From: Colwellia sp. D2M02
GTDB lineage: Bacteria > Pseudomonadota > Gammaproteobacteria > Enterobacterales > Alteromonadaceae
Direction: 5' to 3'
Assembly: GCF_018860755.1 (NCBI RefSeq)
Contig: NZ_JAHKPW010000064.1
Location: forward strand, 89,096 to 139,737
Length of the DNA: 50,642 nt
Both the position numbers and the translations under genes were made by a program. The notes under the pieces are model-generated. The model saw only the letters and a list, made by a program, of their open reading frames with translations. It was not told where the DNA came from and did not search any database. Positions 1 through 50,642 of the stretch are shown here, in pieces (positions within the stretch are counted from its first letter, which is position 1; every line of letters begins with the position of its first letter).

Positions 1-18
1 TAAGCCGAGCTCAGGTTA
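1..18 (-). repeat. 18-bp dispersed imperfect palindrome, copy A
   Basis: On the minus strand this reads TAACCTGAGCTCGGCTTA. It differs at one position from the copy at 5044-5061 and matches the general form TAAYCTGANCYCRGMTTA seen again at 26968 and 29962. It lies 47 bp upstream of the YaiI-family start codon. Whether it is a binding site or a REP-like repeat cannot be decided here. Confidence 0.55.
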
Positions 19-65
19 ACTAATTTTATACCATCAGGTAATGCATAAATAAGGTCAATATAACA

Positions 66-512
66 ATGAAGATTTGGGTTGATGCGGACGCTTGTCCTGT
101 TGTAATCAAAGAAATTTTATTTAAAGCGGCTAATCGCACTAAAATTAGCACCACTTTAGTCGCTAACCATTATGTAAAAGTGCCTCCCTCTCCCTTTATT
201 AGTTTTATGCAAGTTAGTAGTGGCTTTGATGTTGCTGATGATGAAATTGTAAAAAAAGTAACCGCGGGAGATTTAGTGATCACAAGTGATATTCCGCTTG
301 CTGATGAAGTCATTGGTAACTCGGCTCTGGCCTTAAGCCCGCGTGGTGAGTTATTTACCAAAGAAAACATAAAGTCACGCTTAAACATTCGTGACTTTAT
401 GGATACTATGCGCGCCAGTGGCGTTAATACTGGAGGACCTGCGGCGCTGAGTCAAAGTGACCGTCAAACCTTTGCTAATCATTTAGATCGTATCATTACC
501 AAAAGCCAATAG
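66..512 (+). CDS. yaiI: YaiI/YqxD family protein (DUF188)
   Basis: A 148-residue protein whose start, [18 protein letters not shown], is the signature of the UPF0178/DUF188 family. The family is cytoplasmic, about 150 residues long, and has a PIN-like fold with conserved acidic residues near the N-terminus (here Asp6 and Asp8). Its biochemical role is not established. The glycine-rich [10 protein letters not shown] segment near residues 117-126 is also family-typical. It is a single gene, convergent with the ion channel gene. The family call is firm; no function is claimed. Confidence 0.9.
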
Positions 513-578
513 CGCCTGTAGAGCAAATAATACAAGCAAGTAACACAAGTAAATAACGCTATTACGCTCAACGTAACG

Positions 579-1433
579 TTAACGCGGCTCTTTAAGCCCA
601 TCAGTTGTTGTACTTTTTGCCACTAACAAGGCTTTAATTTCTGCGAGTTCGTGTTCTAGTTTTTCAATTTGAGCACGACTTGCAGGCTCAGCCCCTTCTG
701 GAGACTCGCCATGAAGTTCAGCACGATATAACTCATGCTCTTGTCCCATCACCTCTAACACGGTACCAACCATCATATTTAAAAAAATGAAAGCGGTTAA
801 AAAGATGAAAGTAAGGTAGAAAATCCAACTCATCGGATACACTGCCATGGTTTCATACATAACATCGGTCCAATCTTCAAATGTTGCCACACGAAATAGC
901 GTTAACATTGAGATAGAAACATCGCCCCACAATACTTCATTAATTCTATTAAAGAACATGCTGCCCATTGCGGCATAAATATAGAAAATAACAAACATTA
1001 ACAAAGCGATATAACCCATACGGGGTATTGCTTTGAGTAGTGCGTTAATCAGTATTCGCAGCTCAGGTATCATCGAAACTAAACGCAATACTCTGAAAAC
1101 ACGTAATAAACGTGCTAATAAAATGCCAGTTCCACCAGATGGAATTAAACTGCCAATGACTATAATAGTGTCGAAAATATTCCAACCATTTTTAAAGAAT
1201 TGTTTCTTTTGTGGATCTGCCAAGAAACGAATAGAGAGTTCTATAGTAAAGAAAATAGTTACGCCAACATCAAGCATTAATAAGATTGCCAATGCATTTT
1301 CACTAATACGGTGAGTCTTAGCGCCTATTAATAGCGCCGAAATAATAATGACGGCAATAACTAAAAACTGAAATACTTTACTGTTATTAACTCGAATGAG
1401 TTGCTGTTGCACACTCATAAGTACACTAGGCAT
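579..1433 (-). CDS. one-domain voltage-gated cation channel (ion transporter, NaChBac-like)
   Basis: A 284-residue six-helix channel subunit, expected to form tetramers in the inner membrane. Approximate helices: S1 20-37, S2 47-70, S3 86-97, S4 about 104-120, S5 140-161, S6 202-229. S4 carries Arg108, 111, 114 and 117 at three-residue spacing, the classic voltage sensor. The pore loop contains the filter TFEDWTD (184-190). The C-terminus (about 253-273) is a short heptad-like helix, as in the BacNav tetramerisation bundle. The filter has Asp at the positions equivalent to NavAb Ser178 and Met181, which favours Ca2+ over Na+ (inference). Its start overlaps the end of the upstream metallo-hydrolase gene by 8 bp, so the two are probably cotranscribed. 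Confidence 0.9.
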   Translation of the reverse strand: MPSVLMSVQQQLIRVNNSKVFQFLVIAVIIISALLIGAKTHRISENALAILLMLDVGVTIFFTIELSIRFLADPQKKQFFKNGWNIFDTIIVIGSLIPSGGTGILLARLLRVFRVLRLVSMIPELRILINALLKAIPRMGYIALLMFVIFYIYAAMGSMFFNRINEVLWGDVSISMLTLFRVATFEDWTDVMYETMAVYPMSWIFYLTFIFLTAFIFLNMMVGTVLEVMGQEHELYRAELHGESPEGAEPASRAQIEKLEHELAEIKALLVAKSTTTDGLKEPR

Positions 1434-2118
1434 GAGTTTGTCCTTTTACTTGGCTATTTACCGCACGATCACTAACATGAGGGTTTGTTAGGCGTTCATG
1501 ACCAAAGGTGCTCATAGGTCCGTGACCGGGAATAAAGCGAACATCATCACCTAAGGGAAACAAGTTATGACGAATAGAGTGAACTAACGTGGCATGATCC
1601 CCTCGAGGAAAATCAGTACGGCCAATTGAGCCACTAAATAACACATCGCCTACTTGGGCTAACTTAGATTGACGATGAAAGAAAACGACATGTCCTGGGG
1701 TATGCCCAGGACAAAAATACACTTCAAGGGTAATATTGCCAAAGCTTACGGTATCATTTTGTGATAAAAAACGATTTGGCGTAAAAGGCTGAGCATAAGA
1801 AAATGCCGTACCAAATTGCATTTTTTGTTGCTCAACAATGTCGATCCAAAATTGATCGGCTTTATGGGGACCTTCTATAGCTACATTATAGTGTGCCGCG
1901 AGTGCCGTAGTAGCACCCGCATGATCAATGTGTGCATGGGTTAACAATATTTTCTCTAATGTTAATTTATGACGAGTAATGGCAGCAATGATTTTTTCAA
2001 TATCACCACCAGGATCAACGACAGCCGCTTTTTTCGTTTCATTACACCAAAATAATGTGCAATTTTGCGCAAAAGGTGTAACCGGAATAATTTCAAAATT
2101 TAGAGTATTTTCTGACAT
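1426..2118 (-). CDS. MBL-fold metallo-hydrolase, YcbL/GloB-like
   Basis: A 230-residue cytoplasmic metallo-beta-lactamase-fold enzyme. The metal-binding motif HAHIDHAG gives His61, His63, Asp65 and His66. A second His lies in CPGHTPGH, the bridging Asp in VGDVLFSGSIGRTD, and the last His in FIPGHGP. This is the compact glyoxalase-II-like YcbL subgroup, without the C-terminal extension of classical GloB. The likely substrate is a thioester such as S-lactoylglutathione (family knowledge). The gene is divergent from the NSS transporter and overlaps the ion channel gene downstream. Confidence 0.9.
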   Translation of the reverse strand: MSENTLNFEIIPVTPFAQNCTLFWCNETKKAAVVDPGGDIEKIIAAITRHKLTLEKILLTHAHIDHAGATTALAAHYNVAIEGPHKADQFWIDIVEQQKMQFGTAFSYAQPFTPNRFLSQNDTVSFGNITLEVYFCPGHTPGHVVFFHRQSKLAQVGDVLFSGSIGRTDFPRGDHATLVHSIRHNLFPLGDDVRFIPGHGPMSTFGHERLTNPHVSDRAVNSQVKGQTHA

Positions 2119-2315
2119 AAGGGTTTTATATAGCTACATGAAAACAGGACAAGGTTAACCGTACATGCACGGCAACGGGCTAGGATTGTATCATAAATTT
2201 ATTTCACCAAATTACGAGTAAAATGTAACAAAACTAAAAAAAACTTCCCCTGCGTCTTTTATCTCGGTAAGCTTTGCCAAAATTTAACATCTACTGAGTA
2301 ATTTAGTTAATTTCT

Positions 2316-3659
2316 ATGGCTTCCACTACAACTCGCGACTCTTTTCATTCTCGCCTTGGTTTTATTCTTGCTGCCGCAGGAGCTGCTATTGGTTTAGGTA
2401 ATATTTGGGGCTTTCCAACCCAAGCTGCAAATAACGGCGGTGGTGCCTTTTTAGTGGTTTACCTTATTGTCACTTTTTTACTTGCACTGCCAGCACTTTA
2501 TGCAGAAATTTATATTGGTAACCAAGCGCAAACTAACCCTGTTTCAGCACTAACTAAAGCTTGTGGCGAGCGCTTTAAAAAAATAGGTCATGGTGCCGGT
2601 ATTATTGGCATTATTGGCGCTATTATGATGCTAAGTTTTTACACTATTGTTGCAGGCTGGATGTTAGCGCATGCATTGGCCTCAATTGCACAACTACTCG
2701 GCTTAGCTGATATTGCTCAATGGTTATCAACCTCAAGTACATTACGTAATATTGTTTTTACCCCTATTTTTATCGTGCTAAGTGCTACCATTGTTCATCA
2801 AGGTGTACATGGCGGTATTGAACGTTGGTCTGCCAGACTGATGCCATTACTGCTTGTTATGCTACTTGGCTTAATTGTTTATATTTTACAACAAGACGGC
2901 GCTCAAACAGGTTTAACTTTATACTTACAACCTGATTTCAGCCAAATAACAGAGCCAACATTAATTGTCTCGGCAATGGGACAAGCTTTTTTCTCACTTG
3001 CTATTGGCGTTGGTGCAATGATGGCTTACGGCTCTTACATTCCTAAAGACAAAAACCTCGGTGGCTTAGTTATTTCAATAACGTTGCTCGATACTTTTAT
3101 CGCTTTTATTGCTGGACTATTAATTATACCGGCATTATTTGTTGCTCAGCATGGCGGGCAAGAGGTTTTCGCTGATGGTAAGCTAATTGGCAAAGCACAA
3201 TTAATTTTTAATATTTTACCGACCCTATTTAGCTCAATGGGCACAGGTGGTTTATTAGTGTCTTTTGCCTTTTTTGCGCTATTAGCTATTGCCGCATTAA
3301 CTTCGACTATTTCTTCAACAGAGCTTCCGGTAGCGTATTTAGTTGAAGATAAGCAGATGAACCGTAAACGCGCAACATGGATAATTTCGACGATTGTTTT
3401 TGTCGCAAGCATGCTACTCATTGCATTTTTCGATCAACTCTTTGGCTTAGTGATTCAAATATTAACGACAATATTACAGCCTTTAATGTCGCTATTTTAC
3501 TTCATTGTGGTTGGCTGGATTTGGCAACGCGGTAATAAACTCACCAATTTAGCAACGCTTAAAGCACAACCTAAACTGAAACTATTAGGGTTTTACCTAC
3601 GCTTTATTTGTCCGGTATTACTACTCATTGTTTTTGTGCACGTTGCTTTTCAACAATAA
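2316..3659 (+). CDS. sodium-dependent transporter, NSS/SNF family
   Basis: A 447-residue polytopic inner-membrane protein with about 11-12 hydrophobic helices. The N-terminal segment with GAAIGLGNIWGFPTQAANNGGGAF (residues about 19-42) is the conserved unwound TM1 region that binds Na+ and substrate in LeuT-like transporters. The FFSLAIGVGAMMAYGSY segment matches TM6. The bacterial branch of this family moves amino acids or related small solutes with Na+. The substrate cannot be predicted from this sequence. It is monocistronic, followed by the hairpin at 3671-3702. Confidence 0.92.
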   Translation: MASTTTRDSFHSRLGFILAAAGAAIGLGNIWGFPTQAANNGGGAFLVVYLIVTFLLALPALYAEIYIGNQAQTNPVSALTKACGERFKKIGHGAGIIGIIGAIMMLSFYTIVAGWMLAHALASIAQLLGLADIAQWLSTSSTLRNIVFTPIFIVLSATIVHQGVHGGIERWSARLMPLLLVMLLGLIVYILQQDGAQTGLTLYLQPDFSQITEPTLIVSAMGQAFFSLAIGVGAMMAYGSYIPKDKNLGGLVISITLLDTFIAFIAGLLIIPALFVAQHGGQEVFADGKLIGKAQLIFNILPTLFSSMGTGGLLVSFAFFALLAIAALTSTISSTELPVAYLVEDKQMNRKRATWIISTIVFVASMLLIAFFDQLFGLVIQILTTILQPLMSLFYFIVVGWIWQRGNKLTNLATLKAQPKLKLLGFYLRFICPVLLLIVFVHVAFQQ

Positions 3660-3670
3660 GATTAACAATA

Positions 3671-3702
3671 CTGATAACCGCTATAAATTTAGCGGTTATC
3701 AG
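3671..3702. terminator. perfect 13-bp hairpin after NSS transporter gene
   Basis: CTGATAACCGCTA (3671-3683) and its exact reverse complement (3690-3702) enclose a 6-nt loop, 12 bp after the transporter stop codon. No T-run follows, so it is either a weak intrinsic terminator or an mRNA 3'-end stabilising hairpin. Confidence 0.55.
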
Positions 3703-3820
3703 TAATAGTCACCCAAAGGCTCTTTGAGCAAAGTATCGCTAGATATAAGCCCAGATATAATTACAATACTCATTTATTTAATATAAATGACAAGCTCTTA
3801 ATTTTACTCCAAGGATAGAA

Positions 3821-4450
3821 ATGAAATCTCTCAAAACAATACTTATTACATCACTAAGTTGTTTATCACTTAACGCCTTTGCCAACAATGCAAATCAATT
3901 TACGTACTTTGGTGTTAGCTTACAAAATAGTAGTTACGATGATATCAATTTTCACCCTCAAGTTGATACTAGCGCTTTATCACCGCTTGAATACCACGAA
4001 AGCACCTCAAAAACGGGTTGGAAGCTATTTGCAGGTCATCAATTTAATCGCTACCTTGCAGTAGAAGGTGCTTTAGCATCATTTGGGAGCGCTAATTTCT
4101 CAGTTACCGAAGAACAAGCAAATGGCACCATGAAAACACTTCACCAAGGTAGCTTTGATACAATGGGTCTTGATATACGAGCAGTCGGCACCTACCCAAT
4201 AACAGACAATTTATTTTTAAAAGCACATTTAGGTGCCTTATTATGGGATAACGATTTTACTTTTTTAACTAACAGCTCCAACGAGCTTGATACTCAAAAA
4301 AAGTCAGATACCGGTGTATCTCTCACAACAGGGTTAGGTATTGCATACGCCTTTAATAATTCTGTGGCTCTTTCATTAGATTATGAAACTACAGAAATAG
4401 CTCATATTGCCACAAAAAACTTAGGCCTATCTGTACTTTTTCGCTTTTAG
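3821..4450 (+). CDS. outer-membrane beta-barrel protein (OmpA/OmpW-like porin family)
   Basis: A 209-residue exported protein. The N-terminus MKSLKTILITSLSCLSLNAFA is a Sec signal peptide, probably cleaved after AFA (residue 21). The mature part has alternating polar/hydrophobic strands such as FTYFGVSLQNSSY, TGWKLFAGHQFNRYLAVEGAL and DTGVSLTTGLGIAYAF, and ends in LGLSVLFRF. A terminal Phe is the outer-membrane protein signal for the BAM complex. The size fits an eight-stranded barrel. A good ribosome-binding sequence (CCAAGGATAG) precedes the ATG. Substrate or partner unknown. Confidence 0.8.
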   Translation: MKSLKTILITSLSCLSLNAFANNANQFTYFGVSLQNSSYDDINFHPQVDTSALSPLEYHESTSKTGWKLFAGHQFNRYLAVEGALASFGSANFSVTEEQANGTMKTLHQGSFDTMGLDIRAVGTYPITDNLFLKAHLGALLWDNDFTFLTNSSNELDTQKKSDTGVSLTTGLGIAYAFNNSVALSLDYETTEIAHIATKNLGLSVLFRF

Positions 4451-4657
4451 TTCATATGATTAAATGGTTGGAAATCGAGCTCATTATATGAGTGAAGTAG
4501 CATAATTTTAGAGGGTGTATCTTAAATAATAGGGATTGTGTATTTATCTTAATGCAAAACACAAAAACGTAATGTACGCCCTGCTATGAATTCAATCAAA
4601 CATAAACTAATAATTACCGAGCCAATGAATTAAACGGATGAAGAGAATAAGGACATT

Positions 4658-4978
4658 ATGAACATTAAAGCATACATCGACTATTTTAATGAAATTAAAA
4701 GCTTACCTCGAGATCAACAATTTTCATTACTATTACAAGCACGTAATGACGTTATCGATAACACGGTGATAAACCCATTTACGTTAATTACTTTTGCTTT
4801 TCCTATTTTCTTTATTGCCTTGCTCAATACCGCCACTTACTTACTTTGGGGCTATTCTATTGTGCTAATGGTTATCGCTGTATTTATCGCTTTACTGATT
4901 TCAAGAGTGGTTACTAATGAGGTTTTAGATACGCTATTACTGAAAAGCTTAAAGCAAGTATTAGCTAAAAATTCGTAA
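4658..4978 (+). CDS. small two-helix inner-membrane protein, unknown function
   Basis: A 106-residue protein I do not recognise. The first 40 residues are soluble and mixed charged (KAYIDYFNEIKSLPRDQQ). Two hydrophobic helices follow at about 41-64 (NPFTLITFAFPIFFIALLNTATYLL) and 67-86, then a short tail, LLLKSLKQVLAKNS. An AAGGACATT ribosome-binding sequence sits just upstream of the ATG. A clear intrinsic terminator follows immediately at 4981, which supports a real, separately transcribed gene. Confidence 0.65.
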   Translation: MNIKAYIDYFNEIKSLPRDQQFSLLLQARNDVIDNTVINPFTLITFAFPIFFIALLNTATYLLWGYSIVLMVIAVFIALLISRVVTNEVLDTLLLKSLKQVLAKNS

Positions 4979-4980
4979 TA

Positions 4981-5017
4981 AAAAATCCTGCAGGCAAATG
5001 CGTGCAGGATTTTTTAT
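4981..5017. terminator. intrinsic terminator, probably bidirectional
   Basis: A hairpin with arms AATCCTGCA/TGCAGGATT is flanked by A-rich sequence on the left and a T-run on the right, directly after the stop codon of the small membrane protein gene. The A-run also gives a T-run on the minus strand, so it may also stop transcription from the M28 peptidase gene. Confidence 0.85.
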
Positions 5018-5043
5018 TTATCAATGTAACAATAAGTGCTAGC

Positions 5044-5061
5044 TAACCTGATCTCGGCTTA
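5044..5061 (+). repeat. 18-bp dispersed imperfect palindrome, copy B
   Basis: TAACCTGATCTCGGCTTA, one mismatch from copy A (1-18, opposite strand). It lies between the terminator at 4981-5017 and the end of the convergent M28 peptidase gene, so a promoter role is unlikely for this copy. Confidence 0.55.
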
Positions 5062-5107
5062 AAAAATGGTTTCTCTAGCAGCTATTTTACTAACTTCTTC
5101 GTTAAAT

Positions 5108-6730
5108 TTAACGTTTAAATTCAGAAGTTTTACTCCATTGTGGCCATTGACCGTTATTTGATAACACATAACCGATATCAAAGAATAACTGCATATCTTC
5201 TACAGCCCCAGACAAGTCCCAATCACTTGAGTACTCATCACATAAACCGTGGTAGCATTTGGCTAACTTAGCATCTAAAGTTTTTCTTAGCTCTGCAGTT
5301 TTTGCATCTGCCGCTTGTTTACCACCTTTTGCATACAATGCTGGAATACCAACACTGGCAAAGGCAAAGTGATCTGAGCGGTAATAAATGCCACTGGCTG
5401 GACGAGGATCACCTGAAATAATACGGTTTTGCTTTTTAGCCGCTTTAGTTAAGTAATTATCAAGCTCTGATTGACCTAAACCATAAACAGCGACATCTTT
5501 ACTACGACCATTAACATTTAACGCATCCATATTAATATTAGCTACCGTTTTCTTCGGCGCTATTACTGGGTTAGCTGCATAAAATTTAGAGCCAAGTAAG
5601 CCTTGTTCTTCTGCTGTTACCGCTAAAAAGGTAATTGAACGCTCAGGCAGTTTATCGAGTTTAGTAAACGCTTCGGCCACTTCAATTAATGCCGCAGTAC
5701 CAGTGGCATTATCAACTGCGCCATTGTAAATTTGATCGCCCTTTTTACTCAAATCTGTGCCTAAGTGATCCCAATGCGCGGTATAAATGATATGTTCATC
5801 TGCTTTTTTACTGCCCGGTAAAGTGGCAATAAAGTTATTAGATATTGACTTTTTAATGGTGTTTTTTACCGTAACAGAGGCTGTTAAATTGCCCATATCA
5901 ACGTTATATCCACCTTGAGCCGCCTTTACTTTCGCTTGTTCGAAATTCAAACCTGCTTTAGCAAATAACTCTGTGGCAACTTCACTATTAATCCAACCTT
6001 CAACAGCAACACGACCTTTATTTAAATCATCACGTTGAAAACCAAACTGTGGACCAGACCAAGAATTTCTTACCACATCCCAACCGTATGACGCCGGAGC
6101 AGTTTCGTGGATAACAATAGCGCCTTCTGCGCCTTGACGGCTGGCTTCTTCATACTTATAAGTCCAGCGACCGTAATAAGTCATAGCATTACCGGTAAAT
6201 AAGTCCGGGTTTTGTGTAGCATAACCAGGATCATTAACTAGCATGACCACGGTTTTACCTTTAACATCTAAGCCTTCATAATCATTCCAGTTGTATTCTG
6301 GCGCATTAATACCGTAACCAACAAATACTAAATCAGAGTTTTTCAATTCAGATAAGGTTGTAATACGGCTGCTGCCCATCACCATATCAGTTTTGTACTG
6401 GTAATCTTTACCACCAATACTTAATACCATTTCAGGTGAGGCTTCAATTGAGACTAACGGTACTTCTTGTAAAAAGCTGTCACCATTGCCTGGCTTAAAA
6501 CCAATCGCTTTGAACTGCTCAGTTAAGTAGTTAAGCGTTAATGTTTCACCTTCACTTGACGGCGCTCTGCCACCAAACTTATCTGAAGATAACACTTGAA
6601 CATGTTCGGTTAGTTGCTCAGCATTAATGCTGTTGTAGCTTTTTTCAAAAGAGTTTGCCGATACTGTGCCTGACATAACAGCGATGAACGCAGTTGTGCC
6701 AACCAGTAGTGAATTTTTAAGTTTATTCAT
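5108..6730 (-). CDS. secreted M28 family metallopeptidase with PA insert
   Basis: A zinc aminopeptidase-like exopeptidase, 540 residues. I start it at the ATG at 6730 (MNKLKNSLLVG), because this gives a proper signal peptide cleaved near VSANS. The open frame continues 29 codons upstream without signal character. A PA-like lid domain lies at about 110-240. Catalytic and metal residues follow M28 order: TAHWDHLG (~318), GAVDNATGTA (Asp, ~336), TAEEQGLLGS (Glu pair, ~372), NMDALN (Asp, ~400) and YRSDHFAF (His, ~453). It is expected in the periplasm or outside the cell, in peptide scavenging. Single gene. Confidence 0.9.
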   Translation of the reverse strand: MNKLKNSLLVGTTAFIAVMSGTVSANSFEKSYNSINAEQLTEHVQVLSSDKFGGRAPSSEGETLTLNYLTEQFKAIGFKPGNGDSFLQEVPLVSIEASPEMVLSIGGKDYQYKTDMVMGSSRITTLSELKNSDLVFVGYGINAPEYNWNDYEGLDVKGKTVVMLVNDPGYATQNPDLFTGNAMTYYGRWTYKYEEASRQGAEGAIVIHETAPASYGWDVVRNSWSGPQFGFQRDDLNKGRVAVEGWINSEVATELFAKAGLNFEQAKVKAAQGGYNVDMGNLTASVTVKNTIKKSISNNFIATLPGSKKADEHIIYTAHWDHLGTDLSKKGDQIYNGAVDNATGTAALIEVAEAFTKLDKLPERSITFLAVTAEEQGLLGSKFYAANPVIAPKKTVANINMDALNVNGRSKDVAVYGLGQSELDNYLTKAAKKQNRIISGDPRPASGIYYRSDHFAFASVGIPALYAKGGKQAADAKTAELRKTLDAKLAKCYHGLCDEYSSDWDLSGAVEDMQLFFDIGYVLSNNGQWPQWSKTSEFKR

Positions 6731-6838
6731 TGTTATAATACTTTCTCGATAAATCAGACGAAACAGTATAAAACGTCTAGTGTAAGTTAACCAGTATGTT
6801 TTTAAGCTTGTCGTCAAAGCTAGTAAGTTCAGCAGGTG

Positions 6839-8215
6839 TTAATCACCCTGACTCAGCTTAGCCAGTTTTAACTCAGAACTTTTGCTATTCTTTGGTGTCA
6901 ACTCAACCTTTTCTATTTTTTCAAAGCGGTTGGAAATTTTATTCGCTGAAGTATGAATTTGCTGCACATCAACCGCTGCTTGGTCTATATGTTTCGCTAA
7001 ATTGGCAAAGCGACTTTTAAAACGGCTAAAATCTTGCCCTAAGTCAGATAAGTGTGCTTGAATAATATGAATTTGTTGACGCGTGGCTTCATCTTTTAAC
7101 ACCGACCTTGCGGTAGTAAGTATAGCCATTAACGTAGTTGGCGATGCCATCCATACGCGTTTTTTATTCGCGTATTCTACTAAGTCAGCTTGATGACCGT
7201 GAATTTCAGCAAAAATAGCTTCTGCGGGAATAAACATAATGGCGCCATCAGCCGTTTCATTATCAATTAAATATTTATCACTAATGTCATTAATATGCTT
7301 TTTAATATCAAGTTTAAACTGACGCATTGCAACTTTTCGATCTAACTCCGCAACCTCTAAGTCCATCATTTTACGGTAACTTTCAAGGGGGAATTTAGAG
7401 TCCACTACCACGTTACCAGTAGGCTTTGGTAAAAATAATACGCAATCGGCAATTTTCCCATTTGATAAAGTGTGCTGTAATTTAAAGCTTTGCTCAGGCA
7501 GTACATTGCGAATCAAGCTATTAAGTTGCACTTCACCAAAAGCACCGCGCGAGCGTTTATCGTTTAGCACTTCTTGTAAACTCACGACATTACTTGAAAG
7601 CTCTGTAATTTTTTTCTGGGCGTCATCAATCAAAGCCAAACGCTGCAGAATATCACTAAAGGTTTTTGTGGTTTTTTCAAAACCTTCACTTAAGCGTTTT
7701 TCTACTTGACCGCTAATTTCTTGTAAACGCTTGTCGGTTGACTCGGTAAGACTATCAATACGTTTTGTCATTTGTTCGCTACTTTGGCTTAATGACTTTG
7801 CTAATTCTTCGCGATTGGTTTGTGTTGCGCTATTAAGGTGTTGTAATAACTGGTCAAGCGATTGATTTTGATTTTGGTTCAGTTGATCTTTTTGCTCACT
7901 AAACTGGCGTAATAGCTTAATGCGTAAATCAGCCATTTGTTGCTCAAAAGTATTCGCTAATTGCAACTTTTGCTTTTCTTGAATTTGTACAAGCTGTTGT
8001 AAAAAATTAGCTTCGGCGCTTTGTCCATATTGTTTAACTAACTCAAGACAATTGAGTTGTTGTTGGTTATATAACGCTATTAGCTCATTACGTTGCCTAC
8101 TTTGTTTGATGAGCACTGTGCAAAGTAACACAATGGATAATATAAAAAATAATGCGCAAAACAAGAATGGTGATAAAGGGGAGCTCAATAATTGCTGCAT
8201 AACAGAAGATGTCAT
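6839..8215 (-). CDS. rmuC: DNA recombination protein RmuC
   Basis: A 458-residue RmuC homologue. An N-terminal membrane anchor (about 14-36, SPFLFCALFFILSIVLLCTVL) is followed by a long Gln-rich coiled coil (about 40-210) and the conserved RmuC domain (about 215-420) with RGAFGEVQL, VVDSKFPLESY, PAEAIFAEI and ASPTTLMAIL. RmuC limits inversions between short inverted repeats and has a PD-(D/E)XK-like nuclease fold; the DSKFP and AEAIFAEI segments belong to that core. It is a single gene between the M28 peptidase and nudC. Length matches the family. Confidence 0.95.
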   Translation of the reverse strand: MTSSVMQQLLSSPLSPFLFCALFFILSIVLLCTVLIKQSRQRNELIALYNQQQLNCLELVKQYGQSAEANFLQQLVQIQEKQKLQLANTFEQQMADLRIKLLRQFSEQKDQLNQNQNQSLDQLLQHLNSATQTNREELAKSLSQSSEQMTKRIDSLTESTDKRLQEISGQVEKRLSEGFEKTTKTFSDILQRLALIDDAQKKITELSSNVVSLQEVLNDKRSRGAFGEVQLNSLIRNVLPEQSFKLQHTLSNGKIADCVLFLPKPTGNVVVDSKFPLESYRKMMDLEVAELDRKVAMRQFKLDIKKHINDISDKYLIDNETADGAIMFIPAEAIFAEIHGHQADLVEYANKKRVWMASPTTLMAILTTARSVLKDEATRQQIHIIQAHLSDLGQDFSRFKSRFANLAKHIDQAAVDVQQIHTSANKISNRFEKIEKVELTPKNSKSSELKLAKLSQGD

Positions 8216-8367
8216 GATTTGATCCTATATAGAAGAAAGTACGCAGTGCTTAATGGGTAACGTTAATTAACAACAAAAAGCACTGTATTTATTAACAGTA
8301 TCAAATTTTAAACTGAGATAATAGCAATTTGTCATCACCACTCTCACTTACTCCTCATGAAATTACA

Positions 8368-9339
8368 TTAATATTGACCTATTTTTTTATTTTTCCAAGC
8401 ATGAATTAAGTAGGATGAAATAGAATCTCGACTGCCGGTTTGAACATTATCGAGCTGTTCTCGGGAAAACCATTGGCAATCTTCTAAATCATCTTCACTA
8501 ATATCTATTGCTGTTGATGTCGCAACGGCTGTAAAACCGAGCATAATAGAAGCAGGAAAAGGCCAAGGCTGTGAGGTAATATATTGTGGGTTGCTAACCA
8601 CAACCTTTGTTTCTTCGCCAACCTCTCTAATAACCGCTTCTTCTAGGGTCTCACCAGGGTCAACAAAGCCTGCCAGCGTTGAATACATGCCAGCTTTCCA
8701 GCTTGCTTGTCGCCCCAACAAACAGCGGGCAACACCATCAGAAAATTGATGTTCAACAAGCATAATAACCGCAGGATCCGTACGAGGGAATGACATATTA
8801 CGACACTCACTACAGCGCCGCGCGTGTCCCGCCTCTGTTGAACGACTGATATTACCGCACTTTCCGCAATATTGATGAGTGTTATGCCAGTGTATTAACG
8901 CCTTTGCTAACGCTTGAATGGCGGCATCAGTAGCAGATAAATTAGCGGTAACTTGTCTTAATGATTGCCATTGTCCTAATACAGCTAAGCTGTCTTGTGT
9001 TGAAAAATGTAAACTCTGTAAATTAACAGCGAAAAAAGACTGATCGGACTCTTTGACTATATTGCTAGCTCTACTGCTACCAGCACTGCTGTTTACACTG
9101 CTACCCGCATTAGTATCAATTTTTTTCCCTAAATAAATGCAACTACTCAGAGATAAGTTACTGAGTTGCTGTTGAGTTAAATATACCGCTTTGGTGCTAT
9201 TTTCGTCGCAGCTAAAAAGCCCCATATCATTATTTACAATACAAAATAAGGTATTAGGATGATTGAATTGAGCTGTTAACCAGCGCTTATTTTTACGTTG
9301 ATTAGTACACCTATCAAGAGGCATATTGCTATATATCAT
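8368..9339 (-). CDS. nudC: NAD(+)/NADH diphosphatase NudC
   Basis: A 323-residue Nudix hydrolase that cleaves NAD(H) to NMN(H) and AMP and removes NAD caps from RNA (family knowledge). A Cys4 zinc ribbon (CGKCG...CSEC) precedes the catalytic domain. The Nudix box is GFVDPGETLEEAVIREVGEE followed by TKV. The NudC-specific motif SQPWPFPAS lies downstream. The N-terminal domain is longer than in E. coli, with a Ser-rich stretch (NTNAGSSVNSSAGSS). Its start overlaps the end of the HxlR-type regulator gene by 11 bp, so the two are translationally linked. Confidence 0.95.
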   Translation of the reverse strand: MIYSNMPLDRCTNQRKNKRWLTAQFNHPNTLFCIVNNDMGLFSCDENSTKAVYLTQQQLSNLSLSSCIYLGKKIDTNAGSSVNSSAGSSRASNIVKESDQSFFAVNLQSLHFSTQDSLAVLGQWQSLRQVTANLSATDAAIQALAKALIHWHNTHQYCGKCGNISRSTEAGHARRCSECRNMSFPRTDPAVIMLVEHQFSDGVARCLLGRQASWKAGMYSTLAGFVDPGETLEEAVIREVGEETKVVVSNPQYITSQPWPFPASIMLGFTAVATSTAIDISEDDLEDCQWFSREQLDNVQTGSRDSISSYLIHAWKNKKIGQY

Positions 9340-9676
9340 CTACTTTTTCCTTATTTATTTGCTGCGCCCAATACTCAGACCATTGACCTAATGGAGTAAT
9401 AATCGCGAATAGCTCAACTCCCGTCGGTGTTAGTTGATAACCTAACGAGGTTGACTCAACCAAGCTTAGGGCTTTTAATTCTTTTAAACGTGTGTTTAAT
9501 AAACTCGGCGATATTTTTTCACAACGCTGCTGCAAATCCCTAAAAGTTGCACTGCCTTTGCTGAGCTGCCATATAACTCCTAAAGCCCATGTACGTCCCA
9601 ATAAATCGAGTAATGCCATAATAGGTTTACCTGTTTTAGAGCCACGAACTTGTTCTCCGGGTATGGGGATCGACAT
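9329..9676 (-). CDS. HxlR-family winged-helix transcriptional regulator
   Basis: A 115-residue DNA-binding protein. Residues about 20-100 form the HxlR winged helix: ALDLLGRTWALGVIWQLSKG-type helix, SPSLLNTRLKELKALSLVE recognition helix, then the wing GYQLTPTGVEL. Members respond to redox or small molecules, usually as repressors of adjacent genes. It overlaps nudC by 11 bp. Upstream lie two tandem copies of a palindrome (9714-9753), which I take as its own operator. The residues give no clue to the signal. Confidence 0.88.
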   Translation of the reverse strand: MSIPIPGEQVRGSKTGKPIMALLDLLGRTWALGVIWQLSKGSATFRDLQQRCEKISPSLLNTRLKELKALSLVESTSLGYQLTPTGVELFAIITPLGQWSEYWAQQINKEKVDDI

Positions 9677-9713
9677 AATATTCCTCTGTTATTAAATTAT
9701 CGGCAATAAGGAT

Positions 9714-9753
9714 GCTACTATATTAGTAGCTATATTGCTACTTTATTAGTAGC
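9714..9753. promoter_or_regulatory. tandem palindromic operator upstream of HxlR-nudC
   Basis: Two 17-bp palindromes, GCTACTATATTAGTAGC (9714-9730, perfect arms) and GCTACTTTATTAGTAGC (9737-9753, one mismatch), are 23 bp apart centre to centre. They lie 38-77 bp upstream of the HxlR start. Spacing close to two helical turns suggests cooperative dimer binding on one DNA face. Confidence 0.65.
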
Positions 9754-9828
9754 ACAAGGGTATTCAACTTACGGAGAGTTTACATATAAGCCAATATCTA
9801 CAGTTATTACTTAATAACAATCAGTTAG

Positions 9829-9981
9829 CTTGAAAGGGTATTTTTATTTGAAGTTAAATGTTTTTTCCAAACAAGAAATCGTTTAAATTACAGCCAAGTA
9901 ACGGCACTTAAAGAAGATAATAAGTATACTTTTGAGGATGCATTTGAGCGGATTATATTTGTATACGAAAAAGGTGCTTGA
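9829..9981 (+). other. possible degraded coding remnant in a 479-bp gene-free stretch
   Basis: An open frame of 50 codons with no start codon ends at TGA 9979-9981 and encodes a protein-like tail (ALKEDNKYTFEDAFERII, then FVYEKGA). The composition looks coding, but there is no ATG/GTG with a ribosome-binding site, and the preceding in-frame stop is TAG at 9826. It may be the 3' end of a decayed gene. The rest of 9677-10155 holds the operator at 9714, the hairpin at 10022 and the terminator at 10111. Confidence 0.2.
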
Positions 9982-10021
9982 CGGTTATAGGATGTAATAA
10001 AAGCAACAACTCAAGGAGCAA

Positions 10022-10055
10022 AGCTACCTAAATAAAGTAAGTTATTTAGGTAGCT
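10022..10055. repeat. perfect 14-bp inverted repeat
   Basis: AGCTACCTAAATAA (10022-10035) and its exact complement (10042-10055) enclose a 6-nt loop. No T-run follows on either strand, so a standard terminator is not obvious. It lies 40 bp after the possible coding remnant. Confidence 0.5.
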
Positions 10056-10110
10056 ACCTTAGCCATACTGACCAATGCTAACTAACTTGTAGCAATGGAC
10101 AATAAAAACA

Positions 10111-10153
10111 AAAAAGCCCCTTCCACCATAAGGGTATTACAGGGGCTTTTTTT
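10111..10153. terminator. intrinsic terminator after yceI
   Basis: Arms GCCCCT/AGGGGC are flanked by A6 on one side and T7 on the other, directly after the yceI stop on the minus strand. The long interior (about 21 nt) can fold further through CCTT/AAGG. Confidence 0.8.
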
Positions 10154-10155
10154 AC

Positions 10156-10743
10156 TTACTGCCTTATACCTTCAATGTGTAAGCCCATTTCAACATGGGT
10201 CGATGCTGGACCTAAATTGTAGCTAATATTATAGTCTGTCAACTTCAAGCTAGTTGTCCCTGAAAAACCAGCGCGGTAACCGCCCCACGGATCTTGACCT
10301 TCGCCCACTTTTACTACATCAAATGAAATCGTTTTAGTGACACCTTTTAACGTAAAGTCACCTGTTACAACCGCATTTTCAGCATCGCTAAACTTGATGC
10401 TTTTACTAACAAAAGTCGCCTTAGGAAATTTTTTAACATCTAAAAAGTCATTACCTCTTAGGTGTTTATCACGTTCGGCATGATTAGAGTCAATACTGTT
10501 AGTGTCAATTTCAATGTTAATTTTCGCTTGGTTAGGGCTCTTTGCATCATATGAAAAGTCGCCGTCAAAATGGTTAAATCTTCCTAATAGCCAGCTATAG
10601 CCTAAATGTTTAATTTTAAATTCAACAAAAGCATGAGCGCCTTCTACATCAACCTTATAGTCAGCCGCTTGTACACTATGTGCTGCCACGCCACTAAGTA
10701 ACGTACTTAATAATAAGCCACTTGCTAATACTGTATTTTTCAT
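10156..10743 (-). CDS. yceI: YceI family periplasmic protein
   Basis: A 195-residue exported lipocalin-like protein. I start it at ATG 10743 (MKNTVLASGLLLS), since AAAGGA precedes it and the signal peptide begins there, with cleavage near VQA-ADYKV. The family core is seen in VDVEGAHAFVEFKIKHLGYSW, TNSIDSNHAERDKHLRGNDF and FTLKGVTKTISFDV. YceI proteins bind polyisoprenoids such as ubiquinone precursors in the barrel. It lies 109 bp downstream of a cytochrome b561 gene on the same strand, a common pairing, so a role in quinone or redox chemistry of the membrane/periplasm is likely. Confidence 0.93.
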   Translation of the reverse strand: MKNTVLASGLLLSTLLSGVAAHSVQAADYKVDVEGAHAFVEFKIKHLGYSWLLGRFNHFDGDFSYDAKSPNQAKINIEIDTNSIDSNHAERDKHLRGNDFLDVKKFPKATFVSKSIKFSDAENAVVTGDFTLKGVTKTISFDVVKVGEGQDPWGGYRAGFSGTTSLKLTDYNISYNLGPASTHVEMGLHIEGIRQ

Positions 10744-10852
10744 AAAGTTTTCCTTTCGTTTGGTTGTATATTGATTGTGCATTAATAATGTATCGTTACG
10801 TGCTATTTCACACTAACGGCATTGCTGTTTATTTACTTTGCTCTTACTTTAA

Positions 10853-11413
10853 TCATTTATTACTGGGTAGTACTTTAAGCATACGCACTAAGGTATTATT
10901 TTTATTTATAAAATGATGTTTAAGTGCGGCTAAAGCATGCCCTGCACTTAATACAATAAGTGCCCAAGCCAGTATTTCATGAATCTCACCAGCTATATCT
11001 TCTTGGTTTTCAAAACTAAACGGTATTGCGGGTATTGAAACAACACCAAATACATCAATTGCTCGGCCATCAGCCGTTGAAATTAAATAACCACTTAACA
11101 TTAATACTGCCATTAAAATATACAAAAAAATGTGCCCGTAATGCGCAAGGCCTTTTTCAAAACGACTGGCATTATTGTCTGCGCTTTGTGGAGTAACATT
11201 AACGAAGCGCCAAACCATACGCAGTAATAGCACTATAAATAAAGTCATGCCAATGCTTTTATGTAAATCTAACGAGCCTTTATACCAAGTGTCGTAATAG
11301 GTTAACTCCACCATATATAGACCTAAGCCAAAAACTGAAAATATTGTAATTGCCATGAGCCAATGAATAACAATTGCAATCAAACCATAGCCATTTGGTG
11401 AGTTTTTTAACAT
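10853..11413 (-). CDS. cytochrome b561
   Basis: A 186-residue four-helix di-haem b inner-membrane protein. Candidate haem ligands are His in AIVIHWLMAIT (~17), LDLHKSIGM (~50), and the two His in IHEILAWALIVLSAGHALAALKHH (helix 4). Length and helix pattern match the prokaryotic cytochrome b561 (CybB) family, which oxidises quinol or superoxide and may pass electrons to periplasmic partners. It is upstream of yceI and divergent from a LysR regulator, with a palindrome in the shared intergenic region. Confidence 0.93.
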   Translation of the reverse strand: MLKNSPNGYGLIAIVIHWLMAITIFSVFGLGLYMVELTYYDTWYKGSLDLHKSIGMTLFIVLLLRMVWRFVNVTPQSADNNASRFEKGLAHYGHIFLYILMAVLMLSGYLISTADGRAIDVFGVVSIPAIPFSFENQEDIAGEIHEILAWALIVLSAGHALAALKHHFINKNNTLVRMLKVLPSNK

Positions 11414-11496
11414 ACTCGCTCCTTATCCCGAGTTGTTTACATTGCCATATCATAACCAAGTTATAGCTAGCAAAATATAACTATAAATGCGAAACT

Positions 11497-11516
11497 GTTG
11501 TGCATATTTGCACAAC
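11497..11516. promoter_or_regulatory. perfect palindrome in the lysR/cyt b561 divergent region
   Basis: GTTGTGCATATTTGCACAAC is an exact 8-bp inverted repeat with a 4-nt centre, ending 12 bp before the LysR start codon. It fits the T-N11-A form of LysR-type boxes. Its position suggests autoregulation of the LysR gene and possibly control of cytochrome b561. Confidence 0.6.
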
Positions 11517-11528
11517 TAAAGAATTTAA

Positions 11529-12398
11529 ATGAAGAATATTTCATGGGATGATTATAAAACAGCATATCAAGTAGCCCTTGATGGGAGCCTCAGCAAGGCT
11601 GGTAAGTCTCTAAATATTAACCATTCAACGGTACTAAGGCGTATTAACCAACTAGAACAAGCGCTAAACGTTAAGCTTTTTATTCGTCATCAACGAGGTT
11701 ATAAGTTAACCGACGCGGGCTTTATTCTTATGGATGAAATGCCTGAGCTATTAGCTAAGTTTGCTAGCTTAGAAAACAAACTCCAACATGTTGAAGGGGA
11801 TATTAGTGGTGAGCTTAGAATCACCACTGTAAGTTCATACTCTCCGGTACTTACTTTGAAATTAAAGCTGTTTTTACAAGAATACCCTAACATTCGTATT
11901 AAGCTGATCTCGACCGATACGATTATCGCCCTAGACTCTGGTGAAGCACATATCTCGTTACGCGCTGGGCCTAGACCAAACGGTGTCGATTTAATTGTCA
12001 AAGAATTGATGCCATTAAATACTCAATATTACGCAAGTTCTGACTATGTTGAAACATATGGCATACCAGCAACACTTGCTGATCTGAATGAACATTTATG
12101 GGTATTACCTTCAGTTGAAAAGCACCGTATCCCCTTCGTTCAATATGTTCTTGGACATATAGATAAAGATAGAATTGCATTTCAAAGCAATAATTTTCCT
12201 GATATTTATCAAGCCATTATTAATGGTGTAGGCATTGGTCCCTTAGCTAAATATCAAGCATTAACAGACCCTACCCTTTGCCTTGTACCTTTAGATTTAC
12301 CTAAAAAAGATGAGTCAATTTGGTTTGTTTATCATAAGGATTTAAAACGCAGTGCTCGTATCACCTGCTTGTATGACTTCTTGACAACGACACTTTAA
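11529..12398 (+). CDS. LysR-family transcriptional regulator
   Basis: A 289-residue regulator. The N-terminal winged helix (about 5-64) shows WDDYKTAYQVALDGSLSKAG, LNINHSTVLRRINQLEQAL and LFIRHQRGYKLTDAG. The effector domain starts near 90 (ISGELRITTVSSYSPVL) and runs to the C-terminus. The form with WDDYK at the N-terminus is common in Alteromonadales regulators of divergent transporter or redox genes. The target is probably the divergent cytochrome b561-yceI pair (115 bp apart). The effector is unknown. No strong ribosome-binding sequence is visible. Confidence 0.92.
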   Translation: MKNISWDDYKTAYQVALDGSLSKAGKSLNINHSTVLRRINQLEQALNVKLFIRHQRGYKLTDAGFILMDEMPELLAKFASLENKLQHVEGDISGELRITTVSSYSPVLTLKLKLFLQEYPNIRIKLISTDTIIALDSGEAHISLRAGPRPNGVDLIVKELMPLNTQYYASSDYVETYGIPATLADLNEHLWVLPSVEKHRIPFVQYVLGHIDKDRIAFQSNNFPDIYQAIINGVGIGPLAKYQALTDPTLCLVPLDLPKKDESIWFVYHKDLKRSARITCLYDFLTTTL

Positions 12399-12642
12399 GA
12401 TTTTTTGCAATGTATCATCAAGATTACACTTTAATAAAATCAAAAGAATGATACACATTAACCAACTCTGTTTATCGCTAACAATACTTCGCGATAAGGC
12501 GGCATCTAAGGTAGAATAGCCGCTTTAATTCATACGTATGTTAAATATACGCTTAGAAAATATACTTATAAAAATTTTCAGCTATTTATAATGTACAAAC
12601 TGCAACAAATAAACGCCCCGTTAACGTAAGGTACTTTCTACT

Positions 12643-13242
12643 ATGACAACAATCGTTTTAGCTACTGGTAATCAAGGAAAAGTAAACGAATTAGCTCAAT
12701 TACTCGCTGAGCAAGGCATTAGCATTGTACCACAAAGTGATTTTAACGTGCCTGACGTTGCTGAAACTGGTACTACATTTGTTGAAAACGCTATTATTAA
12801 GGCCCGCCATGCTGCAAGTATTACTGGCTTACCAGCAATAGCAGATGATTCAGGTTTAGAAGTTGATGCCTTACAAGGTGCGCCAGGAGTTTATTCAGCG
12901 CGTTATGCACAAGATATAACTCAAGGTAATGTAACAGATGAAGATAATACAAATAAACTGCTTAATGCTTTAGAAAATACACCTGATGATCAACGCAGTG
13001 CTCGTTTTCATTGTGTTTTGGTTTATATGAAACACGCACAAGATCCAACGCCTATTATTTGTCATGGGGTTTGGGAAGGAAGCATTTGCCGTGAAAAACA
13101 AGGTGATCAAGGTTTTGGTTATGATCCCGTTTTTTTCCAAGAAAAGTTACAAATGACCTCTGCACAGTTACCACGAGATATTAAAAATAAACTCAGTCAT
13201 CGCGGGCAAGCATTACAGCAGTTAGTGCAGCGCTTAAAGTAA
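12643..13242 (+). CDS. rdgB: RdgB/HAM1 family non-canonical purine NTP pyrophosphatase
   Basis: A 199-residue cytoplasmic house-cleaning enzyme that hydrolyses dITP, dXTP and ITP to monophosphates. The family start [17 protein letters not shown] is present, with [17 protein letters not shown], the catalytic [23 protein letters not shown] region and FGYDPVFF near the C-terminus. Length equals the E. coli enzyme. It begins the rdgB-hemW-tadA run (37 bp before hemW), a common gammaproteobacterial order for the first two genes. Confidence 0.96.
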
Positions 13243-13279
13243 GTTATTCATCATTCACAACCTCAAGAGCTCTTTATTC

Positions 13280-14437
13280 ATGTTAAAAGCACCACCATTA
13301 TCTTTATATATTCATATCCCTTGGTGTGTTGAAAAGTGCCCTTATTGTGATTTTAATTCTCACGCACTGAAAAATACTATTCCAGAGCAAGCTTATGTTG
13401 AAGCACTCATTGAAGACTTAGATGCCGACATTCAACGCTTTAACTTAACAGATCGCCCTTTGCACTCTATTTTTATTGGTGGGGGCACCCCAAGTTTGTT
13501 TTCACCAGAGGCGATTGAGTCTTTGTTAACACAAGTACTCGCCCGCTTTACACATAAAGCTGATATTGAAATAACCTTAGAAGCGAACCCCGGCACGGTT
13601 GAAGCAGACAAGTTTGTTGGTTTTTTTAACGCCGGCGTATCTCGTTTATCTATTGGCGTACAAAGTTTTGCCTCAGATAAGCTCATCAAGCTCGGTCGCA
13701 TTCATGACAGTAATCAAGCGAAAAAAGCGGCCGATTTAGCGACAAAGTGTGGTGTGAGTAGCTTTAATTTAGACTTAATGCACGGTTTACCAAATCAATC
13801 TATAGACAATGCATTAGATGATTTAAAAACCGCGATTAGCCTTAACCCAACCCATATATCGTGGTATCAGCTCACCATAGAGCCTAATACTGCTTTTCAT
13901 TCTAAACCGCCAACGCTGCCACAAGACGATATTCTTTGGGAGATTCAAGACCAAGGCGTAAAACTATTAACCGAAGCGGGTTATATTCAATATGAAATAT
14001 CAGCCTACGCTAAAAAAGGTTATCAATGCCAACATAATCTTAACTATTGGCAGTTTGGTGATTACTTAGGTATTGGTTGTGGTGCTCACGGTAAGGTTAC
14101 CGACACCTTAGCGCAAAAAATATATAGAACCGTTAAAGTTAAACACCCGAAAGGCTATCTTGATCAACACCGTGAACATCTTGATCATTTAACTGAGGTT
14201 GATAAAAGTGAACGTCCGTTTGAGTTTATGATGAACCAACTCAGACTACATACCAGCTTTAATGTAACCGACTACCAAAATACTACCGGGCTAGGTATTG
14301 AAACCATTGAACCAACTTTACTCATCGCGCAACAAAAAGGCTTAATGGAGTCTAGCAATCACAACGGTATAGTACTTTGGCAAGTCACCAAAAACGGACA
14401 ACGTTTTTTAAACGATTTATTAGAGCTTTTCTTATGA
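13280..14437 (+). CDS. hemW: radical SAM haem chaperone HemW
   Basis: A 385-residue HemW (formerly called oxygen-independent coproporphyrinogen oxidase-like). The radical SAM cluster motif WCVEKCPYCDF gives Cys16, Cys20 and Cys23, the CX3CX2C ligand set. IFIGGGTPSLF is the SAM-binding glycine motif, and the HemW C-terminal domain follows (HNLNYWQFGDYLGIGCGAHG). Established work shows that HemW binds haem and delivers it to target proteins. Its stop overlaps the tadA start as ATGA. Confidence 0.95.
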   Translation: MLKAPPLSLYIHIPWCVEKCPYCDFNSHALKNTIPEQAYVEALIEDLDADIQRFNLTDRPLHSIFIGGGTPSLFSPEAIESLLTQVLARFTHKADIEITLEANPGTVEADKFVGFFNAGVSRLSIGVQSFASDKLIKLGRIHDSNQAKKAADLATKCGVSSFNLDLMHGLPNQSIDNALDDLKTAISLNPTHISWYQLTIEPNTAFHSKPPTLPQDDILWEIQDQGVKLLTEAGYIQYEISAYAKKGYQCQHNLNYWQFGDYLGIGCGAHGKVTDTLAQKIYRTVKVKHPKGYLDQHREHLDHLTEVDKSERPFEFMMNQLRLHTSFNVTDYQNTTGLGIETIEPTLLIAQQKGLMESSNHNGIVLWQVTKNGQRFLNDLLELFL

Positions 14438-14961
14438 GTGAATTAAATAAAAAACCATTAAATGTGGCTAGTGACAATCATGAAAAAGATGATGTGTACT
14501 TTATGCAGCAAGCTTATGCATTAGCACAACAAGCCGAACAACATAATGAGATTCCTGTAGGGGCGGTTGTCGTGTACCAAGGAGAAATAATTGGCCGAGG
14601 GTTTAACCAGTCAATTATGACTAACGACCCCTCTGCACACGCTGAAATGTTAGCGATACGAGCAGCAGGAAAACAGCTTAACAACTACCGTTTAATTGAT
14701 TGCACGTTGTACGTAACATTAGAGCCCTGCCCTATGTGTGCTGGTTTATTAGTACACAGTCGAATAAAGCGTTTAGTTTGCGCCAGCCCTGACTTAAAAA
14801 CAGGCTCAGCAGGTAGTGCTTTAAACCTCACTAATAATGAACAACTTAATCATCAAATTGAAACAAGTATCGGTGTAATGCAAGCTGAGTGTAGTCAATT
14901 ATTGTCAAACTTTTTCAAGCGCAGACGTGCTGAGAAGAAAGCACTTAAAAATAAAAAATAA
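14434..14961 (+). CDS. tadA: tRNA-specific adenosine deaminase TadA
   Basis: A 175-residue zinc deaminase that makes inosine at the wobble position of tRNA-Arg(ACG). I start it at 14434 (MSELNKKP), where ATGA overlaps the hemW stop; a longer open frame would run inside hemW. The zinc ligands and catalytic Glu are His69 and Glu71 (SAHAEMLAIR), Cys99 and Cys102 (EPCPMCAGLLVHSR). The C-terminus is Lys/Arg-rich (FFKRRRAEKKALKNKK), as is usual for TadA. The N-terminal 20 residues extend beyond the E. coli protein. Confidence 0.95.
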   Translation: MSELNKKPLNVASDNHEKDDVYFMQQAYALAQQAEQHNEIPVGAVVVYQGEIIGRGFNQSIMTNDPSAHAEMLAIRAAGKQLNNYRLIDCTLYVTLEPCPMCAGLLVHSRIKRLVCASPDLKTGSAGSALNLTNNEQLNHQIETSIGVMQAECSQLLSNFFKRRRAEKKALKNKK

Positions 14962-15213
14962 CGGGCACACTCTTCGAGTTTCAGCGTTACTCACCCGCTA
15001 CTTTTACTCTCAAAAGCATGTAAACTAACTCCCCCATCGGTATAAAATACCGCCAAGCAACTTATTTTTAAGTAATTGATAGCTAATCTTATTTCTTGTG
15101 CTAACTTATAAAGGTTAACCTTGTATAAGTTCTATGAGCATGCATGGCGCTGCCTGTGCATAACTGCGAACAAACCACAATAACTAAAAACAACTCACGA
15201 ATACATAATATAA

Positions 15214-18200
15214 ATGCAGTTATCAAAACAACCACTATCTACTAACGATACAGAAAAGCTACTGACGATAGGTAGGGCTAAATACCCTATTAGTAAACAA
15301 ATACCTATTATGTCGTTTGCAGTTGTATTAATTGCCACTATTTTGATTAGTTTTTTCTTCTACTTTGAAACAGAGAAGTTATTAACCAAACAAACTGAAC
15401 ATGAGTTAGCAATTGAAACCAGCTTAGTCGAGCCAATTATTGAGCAACTTTATAGCCAAGCTTATTCAGATACGCTTTTTTTAAGTAAAACCCCAGCTAT
15501 TCAAGAGATGATAACGGCGATAAAAAATAGTAATAAAGAAAACTCGCGATTGTGGCGCAGTCGGTTAGAACAAATATTCTCGGAGTTTATTGCTCATAAA
15601 GATTACTATTACCAAGTTCGTTATATTGGTTTAGCTAATAATGGCTTAGAGCTCGCTAATGTCCGCAATGATGTACCGCAAAAGATTACCCCTGAACAGG
15701 CTTTACAAGAAAAGTTAAACCGCCCTTACTTCCAAGCTACAATGCAACGTGCTGATGGAGATGTGTATTTCTCTAAGGTAGAGCTGGCAAAAAATCATGG
15801 TCGAATCGAGCTCCCTTTCAAGCCGGTATTACGTATTGCCACCCCTGTGTTTGACGAAAGTACACAAGCGTTTTTTGGCATAATTGTTATTAACCTCGAC
15901 TTTAATCAGTTTGTTTTGACCCTTAAAGAAAAAATGTTGGGACAACTATCCTTTTATTTAACCAACCAAGCTGGAGACTTCATTTATCACCCTGATAACA
16001 CTAAAACTTTTGGTTTTGACTTAGGTGAGCGGCATTTACTACAAAATGATTTTCCTAGCTTACAAAATGTTGTTGAAAATAACTTGGCAGAAATGTCTTT
16101 AATTCGTGTGAACATTGATAACAAAAGCTACCTTGGTCACTTTCGCAACTTAGCATTAAATAAGTTCAGTGGTGCTAACCCGCTTAACTTACTGGTATTA
16201 AAAGACACTTCTGAAATAGAGTTAAAGTTACAATCGTTGAAAATTAAAAGTATCTTGTTCGGTGGAATACTAGCACTAGTTACCTTAGTTATCGCCATAT
16301 TCTTAGCTAAAAAAATAACCACGCCGCTACAGCAAATTACCGAAAATATTAGCGCTTTAGAAAAAAGCACTAGTGTCCAAAAACTCCCTCTAGCTAGCAA
16401 CAGCGAAGTGGGCGTATTAGCACGTTGTTTTCATAACCTGCTTATTCAAATACAAAGCGCTTTAAAAGAGCAGCAACATTCAGCTTTATTAGCTAAGCAA
16501 GCAGCCAACAAAATCACCGCTATTTTTAATAGTACCGCAGAAGGATTTATTACGATTAATGAGCAAGGCATCATTACCTCATTCAATGCCGCTGCTCAGC
16601 TTATGTTTGGCTATTCTGAAGTTGAAGTAGTCGGAGAAAACATTAGTATCTTAATGCCGACAAATCACAGCATTAAACATGATGAATATATTAAGAATTA
16701 CCTTGCTACCGGCCTAGCAGGTATTATTGGTGTTGGACGAAAGTTAACCGCCAAGAAGAAATCAGGCGAGATGTTCCCTATACACTTAGCGATATCAAAA
16801 GCCGAAAATGAAGAAGGTATAATATTTACGGGTGTAATTCGTGATACATCAAAAGAAGCCCTTCTTGAGCTTGAAAAAGAGGCTCATCAAAAAGAGTTAA
16901 TTGAAGTGAATGAAAGAATGAGCTTAGCCACTCATGCGGCAAATATTGGTATTTGGCAATATGACATTCTTAGCGATAGGTTAGAGTGGGATGATCAAAT
17001 GTTTATTATCTATGGTTATGACAAAACCAAATTTAATAACACTATCACAGATTGGAAAAGTGCTGTACACCCTGATGACTTAGAAGATTCCGTCAGCGCC
17101 ATCAATAATGCCATTAAAAATAAAAGTTCATTTGAGCATGAATTTAGAGTAATTCAAGACAATGGCAATATAAGATATATAAAAGCAATGGCGCTAACCA
17201 AGCAAAATGATGCGGGTGAAACAAATCAAATTATTGGTGTTAATTTCGATGTAACAGAACGTAAAGAAGTAGAGCGTCAACATATTGCGGCAAAAGAAAT
17301 AGCTGAAGAAGCTACGCGCCATAAGGCAGAGTTTTTAGCCAGTATGAGCCATGAAATTCGCACACCGATGAATGGGATTCTAGGAATGCTAGGTTTACTC
17401 AAGCGCAACCCGTTAAGCGACGAGCAGCTTCATCGGGTAAATTTAGCCAACTCAAGCGCTGAGGCGCTACTCAATTTACTTAATGATATTCTTGATTTTT
17501 CAAAAGTCGAAGCGGGTAAATTAGATCTTGAAATTATTGACTTTGATTTAAGAAAATTATTTGGTGAGTTTGTTGAGTCTGTCGCATTAAAAGGTCAAGA
17601 AAAAAATATAGAAATCATTTTAGATAACAGAGGCATAGAGCAAAGCCATGTCAAAGGCGACCCTGGTAGAATAAGACAAATTTTACATAACCTCACCAGC
17701 AATGCGATAAAGTTTACTCAGCAAGGTGAAATTGTTATTACTGCAGCCTTAGTCAAGAAAGAGGCAAATAGTGATAAATTGCTTCTGCAATGCCAAGTAA
17801 CTGATACCGGCATAGGAATTCCAGAAAAAAAAGTAGCTATTATTTTTGAGTCATTCACACAAGTTGACGCTTCAACTACAAGGCAATACGGCGGTACAGG
17901 CCTAGGATTAGCTATTTGTAAGCAGTTATGCACCATGATGAATGGTGATATTAGCGTTGAGAGTACATTGGATAAAGGTTCAACATTTACTTTCACTATA
18001 GAGCTATCGGAGTCAGATCACGCTTATGAGGTTATGCCCTCAACCCCTATCAACAATACTGAAATTCTAATCGTAGATGATAATACAACTAACTTACTTG
18101 TACTCAAAGAGCAACTAGAGTTGTGGGGAGCAAATGTGCATCAAGCTGACAGTGGCGAAAGTGCACTTCAATTACTCAATCAATCGGTAATACTAGAACA

Positions 18201-19476
18201 AGAAGGCTCTTCCGCTGGAGTTAAAAGTAAAGAAAAGTCCCCAATAAAAATAGCTTTCTTAGACATGCATATGCCTAAAATGAATGGTGCTATGCTTGCT
18301 AAGAAAATAACAGAAACACCTAAATTCGCTCATATTAAACTCGTTATGATGACGTCAATGGCAACTCGTGGTGATGCCAGCTATTTTGCAAGCCGTGGTT
18401 TTAGCGCTTATTTCCCAAAACCTGCGGTGACGGGAGACTTACTTAAAGCATTACAACTATGTTTAGCTAAGAATGAAACCTCGAACGAGCAAACACCATT
18501 AATAACTCACCACTATTTGCAAGATCTTGAAAACAATAGTATTACACAAAATACTGATGATGAAATAAGAAAGCTAACCCACTGTAGGTTGCTACTGGTT
18601 GAAGATAACCGTATAAATCAAGAAGTAGCCCGCCATATACTTGAAGATTTAGGTATTACACCCGATATAGCCGCTAATGGCCTAGAAGCACTAGCGTCAT
18701 TAAAGGCAGCAAATGAAGATACTCCTTTTAATATTGTACTAATGGACTGCCAAATGCCAGAAATGGACGGCTATCAAGCGACCAAAGCAATTCGCTCAGG
18801 TAAGTCTGGTGAAATCAATAAAGATATTACGATTATTGCCATGACTGCTAACGCTATGGCCGGAGACAAAGAAAAGTGTCTCGCTGCTGGTATGACAGAT
18901 TACCTTAGTAAACCAATTAATTCCGCCTCATTAAAAGAGAAAATTTTAATGCACCTTATGCCGCAATTTATTGATGACGGCTTAGGCGAGTATCACCCGA
19001 AAAGTATTAGTTTAGCGCCTATGGCCGAACAGGAAGTAATAGAAGATAAAACCGCACTCCTCTCTCAAAAGCAAAATACTGTGACCACTGACAATGAGAC
19101 TACTAACAATAATATCTCTCAAGATACTAATATTGATTTAACTTGGGATAGCGATGATTTTGCTAAACGCCTAACCTACAACGATGCGATTCAACAAAAG
19201 TTACTCGCACTATTCCTTGAAGAAACCCCTAGTCTTATCAATGAACTAGAGCAAAGCGTAGCAAAAGATGATTTACTTCAACAACAAGAAGTCAGCCATA
19301 AAATACAAGGGATGACCGCCAATATTAGTGCTAAAAAACTATCGGCTTTAGCAAAGCAGTTTAATAAATATGCGAAGGAAGCAAAAAGCGTAGAAACAAA
19401 GGCATTAATAACTCAGCTAGTGTGTGAGTATAATAACTTAACAAAACTGTTAAAGGAGGCGCAAATAACGCACTAA
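15214..19476 (+). CDS. hybrid sensor histidine kinase: Cache-like, HAMP, two PAS, HK, two receivers, HPt
   Basis: A 1420-residue inner-membrane signalling protein. Order: TM1 31-50; periplasmic double-Cache-like sensor about 60-320; TM2 346-365; HAMP to about 420; PAS1 about 428-550; PAS2 about 567-690; HisKA with phospho-acceptor His713 (SMSHEIRTPMNG); HATPase (N box RQILHNLTSNAIKFTQ, then DTGIGIP, GGTGLGLAI); receiver 1 (Asp1017); receiver 2 (Asp1178); HPt with His1362 (SHKIQGMTANI). PAS1 resembles FixL: KHDEYI gives His489 and IIGVGR gives Arg509, spaced as His200 and Arg220 of Bradyrhizobium FixL, so it may bind haem. All phosphorelay residues are present. No partner regulator lies nearby, so the output is unknown. 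Confidence 0.9.
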   Translation: MQLSKQPLSTNDTEKLLTIGRAKYPISKQIPIMSFAVVLIATILISFFFYFETEKLLTKQTEHELAIETSLVEPIIEQLYSQAYSDTLFLSKTPAIQEMITAIKNSNKENSRLWRSRLEQIFSEFIAHKDYYYQVRYIGLANNGLELANVRNDVPQKITPEQALQEKLNRPYFQATMQRADGDVYFSKVELAKNHGRIELPFKPVLRIATPVFDESTQAFFGIIVINLDFNQFVLTLKEKMLGQLSFYLTNQAGDFIYHPDNTKTFGFDLGERHLLQNDFPSLQNVVENNLAEMSLIRVNIDNKSYLGHFRNLALNKFSGANPLNLLVLKDTSEIELKLQSLKIKSILFGGILALVTLVIAIFLAKKITTPLQQITENISALEKSTSVQKLPLASNSEVGVLARCFHNLLIQIQSALKEQQHSALLAKQAANKITAIFNSTAEGFITINEQGIITSFNAAAQLMFGYSEVEVVGENISILMPTNHSIKHDEYIKNYLATGLAGIIGVGRKLTAKKKSGEMFPIHLAISKAENEEGIIFTGVIRDTSKEALLELEKEAHQKELIEVNERMSLATHAANIGIWQYDILSDRLEWDDQMFIIYGYDKTKFNNTITDWKSAVHPDDLEDSVSAINNAIKNKSSFEHEFRVIQDNGNIRYIKAMALTKQNDAGETNQIIGVNFDVTERKEVERQHIAAKEIAEEATRHKAEFLASMSHEIRTPMNGILGMLGLLKRNPLSDEQLHRVNLANSSAEALLNLLNDILDFSKVEAGKLDLEIIDFDLRKLFGEFVESVALKGQEKNIEIILDNRGIEQSHVKGDPGRIRQILHNLTSNAIKFTQQGEIVITAALVKKEANSDKLLLQCQVTDTGIGIPEKKVAIIFESFTQVDASTTRQYGGTGLGLAICKQLCTMMNGDISVESTLDKGSTFTFTIELSESDHAYEVMPSTPINNTEILIVDDNTTNLLVLKEQLELWGANVHQADSGESALQLLNQSVILEQEGSSAGVKSKEKSPIKIAFLDMHMPKMNGAMLAKKITETPKFAHIKLVMMTSMATRGDASYFASRGFSAYFPKPAVTGDLLKALQLCLAKNETSNEQTPLITHHYLQDLENNSITQNTDDEIRKLTHCRLLLVEDNRINQEVARHILEDLGITPDIAANGLEALASLKAANEDTPFNIVLMDCQMPEMDGYQATKAIRSGKSGEINKDITIIAMTANAMAGDKEKCLAAGMTDYLSKPINSASLKEKILMHLMPQFIDDGLGEYHPKSISLAPMAEQEVIEDKTALLSQKQNTVTTDNETTNNNISQDTNIDLTWDSDDFAKRLTYNDAIQQKLLALFLEETPSLINELEQSVAKDDLLQQQEVSHKIQGMTANISAKKLSALAKQFNKYAKEAKSVETKALITQLVCEYNNLTKLLKEAQITH

Positions 19477-19505
19477 ATCAACGTTAGCGTAAAGCTAACC
19501 AAGAT

Positions 19506-19631
19506 TTAATGGTTGTTTTCTTCAAGGGTGCTTTGGTTAAAGTAAAATTGACGACGGTTAACCATTTTATGTTGTTGACGACTTAACTGCTTTCTTCGAT
19601 GACTGCTACGCAGCTGTTTTTTAATTCTCAT
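19506..19631 (-). CDS. small basic protein, 41 residues, unrecognised
   Basis: Starts with ATG at 19631 and ends with TAA at 19506. A strong ribosome-binding sequence, AGGTGA, is 6 nt before the start. The product is very basic (MRIKKQLRSSHRRKQLSRQQ...) with Arg/Lys/His runs and a milder C-terminus (FYFNQSTLEENNH). A short hairpin with arms GTTAGC/GCTAAC (19483-19499) follows the stop. It is convergent with the hybrid kinase and is followed upstream by mltF on the same strand. I do not recognise the family. The composition suggests nucleic-acid or ribosome contact, which is inference only. Confidence 0.5.
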   Translation of the reverse strand: MRIKKQLRSSHRRKQLSRQQHKMVNRRQFYFNQSTLEENNH

Positions 19632-19841
19632 ATTAATCACCTAGTTGGGTATTATTAGTAATAGATAAATGATTGATGTAAAAACCTAAAATATACCATA
19701 AGTGTTAAAGGCTCATATCAATATGCTCATCATGCCAATCAACTATGACAACTTTATGACATAAGTCAAAATAAACAGCTCAGATTATTCACCACAGTGT
19801 TGTAAAGGGCTTTAATTAACAAACATTTTGTAACCTGATAA

Positions 19842-21407
19842 TTAATTCGTCCTGGTTTCTACCTCAACATCATTACCTGTTTCATCTTGTGTTGAACTTT
19901 TTAATGGCTCGCTATTAACCGTTTCACTATTGACTGAGCTATTACTGCTATCAGATATAGTCACAGCACGCTCAGCTTCTTCCAATAACTTCTCTTGCTC
20001 AGCTTTTGCCTTATCATCCAACCAAGTTAAAGTATCGTAATAACGCCTAATGTTTTCAACATAACGTACCGGCTCTTCACCGCGCGCATAACCATATTTA
20101 GTATTTTTATAGTATTTCTTCTGTTGTAATAACGGTAAGCGTTTTTTTACTTCAACCCAGCGATCTGGATCGCCACCTTGGCGCTGCGTAATAATACGCG
20201 CATCATTTAAATGCCCAAAGCCAACATTATATGAGGCTAATGCAAACCAAACTCTGTCTGGTGAAGGTATTCTGTCTGGTATTCTGTTAATCATACGCCT
20301 GAAGTATTTAGCGCCACCTCGAATACTTTGCTCGGTATCTAAGCGACTGACAACTCCCATTTGTTTTGCCGTGGCTAACGTTAACATCATCATGCCACGT
20401 ACCCCAGTATGAGAGCGTGCTTTAGGACGCCAGTGAGATTCTTGATAGCTAATGGCCGCGAGTAAGCGCCAATCAAGGTCTTGCGCATATTTTTCAAATA
20501 AGGGCTGAAACTTAGGTAGTGTTTTATCTATCGCTTTAATAAAAGTACGAGTATCAACATAGTCAAAGTCTTCGATGTGTCCGTAATATTTATCATCTAA
20601 GGCAAGTAAAGTGCCGTCATGATGAACTTGACCAAAAAATTCAATGAGACTCGCTAACAGATCATCTTTACTATGCTTACTGACCATCCAAGCTAACGGC
20701 TCAGGTTGCTGAATACTAAAACCAATACTAATTTCTGGGTAATAACGGCGATTAATCGCTAAGCTATTACTGTCAATTACCGTATAATCAATCTCTTCGT
20801 TGAGCACCTTAACAAGTAGCTCTTCGCTATCAAATTCGTTAGTTTCTAACCAATTAAGATCTTGATGAGTAAATTTTAAATACTCAAGGTTTTCAACATA
20901 GCTCGAACCAGAAGTTACCATTAACTTACCGGTAAGATCGCTGACTTTTCTCGGTCTGACTTTACCTTGCTTAAAGACTAACTTTTGACTGACATGTTGA
21001 TAACTCGGCGCAAAACGAAAGCGCTGATGGCGCTTATTTGTTATAGCTAAACCAGCAGCAAGCACATCCACTTCGCCAGTATTAAGCTTAATAAATAATT
21101 CGTCGACACTGTAGCTTGGTACTATTTTTAGCTCAACACCAATTGAGTCGGCGTATTTTTTTGCCAGTTCATATTCAAAACCAATCACTTCATCAGCATG
21201 CAGGTAATAATTGGTCGGCCCATAAATCGTCCCTACGTTAATATAACCACGTTCAAGAATACGGGTTAAGCTCGCTGACTTATTTTCTTTATCACAACCA
21301 GTCAGCATCAATAAAGTAAAGGCAAACATTAAGGTAAATGCTCGCTTAGCTAGCCTAATTAAGTGAAGTTTAATCGACAATTTTGTTAGTAAAAGCTGTA
21401 TTTTCAT
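19842..21407 (-). CDS. mltF: membrane-bound lytic murein transglycosylase F
   Basis: A 521-residue outer-membrane lipoprotein. The long N-terminus ends in the lipobox LLMLTGC (Cys about 38). A periplasmic solute-binding-like domain (about 55-275) precedes the C-terminal SLT lysozyme-like domain (about 290-440), whose catalytic Glu lies in [19 protein letters not shown]. MltF cleaves peptidoglycan glycan strands to 1,6-anhydro ends. A Ser/Thr/Glu-rich tail extends past residue 470. It is divergent from purL, the same neighbourhood as in E. coli (tadA-mltF-purL), here separated from tadA by the hybrid kinase. Confidence 0.96.
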
Positions 21408-21480
21408 CCTGCAATTGTGTCGTGTATTGCTTTGTTAGCCAAGTACTTTTTTTTCTTAGTTATTTACGATGCATTTTCCA

Positions 21481-21509
21481 TTAACAAAAGCGCATTTTTC
21501 AACTATAAT
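21481..21509 (+). promoter_or_regulatory. sigma-70-type promoter of purL
   Basis: TTAACA (21481-21486) and a perfect TATAAT (21504-21509) are 17 bp apart. The predicted start is near 21516, leaving a leader of about 80 nt before the purL ATG. A CGAAA-T-TTTCG palindrome just downstream resembles a PurR box but has the wrong spacing. Confidence 0.65.
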
Positions 21510-21597
21510 ACGCGCGAAATTTTCGGTTAGTGTTAACTCGAGCTTTGCTTACAGTAAAAACTAATCAAAACCTTACATAAAACTTGGTGATTACCCT

Positions 21598-24500
21598 ATG
21601 ACGATGTTGATTAAAAACCTTCGTGGCGCTCCAGCACTTTCTGATTTTAGAGTTAAAAAATTATTAGCTCAATGTGAGCAGTTACAACTGCCTGTTAGCG
21701 ATATTTATGCTGAATTTGCCCATTTCGCCCAGCTTAATCAAGAGTTAAGTACTAGCGAAGAGAACGTTTTACAGCAATTACTTACTTATGGTCCAACAAT
21801 TGAAGAGCATCAACCTGTTGGTTTGTTCTTATTAGTCACCCCTCGTCCGGGTACTATTTCACCTTGGTCATCAAAATCTACCGATATAGCACATAACTGT
21901 GGCTTAAATAGCGTTGTGCGTTTAGAGCGCGGCATTGCTTATTACATTACCCTAGATAACGGTGCACAATTAACCACAGCACAAGAAGTACAGTTAAATG
22001 CGTTACTTCATGATCGCATGATGGAAAGTGTTTTTAATGATTTCGCGCAAGCAAGTCAATTATTCGCAAGCGCAGAGCCAGGCAAATTAACCGCTATTGA
22101 TATTGAAAGTGGTGGTAAAGAAGCGTTAATTAATGCCAATATTGAATTAGGTTTAGCTTTAGCTGACGATGAAGTTAATTATTTGTTTGAAAACTTCACT
22201 AAACTAGGCCGTAACCCGCACGATATTGAACTTTACATGTTTGCTCAAGCAAACTCTGAGCATTGTCGTCATAAAATTTTTAACGCTGACTGGACTATAG
22301 ACGGTGTTAAGCAAGAAAAATCATTATTTAAAATGATCCGCAACACCCATGAAGTTAATACAGACTTTGTACTAAGCGCTTATAAAGATAACGCTGCAGT
22401 AATGGTGGGTAATAAAGGCGGTCGTTTCTTCCCTAATCCTGAAACTAACGTTTATGGCTACAACCATGAAGATATTCAAGTATTAATGAAGGTTGAAACA
22501 CACAACCACCCTACCGCTATTTCTCCTTACCCTGGTGCTGCAACTGGCTCAGGTGGCGAAATTCGTGATGAAGGTGCTACTGGTGTTGGTTCAAAACCTA
22601 AAGCAGGCTTAGTAGGGTTTTCAGTATCTAACTTACGTATTCCTGAATTTGTTCAACCGTGGGAAACTGATTTTGGTAAGCCAAGTCGTATTGTAACGGC
22701 TTTCGATATTATGATGGAAGGCCCGTTAGGTGGCGCAGCGTTTAACAACGAATTTGGTCGCCCTGCTATTCTTGGTTATTTCCGTACTTACGAAGAAGAA
22801 GTTAACTCATTCAACGGTAAAGAAGTACGTGGTTACCACAAGCCAATTATGCTTGCCGGTGGTTTAGGCAATATTCGCGATGAACACGTACAAAAAGGTG
22901 ACATTGTTGTTGGCGCTAACCTAATTGCTTTAGGTGGTCCAGCGATGAATATTGGTTTAGGTGGCGGTGCTGCTTCTTCAATGGCATCAGGTCAATCGGC
23001 TGAAAATTTAGATTTTGCTTCGGTACAACGTGAAAACCCAGAAATGGAACGCCGTTGTCAGGAAGTTATCGATAAATGTTGGCAACTAGGTGATAAAAAC
23101 CCTATTTTATTTATTCATGATGTTGGCGCTGGTGGTTTATCAAATGCCTTCCCTGAGTTGGTATCAGATGGCGGTCGTGGCGGTGTTTTTGAACTACGCA
23201 ACGTACCAAACGATGAACGTAGCATGGCACCTCATGAAATCTGGTGTAATGAATCTCAAGAACGTTATGTATTAGCTGTTTCAGATGAGCAATTAGCACA
23301 ATTTACCGCCATTTGTGAACGTGAACGTGCACCATTTGCTGTCGTTGGCCGTGCTACAGAAGAAGAGCACTTAACCGTAACAGATTCACATTTCGCTGAT
23401 GACAAAGCACTTAATACACCAATCGATTTACCATTAGATGTACTTTTAGGTAAAACGCCTAAAATCATTAAAGATGTTGTCTCAGCAAAAGCTGTTGGTG
23501 ACTCACTAGATTTAAATGGCGTTACATTAAGTGACGCTGCCGACAGAATTTTAAGCTTACCAACCGTCGCTGAAAAAACATTCCTTATTACCATTGGCGA
23601 TCGCTCGGTAACAGGTATGGTTAACCGTGATCAAATGGTTGGTCCTTGGCAGGTTCCTGTGGCTGACTGTGGTGTTACCGCCTCAGCTTTAGACTCATAC
23701 CACGGTGAAGCAATGTCACTTGGTGAACGTACACCTGTTGCGTTATTAAACTTTGGCGCTTCAGCGCGTTTAGCGGTAGCTGAGTCACTAACTAACATTG
23801 CCGGTACTGATATTGCAGGTCCTGACGGTGATAGACTAAACCGCATTAAGCTTTCTGCTAACTGGATGTCGCCAGCGGGTCACCCAGGTGAAGATGCCGG
23901 TTTATATGAAGCCGTTAAAGCCATTGGTGAAGAGCTTTGTCCTGCCCTAGGATTAACTATTCCTGTAGGTAAAGACTCAATGTCAATGAAAACACAGTGG
24001 GAAGAAAACGGTGTTGAAAAATCAGTAACGTCTCCTCTTTCTCTTGTTATCACTGCCTTTGGCGTTGTTGAAGATATCCGTAAAACAGTAACACCTGAAC
24101 TACGTTCAGATAAAGGCGGCTCTAATAAAGAGACGCGTCTTGTGGCTATTGATTTATCAAAAGGCAAAAAGCGTTTAGGTGGCTCATGTTTAGCGCAAGT
24201 TTACAAACAGCTTGGTAATGAAACACCTGACGTTGACAGTGCAGAAGTATTAAAAGGCTTCTTCAATGCCATGCAAGCACTTGTTCGTGCTGAAAAGCTT
24301 ATTGCTTACCATGATATTTCTGATGGTGGTTTATTCACAACCGTAACTGAAATGGCTTTTGCTGGTCACACAGGTGTTGATATTGATATTTCTAAACTAT
24401 CAAACGGTGCAAGTGACGACTTAGCAACACTATTTAATGAAGAGTTAGGCGCCGTAATTCAAATTGCTGCAGACGATGTTGATGCTATTCACGCTATTTT

Positions 24501-25572
24501 AGCTGAGCACGGAATTTTAGATTATTGCACTGATATTGGTACGTTAAACAACGAAGATACTATTCGTTTCTCTCGTGATGGTGAAGTGGTACTTGAAAAC
24601 TCTCGTACTTACTACCGTACAGTGTGGGCGCAAACAACTTACAGAATGCAGTCACTTCGTGATAACCCAGAATGTGCACAGCAAGAGCATGACGTTAAGT
24701 TTGATACTGAAGACCCAGGTTTAAACACTGAGTTAACATTTGATATTAACGAAGATATTGTTGCTGATTTAATTGCTAAAGATGCGATTAGTGGTAACAA
24801 TCCACGTATTGCTATTTTACGTGAGCAAGGTGTTAACTCTCATGTAGAAATGGCGGCTGCATTTGATCGTGCTGGCTTTGTTGCTATTGACGTACATATG
24901 TCTGATATTTTATCTGGCCGTGCTGATTTAGCCGACTTTAACGGTTTAGTTGCTTGTGGTGGTTTCTCTTACGGTGACGTACTTGGTGCTGGTGAAGGTT
25001 GGGCGAAATCAATCTTATTTAATGCCAATGCCCGTGCGATGTTTAAAGCTTTCTTCGAACGTGAAGATACTTTCTCATTAGGTGTTTGTAATGGTTGTCA
25101 AATGCTGTCTAACTTGAAAGACATCATTCCTGGCTCAGATCACTGGCCTCACTTTGTACAAAACAAATCTGAGCGTTTTGAAGCACGTTTCTCATTAGTT
25201 GAAATTCAAGAAAGCCCATCTGTATTATTTAAAGGTATGGAAGGCTCACGTATGCCAATCGCCGTATCTCACGGTGAAGGTCATGCTGAGTTTAAATCTG
25301 ATGCAGCAATTGATGCAGCAAACAACTCAGGTACGGTTTCAATGCGTTATGTAAATAACTACGGTGAAGTGACTGAAACCTACCCAGCTAACCCGAACGG
25401 CTCAGTTGACGGTATTACCTCGTTAACCACTACCGATGGCCGCGTAACTATTATGATGCCACATCCTGAGCGTGTATTTAGAACAGTTGCTAACTCTTGG
25501 CACCCAGATAGCTGGGGTGAAGATTCGCCTTGGGTGCGCATGTTCCGTAACGCCCGCGCATTTATAGGTTAA
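21598..25572 (+). CDS. purL: phosphoribosylformylglycinamidine synthase PurL
   Basis: A 1324-residue single-chain FGAM synthase (step four of purine synthesis; uses glutamine and ATP). The N-terminal domain begins [22 protein letters not shown]. The catalytic region is clear in [14 protein letters not shown]-type (about 220-232), [32 protein letters not shown] (about 298-330) and [16 protein letters not shown]. The C-terminal class I glutaminase has the nucleophile Cys in [12 protein letters not shown] and the His/Glu pair near [10 protein letters not shown]. Length matches gammaproteobacterial PurL (about 1295). Two ATGs (21598, 21604) are possible starts. Many antisense open frames inside are shadows. 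Confidence 0.98.
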
Positions 25573-25581
25573 TTTTATTGC

Positions 25582-25661
25582 TAGCTGAACAAGGTTCTAC
25601 ATCAGAAGTACTCATTGACATGCGTCAACTCCGTCCTTCTTCTTTGAACCTTGAGCAGCTA
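25582..25661. repeat. long imperfect inverted repeat after purL
   Basis: TAGCTGAACAAGGTTC (25582-25597) pairs with GAACCTTGAGCAGCTA (25646-25661) with two mismatches. The interior can continue folding through AGAAG/CTTCT and TTGAC/GTCAA, giving an 80-nt rod-like structure 10 bp after the purL stop and upstream of the terminator at 25685. It could be a mobile palindromic repeat or a structured mRNA 3' end. Confidence 0.5.
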
Positions 25662-25684
25662 ACTGCAAAATGATCAATAAATTT

Positions 25685-25722
25685 AAACCGGAAAATTTCT
25701 GTTAAGAGATTTCCGGTTTTTT
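25685..25722 (+). terminator. intrinsic terminator of purL
   Basis: Perfect arms AAACCGGAAA (25685-25694) and TTTCCGGTTT (25710-25719), followed by T6 in total. It is the first strong terminator after purL. Confidence 0.88.
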
Positions 25723-25740
25723 ATTAACGGTAATTTCATC

Positions 25741-25918
25741 GTGGGAAGTGTTCACAAATTATTCGGGAAATAATTTGAACGCCAAAGGCGGCCTGTAAGG
25801 CGAAGTACAGGATGTACGGAGTATTGACTAACGCAACTCTGCGCTTCCTTCGTGAAACTAACCTAATCAACTTCAAGATGTTCTGATTAACTTTGAATAT
25901 ACGTTAATCAGATTAATG
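25741..25918 (+). ncRNA. structured gene-free segment between two terminators; possible small RNA
   Basis: The segment contains nested short inverted repeats: TTCACAAATTATT/AATAATTTGAA, CGCC-AAA-GGCG and CCTGTA/TACAGG. It has no convincing ORF and runs straight into a second intrinsic terminator (25919-25952) that serves no annotated gene. A promoter is not obvious, so it may instead be an inserted palindromic repeat with readthrough protection. Together with 25582-25722, this accounts for the 464-bp gap after purL. Confidence 0.3.
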
Positions 25919-25952
25919 AACCGACAACCTCTCTGAGGTTTGTCGGTTTTTT
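25919..25952 (+). terminator. second intrinsic terminator, no gene directly upstream
   Basis: AACCGACAACCTC pairs with GAGGTTTGTCGGTT (one bulged T) around a 3-nt loop and is followed by T6. It lies 230 bp after the purL terminator and 85 bp before the nitroreductase gene. Confidence 0.8.
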
Positions 25953-26036
25953 ATTGTCTTTTTGTTGCCTTTTGAAAGTCGTTAAAATATTGTAAAGAGC
26001 GCATAATCATAACTAAAACAAAAAGGACATTCCCTT

Positions 26037-26723
26037 ATGCAGGAACATGACTGCTCTCCCCTTAGCGATTACATTGAATACCCAGAAGCAGAAATGCTTG
26101 AACGCTCACAAAGCTTTTATAATGACATAAAGCGTCGCCATTCTATTCGCAGCTTTAGTGATCGCCCAGTAAGTAAAGAAATTATTGAAAATTGCTTAAA
26201 GGCTGCTGGTACAGCACCAAGTGGTGCTAACCATCAACCTTGGCATTTTGTTGCCGTGAGCTCTGCCGAGATAAAAAAGCAAATTAGAGAGCAAGCCGAG
26301 CACCATGAACGTGGTTTTTACGAAGGTCGCGCAGGAGAAGAGTGGCTTAATGCACTGAAAGATTTAGGAACTGATGCCAATAAACCTTATTTAGAGCATG
26401 CCCCTTGGCTAATTGCGATATTTAGCCAAAAGAAAGGCGGGATCACTAATACCGACAATGAAGAAGATAAAAAAACAAATTACTACGTGCACGAGTCTGT
26501 CGGTATCGCGACCGGAATTTTAATTACGGCATTACATAATGCAGGATTAACCACCTTAACTCACACACCAAAACCTATGTCATTTTTAAATAAAGTATGT
26601 CAGCGCGGCGATAACGAGCGTGCTTATATGCTACTTATTGCCGGCTACCCTGCTGCAGATGCAACCATACCGGCGCACGCCCAAGTGAAAAAGCCTTTAA
26701 CCGATATCGCTACTTTTTTATAA
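26037..26723 (+). CDS. nitroreductase-family flavoprotein, iodotyrosine deiodinase (IYD)-like
   Basis: A 228-residue FMN enzyme. The FMN phosphate and ring motifs RRHSIRSFSDRPVS (33-46) and TAPSGANHQPWHFV (59-72) match human IYD closely. The active-site lid has Glu91, Tyr95 and Lys116, at exactly the spacing (E-x3-Y, then 21 residues to K) of the zwitterion-binding triad of iodotyrosine deiodinase. The C-terminal GYPAADATIPAHAQVKKPL also parallels IYD. Reductive dehalogenation of halotyrosines is therefore the best prediction. Other nitroreductase activity remains possible. It is monocistronic with an AAAAGGACATT ribosome-binding sequence. Confidence 0.85.
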   Translation: MQEHDCSPLSDYIEYPEAEMLERSQSFYNDIKRRHSIRSFSDRPVSKEIIENCLKAAGTAPSGANHQPWHFVAVSSAEIKKQIREQAEHHERGFYEGRAGEEWLNALKDLGTDANKPYLEHAPWLIAIFSQKKGGITNTDNEEDKKTNYYVHESVGIATGILITALHNAGLTTLTHTPKPMSFLNKVCQRGDNERAYMLLIAGYPAADATIPAHAQVKKPLTDIATFL

Positions 26724-26734
26724 ACGCTGATGGT

Positions 26735-26950
26735 TTAAGCAAAATCTAAGGCTATATCGGTACAACCTTTAGCGCAGCTAATACCGGTTGGCTCAGCTTG
26801 CGCTGGTGTTAGTAATTTTAAAGGTTGCTGACATGTAGCGCAAAGTACAGTTTTTCCCGACATAACTTGTTGCAATAGCTTTTTTTGGGCAAAAAAAGAG
26901 TTTTTGCTATTTTTTTGTAAAGCGGAAAACTGTTTAAGATCGATACTCAT
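26735..26950 (-). CDS. small Cys-containing protein, possible zinc ribbon, unknown function
   Basis: A 71-residue protein with a helical basic N-terminus (SIDLKQFSALQKNSKNSFFAQKKLLQQ) and a Cys cluster: CATCQQPL (Cys37, Cys40) and ISCAKGC (Cys59, Cys63). The CX2C...CX3C pattern with about 18 residues between the pairs could bind one metal ion. It lies downstream of the RraB-like gene on the same strand, 32 bp away, and is likely cotranscribed. I recognise no named family. Confidence 0.65.
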   Translation of the reverse strand: MSIDLKQFSALQKNSKNSFFAQKKLLQQVMSGKTVLCATCQQPLKLLTPAQAEPTGISCAKGCTDIALDFA

Positions 26951-26967
26951 ATAACCTCAATATTACT

Positions 26968-26985
26968 TAACCTGAACTCAGATTA
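26968..26985 (+). repeat. 18-bp dispersed imperfect palindrome, copy C
   Basis: TAACCTGAACTCAGATTA. Its last three bases are the stop codon of the RraB-like gene on the minus strand, and it lies 17 bp upstream of the small Cys-containing protein gene. Confidence 0.55.
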
Positions 26986-27327
26986 CTTAGCTGCCGTAAA
27001 GTACATACCATCAAACTGCCCTTTCAAGGGAGCTGCACTCGTTTCTAATAGTTCGCGATAACCACTAATATTGATATAACTAGCCGGCATACAAGGGTAA
27101 GCCGTTATTTCCCAAGGCAATGACTCATTAGCTTCAAATGGAGTAAAAGACAGCTTTTGATTATTCTCTAACAACAGCTGCCCAAACTGTAATGCTAACG
27201 CTTGCGTTGGAAACAACACTGAAAACTCTATTTCACGCTCAATTGTTAAATCTTCGCCACTTTGCTGCATTTGCCATAAGGTATTTCCTATTTCATCTTC
27301 AGGAAAAAGCACTTCATCACGGTTCAT
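26983..27327 (-). CDS. RraB family protein (regulator of ribonuclease E activity B-like)
   Basis: A 114-residue acidic protein with the RraB-fold pattern: LFPEDEIGNTLWQMQQSGEDLTIEREIEF at the N-terminus, a helix with ALALQFGQLLLE, then MPASYINISGYRELLETSAAPLKGQFDGMYF. The family form of gap-DLs-x-xR-xI-x-F-V-x-FP and the terminal G-x-xDG is clear. E. coli RraB binds RNase E and inhibits it, but this protein lacks the long acidic tail of E. coli RraB. The gene is divergent from the RluA-family synthase and leads the small Cys-protein gene. Confidence 0.78.
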   Translation of the reverse strand: MNRDEVLFPEDEIGNTLWQMQQSGEDLTIEREIEFSVLFPTQALALQFGQLLLENNQKLSFTPFEANESLPWEITAYPCMPASYINISGYRELLETSAAPLKGQFDGMYFTAAK

Positions 27328-27361
27328 ATTATTTTCTCTTCATGGGTTTTATTTGGCTTTA

Positions 27362-27395
27362 ATCGATAAGTTGTTATGTATAACAACTTATCGAT
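27362..27395. promoter_or_regulatory. 34-bp near-perfect palindrome between divergent genes
   Basis: ATCGATAAGTTGTTA (27362-27376) and its exact complement (27381-27395) surround TGTA. It starts 35 bp upstream of the RraB-like start and ends 88 bp before the RluA-family start, a position suited to an operator. No terminator is needed between divergent genes. Confidence 0.55.
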
Positions 27396-27482
27396 AATTA
27401 ATTTTACTATTTGCTTATTTTAGCTTTGATAAGCAGAGAAACCTAGTAAAATAGGGAGATTATCCTTGTTACGCTATTACTT

Positions 27483-28430
27483 ATGTCTGTAAATAACGCT
27501 CATATGAATCATCAAAAGACTACGCCTATCATCGTCACAGACAATAATGACAAGTTTGAATGGCACATTATCGTAACCTCAGAAAACAGTAGCGCTATTA
27601 ATATCTTAGAAGCGCAATGTTTATCAACAAAGGTTGGCTTATCAAAAACAGAAATCAAACAGGCAATATCAAAAGGAGCTTTGTGGTTAACCCCCATAAA
27701 AAACAAAAAGCAAACACAGCGCTTACGCAGAGTGAAAAAAATACTAAATATTGGTGATCAGCTTCATTTTTACTTTAATCGCAACGTACTTTCAAGTGCT
27801 GTACCCAAAGCTCTTTTAATCGCCGACTTAACCGACTACAGCGTTTGGTATAAACCTTATGGTATGTTGTCACAGGGATCAAAATGGAGTGATCATTGTA
27901 CTATTGCTCGATTTGCACAAACCAACTTACCTGATGAGCGCCCTGCTTTTATTGTTCATCGTTTAGATAGAGCTGCAACAGGGTTAATATTAATTGCTCA
28001 TACTAAAAAAGCTGCCCGAGCCTTATCGGCAATGTTTGAACACCACGCCTTAGAAAAAACCTATCATATTATTGTGCACGGTAATCATAATAATAAAGTG
28101 CAACCCGAAATAATTGAGATGCCAATTGATGGTAAAAAATCACGCAGTACATTTACCTGCTTGGCTTATGATCAAGCGCGTGATCAATCACTGATTGAAG
28201 TAAAAATTGATAGCGGTCGTAAACATCAAATTCGAATACATGCCGCCAGCATCGGCATGCCAGTAGTTGGTGATCGATTACATGGTAAGGCCACCGAAGA
28301 TGAAGCTCAAAATTTACAGCTGTGTGCGGTAAGTTTACGCTTTAACTGCCCTTTACTCGCTAAAGGCTCCCCTGTAGTTAATAAAGAATACTTTTTTGAG
28401 TTGCCTGAAACGTTAACGCCCCACTTATAG
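27483..28430 (+). CDS. RluA-family RNA pseudouridine synthase
   Basis: A 315-residue enzyme converting specific uridines to pseudouridine. An S4-like RNA-binding domain lies at about 52-100 (VGLSKTEIKQAISKGALWL...GDQLHFYF). The catalytic Asp162 sits in HRLDRAATGLILIA, the RluA signature. Downstream motifs are EKTYHIIVHG and SGRKHQIRIHAASIGMPVVGD. The 30-residue N-terminal lead is not typical. Which RNA is modified cannot be told from the sequence. It is divergent from the RraB-like gene. The stop codon lies beside a hairpin, AACGCC...GGCGTT (28412-28440). Confidence 0.9.
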   Translation: MSVNNAHMNHQKTTPIIVTDNNDKFEWHIIVTSENSSAINILEAQCLSTKVGLSKTEIKQAISKGALWLTPIKNKKQTQRLRRVKKILNIGDQLHFYFNRNVLSSAVPKALLIADLTDYSVWYKPYGMLSQGSKWSDHCTIARFAQTNLPDERPAFIVHRLDRAATGLILIAHTKKAARALSAMFEHHALEKTYHIIVHGNHNNKVQPEIIEMPIDGKKSRSTFTCLAYDQARDQSLIEVKIDSGRKHQIRIHAASIGMPVVGDRLHGKATEDEAQNLQLCAVSLRFNCPLLAKGSPVVNKEYFFELPETLTPHL

Positions 28431-28485
28431 GTGAGGCGTTATGTTCATCAATTAAACTACTGTGATTGTAATTTACACGTTAAGC

Positions 28486-29406
28486 TTAAATACAGTAGTT
28501 AAAGTCGCTATCATCGAGTAGCGATAAACTATCGCCAACCAAGGCTTTAGTTTCTATCGCCTTTAATAACTCAAAACCTTGCTGTCTTTGCGCTAATGTT
28601 AACGCCTGATAAGGTAAGCGGAAGTTTTTTGGTACCGCGCCTGTCATCATTAATGTGGTATTGATTGCAATAGGGTTTGGCTCACAAAAAAGCCATTGCA
28701 TTAACCCTTGCAGTTGTTGGTTTAACTTTGCTGTTTCAGCTAAATTGTCTTTATCCATTAATTGGCGCATCAAGCCAGGCACAATATTTGAGGTAACAGA
28801 AATAACGCCATGAGAGCCATGATTATGTCGTCCAACATAACTTTCATCATCATTACCAGACCAACAAGCAATACCTTGCTTTTCATAATAAGCAATACGT
28901 TCATTACCCGCACACTCTTTTACGCCAATAAAGTTTTCATGCTTTGATAATGGTTCAATAATATCTGGTGTAATATCTTGACCAGTACGACCAGGAACAT
29001 TGTAAATAAATGCCGGCCCTATCGCTAATAACTGTTTAAAGTGCTCACTGACCCCAACCATAGAGGTACGGCCATAATAAGGGTTTATTTGTAATGCCGC
29101 ATCCATACCCACAGAAAATCCGTTAATGGTTGCCTTGATAGCTTCACGCGTATTATTACTTCCAGTATTCCCTACTATAATGAGGTCTTTGCCAAACTTA
29201 TGAACACTGTGAGCAATTAATATAATGTGCTCTTCCCAGCTAAGTAAGTGCCCTTCACCTGTTGTACCGCCAACAATAATACCATCAACGCCTGCAGCTA
29301 TTTGTTGGGCTACTAAGGCATCATAAGTTGTTAAACATATTTCACCTTTGTCATCATATGGTGTTTTAATTGCGGTAATTAAACTTGCTGCTTGTAATCG
29401 TTTCAT
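28486..29406 (-). CDS. dapA: 4-hydroxy-tetrahydrodipicolinate synthase, plant-type (DapA)
   Basis: A 306-residue aldolase condensing pyruvate with aspartate semialdehyde in lysine/diaminopimelate synthesis. Catalytic residues are all present: Thr48/Thr49 (GGTTGEG), Tyr111 (NPYYGR), Tyr135 (YNVPGRTG), Arg140 and Schiff-base Lys163 (GVKECAG). Many stretches (ITAIKTPY, MSWDEH-like LSWEEH, IGNTGSN-like VGNTGSN, VWSGNDDE-like CWSGNDDE, TSNIVPGLMR, FCEPNPI) resemble plant chloroplast enzymes far more than E. coli DapA. Trp57 replaces E. coli His53, a position known to set lysine sensitivity. It is probably a second or alternative dapA. The family call is strong; a related aldolase use is possible. 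Confidence 0.85.
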   Translation of the reverse strand: MKRLQAASLITAIKTPYDDKGEICLTTYDALVAQQIAAGVDGIIVGGTTGEGHLLSWEEHIILIAHSVHKFGKDLIIVGNTGSNNTREAIKATINGFSVGMDAALQINPYYGRTSMVGVSEHFKQLLAIGPAFIYNVPGRTGQDITPDIIEPLSKHENFIGVKECAGNERIAYYEKQGIACWSGNDDESYVGRHNHGSHGVISVTSNIVPGLMRQLMDKDNLAETAKLNQQLQGLMQWLFCEPNPIAINTTLMMTGAVPKNFRLPYQALTLAQRQQGFELLKAIETKALVGDSLSLLDDSDFNYCI

Positions 29407-29468
29407 TACGTTCTCTAATATTTAATGTTTTTAGCTTTCGGGGAGAATAACCAATACTTGGTTATAAA

Positions 29469-29867
29469 TTAACAATGCCCAATGTTATCAACAACGCGCC
29501 GCATAATATAGGTTTCATTCGTGAGAATATGTTGATATTCGAAAATTTGATGATTGAGCTGTAATACTCGATACGCCTGATAGTTACCTTCATCATTCAA
29601 ATCAGCAGCATAAAGTTGCTCATCAATAACTTCATCTTTAGTAATTGTAAAGTGAATATCACCTACCAATCCCCAATCACCTAGCTCAGTAACTTTTTCA
29701 ATAAGCTGGTTGTTGCTATCAAAGCGAGAAAAAGTAAACTCAAAGCTACCATCAGGTAAAATCTCTGAATATTCGGTACTTTTTAGCCCTTCATTGGTGG
29801 TATTTGTGCTAAACCAACAACCACACAATAATGAGCGAGCATATTGCTTAGGTGTTTTTGTCATCAT
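29469..29867 (-). CDS. conserved-looking protein of unknown function, lipocalin-like pattern
   Basis: A 132-residue protein. I start it at ATG 29867 (MMTKTPKQYARSLL); the open frame extends only to a TTG at 29924 with no ribosome-binding site. The body is strand-rich: LLCGCWFSTNTTNEGLKSTEYSEI, GSFEFTFSRFD, LGDWGLVGDIHFTITKDEV, and a final strand QHILTNETYIMRRV. The GXW and DGSFEF spacing recalls lipocalin-like domains. Cys-Gly-Cys near residue 16-18 is notable. It is upstream of dapA (62 bp) on the same strand, so may share its transcript. No function proposed. Confidence 0.6.
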   Translation of the reverse strand: MMTKTPKQYARSLLCGCWFSTNTTNEGLKSTEYSEILPDGSFEFTFSRFDSNNQLIEKVTELGDWGLVGDIHFTITKDEVIDEQLYAADLNDEGNYQAYRVLQLNHQIFEYQHILTNETYIMRRVVDNIGHC

Positions 29868-29961
29868 AATGGAGTCATTGCTGATATATAAAGACCTGTA
29901 GAGTAAACTAAAATCTAGTGCCAATCTAGGTTATCCATGATAAAAACAATGTATAGTTAAG

Positions 29962-29979
29962 TAATCTGAACCCAGATTA
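29962..29979 (+). repeat. 18-bp dispersed imperfect palindrome, copy D
   Basis: TAATCTGAACCCAGATTA, the most symmetric of the four copies. It ends 24 bp before the cinA start codon. Compare 1-18, 5044-5061 and 26968-26985. Confidence 0.55.
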
Positions 29980-30003
29980 CAAGATAATTAGAAAGGAATA
30001 AAA

Positions 30004-31305
30004 ATGTCAGCTCCCCAAGTACAACTTTTGCTAACCGGCAATGAATTAATGACCGGTGATATTGTTGATAGTAATTCCGCCATGATCGCTCACGAGCTTA
30101 AAGAGCTGGGGTTAACCATTAGTAAAAAAACAACGGTTGCCGATGATCTCAATTTACTGGTTGCTGAAATAATAACAATAACTCACCAAGCTGATATTTT
30201 AATTATTAATGGTGGCTTAGGGCCAACGATTGATGACTTAACTGCTCAAGCCTTAGCCAAAGCTACAAATACCACCATAACAGAGCATCCAGAAGCTCTC
30301 GCTCATGTAACTGCGTGGTGTAATAAGCGTAACTCTGAACTAAATGCGCCCAATTTAAAACAAACTATGCTCCCTAAAGGCTGTGATATTATCAGCAATC
30401 GCAACGGCAGCGCTGTTGGCTTTTCCCTAATTTTTCAAAATTGTATTGTTTATTGCACGCCCGGAGTGCCAAGTGAATTAAAAATCATGCTCGCAGAGCA
30501 AATAAAGCCGCATATTAAACAACAATTACCCGATAATTTAATTTGTGATGTTACTCGTTTACAAGTCTTTGGTATCGGCGAGTCATCATTGCAAAAACTC
30601 ATCAATGAAGCACTACCCGATTGGCCCGAAAGTATTGAAATAGGGTTTCGTGCGGGCAGCCCTTTACTTGAAGTTAAACTGTCAACTTACAGCCAAAAAG
30701 CCTCTCAGTTAAAAGCTTTATGGCAAGAAAAGTTATTAAGGGTACTTGGCGATAATTTTATTGCACAAGTAAAAGAAAAACCTTTTACATTAGCTGAGCA
30801 TTTAGTGAAAAAACTCACCGAAAAGCAGTTAACAATCACAACCGCAGAATCATGTACTGGTGGATTAATTGCAAGCTTAATTACTAGTGTAAGTGGCGCT
30901 TCAGCTTGTTTTGAGGCTGGTTATGTAACATATAGCAATAAAGCTAAGTCAGAAATGCTTGATGTACCTTCAAAACTCATCGAACAATACGGCGCAGTAA
31001 GTCAACAAGTTGTAGAGGCTATGGCACAAGGCGCGTTAGCTAAATCTTCTGCTGATTTAGCTATTGCGGTTTCAGGTGTTGCAGGTCCCGATGGCGGCAG
31101 TGAAGATAAACCTGTAGGTACGATTTGGATCGCTTGGGGCAGTAAAAAAGCTATACAAAGTGAGTGTTTGTTATTACCTTACACTCGGCAAAAGTTTCAG
31201 CACTACTCAGCCAATATTACCTTAGACCTCATCAGAAGAAAATTAAATGAGACAACACAAACGCCTTGTTATATTAAAGAGCGTGCTTTTCAAGCAAAGC
31301 AATAA
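30004..31305 (+). CDS. cinA: CinA family protein, nicotinamide-nucleotide amidohydrolase
   Basis: A 433-residue two-domain CinA. The N-terminal COG1058 (MoaB/MogA-like) domain begins LLLTGNELMTGDIVDSNSAMIA and has NGGLGPTIDDLTAQALA and CTPGVPSELKIML. The C-terminal amidohydrolase domain (from about 270) has TAESCTGGLIASLITSVSGAS and VSGVAGPDGGSEDKPVGT. The enzyme turns NMN into nicotinate mononucleotide for NAD recycling. Length is slightly above the usual 420. The ribosome-binding sequence AAAGGAA precedes the ATG. Single gene. Confidence 0.93.
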   Translation: MSAPQVQLLLTGNELMTGDIVDSNSAMIAHELKELGLTISKKTTVADDLNLLVAEIITITHQADILIINGGLGPTIDDLTAQALAKATNTTITEHPEALAHVTAWCNKRNSELNAPNLKQTMLPKGCDIISNRNGSAVGFSLIFQNCIVYCTPGVPSELKIMLAEQIKPHIKQQLPDNLICDVTRLQVFGIGESSLQKLINEALPDWPESIEIGFRAGSPLLEVKLSTYSQKASQLKALWQEKLLRVLGDNFIAQVKEKPFTLAEHLVKKLTEKQLTITTAESCTGGLIASLITSVSGASACFEAGYVTYSNKAKSEMLDVPSKLIEQYGAVSQQVVEAMAQGALAKSSADLAIAVSGVAGPDGGSEDKPVGTIWIAWGSKKAIQSECLLLPYTRQKFQHYSANITLDLIRRKLNETTQTPCYIKERAFQAKQ

Positions 31306-31497
31306 CTTAAGCACAATAAGTTAGGAATATCTGTAAAAATTGAACTAATATAAAAAAGTCAATTGATTAATAAAGCACAAATATTGCTTAGTTCATTAAT
31401 TCTTTATATATTAAACTAAAATATTCATAATTAGCTTATACTGACGTAACTTTAACGTATTAAAATATAACTAATTATTTAGTATCAGGAGCATATT

Positions 31498-31824
31498 TTG
31501 ATAGAGAAAAATTTTATAACTAGTGGTCGTAATACCGTCATTCACAAAGTGAAAAAATTTGACTTATTGATAATTAATGGTGATAACCCTGTTGTCATTA
31601 TCAGCCATCGCGGCATTGGAATTTATAAAGGTGAAATACCTGAGAAGCGATCCATCGCGAAAAAAGCTTATCAGGATATCGTTGATATTTCTTCTGCTGA
31701 ACTTTTTGGTGAAGAAAAAACACTACTCTTTGTACAAGCCCTTGATGGTATTGAATACAAAATTGATTACACCAAAGTAGATACAAAAAGCTTTATTAAA
31801 ATTCACCAAAATCATTATATTTAA
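31498..31824 (+). CDS. unrecognised 108-residue protein with a TTG start
   Basis: Starts at TTG 31498, where AGGAG lies at 31487-31491 with ideal spacing and no better ATG is nearby. The protein is soluble and strand-rich (DLLIINGDNPVVIISHRGIGIYKGEIPEK, ALDGIEYKIDYTKV) with Lys-rich stretches and ends KIHQNHYI. It has no signal peptide or membrane helix. It lies between cinA and fapA, all on the plus strand, with gaps of 192 and 86 bp. I do not recognise the family. Confidence 0.55.
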   Translation: MIEKNFITSGRNTVIHKVKKFDLLIINGDNPVVIISHRGIGIYKGEIPEKRSIAKKAYQDIVDISSAELFGEEKTLLFVQALDGIEYKIDYTKVDTKSFIKIHQNHYI

Positions 31825-31857
31825 TCAAGTCATTAACTAATAATTAGAATAATAAAT

Positions 31858-31898
31858 GCCTAACCGTTATTTGGCTCAGCTGTACTTAACGATTAGGC
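31858..31898 (+). promoter_or_regulatory. hairpin abutting the fapA ribosome-binding site
   Basis: GCCTAACCGTTA (31858-31869) pairs with TAACGATTAGGC (31887-31898) with one mismatch. The right arm runs directly into GGAG, the likely fapA ribosome-binding sequence, so folding could affect translation. Confidence 0.4.
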
Positions 31899-31910
31899 GG
31901 AGCAACATGA

Positions 31911-33608
31911 ATGACCAAAGCACACTTAATCAGCAACGATAAAAATAATGTTGACTTACTACTAGAGCCAATTAAAGGTGGAGATACTATCTCTACTGCA
32001 ACAATTAATGAGCTTATCAACGCATCTGAATTTAATAATTTACGTATTAGTACCGCGAGTATTACCAACGCTATAGCTGAACTTAATGATGTATTAAAGC
32101 CACTTCAAGAAAGCCAATCAGGCCGTGAGATACGTTATCAAGTACTAGAGCGAATTGACGCTTCAATTATTATTAACATTGAAAGTGATGAAATGTCAGC
32201 TTCAGCAGAAATAACAACCGCACAAGGTGGTGCTCACTTAACCGCTAAAGCTATTTTAACTGCCGCCCAAGAAGCTGGAGTAAAAAAAGGCTTTAGCAAA
32301 GAGAACCTTGTGAAACTTGCTCAGTTAGCCGCTAAAGAGCCTTCTAACACACAAGTGTCTGCACAAATAGCCTTAGGTAAACTGCCGATAAATGGTAACG
32401 ATGCGCAAATAAAACCTTTAGTTGAAAGTGCACAAGCACGTATTCTTAGACCAAAAAAACGCGAAGATGGTAGCGTCGACATGCGAGATTTAGGGGATAT
32501 TATTTGTGTTAAAGTTGGCGATCCCTTAATTAAAAAAATTCCATTATCAGAAGGGCGAGAAGGCTATACAGTAACAGCAACAACCTTAGATCCATCACCA
32601 GGTAATGACGTTGAACTTATTCCTGGAGAAGGTACTGTCATCAGTCCTAAAAATGAAAATGTATTATTATCAAATAAAGTCGGCTTGCCAAAAATGATCC
32701 CTAATGGGATGGAAGTTGACGAAGTTTATAAAATTAAAAATGTTTCTGTTGCCACGGGTAACATTAACTTTACTGGCAGCGTAATTATTGAAGGTGATGT
32801 CACAGAAGGAATGAAAGTGATTGCTAGTGGCGATATTACCGTGGGCGGCTTTGTTGAGTCGGCAATGATTGAGTCTGGTGGCGACATTACTATTTCTGGC
32901 GGTATTATTGGCCGTAAGCATGATATAGAGCAAACCAAGGTCACTGACGTTACTATGAGTGTAAGTGTTAATGCCAAAGGGAATATTTACGCAAAATATT
33001 GTCAGTATGCTCAAATAACCTGTACTCAAGATGTTCGTATTGAAAACCAATTATTGCACAGCTTATTAGACGTTAATGGTAAGTTATGGATTGGCAAAGC
33101 AGAAAAAGCTGACGGTAAGCTGATTGGCGGTTACACAAAAATAGGTAAGTCAGTTCAAGCTGGCATGATAGGCGCTCCTGCGGGAAGCAATACCCACATT
33201 AATTTCGAACGTAAAATTAATAAATTAAAAGATGAAATTAATGATATTGATGATTTAATGCATATTGAATCCGATAAAACTACAGAGCTGCTTAATGCGG
33301 TGAATAAACTCAAAGCACTCCCTAAAAATAAGGCTAAGCCTGACTTATTAGCCAAGGTTGTTGCTAGCTATCAAGTGCATGCTAAACGCATGGGAGAAAT
33401 ACTCGAGCAGAAAGCAGCGGTAGAGCAAAAACTACAAGACTATAAAGATAGTGTTTATATTGAAGCGACTGAAAAACTTTATCATGGCGTAGAAATGATT
33501 GTTGGGGATTTCAATGATAGATCTCGTCGTGAATATGGTCCAAGTAGAATGATTTGTAAAGAGCGAAAAATAGTGATTGACCCTATCGTCAATTCTCCTG
33601 GTAATTAA
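31911..33608 (+). CDS. fapA: FapA family protein (DUF342)
   Basis: A 565-residue cytoplasmic protein. The N-terminal third is variable; the central DUF342 region (about 185-400) is a repetitive beta-structure with VDMRDLGDIICVKVGDPLIK, GREGYTVTATTLDPSPGNDVELIPGEGT, GDVTEGMKVIASGDITVGGFVESAMIESGGDITISGGIIGR and WIGKAEKADGKLIGGYTKIGKSVQAG. A C-terminal coiled coil (about 430-530) follows. In Vibrio vulnificus FapA affects flagellation and binds EIIA-Glc (established). The start is ATG 31911; an overlapping ATG at 31907 gives only 11 codons. Flagellar genes are not in this window. Confidence 0.85.
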   Translation: MTKAHLISNDKNNVDLLLEPIKGGDTISTATINELINASEFNNLRISTASITNAIAELNDVLKPLQESQSGREIRYQVLERIDASIIINIESDEMSASAEITTAQGGAHLTAKAILTAAQEAGVKKGFSKENLVKLAQLAAKEPSNTQVSAQIALGKLPINGNDAQIKPLVESAQARILRPKKREDGSVDMRDLGDIICVKVGDPLIKKIPLSEGREGYTVTATTLDPSPGNDVELIPGEGTVISPKNENVLLSNKVGLPKMIPNGMEVDEVYKIKNVSVATGNINFTGSVIIEGDVTEGMKVIASGDITVGGFVESAMIESGGDITISGGIIGRKHDIEQTKVTDVTMSVSVNAKGNIYAKYCQYAQITCTQDVRIENQLLHSLLDVNGKLWIGKAEKADGKLIGGYTKIGKSVQAGMIGAPAGSNTHINFERKINKLKDEINDIDDLMHIESDKTTELLNAVNKLKALPKNKAKPDLLAKVVASYQVHAKRMGEILEQKAAVEQKLQDYKDSVYIEATEKLYHGVEMIVGDFNDRSRREYGPSRMICKERKIVIDPIVNSPGN

Positions 33609-33621
33609 CCGATTGTATTCA

Positions 33622-34410
33622 ATGTCTAAAACCTTATTTATCACATCAGCATTATATCTTCTGAGCCATAATGCTTTTGCACAAGAGTGTGCAATAAACT
33701 TTAATTATGGCGTTATTATTGACCCTAATCACATTCGTATTGTCGAACAAAGTAAAACGCAAGTTCAAATTAATAACGAGCACCAACTTTTTATTCAAGG
33801 TAGAGAATTAGCCTTATCAAGTGAACAACAGCAATTACTTGCACAATTTTCTGCGGGTATTCGTCAACAATTGCCCGAGATGGTCTCTATAGCTATTGAA
33901 GGCGTAGATATAGGTTTAAAAGCAGCGAATGAAGTTATTGGTGGCTTAACCGGCGAAAATAGTAGTTCACAACAAAAAGTACAAGCCAAGTTTGATGAGC
34001 TAAAGTGGCGCATTCGTGCTCGCTTTAACCAAAGCGCTAATAATTACTATATAGCTCCTCAAGACTTTAACGATTTTGATGAAATGTTTGCAGGCGAGTT
34101 TGAACAAGAAATTGAAGAAATTATTTCAAACTCAATTGGTACAATACTCAAAGCTGTTGGGCAATCACTCTTAGCTGAAGGCAGTCACGATGAAACTGGC
34201 AACGGTGAGCAGCGTATTGCCACTTTTGATCAACGCTTAACAGGCATTGAGCAAGGTTTACAACTTGAGGTTACACAACGTGCTAAAGCGCTTGACGAAA
34301 AAGCTTCGTTATTTTGTTTGCAATTAACGGCACTAGATCAAATAGAACATGATTTACACAAGGTAATACCTGAACTAGCGCTTTACAACATCATTGAAAC
34401 TAAGAATTAG
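33622..34410 (+). CDS. DUF2884 (YggN-like) exported protein
   Basis: A 262-residue periplasmic protein. The start at ATG 33622 (MSKTLFITSALYLLSHNAFA) gives a signal peptide cleaved after NAFA; the open frame extends upstream but overlaps fapA. The mature protein is rich in helix, with family-typical ECAINFNYGVIIDPNHIRI, QLFIQGRELALSSEQQQLL, EGVDIGLKAANEVIGGL and a Glu/Gln-rich C-terminal helix. Members are found across gammaproteobacteria and their role is unknown. It lies 13 bp after fapA, probably in the same operon. Confidence 0.82.
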   Translation: MSKTLFITSALYLLSHNAFAQECAINFNYGVIIDPNHIRIVEQSKTQVQINNEHQLFIQGRELALSSEQQQLLAQFSAGIRQQLPEMVSIAIEGVDIGLKAANEVIGGLTGENSSSQQKVQAKFDELKWRIRARFNQSANNYYIAPQDFNDFDEMFAGEFEQEIEEIISNSIGTILKAVGQSLLAEGSHDETGNGEQRIATFDQRLTGIEQGLQLEVTQRAKALDEKASLFCLQLTALDQIEHDLHKVIPELALYNIIETKN

Positions 34411-34435
34411 TTTGCAGTAGAAGTTAATCATTAAG

Positions 34436-34467
34436 CGTAATGCTAACGTTAACTCATTAGCATTACG
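34436..34467. terminator. perfect 11-bp hairpin between convergent genes
   Basis: CGTAATGCTAA (34436-34446) and its exact complement (34457-34467) enclose 10 nt, between the DUF2884 gene and the end of the ETF-QO gene. It lacks a T-run, but its position suits a shared transcript end. Confidence 0.5.
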
Positions 34468-34490
34468 TGAAGTTTCCCAATACTCAAAAA

Positions 34491-36152
34491 CTACATATTT
34501 GGGTAGTTAGGACCGCCGCCCCCTTCTGGTGTTACCCAAGTAATATTTTGGCTCGGATCTTTAATGTCACATGTTTTACAGTGAATACAGTTTTGAGCAT
34601 TAATGACTAATTTACTTTCCTGCTCAGCTTCAACTATCTCATAAACACCTGCGGGACAGTAACGCTGTGCTGGCTCATTATATTGACTTAAATTCACCGT
34701 AATGGGTAATGACACATCATTGAGTTTTAAGTGGCAAGGCTGTTCTTCTTCGTGGTTAGTATTCGACAAAAATACTGATGAAAGCCTATCAAAACTTAAT
34801 TTATTATCGGGTTTAGGATAGTTAATAACGGGAGCATTTTTAGCTAATGTTAATTGCTCACTATCAATAGAGTCATCTTTAAAGTTAAACGGTAACTTAC
34901 CTGAAAATACATTTTGATCTAAGGTATTGTAAGCACCGCCCAAGAAAGTGCCAAATTTATGCATGGCTGGACCAAAATTACGCGTACTATACAACTCGTC
35001 ATATAACCATGAACTTTTATATAAATCATAAAAACCAGTTAAGTCTTTACCACCAACTTCAGCAATACCTTCGCTACTTAGTAAATCATTAATTACCGCT
35101 TCAGCTGCTAACATGCCAGATTTCATGGCGGTATGATTACCTTTGATTTTAGCAAAGTTAATTGTACCTGCGTCACAGCCAACTAATAGCGCACCAGGCA
35201 TGGTCATTTTAGGTAATGAATTAAAGCCACCTTTAGCCATTGCGCGTGCGCCATAAGACACACGTTTCCCATCGGTAAGGTATTGGCTAATTTTAGGATG
35301 ATGTTTGAAGCGTTGAAACTCTTCAAAAGGATTTAAGTGTGGATTGCTGTAATTTAAGTCAACAATTAAGCCAACAAACACTTGGTTGTTTTCAGCATGG
35401 TATAAATACCCACCACCATTGGTTTTTTTATCTAATGGCCAGCCTGCAGTATGAACTACAAGCCCCTCTTGATGTAAGCTTGGGTCAATATCCCATATTT
35501 CTTTAAAACCTAAACCGTAATGTTGTGGTGAGCTGTCTTTCGTTAAATTAAACTTCTCGATTAACTCTTTACCTAAATGTCCTCTACAACCTTCCGCAAA
35601 AATTGTATATTTTGCTCTAAGCTCCATTCCAGGTGTAAATGAGTCTTTTTCTTCGCCATTTGCATCTAAGCCCATATCACCAGTGATAATACCACCCACA
35701 CTGCCATCATCATTATAGATAACACTCTGTGCTGGAAACCCTGGGAATATTTCTACGCCTAACTGCTCTGCCTGCTCAGCAAGCCAGCGACAAACATTAC
35801 CCATACTGACAATATAATTATCATGATTGTGCATGGTTTTAGGTACGGCAAAGTTAGGCAGCTTCACCCCTGACTCTTCATCATTTAAATAGTAAATATC
35901 GTCGCTAACCACTTTAGTGTTAAGTGGGGCATTATTTTGTGCCCAATCAGGAAAAAGCTCATTGAGCGCTGTGGGTTCAAAAACCGCGCCAGAAAGAATA
36001 TGTGCTCCCACTTCAGAGCCCTTTTCAACCACACAAACCATCAATTCTTGCTGCTGTGCTTGTGCAAGTTGCATTAAACGACATGCTGCTGATAATCCTG
36101 CTGGTCCAGCACCAACAATAACAACATCAAAATCCATTGATTCGCGTTCCAT
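34491..36152 (-). CDS. electron transfer flavoprotein-ubiquinone oxidoreductase (ETF-QO)
   Basis: A 553-residue membrane-associated flavoprotein that passes electrons from reduced ETF to ubiquinone. The N-terminal FAD motif is VVIVGAGPAGLSAACRL (10-26). The central quinone region includes GGFNSLPKMTMPGALLVGCDAG. The C-terminal ferredoxin-like domain binds one [4Fe-4S] cluster through CPAGVYEI and CIHCKTCDIKDPSQ. It ends GGGGPNYPNM, as in mitochondrial and bacterial ETF-QO. AGGAGA precedes the ATG. It is divergent from etfBA across a 260-bp regulatory region with two palindromes, fitting joint control with fatty-acid or amino-acid oxidation. Confidence 0.96.
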   Translation of the reverse strand: MERESMDFDVVIVGAGPAGLSAACRLMQLAQAQQQELMVCVVEKGSEVGAHILSGAVFEPTALNELFPDWAQNNAPLNTKVVSDDIYYLNDEESGVKLPNFAVPKTMHNHDNYIVSMGNVCRWLAEQAEQLGVEIFPGFPAQSVIYNDDGSVGGIITGDMGLDANGEEKDSFTPGMELRAKYTIFAEGCRGHLGKELIEKFNLTKDSSPQHYGLGFKEIWDIDPSLHQEGLVVHTAGWPLDKKTNGGGYLYHAENNQVFVGLIVDLNYSNPHLNPFEEFQRFKHHPKISQYLTDGKRVSYGARAMAKGGFNSLPKMTMPGALLVGCDAGTINFAKIKGNHTAMKSGMLAAEAVINDLLSSEGIAEVGGKDLTGFYDLYKSSWLYDELYSTRNFGPAMHKFGTFLGGAYNTLDQNVFSGKLPFNFKDDSIDSEQLTLAKNAPVINYPKPDNKLSFDRLSSVFLSNTNHEEEQPCHLKLNDVSLPITVNLSQYNEPAQRYCPAGVYEIVEAEQESKLVINAQNCIHCKTCDIKDPSQNITWVTPEGGGGPNYPNM

Positions 36153-36216
36153 AAGCTCTCCTAGTATTATTATAATTTCGCTTATTTAATTGAATTTAAA
36201 AGAATTAAACAAATAT

Positions 36217-36252
36217 TAAAACAGTTGTTTGATATTAAAACAACTGTTTGAT
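36217..36252. promoter_or_regulatory. two direct copies of a palindromic operator, PsrA-like
   Basis: TTAAAACAGTTGTTTGATA and TTAAAACAACTGTTTGATA, 19 bp apart centre to centre; each contains a palindrome AAACA-NN-TGTTT, so the arms also form a 12-bp inverted repeat. They sit 66 bp from the ETF-QO start and about 160 bp from etfB. The form resembles PsrA/FadR-type TetR-family sites that control etf genes in Shewanella relatives; assignment is inference. Confidence 0.6.
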
Positions 36253-36412
36253 AGTATCTTATAACCTAAACTCAAGCAAGCAGCTATAGTTCTTATAAAT
36301 AACAATTGTAACTTAGTTTAAAAGTTTTCACCAAGATTACGTTGACGTTGACGTAAACCGACTGTATCTTTTAGCTAATAACTGAATATTACCAACCAGA
36401 TCAGAGGCTATC

Positions 36413-37165
36413 ATGAAAGTATTAGTTCCGATAAAACGCGTTATTGATTATAACGTTAAAGTTCGAGTAAAACCGGACAACTCAAATGTAGACTTAGCCA
36501 ATACAAAAATGGCTATTAATCCTTTTTGTGAAATTGCTGTTGAAGAAGCTATTCGCTTAAAAGAAGCGGGAGTAGCGAGCGAAGTTATTGTCGTGTCAAT
36601 TGGTGACAAATCATGCCAAGAGCAACTGCGTACAGGTTTAGCATTAGGTGCTGATCGTGCAATTCAAATAGACACCGATGAGAGTTTAGACTCACTCAAT
36701 ATCGCTAAACTATTACAAAAGATTGTTGAAGAAGAACAACCTCAATTAGTTATTCTTGGTAAGCAAGCGATTGACAGTGATAATAATCAAACAGGGCAAA
36801 TGCTAGCCGCACTTACTGGTATGCCACAAGGGACTTTTGCATCAAAAGTTGTTGTTGATGACGATAAAGTCAATGTAACACGTGAAGTAGATGGCGGCTT
36901 ACAAACTCTTGCCTTAAATTTACCCGCGATTGTTACAACCGATTTACGCTTAAATGAACCTCGATACGCCTCATTACCTAATATTATGAAAGCGAAACGT
37001 AAACCGTTAGATGTTAAACCAGCAAGCGAATTCGGGCTTAATTTATCAGCGCGTACTAAGTTATTGAGCGTAACACCACCAGCAACTAGACAAGCAGGTA
37101 TTGTGGTAGAAAGTATTGATGAATTAGTAGAAAAATTAAAAAATGAAGCCAAGGTGATCTCATGA
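36413..37165 (+). CDS. etfB: electron transfer flavoprotein subunit beta
   Basis: A 250-residue ETF small subunit. It has the starting [42 protein letters not shown] (ETF beta signature) and the AMP-binding [73 protein letters not shown] is the PROSITE-type region. It pairs with EtfA to accept electrons from acyl-CoA and amino-acid dehydrogenases. Its stop overlaps the etfA start by ATGA, giving coupled translation. Confidence 0.97.
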
Positions 37166-38088
37166 GTATATTAGTTTACGCTGAGCATGATAACAGCACA
37201 TTAAAAAACGAAACCTTAAAAACCGTTGCCGCAGCACAAGCTATTGGTGGAGATATCACCTTATTAGTCGCAGGTTTTCAATGTCAAAGCGTTGTCGATG
37301 CCGCGACAAAAGTTAATGGTATTAAACAAGTATTAGTTGCTGATAATGCTGCTTTTGAGCACCAGCTTGCTGAAAACGTTAGCTTATTAGTTACTGAACT
37401 AGCGAGTGACTACCAACACATATTAGCGACAGCACTAACAACAGGCAAAAACTTTATGCCTCGTGTTGCTGCCCTATTAGATGTAACACAAATTTCTGAC
37501 ATCATTGCGGTTGAAAGTGCAGATACCTTTGTACGCCCTATTTATGCGGGTAATGCTATTGCAACCGTACAAAGCTTAGATGAAAAGAAAGTAATTACCG
37601 TAAGAACAACAGGTTTTGATGCGGTAGCGACTGATGGGCAATGTGAAGCAGTTGCAATAAGTAACAGTAACGATGCAGGTAACTCAAGTCATGTGAGTGA
37701 TGAGTTAACCGTATCTGAACGCCCTGACTTAGGCGCAGCCAGTGTTGTTATTTCTGGTGGTCGCGGTATGCAAAACGGTGAAAACTTCAAGCTACTTGAA
37801 GGTATCGCGGACAAGCTAGGCGCAGCTATTGGTGCGTCTCGTGCAGCGGTAGATGCGGGCTTTGTTGCCAATGATATGCAAGTGGGACAAACAGGTAAAA
37901 TCGTTGCCCCTGATCTTTATATCGCTGTAGGTATTAGCGGTGCGATTCAACATTTAGCGGGTATGAAAGACTCTAAAGTGATTGTCGCAATCAACAAAGA
38001 TCCTGAAGCACCAATCTTCCAAGTAGCTGATTACGGTATTGTTGCTGATTTATTCGACGCACTACCAGAGCTAGAAAGTAAACTTTAA
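37162..38088 (+). CDS. etfA: electron transfer flavoprotein subunit alpha
   Basis: A 308-residue ETF large subunit with FAD. The C-terminal FAD-binding region is [44 protein letters not shown], then [46 protein letters not shown]. Both are hallmark ETF alpha motifs. Length is normal. It forms a heterodimer with EtfB and donates electrons to ETF-QO encoded by the divergent gene. A good terminator at 38159 ends the operon. Confidence 0.97.
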
Positions 38089-38158
38089 TGCGAGTGTTTC
38101 GGTTAGCCTATTGAAGCAATCGTTAAACGCTATTTCATCGTTTATTTTATATTGATAC

Positions 38159-38199
38159 AATAAACCGCATCGGCATTTAGCCCATGCGGTTTATTTTTA
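38159..38199 (+). terminator. intrinsic terminator of etfBA
   Basis: AATAAACCGCAT (38159-38170) and ATGCGGTTTATT (38184-38195) enclose a 13-nt loop and are followed by T4. It lies 70 bp after etfA and 31 bp before yciH. Confidence 0.85.
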
Positions 38200-38230
38200 T
38201 TAACGTGTATATAAAACGATAGAGATTTTT

Positions 38231-38641
38231 ATGAAAAACAGTTTTTCTAGTCTAAGTGATCTTGCTAACGCTTTTGGTAAAACTCCTGATTCAGCAACGA
38301 CAGAAGCCGTTAATAAAAGCAGCTCTAGCGATTCTGACTTGGTTTATTCAACCGATGGTGGTCGTGTAAAAAAAGCAGCCACAAAAACCGTAACCCCAAG
38401 CGATGGCTTTGCTAGAGTACGACGCGAAACCAAAGGTAGAAAAGGAAAAGGCGTTGTCGTGATCAGCGGGCTAGGTTTAGCTGCAGAGCCACTGAAAGCT
38501 TTAGCGAAAAAACTCAAAAAAACCTGTGGTACGGGCGGCTCAGTTGTCGGCGAAACTATCGAAGTACAAGGCGATCAACGTGACACCATTAAAACAGTAT
38601 TAGAACAAGCTGGTTTTAAAGTAAAATTTACAGGTGGCTAA
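38231..38641 (+). CDS. yciH: SUI1/YciH family translation-initiation-like protein
   Basis: A 136-residue protein. The N-terminal 65 residues are Ser/Thr-rich and probably disordered. The C-terminal SUI1/eIF1-like fold (about 55-136) has VVVISGLGLAAEPLKALAKKLKKTCGTGGSVVGETIEVQGDQRDTIKTVLEQAGFKVKFTGG, with the CGTGG loop of the family. E. coli YciH tests initiation fidelity in vitro and affects stress translation. It has its own spacing after the etfBA terminator and is convergent with recR. Length is about 30 residues more than E. coli YciH. Confidence 0.92.
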   Translation: MKNSFSSLSDLANAFGKTPDSATTEAVNKSSSSDSDLVYSTDGGRVKKAATKTVTPSDGFARVRRETKGRKGKGVVVISGLGLAAEPLKALAKKLKKTCGTGGSVVGETIEVQGDQRDTIKTVLEQAGFKVKFTGG

Positions 38642-38694
38642 TCTAGTTAAGCTAAACAGCTACTTAAGCTAAATTTTATTCGCTCACTATCACA

Positions 38695-39300
38695 TTACAT
38701 CTGGTAGGATTTTCGCCCTGAAAATGCATGAGATAAAGTATTACCATCAACATACTCAAGCTCACCACCAACAGGAACACCGTGAGCAATACGAGACATG
38801 TTAATTTGATACTCCTGAGCCAAGTCAGCAATATAATGAGCCGTCGCCTCACCTTCCACGGTAGGGTTTGTCGCAAGAATAACTTCGGCAAACTGACCGC
38901 TGGCAAAATGCTTAGCTAAAATGTCTAAGCCTAAGTCATCAGGTCCAATACCATCAATTGGCGATAAATGCCCCATTAACACAAAATACTTGCCAGTAAA
39001 CTCTCCTGTTTGTTCAATAGCAAGAACATCTCCAGGGCTTTCAACAACACATAACGTGGTTGCTAATTGACGTTTAGGGCTTTGACATATTTCACATAAC
39101 TCATGCTCAGTAAAGTTTCGACATTGTTGACAATGACCAACATCAACCATCGCTTTACTTAGTGAATGTGCTAACTTGCTACCGCCACGACGATTACGTT
39201 CAAGTAAATGAAACGCCATACGTTGAGCCGACTTAGCACCAACACCAGGTAAACATTTTAAGGAATCAATTAACTCTTGAACTAATGGGCTAAATTTCAT
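38695..39300 (-). CDS. recR: recombination mediator RecR
   Basis: A 201-residue RecFOR pathway protein that helps load RecA at gaps. It has the N-terminal helix-hairpin-helix ([20 protein letters not shown]), the Cys4 zinc finger ([16 protein letters not shown]) and the Toprim domain ([39 protein letters not shown]). The C-terminal Walker-B-like [23 protein letters not shown] is standard. It ends the apt-dnaX-ybaB-recR run, the usual gammaproteobacterial order. Confidence 0.97.
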
Positions 39301-39326
39301 GGTAAGTTGTCTAAATAAAGGGAGGA

Positions 39327-39358
39327 AGCTGCTAACTTGAAGGTTTCACTTAGCAGCT
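39327..39358. repeat. hairpin between ybaB and recR
   Basis: AGCTGCTAA (39327-39335) and its complement TTAGCAGCT (39350-39358) enclose 14 nt. It lies inside the ybaB-recR spacer and has no T-run, so it is more likely an mRNA processing or stability element than a terminator. Confidence 0.4.
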
Positions 39359-39397
39359 GAAATTATAACACTGTATCTACTGTTAATATTTTAAAGC

Positions 39398-39721
39398 TTA
39401 AAAAGGCATTTTCATCCCTGGTGGTAATTGCATACCGCCAGTTACTGAGCCCATTTTTTCTTTACTTTGTTCTTCAACACGACGTACAGCATCATTTACC
39501 GCTGCAGCTAATAAATCTTCAATCATGTCTTTGTCATCGTCCATTAAGCTTTCATCAAGCTCAACACGACGTACACTATGGCTACCTGTCATCGTTACTT
39601 TAACCATGCCAGCGCCAGCTTCACCAACAACTTCCATATTTGCTAACTCTTCTTGTGCTTTTGCCATTTTAGCTTGCATCTGTTGAGCTTGCTTCATTAA
39701 ATTTCCCATACCGCCTTTCAT
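39398..39721 (-). CDS. ybaB: YbaB/EbfC family nucleoid-associated protein
   Basis: A 107-residue DNA-binding dimer. I start it at ATG 39721 ([16 protein letters not shown]), preceded by GGAG; the open frame runs four codons further only from a TTG. The helix [51 protein letters not shown] and the tail [12 protein letters not shown] are near-identical in pattern to E. coli YbaB. Established role: nucleoid and recombination-associated DNA binding. It lies between dnaX and recR. Confidence 0.96.
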
Positions 39722-39818
39722 ACTTTTCTCCAATAATTCAAATGTATAATAGAGCTTACTGTAAAACTCTTACTTGGTAATATTCTTATTTTAACCCAAA
39801 GCCACATGCTTTTAAAAG

Positions 39819-42170
39819 CTAATGCGCATTTATAGTTTCTTCATCTAATGTTGCTTGAAAATTATCTTGTAACGCAATAACAACAGGATCTTCTTTTAAT
39901 AATGCTTTGGCATAATCATAGCGTTTATCATTAATATGAGATTGTATTTGAAAAGGATCAGCAACAGTGCTTTCAACAATCGTTAACGTAACGGTAATTG
40001 GCCGAGATAAAAATTCACTAATAGAGGATTGAAGCTGCTGCTGTGCTACTTCGGTATTTAAGTGACTTGTTGCCTGATCTAATAAAAGAATTAAACTATC
40101 ATCCGTTGATTCATCACTAATGGTTGCATGAATCGCTAATTGACGAATACGCGCAGTAAGCTGCATTGAGTCTATCATATGCGCCCATTTATCCACTTGA
40201 TTTGCTTTACGCACAACGGCGGGATCTATACTTTCAGGTTGATATGGCGCTTCTGGCTCAGGAATAGCAACACTTGGTTTAGTCGCTGAATTTTCAGCAG
40301 AGTTACTTTCTGTCGCATTACTCTGCTTTGGGTCTGTTATCTGACGCTCTTTCGCGCCATCAGACTTTTTTTCCTGACTCTCCAACTGCTTTTTTCGACT
40401 ACGTAACATATTTCGAGTCGCTAACACTGAGCTTATTGGACTGTCAGCTAGCGTGTCCGAAATAGCAGGAATTACGTTTTGGGGAGTTATTGCTTCGCTC
40501 GTTGCTGAGGCTGGCAACTCAACTGACTCATTGTCAAGCTGTGGTTGATGAAATTCGCTGTTATCTTCACTCTGTCTTTCGCCAACAGTTGACTTATAAG
40601 AAGTACTATTAGATAAAGAGTCGCTTGCACTAGGAACTTCAGTTGTCGCACCTGCTACTGAATCATCAAAAGGCAAAGCTGTATCTTGTAAAGGCGCTCT
40701 CGGTGCATGACTGGTAGTGTTACTTTCATTTTGTTGCTGTTGAGCTTGTGTTTCAATCGCTAGCATTTCGGCCGCAAGAGTTTGTGCCGCCTCGTGTTTA
40801 TCTTCGTTTATATTTTCACTGGTATCTTTACCTAACTCACTTACGTTGTTAGTAATATTTCTAGCCGCTAGCTCATCATTGGTTTTAGCATCAGTAATCG
40901 CCGTATAATTTTGTGGCGTAGCGTCGTTAATAACGCCGCTATTGAGGTTTTCATTATCAAACTCATTAGCTTGAGTCTCAGATAAAGTAGTTGATGACAG
41001 CATTGCTTCATTAAAGTGAGCTTCACTATTGGCACTATTATCACTAACCGCATCTTGAATAACATTATTTTTTAATTCATTACGCTGCATTGGCTTAAAT
41101 GCTAACAAGCGTAATAGTGTCATATCAAAAGCTGCCTGCTCATCAGCAGCATAAGGTAAATCTTTGCGGCCGTTAACACATATTTGATAATATAACTGCA
41201 CATCTTCTGCTGACATTGCTTGACTGAATTTTTTCAATAGGGAATGCTGCTCTATAGACAAGGTAAAACTTTTTTCGACTACTTGCATTAACGCTATTTG
41301 GTGAAAAAGTTGAATTAACTCAGCAAATAATCGGTTATAACTTGGTGCATAAGCTGCAATTTCTTGAGAAAGCGCCATTAACCCTTGGCTGTCTTGCTTT
41401 AACAAGTGAATAACAATATTAAATATCCAATTTTGGTCAATATCACCCAGCATTTGCTGAATATTAGCTAAGGTTATATTGCCCTGCCCTTGCGCAATGG
41501 CTTGATCTGTTAAACTTAAAGAGTCGCGCATACTACCGCGTGCCGCTTTAGCCAATAAGGTTAAACTGCCAGCTTCATGAGCGACTTCTTCATATTTTAA
41601 AATTTCTGTTAATTTCGTTTCTATTTGAGCAACATTAAGTGCTTTTAAATGAAACTGTAAACACCGAGATAATACGGTTATTGGCAGTTTTTGTGGATCT
41701 GTGGTCGCTAAAATAAATTTAACATGTTCCGGCGGCTCTTCTAATGTTTTCAATAACGCATTAAAACTGTGCCTAGAAAGCATATGTACTTCATCAATCA
41801 GATAAACTTTATAGCGTCCTCGCGTTGGGGCGTACTGAACGTTATCTAATATTTCACGAGTATCATCAACTTTCGTTTTTGACGCGGCATCAATTTCAAG
41901 TAAATCAATAAAGCGACCTTGATCGATATCTACACAAGCATCACATTTTCCACAAGGCTTGTCTGTTACCCCAATATCACAATTCAAGCTTTTCGCAAAA
42001 ATACGAGCAATAGTGGTTTTACCCACACCACGTGTGCCTGTAAAAAGGTAGGCGTGGTGCAAACGCTGCTGAGATAAAGCATTTGCGAGCACAGTAACAA
42101 CATGCTCTTGTCCCATTAACTCTTGAAAATTTTTAGGACGCCATTTTCTCGCCAGTACTTGATAACTCAT
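39819..42170 (-). CDS. dnaX: DNA polymerase III subunits gamma and tau (DnaX)
   Basis: A 783-residue clamp-loader ATPase. Domain I/II (1-240) has Walker A GTRGVGKT (45-52), zinc ligands Cys64, Cys73, Cys76 and Cys79, YLIDEVHMLS (Walker B) and ATTDPQKLPITVLSRC (SRC motif). Domain III spans about 240-370. A long disordered acidic/Ser-rich linker (about 375-640) precedes tau domains IV-V, which bind DnaB helicase and the alpha subunit. The linker holds two A-AAA-AAG heptamers at codons 592-594 and 600-602 leading to a shared -1 stop at 40362-40360, so a 603-residue gamma form is expected. The linker is much longer than in E. coli (643 residues total). Confidence 0.96.
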   Translation of the reverse strand: MSYQVLARKWRPKNFQELMGQEHVVTVLANALSQQRLHHAYLFTGTRGVGKTTIARIFAKSLNCDIGVTDKPCGKCDACVDIDQGRFIDLLEIDAASKTKVDDTREILDNVQYAPTRGRYKVYLIDEVHMLSRHSFNALLKTLEEPPEHVKFILATTDPQKLPITVLSRCLQFHLKALNVAQIETKLTEILKYEEVAHEAGSLTLLAKAARGSMRDSLSLTDQAIAQGQGNITLANIQQMLGDIDQNWIFNIVIHLLKQDSQGLMALSQEIAAYAPSYNRLFAELIQLFHQIALMQVVEKSFTLSIEQHSLLKKFSQAMSAEDVQLYYQICVNGRKDLPYAADEQAAFDMTLLRLLAFKPMQRNELKNNVIQDAVSDNSANSEAHFNEAMLSSTTLSETQANEFDNENLNSGVINDATPQNYTAITDAKTNDELAARNITNNVSELGKDTSENINEDKHEAAQTLAAEMLAIETQAQQQQNESNTTSHAPRAPLQDTALPFDDSVAGATTEVPSASDSLSNSTSYKSTVGERQSEDNSEFHQPQLDNESVELPASATSEAITPQNVIPAISDTLADSPISSVLATRNMLRSRKKQLESQEKKSDGAKERQITDPKQSNATESNSAENSATKPSVAIPEPEAPYQPESIDPAVVRKANQVDKWAHMIDSMQLTARIRQLAIHATISDESTDDSLILLLDQATSHLNTEVAQQQLQSSISEFLSRPITVTLTIVESTVADPFQIQSHINDKRYDYAKALLKEDPVVIALQDNFQATLDEETINAH
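40360..40397 (-). promoter_or_regulatory. programmed -1 ribosomal frameshift site in dnaX
   Basis: Codons CGA-AAA-AAG (592-594) and GAA-AAA-AAG (600-602) each contain the slippery heptamer A-AAA-AAG in the frame used by E. coli dnaX. A -1 slip at the second site adds Val and then meets TGA (40362-40360); a slip at the first site reaches the same stop nine codons later. GGAGAG lies upstream of the second site, like the stimulatory Shine-Dalgarno of E. coli. CTGATG...GCGTCAG downstream can form a weak stem. Confidence 0.75.
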
Positions 42171-42234
42171 AATTGTCTTCTTGAATGCTCGATAAATGTA
42201 AAGAGGTTAACCAAATGATTTTCTAAATATTTTA

Positions 42235-42780
42235 CTATTCACCTGCATATTGAATCAGTGAAAATATTTCAAGTCCCATTGCAGTTAAACGATCTTCACC
42301 ACCTAAATCAGGCAGTGATATCACAAAACCTGCGTGAGCCACTTTAGCGCCAACGCGTCGTATCAGTTTAGTGGTTGCTTCAATAGTACCGCCAGTTGCT
42401 AATAAGTCATCAATTATTAATACCTTATCATCACTCGTTAGTGCATTTTGATGAATCTCTAAAATATCTTCGCCATATTCAAGTTGATAAGGTTGAGAGT
42501 AAGTTTCTCGTGGTAATTTTCCTGGTTTGCGAACGGGTACAAACCCTATACCTAATGCTAATGCTAAAGGTGCACCAAATAAAAAGCCTCTAGCTTCAGT
42601 ACCTACAACTTTTGTAAACCCTTGATCTTTATATTTATCAGTTAACAACTGCATAGTCAGCGCAAAAGCTTGCGCATCCTCAAGTAAGCTCGTCACATCT
42701 CGAAATAAAATGCCCTTTTTAGGGTAATCAGGAATGGTTAAAATAGATTGAGTTAACTGTGCAAGTTGTAAGTCATTCAT
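42235..42780 (-). CDS. apt: adenine phosphoribosyltransferase
   Basis: A 181-residue purine salvage enzyme forming AMP from adenine and PRPP. It has [57 protein letters not shown] and the PRPP motif [17 protein letters not shown]. Length equals the E. coli protein. It is 64 bp upstream of dnaX on the same strand, an order conserved in gammaproteobacteria (apt-dnaX-ybaB-recR). Confidence 0.97.
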
Positions 42781-42935
42781 AGGTTTTCTCTAAAATTGGA
42801 TCATCGTTTTTAAAAATAATAAGTTAAGCATAATGTAAAATAACTTAGTTTGATATAGTAAAGGCCGTACTAGCAAAACGCCAAATAGATGCTCGGTATT
42901 ATGACGTTCACTCATTGGCTAATTTTTATATCAAC

Positions 42936-43607
42936 TTACTTAAGCTTTAATATTTTTCGATTATTTTTATTGGGCTCAGTTGTTGAATTTGTAGACACCT
43001 TAGGGTTTTTATAAATGGTACTAGCATTAGGCCTAGCCCCCTCTACAAAGGGCTCATTCGGCTTTTTCTTAGTAAACTTCTTATGTTCAACCTTTTGGCT
43101 AGCTTTGCTTCCACCCTCTACAGGTTTTTGCTGTATTTTTTCTGTTCTCGCTACATGATATTTTTTATCAATTGCATTTAAAAAGTTACGAATTACCTGA
43201 TCTTTACATTCACGATAATGTTTATGGTCAACCTTACGCGCAAAAGCGCTTAATTCAGGCTTACTTAGCCTAAAGTCGACAGTGTTTAGTAACTCAATAA
43301 TATCTTCTGCTTGAAGGTTTAACGCTATTTTTAGTTTAGTTAAAATAATATTATTAGTAACTCGCTTTTCTGGCGCTATTTGAGGACCAGGCTTTTTACC
43401 ACGCCTATCATTAATAAAACCATTTAAAAAAATAGCCAGTTCGGTATCACTACAACGAACAAAATCGCTATCATTATCTTTCTTTAACCATTGGCTAATG
43501 TGCTCACGGGTAACCGTATGCTCAGCTAACGCAAAAATCTCCACCATTTTTTTGTTATTAAAATTAAAGGTGTAGCGGATGCGTCGTAAAATATCATTAT
43601 TAGTCAA
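42936..43607 (-). CDS. yehS: DUF1456 family protein, YehS-like, with basic tail
   Basis: A 223-residue protein with two tandem DUF1456 repeats: TNNDILRRIRYTFNFNNKKMVEIFAL (1-) and TNNIILTKLKIALNLQAEDIIELL (about 83-). The open frame extends to 43676, but E. coli YehS begins MLSNDILRSVRY, which aligns with a TTG start at 43607, and the promoter at 43631-43649 excludes longer starts. The C-terminal 60 residues are Lys/Asn-rich, disordered and unlike E. coli (KHKKFTKKKPNEP...). Function is unknown. It is a separate gene upstream of apt. Confidence 0.8.
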   Translation of the reverse strand: MTNNDILRRIRYTFNFNNKKMVEIFALAEHTVTREHISQWLKKDNDSDFVRCSDTELAIFLNGFINDRRGKKPGPQIAPEKRVTNNIILTKLKIALNLQAEDIIELLNTVDFRLSKPELSAFARKVDHKHYRECKDQVIRNFLNAIDKKYHVARTEKIQQKPVEGGSKASQKVEHKKFTKKKPNEPFVEGARPNASTIYKNPKVSTNSTTEPNKNNRKILKLK

Positions 43608-43630
43608 GGGGTTGTCCAAACAAAAAAGTG

Positions 43631-43649
43631 AGGTGTATATTATACACCT
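43631..43649 (-). promoter_or_regulatory. 19-bp perfect palindrome containing the yehS -10 box
   Basis: AGGTGTATATTATACACCT has exact 9-bp arms around one base. On the minus strand it includes TATAAT (43644-43639), a consensus -10, so the likely start of transcription is near 43632. A repressor could block the promoter here. A CRP-like TGTGA-N6-TAACA (43667-43652) lies just upstream but is badly placed for activation. Confidence 0.55.
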
Positions 43650-43846
43650 TTTGTTAATGAGCTCACACTTTTCCAATGTAATTACTGTCTTTAAATCCTT
43701 CAGCTACATAGCTTCGTATACTGGGCGTGTTAAAAACAGAAGTTATTGAATTAAGTCATTATCAAATAGGGTTTAACTATTAAATAAAAAGAATTTTTTG
43801 TACTATACGTGCTTACCACTTATATAAGGTTAGCGGGATAGAACCG

Positions 43847-44401
43847 ATGAATAAAAATATGAACTCTATAACATTTAATCATTCAAGATTAGCTAGTTAT
43901 GCAACAATAATTGCCGCCACATTCCTTACAGGTTGTGTTAATCAAAATAAACTTGCCGAGCAAACGTTAGCGCCTATCTCCAATCCATGTCAAAAAATAA
44001 CGATGCTAGCTAATGCTTATAAAACTAACTTTGAAACATTAAAGCAAAGTGAAGTGAAATCAAGAGCAAGCAATATTTGGCAGGCTAAATATCACTTAGT
44101 TGGTAACAACTGTAAAATATGGTCGTTTGGTGCGAATAATGCGACCTATTCATGCAACACCATTGAAGTTGAACAGCAATCTGCACAAAAATACTATCAA
44201 AACGCTAAAGAGACTATTCAGCAGTGTTTAGGCGATGATTGGCGTTTAACAGAGAGTAAACGCAATCACGATGATGGTTTAAAGGCTGAGTATGTTAATG
44301 AAATTAACGATCTAACTATTTCAACACACTTAGTACCAAGTACGGGCGTCTTTAAGTCTAAATGGTCTGTTTATTATTACATTGGTAATGTTGATCGCTA
44401 G
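43847..44401 (+). CDS. predicted lipoprotein of unknown function
   Basis: A 184-residue lipoprotein. The lipobox TFLTGC puts the acylated Cys at about residue 30 after the hydrophobic stretch YATIIAATFLTG. The mature protein has several Cys (NPCQKITM, NNCKIWSFG, TYSCNTI, QQCLGDDW) that could form two disulphides. It ends DLTISTHLVPSTGVFKSKWSVYYYIGNVDR. A charged stretch ESKRNHDDGLKAEYVNE lies in the middle. No family recognised. It is convergent with the Cys-rich repeat protein gene and has its own terminator. Confidence 0.7.
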   Translation: MNKNMNSITFNHSRLASYATIIAATFLTGCVNQNKLAEQTLAPISNPCQKITMLANAYKTNFETLKQSEVKSRASNIWQAKYHLVGNNCKIWSFGANNATYSCNTIEVEQQSAQKYYQNAKETIQQCLGDDWRLTESKRNHDDGLKAEYVNEINDLTISTHLVPSTGVFKSKWSVYYYIGNVDR

Positions 44402-44434
44402 AGCATAGAAGCTACTCAACTAAATTTAATTAAT

Positions 44435-44460
44435 AAAAAACGGGCTTAGCCCGTTTTTTT
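44435..44460. terminator. intrinsic terminator shared by convergent genes
   Basis: AAAACGGGC-TTA-GCCCGTTTT with A6 before and T7 after. It serves the lipoprotein gene and, on the minus strand, the Cys-rich repeat protein gene that ends 35 bp away. Confidence 0.9.
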
Positions 44461-44494
44461 ATTGATTAAATTTCACCCATTAAATACTTTGGTA

Positions 44495-44983
44495 TTATTC
44501 ACCACACTTTTTATCTTTTTTGCTGGCGTCTTTCATTTTGCCTTCGCCGCATTTACCTTCACCACATTTGCCCTTTTTTGCAACATCTTTCATTTTGCCT
44601 TCGCCACACTTACCTTTTTTTGCAGCATCTTTCATTTTGCCTTCGCCGCACTTACCTTCACCACATTTACCTTTTTTTGCAGCATCTTTCATTTTGCCTT
44701 CACCGCATTTACCTTCACCACATTTACCTTTTTTTGCAGCATCTTTCATTTTGCCTTCGCCGCATTTACCTTCACCACATTTTCCTTTTTTTGCAGCATC
44801 TTTCATTTTGCCTTCGCCACATTTACCTTCGCCACACTTGCTTGTATCATTACTAGCAACTACAGTAGCTAACTCCTTAGATGAAAAGGGGTTAACCTCT
44901 GCTTGTGCCGTTATACTCGTAAAGCATGCCATTACTAATAACGAAGCAGTAAGCAATAATGTTGATTTTTTAATTATATTCAT
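44495..44983 (-). CDS. HvfA/bufferin-like Cys-rich repeat peptide
   Basis: A 162-residue exported protein. The signal peptide MNIIKKSTLLLTASLLVMACF...AQA is followed by a 20-residue linker and then a low-complexity array of 114 residues. The unit is KCGEGKCGEGKMKDAAKKG (19 residues), present four times in identical form, then a shortened unit (14 residues), then one variant unit and a terminal KKCGE. The mature part has 12 Cys and five EGKCG pentapeptides. EGKCG is the motif modified to oxazolone/thioamide in HvfA and bufferins, copper-binding RiPPs (established for those families). Neither the MNIO (DUF692) enzyme nor its partner protein is encoded in this window. AAGGA precedes the ATG. Confidence 0.8.
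   Translation of the reverse strand: MNIIKKSTLLLTASLLVMACFTSITAQAEVNPFSSKELATVVASNDTSKCGEGKCGEGKMKDAAKKGKCGEGKCGEGKMKDAAKKGKCGEGKCGEGKMKDAAKKGKCGEGKCGEGKMKDAAKKGKCGEGKMKDVAKKGKCGEGKCGEGKMKDASKKDKKCGE
44498..44839 (-). repeat. 57-bp tandem repeat array inside the HvfA-like gene
   Basis: The coding region repeats with a period of 57 bp (19 codons), with one unit shortened by 15 bp. The units are very similar at DNA level, so recent duplication or slippage is likely. All three plus-strand frames stay open through it, which produces false antisense ORFs. Confidence 0.85.
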
Positions 44984-45162
44984 GCGTATTCCTTAATAAT
45001 TACTGTATTTATCTCTCTGTCGGTAGTGAGATAGTCTTAGTATATAAAAAGACCTCTATATTCACCTAAAAATTTCACTATTATTTGGATATTTTTTGCC
45101 GCACTTCATAAGAAAATATTACGATTGATACTGCTCAAGAGAAATAGCAAAAAGTAGACATA

Positions 45163-45192
45163 AAAAAACCAGCAAAATAGCTGGTTTTTTAA
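45163..45192 (-). terminator. intrinsic terminator of the TonB2 operon
   Basis: AAACCAGC-AAAATA-GCTGGTTT (arms AACCAGC/GCTGGTT) flanked by A-run and T-run, after the TPR gene stop at 45219. Confidence 0.85.
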
Positions 45193-45218
45193 ATTAGATT
45201 AAGAGTATAAATACTTAA

Positions 45219-46502
45219 CTAGATTGAAACATTTTTTCGTTTAGCTGCATCAACTATATAAGTTTTCCAACCCTGTGCATATTTACGAGAGCTAGGATCT
45301 TTTATCGCTTTTTGAATAGCAGTATAAGCTTTCTTATAATCTTCAAGGTAATAATAACATTCTGCAATGCTCATATGAATTTTCCCTTGATCATCAATAT
45401 TAAGATCTAATGCTTTATTCAATGCGGAAACTGCTTTAGTAAATTGCTCATCCTGCTTTAACAACATACCTTGCTTGCGATAGTGTTTTGCTTCACTGGT
45501 CATTTTAGCCAGTTCACCATAATACTTTGCTGCTTTATCAATATGTTGTGCAGAATGCCAAGCATTAGCTAAAGACGATAGATTTTGATCATCACGCTTA
45601 ACTAAACCTGAAGCAATATGCTTTTCTAGTAAAAGAGCTGCTTTATAAGGCACTTCTAACTGGCTATATAAGCTAGCGAGGGTCTTAATTTGCGATTCTT
45701 TATCTAAAAACCCTTTCTTGTAAGCCATTTCAAGCGTGTAAGCCCCTTTTTTATAATCTTCTATTAATAAATAGAACATTGGGAGCTGTGTCCACCACTG
45801 CTTATTTTCAGGGAAAAGCTGAATTACTGTTTCTAAAGTTTTAACTGCATCTTTATATTTTTTACGCTCGTAATACGACGTAACTTTTAAAATATAAGGG
45901 TTTTGGTTAGGTTTATCACCAAATGCAGCAATAGCTTTATCAGCAGGCTCAATAATTTTGTCAAGCTGCTTCATTTCATAATGAGCTTGAGCAATTTTAA
46001 CAAATGTTGGGCCGTCGCTTTTACCAGTAAATTCCATCCAAGCATAATAGTTCGCTAAAGCACTTTTAAAATCTTTTATCTGCATTTGTAAGTCAGCTAA
46101 AAGCTTTAACGCTTCACCGTGATCAACTTCACTTAAAATATCGGGTTCAACCGCTAATTTAAGATATTTAATCGCGTTTTCTTCATTGTCGCCAATTGTT
46201 GCATACATAACGGCAATAAATCGTGAAACATAGGCTTTATCAAACGTTTTACTTGCATCAATTTCAAGCAGAACAGCTAATGCACCTTGAAGATCAGACT
46301 CAATGCCTTCTTCTTCATTACCTGCATATAGTTCAAAAGCTTTTTGTACTTTTTTACCAATATTTGGGCCAACAAGATGCGTAGGACGCTTTTTCTTCTC
46401 TTCTGCACCGACACCGGCGGCGACAGCGTAATCAGAAAAAGGAACCTGCACTACAAGCAAAGATGTTGCTACCACTAAAGAAGTAGATAATTTTTTCAAC
46501 AT
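45219..46502 (-). CDS. tetratricopeptide-repeat periplasmic protein of TonB2 cluster
   Basis: A 427-residue protein. The signal peptide MLKKLSTSLVVATSLLVVQVPFSDYAVA is followed by helical TPR pairs over most of the length (for example DFKSALANYYAWMEF, KYKDAVKTLETVIQLFPEN, EQFTKAVSALNKALDLN, DYKKAYTAIQKAIKDP). TPR proteins of this type end TonB2-type operons in Vibrio and Alteromonadales and are thought to help the complex. Its ATG overlaps the tonB stop as TAATG. Its terminator follows at 45163. Confidence 0.85.
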   Translation of the reverse strand: MLKKLSTSLVVATSLLVVQVPFSDYAVAAGVGAEEKKKRPTHLVGPNIGKKVQKAFELYAGNEEEGIESDLQGALAVLLEIDASKTFDKAYVSRFIAVMYATIGDNEENAIKYLKLAVEPDILSEVDHGEALKLLADLQMQIKDFKSALANYYAWMEFTGKSDGPTFVKIAQAHYEMKQLDKIIEPADKAIAAFGDKPNQNPYILKVTSYYERKKYKDAVKTLETVIQLFPENKQWWTQLPMFYLLIEDYKKGAYTLEMAYKKGFLDKESQIKTLASLYSQLEVPYKAALLLEKHIASGLVKRDDQNLSSLANAWHSAQHIDKAAKYYGELAKMTSEAKHYRKQGMLLKQDEQFTKAVSALNKALDLNIDDQGKIHMSIAECYYYLEDYKKAYTAIQKAIKDPSSRKYAQGWKTYIVDAAKRKNVSI

Positions 46503-47116
46503 TACTCACCTCCCATAGAGAAATCAAGTTGTACAGTTAGCCCAGGTTGTTTCATAGCTTTGCCATCAACAACTTTAGGTTTATATTTCCACTTTCTTAA
46601 TGCGCGTTTAGCTTCTTTATCGAAAACACGCTTCGGCTCAGCTTCAATTACTTCAACATCTTCAACGCCACCAATTTCGTTAATGGTAAAAGAAAGAATT
46701 ACATAACCTTCTTTACCATCACGCGCTGCTTGAATTGGGTACTTAGGCTCAATTCGAACAATTGGTGTTGCATCGCCATCACGGCCCATACCTGCACCTG
46801 GTGCTGATAAGCCTGTTGAAGCACCTGCAAGTTGAACACCTGGCATATTAAAGTTTAAGCCACTGGTATTGTTACTAGCTTCAGGCTCAGGAGCCTGCTG
46901 CTTAGGTGGAGCTTTAGGCGGCGGAGGCGGCGGCGGCGGTACACGTCGACGCTGCTCTGCTGCAGACTTTGGCGGCGTAGTATTAACTTCTACTATTATA
47001 TTCTCTTGTTGCTCTTCCTTGTTTCGATCACCTGATGAAACAAGGAAAGCCATAAAAGCAAATAAGCCAAAGGTAACTGCCGCGCCTAGTAGTATTGATA
47101 CTAAAAAGCGAACCAT
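46502..47116 (-). CDS. tonB: energy transducer TonB, TonB2-type
   Basis: A 204-residue TonB. It has an N-terminal inner-membrane helix (about 5-27), a short Pro-rich section VPPPPPPPPKAPPKQQAPEPE, a Gly-rich linker and the C-terminal TonB domain (about 110-204: PIVRIEPKYPIQAARDGKEGYVILSFTINEIGGVEDVEVIEAEPKRVFDKEAKRALRKWKYKP). It transfers energy from the ExbB/ExbD proton complex to outer-membrane receptors. The short Pro-rich linker is typical of TonB2. Its stop is fused to the TPR start. It is 4 bp after exbD. Confidence 0.95.
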   Translation of the reverse strand: MVRFLVSILLGAAVTFGLFAFMAFLVSSGDRNKEEQQENIIVEVNTTPPKSAAEQRRRVPPPPPPPPKAPPKQQAPEPEASNNTSGLNFNMPGVQLAGASTGLSAPGAGMGRDGDATPIVRIEPKYPIQAARDGKEGYVILSFTINEIGGVEDVEVIEAEPKRVFDKEAKRALRKWKYKPKVVDGKAMKQPGLTVQLDFSMGGE

Positions 47117-47120
47117 ATAT

Positions 47121-47522
47121 CTACCCCTTTGCAGCCGCGATAGAAATTCGGTCTATGCCAGCCTCTTTAATTGCATCCATTACTTTAACAACGATGCCGT
47201 GTTTTGCATCTTTATCAGCTTGGATAATAACAACATCGGTTGGTTGTTCAGCAAGTAATTTTTCAATCCTTGCTCCAACACGTTCGATATCAACTGGGCC
47301 TTTATCTAACCAAATTTCGCCGCTATCTTTAATTGCAATAAAGATGTTAGCATTTTTTTGCTTAGACTGATTTGCCGCTTTCGGTTTATTAACTTCAATA
47401 CCAGCTTCTTTTACAAATGAAGTGGTTACAATGAAGAAGATCAGCATGATGAATACGATATCTAGCATCGGTGTCATATCAATTGCTGCTTCTTCGTCCT
47501 CACGAATACGTTTACGTGCCAT
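47121..47522 (-). CDS. exbD: biopolymer transport protein ExbD
   Basis: A 133-residue inner-membrane protein with a short cytoplasmic start, one helix (about 17-38) and a periplasmic domain. The motif AIDMTPMLDIVFIMLIFFIVTTSF includes the conserved Asp22 used for proton flow. It works with ExbB and TonB. It lies 12 bp after exbB and 4 bp before tonB. Confidence 0.96.
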   Translation of the reverse strand: MARKRIREDEEAAIDMTPMLDIVFIMLIFFIVTTSFVKEAGIEVNKPKAANQSKQKNANIFIAIKDSGEIWLDKGPVDIERVGARIEKLLAEQPTDVVIIQADKDAKHGIVVKVMDAIKEAGIDRISIAAAKG

Positions 47523-47534
47523 GAATATATCTCT

Positions 47535-48059
47535 CTAGTGATGAGGTAAACTGTCAACCAGTTTAGCCTTTGCTAGTTTAACTTTAGCGTCTAATCTTGA
47601 ACTAAAGAACACGCCTGATAATGCTGCAACCATACCCGCCATTGTCGGAATTGTTGCTTGCGATATACCAGCGGCCATTAGACGCGGATTACCTGTACCT
47701 TGTTGAGCCATGACTTCAAATACGCCAATCATACCTGTTACTGTTCCCAGTAAGCCGATAAGAGGACACATTGCCACTAAGGTTCTAATGGTAATCATAC
47801 GCTTTTCAAGTAACTCGTCTGCTTCGGAGATCCAAGTCTCTCTAATTCGATGTGCATACCAAGATGTAGTATCTTGACGTGCATCCCAGCGAGAAATGAT
47901 ATCATCTCTCATCTTAGGGTAGACTGATGCTAAGAACCAATAACGTTCTATCATCATAATCCACATCAATAAGAGTGCAAAGGCAACAACATAAAGTACG
48001 TTACCACCTGTCGCAATAAAACCCCTGACAGATTCCCAAAGCTCTATCAGGAATAACAT
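47535..48059 (-). CDS. exbB: MotA/TolQ/ExbB proton channel family protein (ExbB)
   Basis: A 174-residue three-helix inner-membrane protein. It has an N-terminal helix (about 20-43), the RYWFLASVYPKMRDDIISRW cytoplasmic part and the conserved CPLIGLLGTVTGMIGVFEVMAQQGTGNPRLMAAGISQATIPTMAGMVAALSGVFF segment. With ExbD it forms the proton-driven motor. Its ATG overlaps the preceding stop by TAATG. Confidence 0.95.
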   Translation of the reverse strand: MLFLIELWESVRGFIATGGNVLYVVAFALLLMWIMMIERYWFLASVYPKMRDDIISRWDARQDTTSWYAHRIRETWISEADELLEKRMITIRTLVAMCPLIGLLGTVTGMIGVFEVMAQQGTGNPRLMAAGISQATIPTMAGMVAALSGVFFSSRLDAKVKLAKAKLVDSLPHH

Positions 48060-49408
48060 TATTTAGACCCCTTCTCTGCGATAGCAGCGATTAAACCAGC
48101 GCTTTGCTCATCTAGTTTTTGTAGAACTGATTTACTCTTACCAGCTACAATTGAGTGGATAAGGATAAGTGGTAATGCACAAATTAGACCTAATGCAGTT
48201 GTTACAAGTGCAAGAGAGATGTTACCAGCCATAATTTTCGGGTCACCTGTACCAAATAATGTAATCGTTTGGAACGTCATGATCATACCGATAACTGTAC
48301 CTAGTAGACCCATTAGAGGTGCAATAGCCGCGAACATTTTGATTAAGTTAACACCACGGTCAACTTTAGGTGTTTCACGTAAAATAGCTTCATCAAGTTT
48401 CAGCTCTAATGTTTCAGCATCTGCCGACTGATTGTCGTAGAAAACTTTAAGTAAACGACCTAGAGGGTTGTTTTCATTAGGCTTATCAAGGTTTTTCTCT
48501 TGTGCTTTAATTTTAGCACTCATGCCGCCAAGAACAATTAAACGCTCAAGAGCAATTAAACAACCAATGATTAATAATACTGTGATTGCATAACCAACTT
48601 CTTTACCTTCATGGAAGAATTCTTCAAGCGTTTTCTTACGCGTTTCAAGTGATAAAATACCACCACGTGAAGGGTCAACGTATACTGCTGTATAACCTGA
48701 AGAGGTATTAAAGAAATTTGATGCTGTTTCAGAAATATAACCAGCTGGCTGCTTAGGTAACGGCTGAACTTGGCCAACTTCATCGTTATAAGTTAAGTAA
48801 CCATTAGATGATACTAAGTTAAACGCACCAATACGTGTAATGGTTTCAGTTGATTTAGAGCCGTCTAAGTTAGTTACGCTAGAGCTGAATTGAGAGATTT
48901 TACCTGATTCTGTCATTTCAGTTTGTAATGCAAACCATAACTCTTCAAGATCTTCTAAAGCGGGAATAGCTTTCGAGTTAGCGATACGGTTAAGGTCAGA
49001 GCCACGATCTGGGAACTCAGCACTTACAATTGAAGTAGTGATTTGACCAAATGCATTAGCTGCTGCTGCACGAGAAACACCGAACATTTCACCTAAAGTA
49101 CCCGTAGCATTATCAAGTTCAACTACTTTTTGCGATATTGTAATATCATTCGCTGCATATTCTTTAGTTAAACGTTTGTTACGTGCATTTTCGTTAGCTA
49201 GATCTTTTTTAGCTGTAGCTAAAAGCGATTGCTTGTCGGCGCGTTCTGATAAAAACTCAGCTTCACGTTTTTTATCAAGTTTAGCTTCTGATACGCGATC
49301 TGCTTTTACTTGCTTTAATAACGCATCTAATTCATTAGCATGCGATGTAGAAACCATGCCAGCAGTCATTGATGCAGCTAGCAATACAAAATTAATAACT
49401 TTTTTCAT
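48059..49408 (-). CDS. ttpC: TtpC-type MotA/TolQ/ExbB proton channel protein with periplasmic domain
   Basis: A 449-residue protein in which an ExbB-like domain (about 255-430; KVDRGVNLIKMFAAIAPLMGLLGTVIGMIMTFQTITLFGTGDPKIMAGNISLALVTTALGLICALPLILIHS) is preceded by a signal peptide (residues 1-24) and a large, coiled-coil-bearing periplasmic region with no counterpart in ExbB. This is the form of TtpC, needed for TonB2 transport in Vibrio (established). It starts by TAATG overlap with the DUF3450 stop. Two ExbB-like proteins in one operon are characteristic. Confidence 0.92.
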   Translation of the reverse strand: MKKVINFVLLAASMTAGMVSTSHANELDALLKQVKADRVSEAKLDKKREAEFLSERADKQSLLATAKKDLANENARNKRLTKEYAANDITISQKVVELDNATGTLGEMFGVSRAAAANAFGQITTSIVSAEFPDRGSDLNRIANSKAIPALEDLEELWFALQTEMTESGKISQFSSSVTNLDGSKSTETITRIGAFNLVSSNGYLTYNDEVGQVQPLPKQPAGYISETASNFFNTSSGYTAVYVDPSRGGILSLETRKKTLEEFFHEGKEVGYAITVLLIIGCLIALERLIVLGGMSAKIKAQEKNLDKPNENNPLGRLLKVFYDNQSADAETLELKLDEAILRETPKVDRGVNLIKMFAAIAPLMGLLGTVIGMIMTFQTITLFGTGDPKIMAGNISLALVTTALGLICALPLILIHSIVAGKSKSVLQKLDEQSAGLIAAIAEKGSK

Positions 49409-50187
49409 TATTTGGCTCCTGCTGCAAATACTGGTAATTTAGTTAAGTCCATAGGTAGTTGCTTACGGGCCATACGAATAGCGTCTGTGATAGGTTTTAA
49501 GTATTCATCACCTAACTCTTCCCATGCACGTGTTTCGTTGTTCCATAACCAAGAATGTTTTGCATCAAGTGATTGTGCAATTAGGGCAATACGTCCCATA
49601 TGTACGAAATCAGCAGTTAATGTACGACCACCTAAATCAATTTCGCCTTGGTATGCATCAAATATAGTACCGTAACCAGCTTCAATTTCATAAGCTTCAA
49701 GTACTAAACGGAATTGCTCAGAAACAGTTACGTTTGAGTCATCCATAATTGCACGTAAATTTTCAACACGCTCTTTACGACGTTCAATGTTCATAGGAAC
49801 ATCTAATTCGATGAACTTATCTAACGAGTCAATCATTTTGTACATTAACGGTACAACGCCTTGCTTGATTTTATCAATGCCGTTAATTTGCTTTTGCAAA
49901 GAAGCGATATTAGCTTTTTGGCCATCAACCATACGTTGAACATGGTCGTTATAACCACGAAGTACGTCTGCTTCATCAACAGTATTACGATACTCAGCAA
50001 GAAGGTCTTGCGTTTGTTCGTAGATGCTATTGATTTTTGCTTGTGATTTAGCTGACTGTTTAAAGTTTTGAGCTTCAGCTTTATGAAGATCTGTTAATGC
50101 ATCTGCTGCGGCGATATTGCTACCAGCTAACGCTAGTGCACCAACCATCGCTGTAGCGATGAGGCTTTTCTTACTTACTTTGGACAT
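49408..50187 (-). CDS. DUF3450 periplasmic protein of TonB2 cluster
   Basis: A 259-residue exported protein, started at ATG 50187 (MSKVSKKSLIATAMVGALALAG); a TTG three codons earlier is less likely. Signal cleavage is near AAA-DALTDLHKAE. The mature protein is strongly helical with a coiled coil (AQNFKQSAKSQAKINSIYEQTQDLLAEYRNTVDEADVLRGYNDHV) and a family C-terminal part with KHSWLWNNETRAWEELGDEY. DUF3450 proteins lead TtpC-ExbB-ExbD-TonB-TPR operons in marine gammaproteobacteria. Its role is unknown, probably structural in the periplasm. Confidence 0.9.
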   Translation of the reverse strand: MSKVSKKSLIATAMVGALALAGSNIAAADALTDLHKAEAQNFKQSAKSQAKINSIYEQTQDLLAEYRNTVDEADVLRGYNDHVQRMVDGQKANIASLQKQINGIDKIKQGVVPLMYKMIDSLDKFIELDVPMNIERRKERVENLRAIMDDSNVTVSEQFRLVLEAYEIEAGYGTIFDAYQGEIDLGGRTLTADFVHMGRIALIAQSLDAKHSWLWNNETRAWEELGDEYLKPITDAIRMARKQLPMDLTKLPVFAAGAK

Positions 50188-50642
50188 AGTTCCCAACCAT
50201 TGCTATTTTAATTTTGATAATTTATTCAAACAAATAATTTGTTAAAACGTTAATTACCGCAAATATAAAAGTCTGTCGTTTTTAAATGTAACTTTTTATG
50301 AATACAACCTAGCAATAATCCCAAATGACAGCGGTGCTGTCAAGGCGAGACTTTAAAAGATAAAGTTATTCTTTTACTGCTAACGTACTTCTTAAATACA
50401 AAAACGTATCGTTTTGCTAACAAAATTACTCATTCTATTTCTGATACAATGAGAGACATAAATTTTGCCGTAGTCTGTTTTACTAACATCTTCGTAGTAT
50501 GTCAAATTTATTTACGATAAATATACCTTAATACACTAAGAAAATTTTTACAGCGTAATATTTATACTAGGGGCTGTTGATCTTTAGCGGTTAGATTTTG
50601 TTCAAGGTAAAAGTGTTTTAATTGCGGCGGACAGTGTGTTGC
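50188..50642. other. 455-bp gene-free right edge
   Basis: I see no convincing gene here. The first 150 bp must hold the promoter of the TonB2 operon (minus strand), but no convincing box stands out. The last 70 bp (from GGGGCTGTTGATCTTT at 50571) differ in style and may be the end of a repeated or mobile element cut by the window edge. AAAACG-TAT-CGTTTT (about 50400-50415) is a small hairpin. Confidence 0.3.

Follow-up and report, generated by a model that had tools for sequence, protein, structure and literature searches.

The gene at positions 44495..44983 (minus strand) of the window, the 50,642-nucleotide stretch of the Colwellia sp. D2M02 genome analyzed here, encodes an orphan HvfA-like (type O) peptide of 162 amino acids, identified from the ORF list with an ATG start and by profile search. 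This peptide is probably the in-place descendant of an hvfA precursor, exported and left unmodified, which would serve as a thiol buffer for metals or oxidants in an envelope-stress regulon together with HvfX. For the lineage as a whole, covering at least 15 genera, we are inclined to see a RiPP precursor that has reverted to an ordinary, unmodified multi-thiol metal buffer, with its sigma control and HvfX kept. A single in-place loss of the maturase, after which the precursor was retained, regulated and selected, is well supported by sequence comparison. It is likely that the peptide is unmodified, and by analogy we infer that copper may be buffered by its free thiols, with HvfX as a partner.

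The repetitive, cysteine-rich nature of the peptide, as described in the earlier note, is borne out by TRF and by translation. TRF places the array at 44594..44836 (minus strand), with a unit of 57 bp (19 residues), 4.3 copies, a match of 94% and a score of 430, and five KCGEGKCGEGKMKDA[AS]KK units begin at residues 48, 67, 86, 105 and 138 (0-based). A putative signal peptide of 28 residues (44900..44983, minus strand; ITAQA-EV) was assigned by eye. Past residue 28, 12 cysteines are present, and the peptide contains 12 KCG and five EGKCG motifs. Its kinship to HvfA, whose family members an iron enzyme ordinarily modifies for copper binding, was rightly recognized. The NCBIfam model NF050137 (KCGExKCG_twice) matches with an E-value of 1.8e-24 and 85.1 bits against a cut-off of 19.5, and the HvfA equivalog NF050188 matches below its cut-off (66.5 bits vs 95), which discriminates poorly here, being passed by only 1 of 196 family genomes in a six-frame search. 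A Pfam search of the peptide with E<=1 returned no families, neither DUF2282 nor any Pfam metallothionein. The peptide thereby differs from the bufferin BufA1 (DUF2282), which is likewise a secreted Cys-rich peptide family and of which the window's genome has one BufA1-type copy beside an MNIO. On the plus strand (44462-44996), long antisense ORFs traverse the array as a by-product of the repeat.

As the earlier note stated, the gene stands alone, with a lipoprotein-like gene (by eye; 43847..44401, plus strand) on one side and a TonB2 operon (45219..50196, minus strand; TPR by Pfam) on the other. The members of this operon are named by eye, and we take them to be TonB, ExbD, two ExbB/MotA-like proteins and DUF3450. 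Beyond the lipoprotein-like gene, which adjoins the peptide in only part of Colwellia, lie a DUF1456 gene (42936..43676, minus strand), found in Colwellia between the peptide and apt, and the genes at 39819..42780 (minus strand), presumably apt and dnaX, also named by eye. All 34 Colwellia peptide loci have the TonB2 operon on one side, with the peptide behind the operon, and DUF1456 follows the peptide in 33 of them, the remaining locus stopping at a contig end. Among the 38 orphans of other genera, the TonB side was found in 17, apt-dnaX only in 7 and neither within the stretch taken in 14, so that 58 of the 72 orphan loci share at least one flank.

Nor are these neighbors wholly unrelated to the peptide: the TonB2 operon and apt-dnaX also flank canonical hvfABC operons. 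In 20 canonical hvfA-hvfB-hvfC loci taken from 69, apt is located at +2.3-3.1 kb in 17, 11 of which also have the TonB side upstream, and the three loci read fully have the order hvfA, MNIO, a partner of 247-298 aa, apt and dnaX. By gene order, the canonical operons of related genera sit where the orphan does, with the TonB2 operon on one side and apt-dnaX on the other. Because the site is shared, the orphan is regarded as an hvfA without hvfB and hvfC. A canonical operon would have lost hvfB (the MNIO) and hvfC (the partner) in place, long ago, while hvfA stayed. A tblastn search with the HvfB- and HvfC-like proteins of three canonical loci against loci L158-L237 gave no remnant at E<=1e-3. 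For 79 loci (L158-L237 minus L181), tblastn confirmed that no MNIO is adjacent; for three genomes (G095, G153 and G172), this was judged from the listed MNIO matches.

The genome of the window (Colwellia; 4.01 Mb, 92 contigs, estimated completeness 100%) holds a single MNIO, on contig C8, with a DUF2282 precursor and a DoxX gene beside it. The DUF2063 search, made in this genome alone, gave one match over the cut-off, which adjoins the MNIO. The genome-wide check proposed in the earlier note has therefore produced one bufferin-type MNIO-DUF2063 pair, and no second EGKCG locus besides the peptide's own was found across the genome. This DUF2282-MNIO-DUF2063-DoxX operon is the basis for a different reading, in which BufB/BufC continue to modify the peptide in trans. 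Modification in trans has been raised as a possibility (PMC12452194), and KCGEGKCG is kept in the orphan repeats. The MNIO, however, is a BufB by its score of 310 bits, which just equals the cut-off, and falls short of HvfB (195.8 vs 360).

The distribution of MNIO also speaks against this reading. The peptide is encoded in 34 of 39 Colwellia genomes, none of which has an adjacent MNIO. No MNIO over the cut-off was found in 19 of these 34 genomes when matches up to E 10 were considered; sub-cut-off matches in two of the 19 (E 0.40 and 0.43) lie in long unrelated frames. Twelve of the 19 genomes are 99-100% complete, one (G109) is a single contig, and the lowest two are at 76% and 87%. In all, MNIO is missing from 37 of the 72 orphan genomes. 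Trans modification as a general rule was set aside on the grounds of the 19 Colwellia genomes. The other 15, including the window's own, have an MNIO at another place, and in the window's genome modification in trans therefore still has to be reckoned with. Taken with the leader evidence below, we regard it as rather improbable. Two fates were first offered for the peptide, modification in trans and service as an unmodified metal buffer; the 19 MNIO-less genomes and the absence of the leader motif favor the latter. An MNIO could also have been replaced by another enzyme.

At the family level, 146 of the 196 genomes carry the repeat domain and 145 an MNIO; both are found in 117, while 29 have the repeat without MNIO, 28 have MNIO without the repeat and 22 have neither. 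Of the 125 genomes with a listed repeat position, 69 have an MNIO no more than 3 kb away, 32 have one elsewhere and 24 have none; 22 of the 146 repeat-domain genomes, having no listed position, were left unclassified, and G048 was added from the six-frame search. The class "elsewhere" was first judged among the MNIO matches listed. Linkage to MNIO is taken as the older state since it is spread outside the group, in named records and in PMC12452194.

Two features of the precursor separate the orphans from the others. The comparison covers 136 precursors, 57 of them MNIO-adjacent (from 69 such genomes, 12 being left out), 42 with MNIO elsewhere and 37 from MNIO-less genomes; the contig-end second precursors of G051 and G089 (L325 and L326, motif present) are outside the counts. 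A leader motif [LM]xx[GA][YF], defined after viewing the sequences, precedes the first repeat in 57/57 MNIO-adjacent precursors, 55 by regular expression and two by eye (G136 and G045, where a start codon placed too far downstream had hidden the motif from the expression). It is present in 7/42 precursors with MNIO elsewhere and in 0/37 from MNIO-less genomes. None of the 72 orphans has it, the window peptide included; the regular-expression match in L167 (G199) lies in the signal peptide. Seven precursors that carry the motif yet have no adjacent MNIO are counterexamples to the link. Six precursors (L200, L206, L212, L214, L215 and L216) show a canonical leader, with the listed MNIO on a different contig or at a distance of 58 kb to ~0.43 Mb, and these are possible cases of true trans modification. 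Beyond Colwellia, 6 of 7 MNIO-flanked loci in named records have the motif, the exception being L374; in L367 the motif is present and no MNIO was found within 1.6 kb downstream. L374 comes from a metagenome-assembled genome labeled Klebsiella pneumoniae, a label that may be wrong, and has an hvf-type operon with the leader GSF in place of GY.

The second feature is the residue preceding the first Cys in the KCGEGKCG pair, which is Lys in 261 of 323 pairs in the 72 orphans and Glu in 357 of 358 in the 64 others. The Lys signature is alike in orphans without MNIO and with MNIO elsewhere (Lys in 134 and 127 pairs, respectively, out of 323 in all), which, like the absent leader motif, argues against trans modification. 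Modification is compatible with the repeats taken by themselves: FonBC accepts Ala in position 1, and Glu6, where Ala impairs modification, is kept by the orphans (PMC13097082). In the same source, double Arg at position 1 fails, and the variant set of section 12 reports no Lys variant. HvfA without its signal sequence is described as hardly modified (PMC13419390).

In a tree of the leaders, a single branch separates the 72 orphans from 61 of the 64 others (SH-aLRT 98, from few columns; L215, L069 and L344 omitted). A midpoint-rooted tree of six flanking proteins from 76 loci groups 58 orphans in one clade (SH-aLRT 100), with one change. In the loci compared, the orphan lineage, which spans 15 genera, is thus one clade by these trees, and consequently the loss of the leader and the loss of the enzymes count as one historical association and not as many. 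Following the loss of the enzymes, the leader motif would have been lost, and in most EGKCGEGKCG pairs Lys would have replaced the first Glu.

For the peptide gene, pN/pS ranges from 0.05 to 0.30 in 17 pairs, hand-picked among near relatives; the five pairs with MNIO in neither genome give 0.30, 0.09, 0.06, 0.07 and 0.19, and the window peptide's own repeat units give 0.065, figures that may be lowered by exchange between repeat units. Judged from these ratios, purifying selection on the gene persists, also in genomes without a detected MNIO. Loss of expression or function has been offered as one reading of rare orphans (PMC12452194), and the peptide could accordingly be a functionless relic kept by chance. 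Given the pN/pS values, the spread over 15 genera and a promoter conserved in 69 of 72 orphans, this is very improbable, and in this clade selection and the conserved promoter contradict the reading of orphan EGKCG precursors as having ceased to function.

That promoter is of the ECF-sigma type, TGAAA-N18-GGTC(T), at 45050..45077 (minus strand), with 66 nt from its end to the ATG. The pattern [TC]GAAA-N18-GGTC occurs upstream of 69/72 orphans and 51/64 other precursors, against letter-shuffle expectations of 0.07 and 0.13. A spacing of 17 gives one match in the orphans and four in the others, and spacings of 16, 19 and 20 give none; the orphans without the spacing-18 promoter are G038, G220 and G034. 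Across the window's genome the pattern is not enriched (11 matches vs 8 in a reversed control). An ECF sigma gene of the PRK12517 type (G000:C11:11954 in the window's genome; loci L285/L295) is present in 39/39 Colwellia genomes, and the same element precedes it in 27/30 Colwellia loci, with no other spacing of 14-23. The sequences suggest that the sigma gene mRNA may be leaderless and autoregulated. Behind the sigma gene of the window's genome is a DUF3379 gene, a term found in no paper among the matches listed. The element of the sigma gene itself is located 9 nt from the ATG in 24/30 loci.

The HvfX (DoxX) gene of the window's genome also stands alone (G000:C3) and exceeds the cut-off of NF050144 (200.6 bits vs 80). 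HvfX is present in 35/39 Colwellia genomes and in 17/19 of the peptide-bearing MNIO-less ones, G199 being counted on a 49% match only. The strict GGTC element precedes hvfX in 1 of 30 loci, that of the window's genome. A relaxed element, GAAA-N18-G[GT]TC, was picked after inspection and then tested by spacing: spacing 18 is found in 29/30 loci, spacing 15 in one and the rest of 12-24 in none. Of the 29 matches, 28 have GTTC as the -10 part, and GGTC occurs only in the window's genome. For this reason, a sigma factor common to the peptide and hvfX promoters is likely rather than proven.

ECF sigma factors are known to control MNIO-type operons with a DoxX gene. Caulobacter sigma-F does so (PMC3511200), and H. 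influenzae RpoE2 controls, under HOCl, a DoxX/DUF2063/UPF0276 operon, which we read as hvf, together with methionine sulfoxide repair (PMC7907618). In contrast to these regulons, the Colwellia sigma, accompanied by a DUF3379 gene, is of the PRK12517 type, and no MNIO goes with the peptide. The H. influenzae regulon, together with the Lys/Met spacers, is consistent with a role of the peptide as a sacrificial thiol/Met/Lys sink for oxidants in HOCl-type stress instead of a metal buffer. A third promoter copy in the window's genome (L327 1137-4139, contig G000:C49) heads a thioredoxin-like gene and points the same way, although this link was examined in one genome. Against the sink, the KCGEGKCG spacing is kept as in copper-binding relatives, and many orphans have Met-free spacers (KAK), making this role unlikely on present evidence. 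Behind the thioredoxin-like gene are gluconate-dehydrogenase-subunit-3-like and GMC-oxidoreductase-like genes (both by eye); an assignment of MsrP at this place was wrong.

That the peptide works unmodified is suggested by the fact that the enzyme genes are gone while the peptide, the stress promoter and the partner gene are kept. The peptide would be exported by Sec and would not be converted to thiooxazoles. Its 12 free cysteines and Lys/Met spacers would form a periplasmic thiol buffer for copper, other soft metals or oxidants, belonging to an envelope-stress regulon under the ECF sigma. HvfX might load the unmodified peptide or keep it reduced. HvfX is here separated from MNIO chemistry and, if the reversion is true, would act on an unmodified peptide. 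The lineage would then serve as a natural experiment on the contribution of the thiooxazole, and [LM]xx[GA][YF] is a candidate recognition motif for the MNIO partner.

Orphan EGKCG precursors as such are already known (PMC12452194). Table 3 of that source counts 67 EGKCG genomes without MNIO among 2583, and some stand-alone precursor genes are described as single-gene units whose meaning is left open. The present peptides resemble these stand-alone Buf_EGKCG genes in lying away from MNIO, some in MNIO-less genomes, and differ from those rare cases in that they form a single lineage marked by a defined change in the leader, by selection and by a regulon. With HvfA/oxazolin, Buf_EGKCG and the captophorins (fontiphorin and gonophorin), which are accompanied by HvfB-HvfC, they share the NPF leader and the KCGEGKCG repeats, and with canonical HvfA-family operons the chromosomal site and promoter type. 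Unlike HvfA with HvfB-HvfC, they have no hvfB/hvfC and no [LM]xx[GA][YF], and mostly carry Lys for the first-Cys Glu. Searches on orphan or stand-alone precursors and MNIO gave no description of this lineage among the matches listed, and nothing related was found for Colwellia and MNIO. Caution is needed with annotation, as NF050137 labels such proteins "oxazolone/thioamide-modified" even in genomes without a detected MNIO.

The MNIO loci of Colwellia have other partners. Of the 33 loci over the cut-off, that of the window's genome and 26 others were examined, and no EGKCG gene was found beside any of them. Twenty of the 26 adjoin a 4-Cys precursor, DUF2282-like by eye, and no precursor was found by script beside the other six (L099-L104). 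In the three of these that were read further (L099, L100 and L104), the MNIO adjoins a 13-Cys lipoprotein-like precursor with a repeated CYGVNKCNGHNDCK, perhaps of the Buf2 type.
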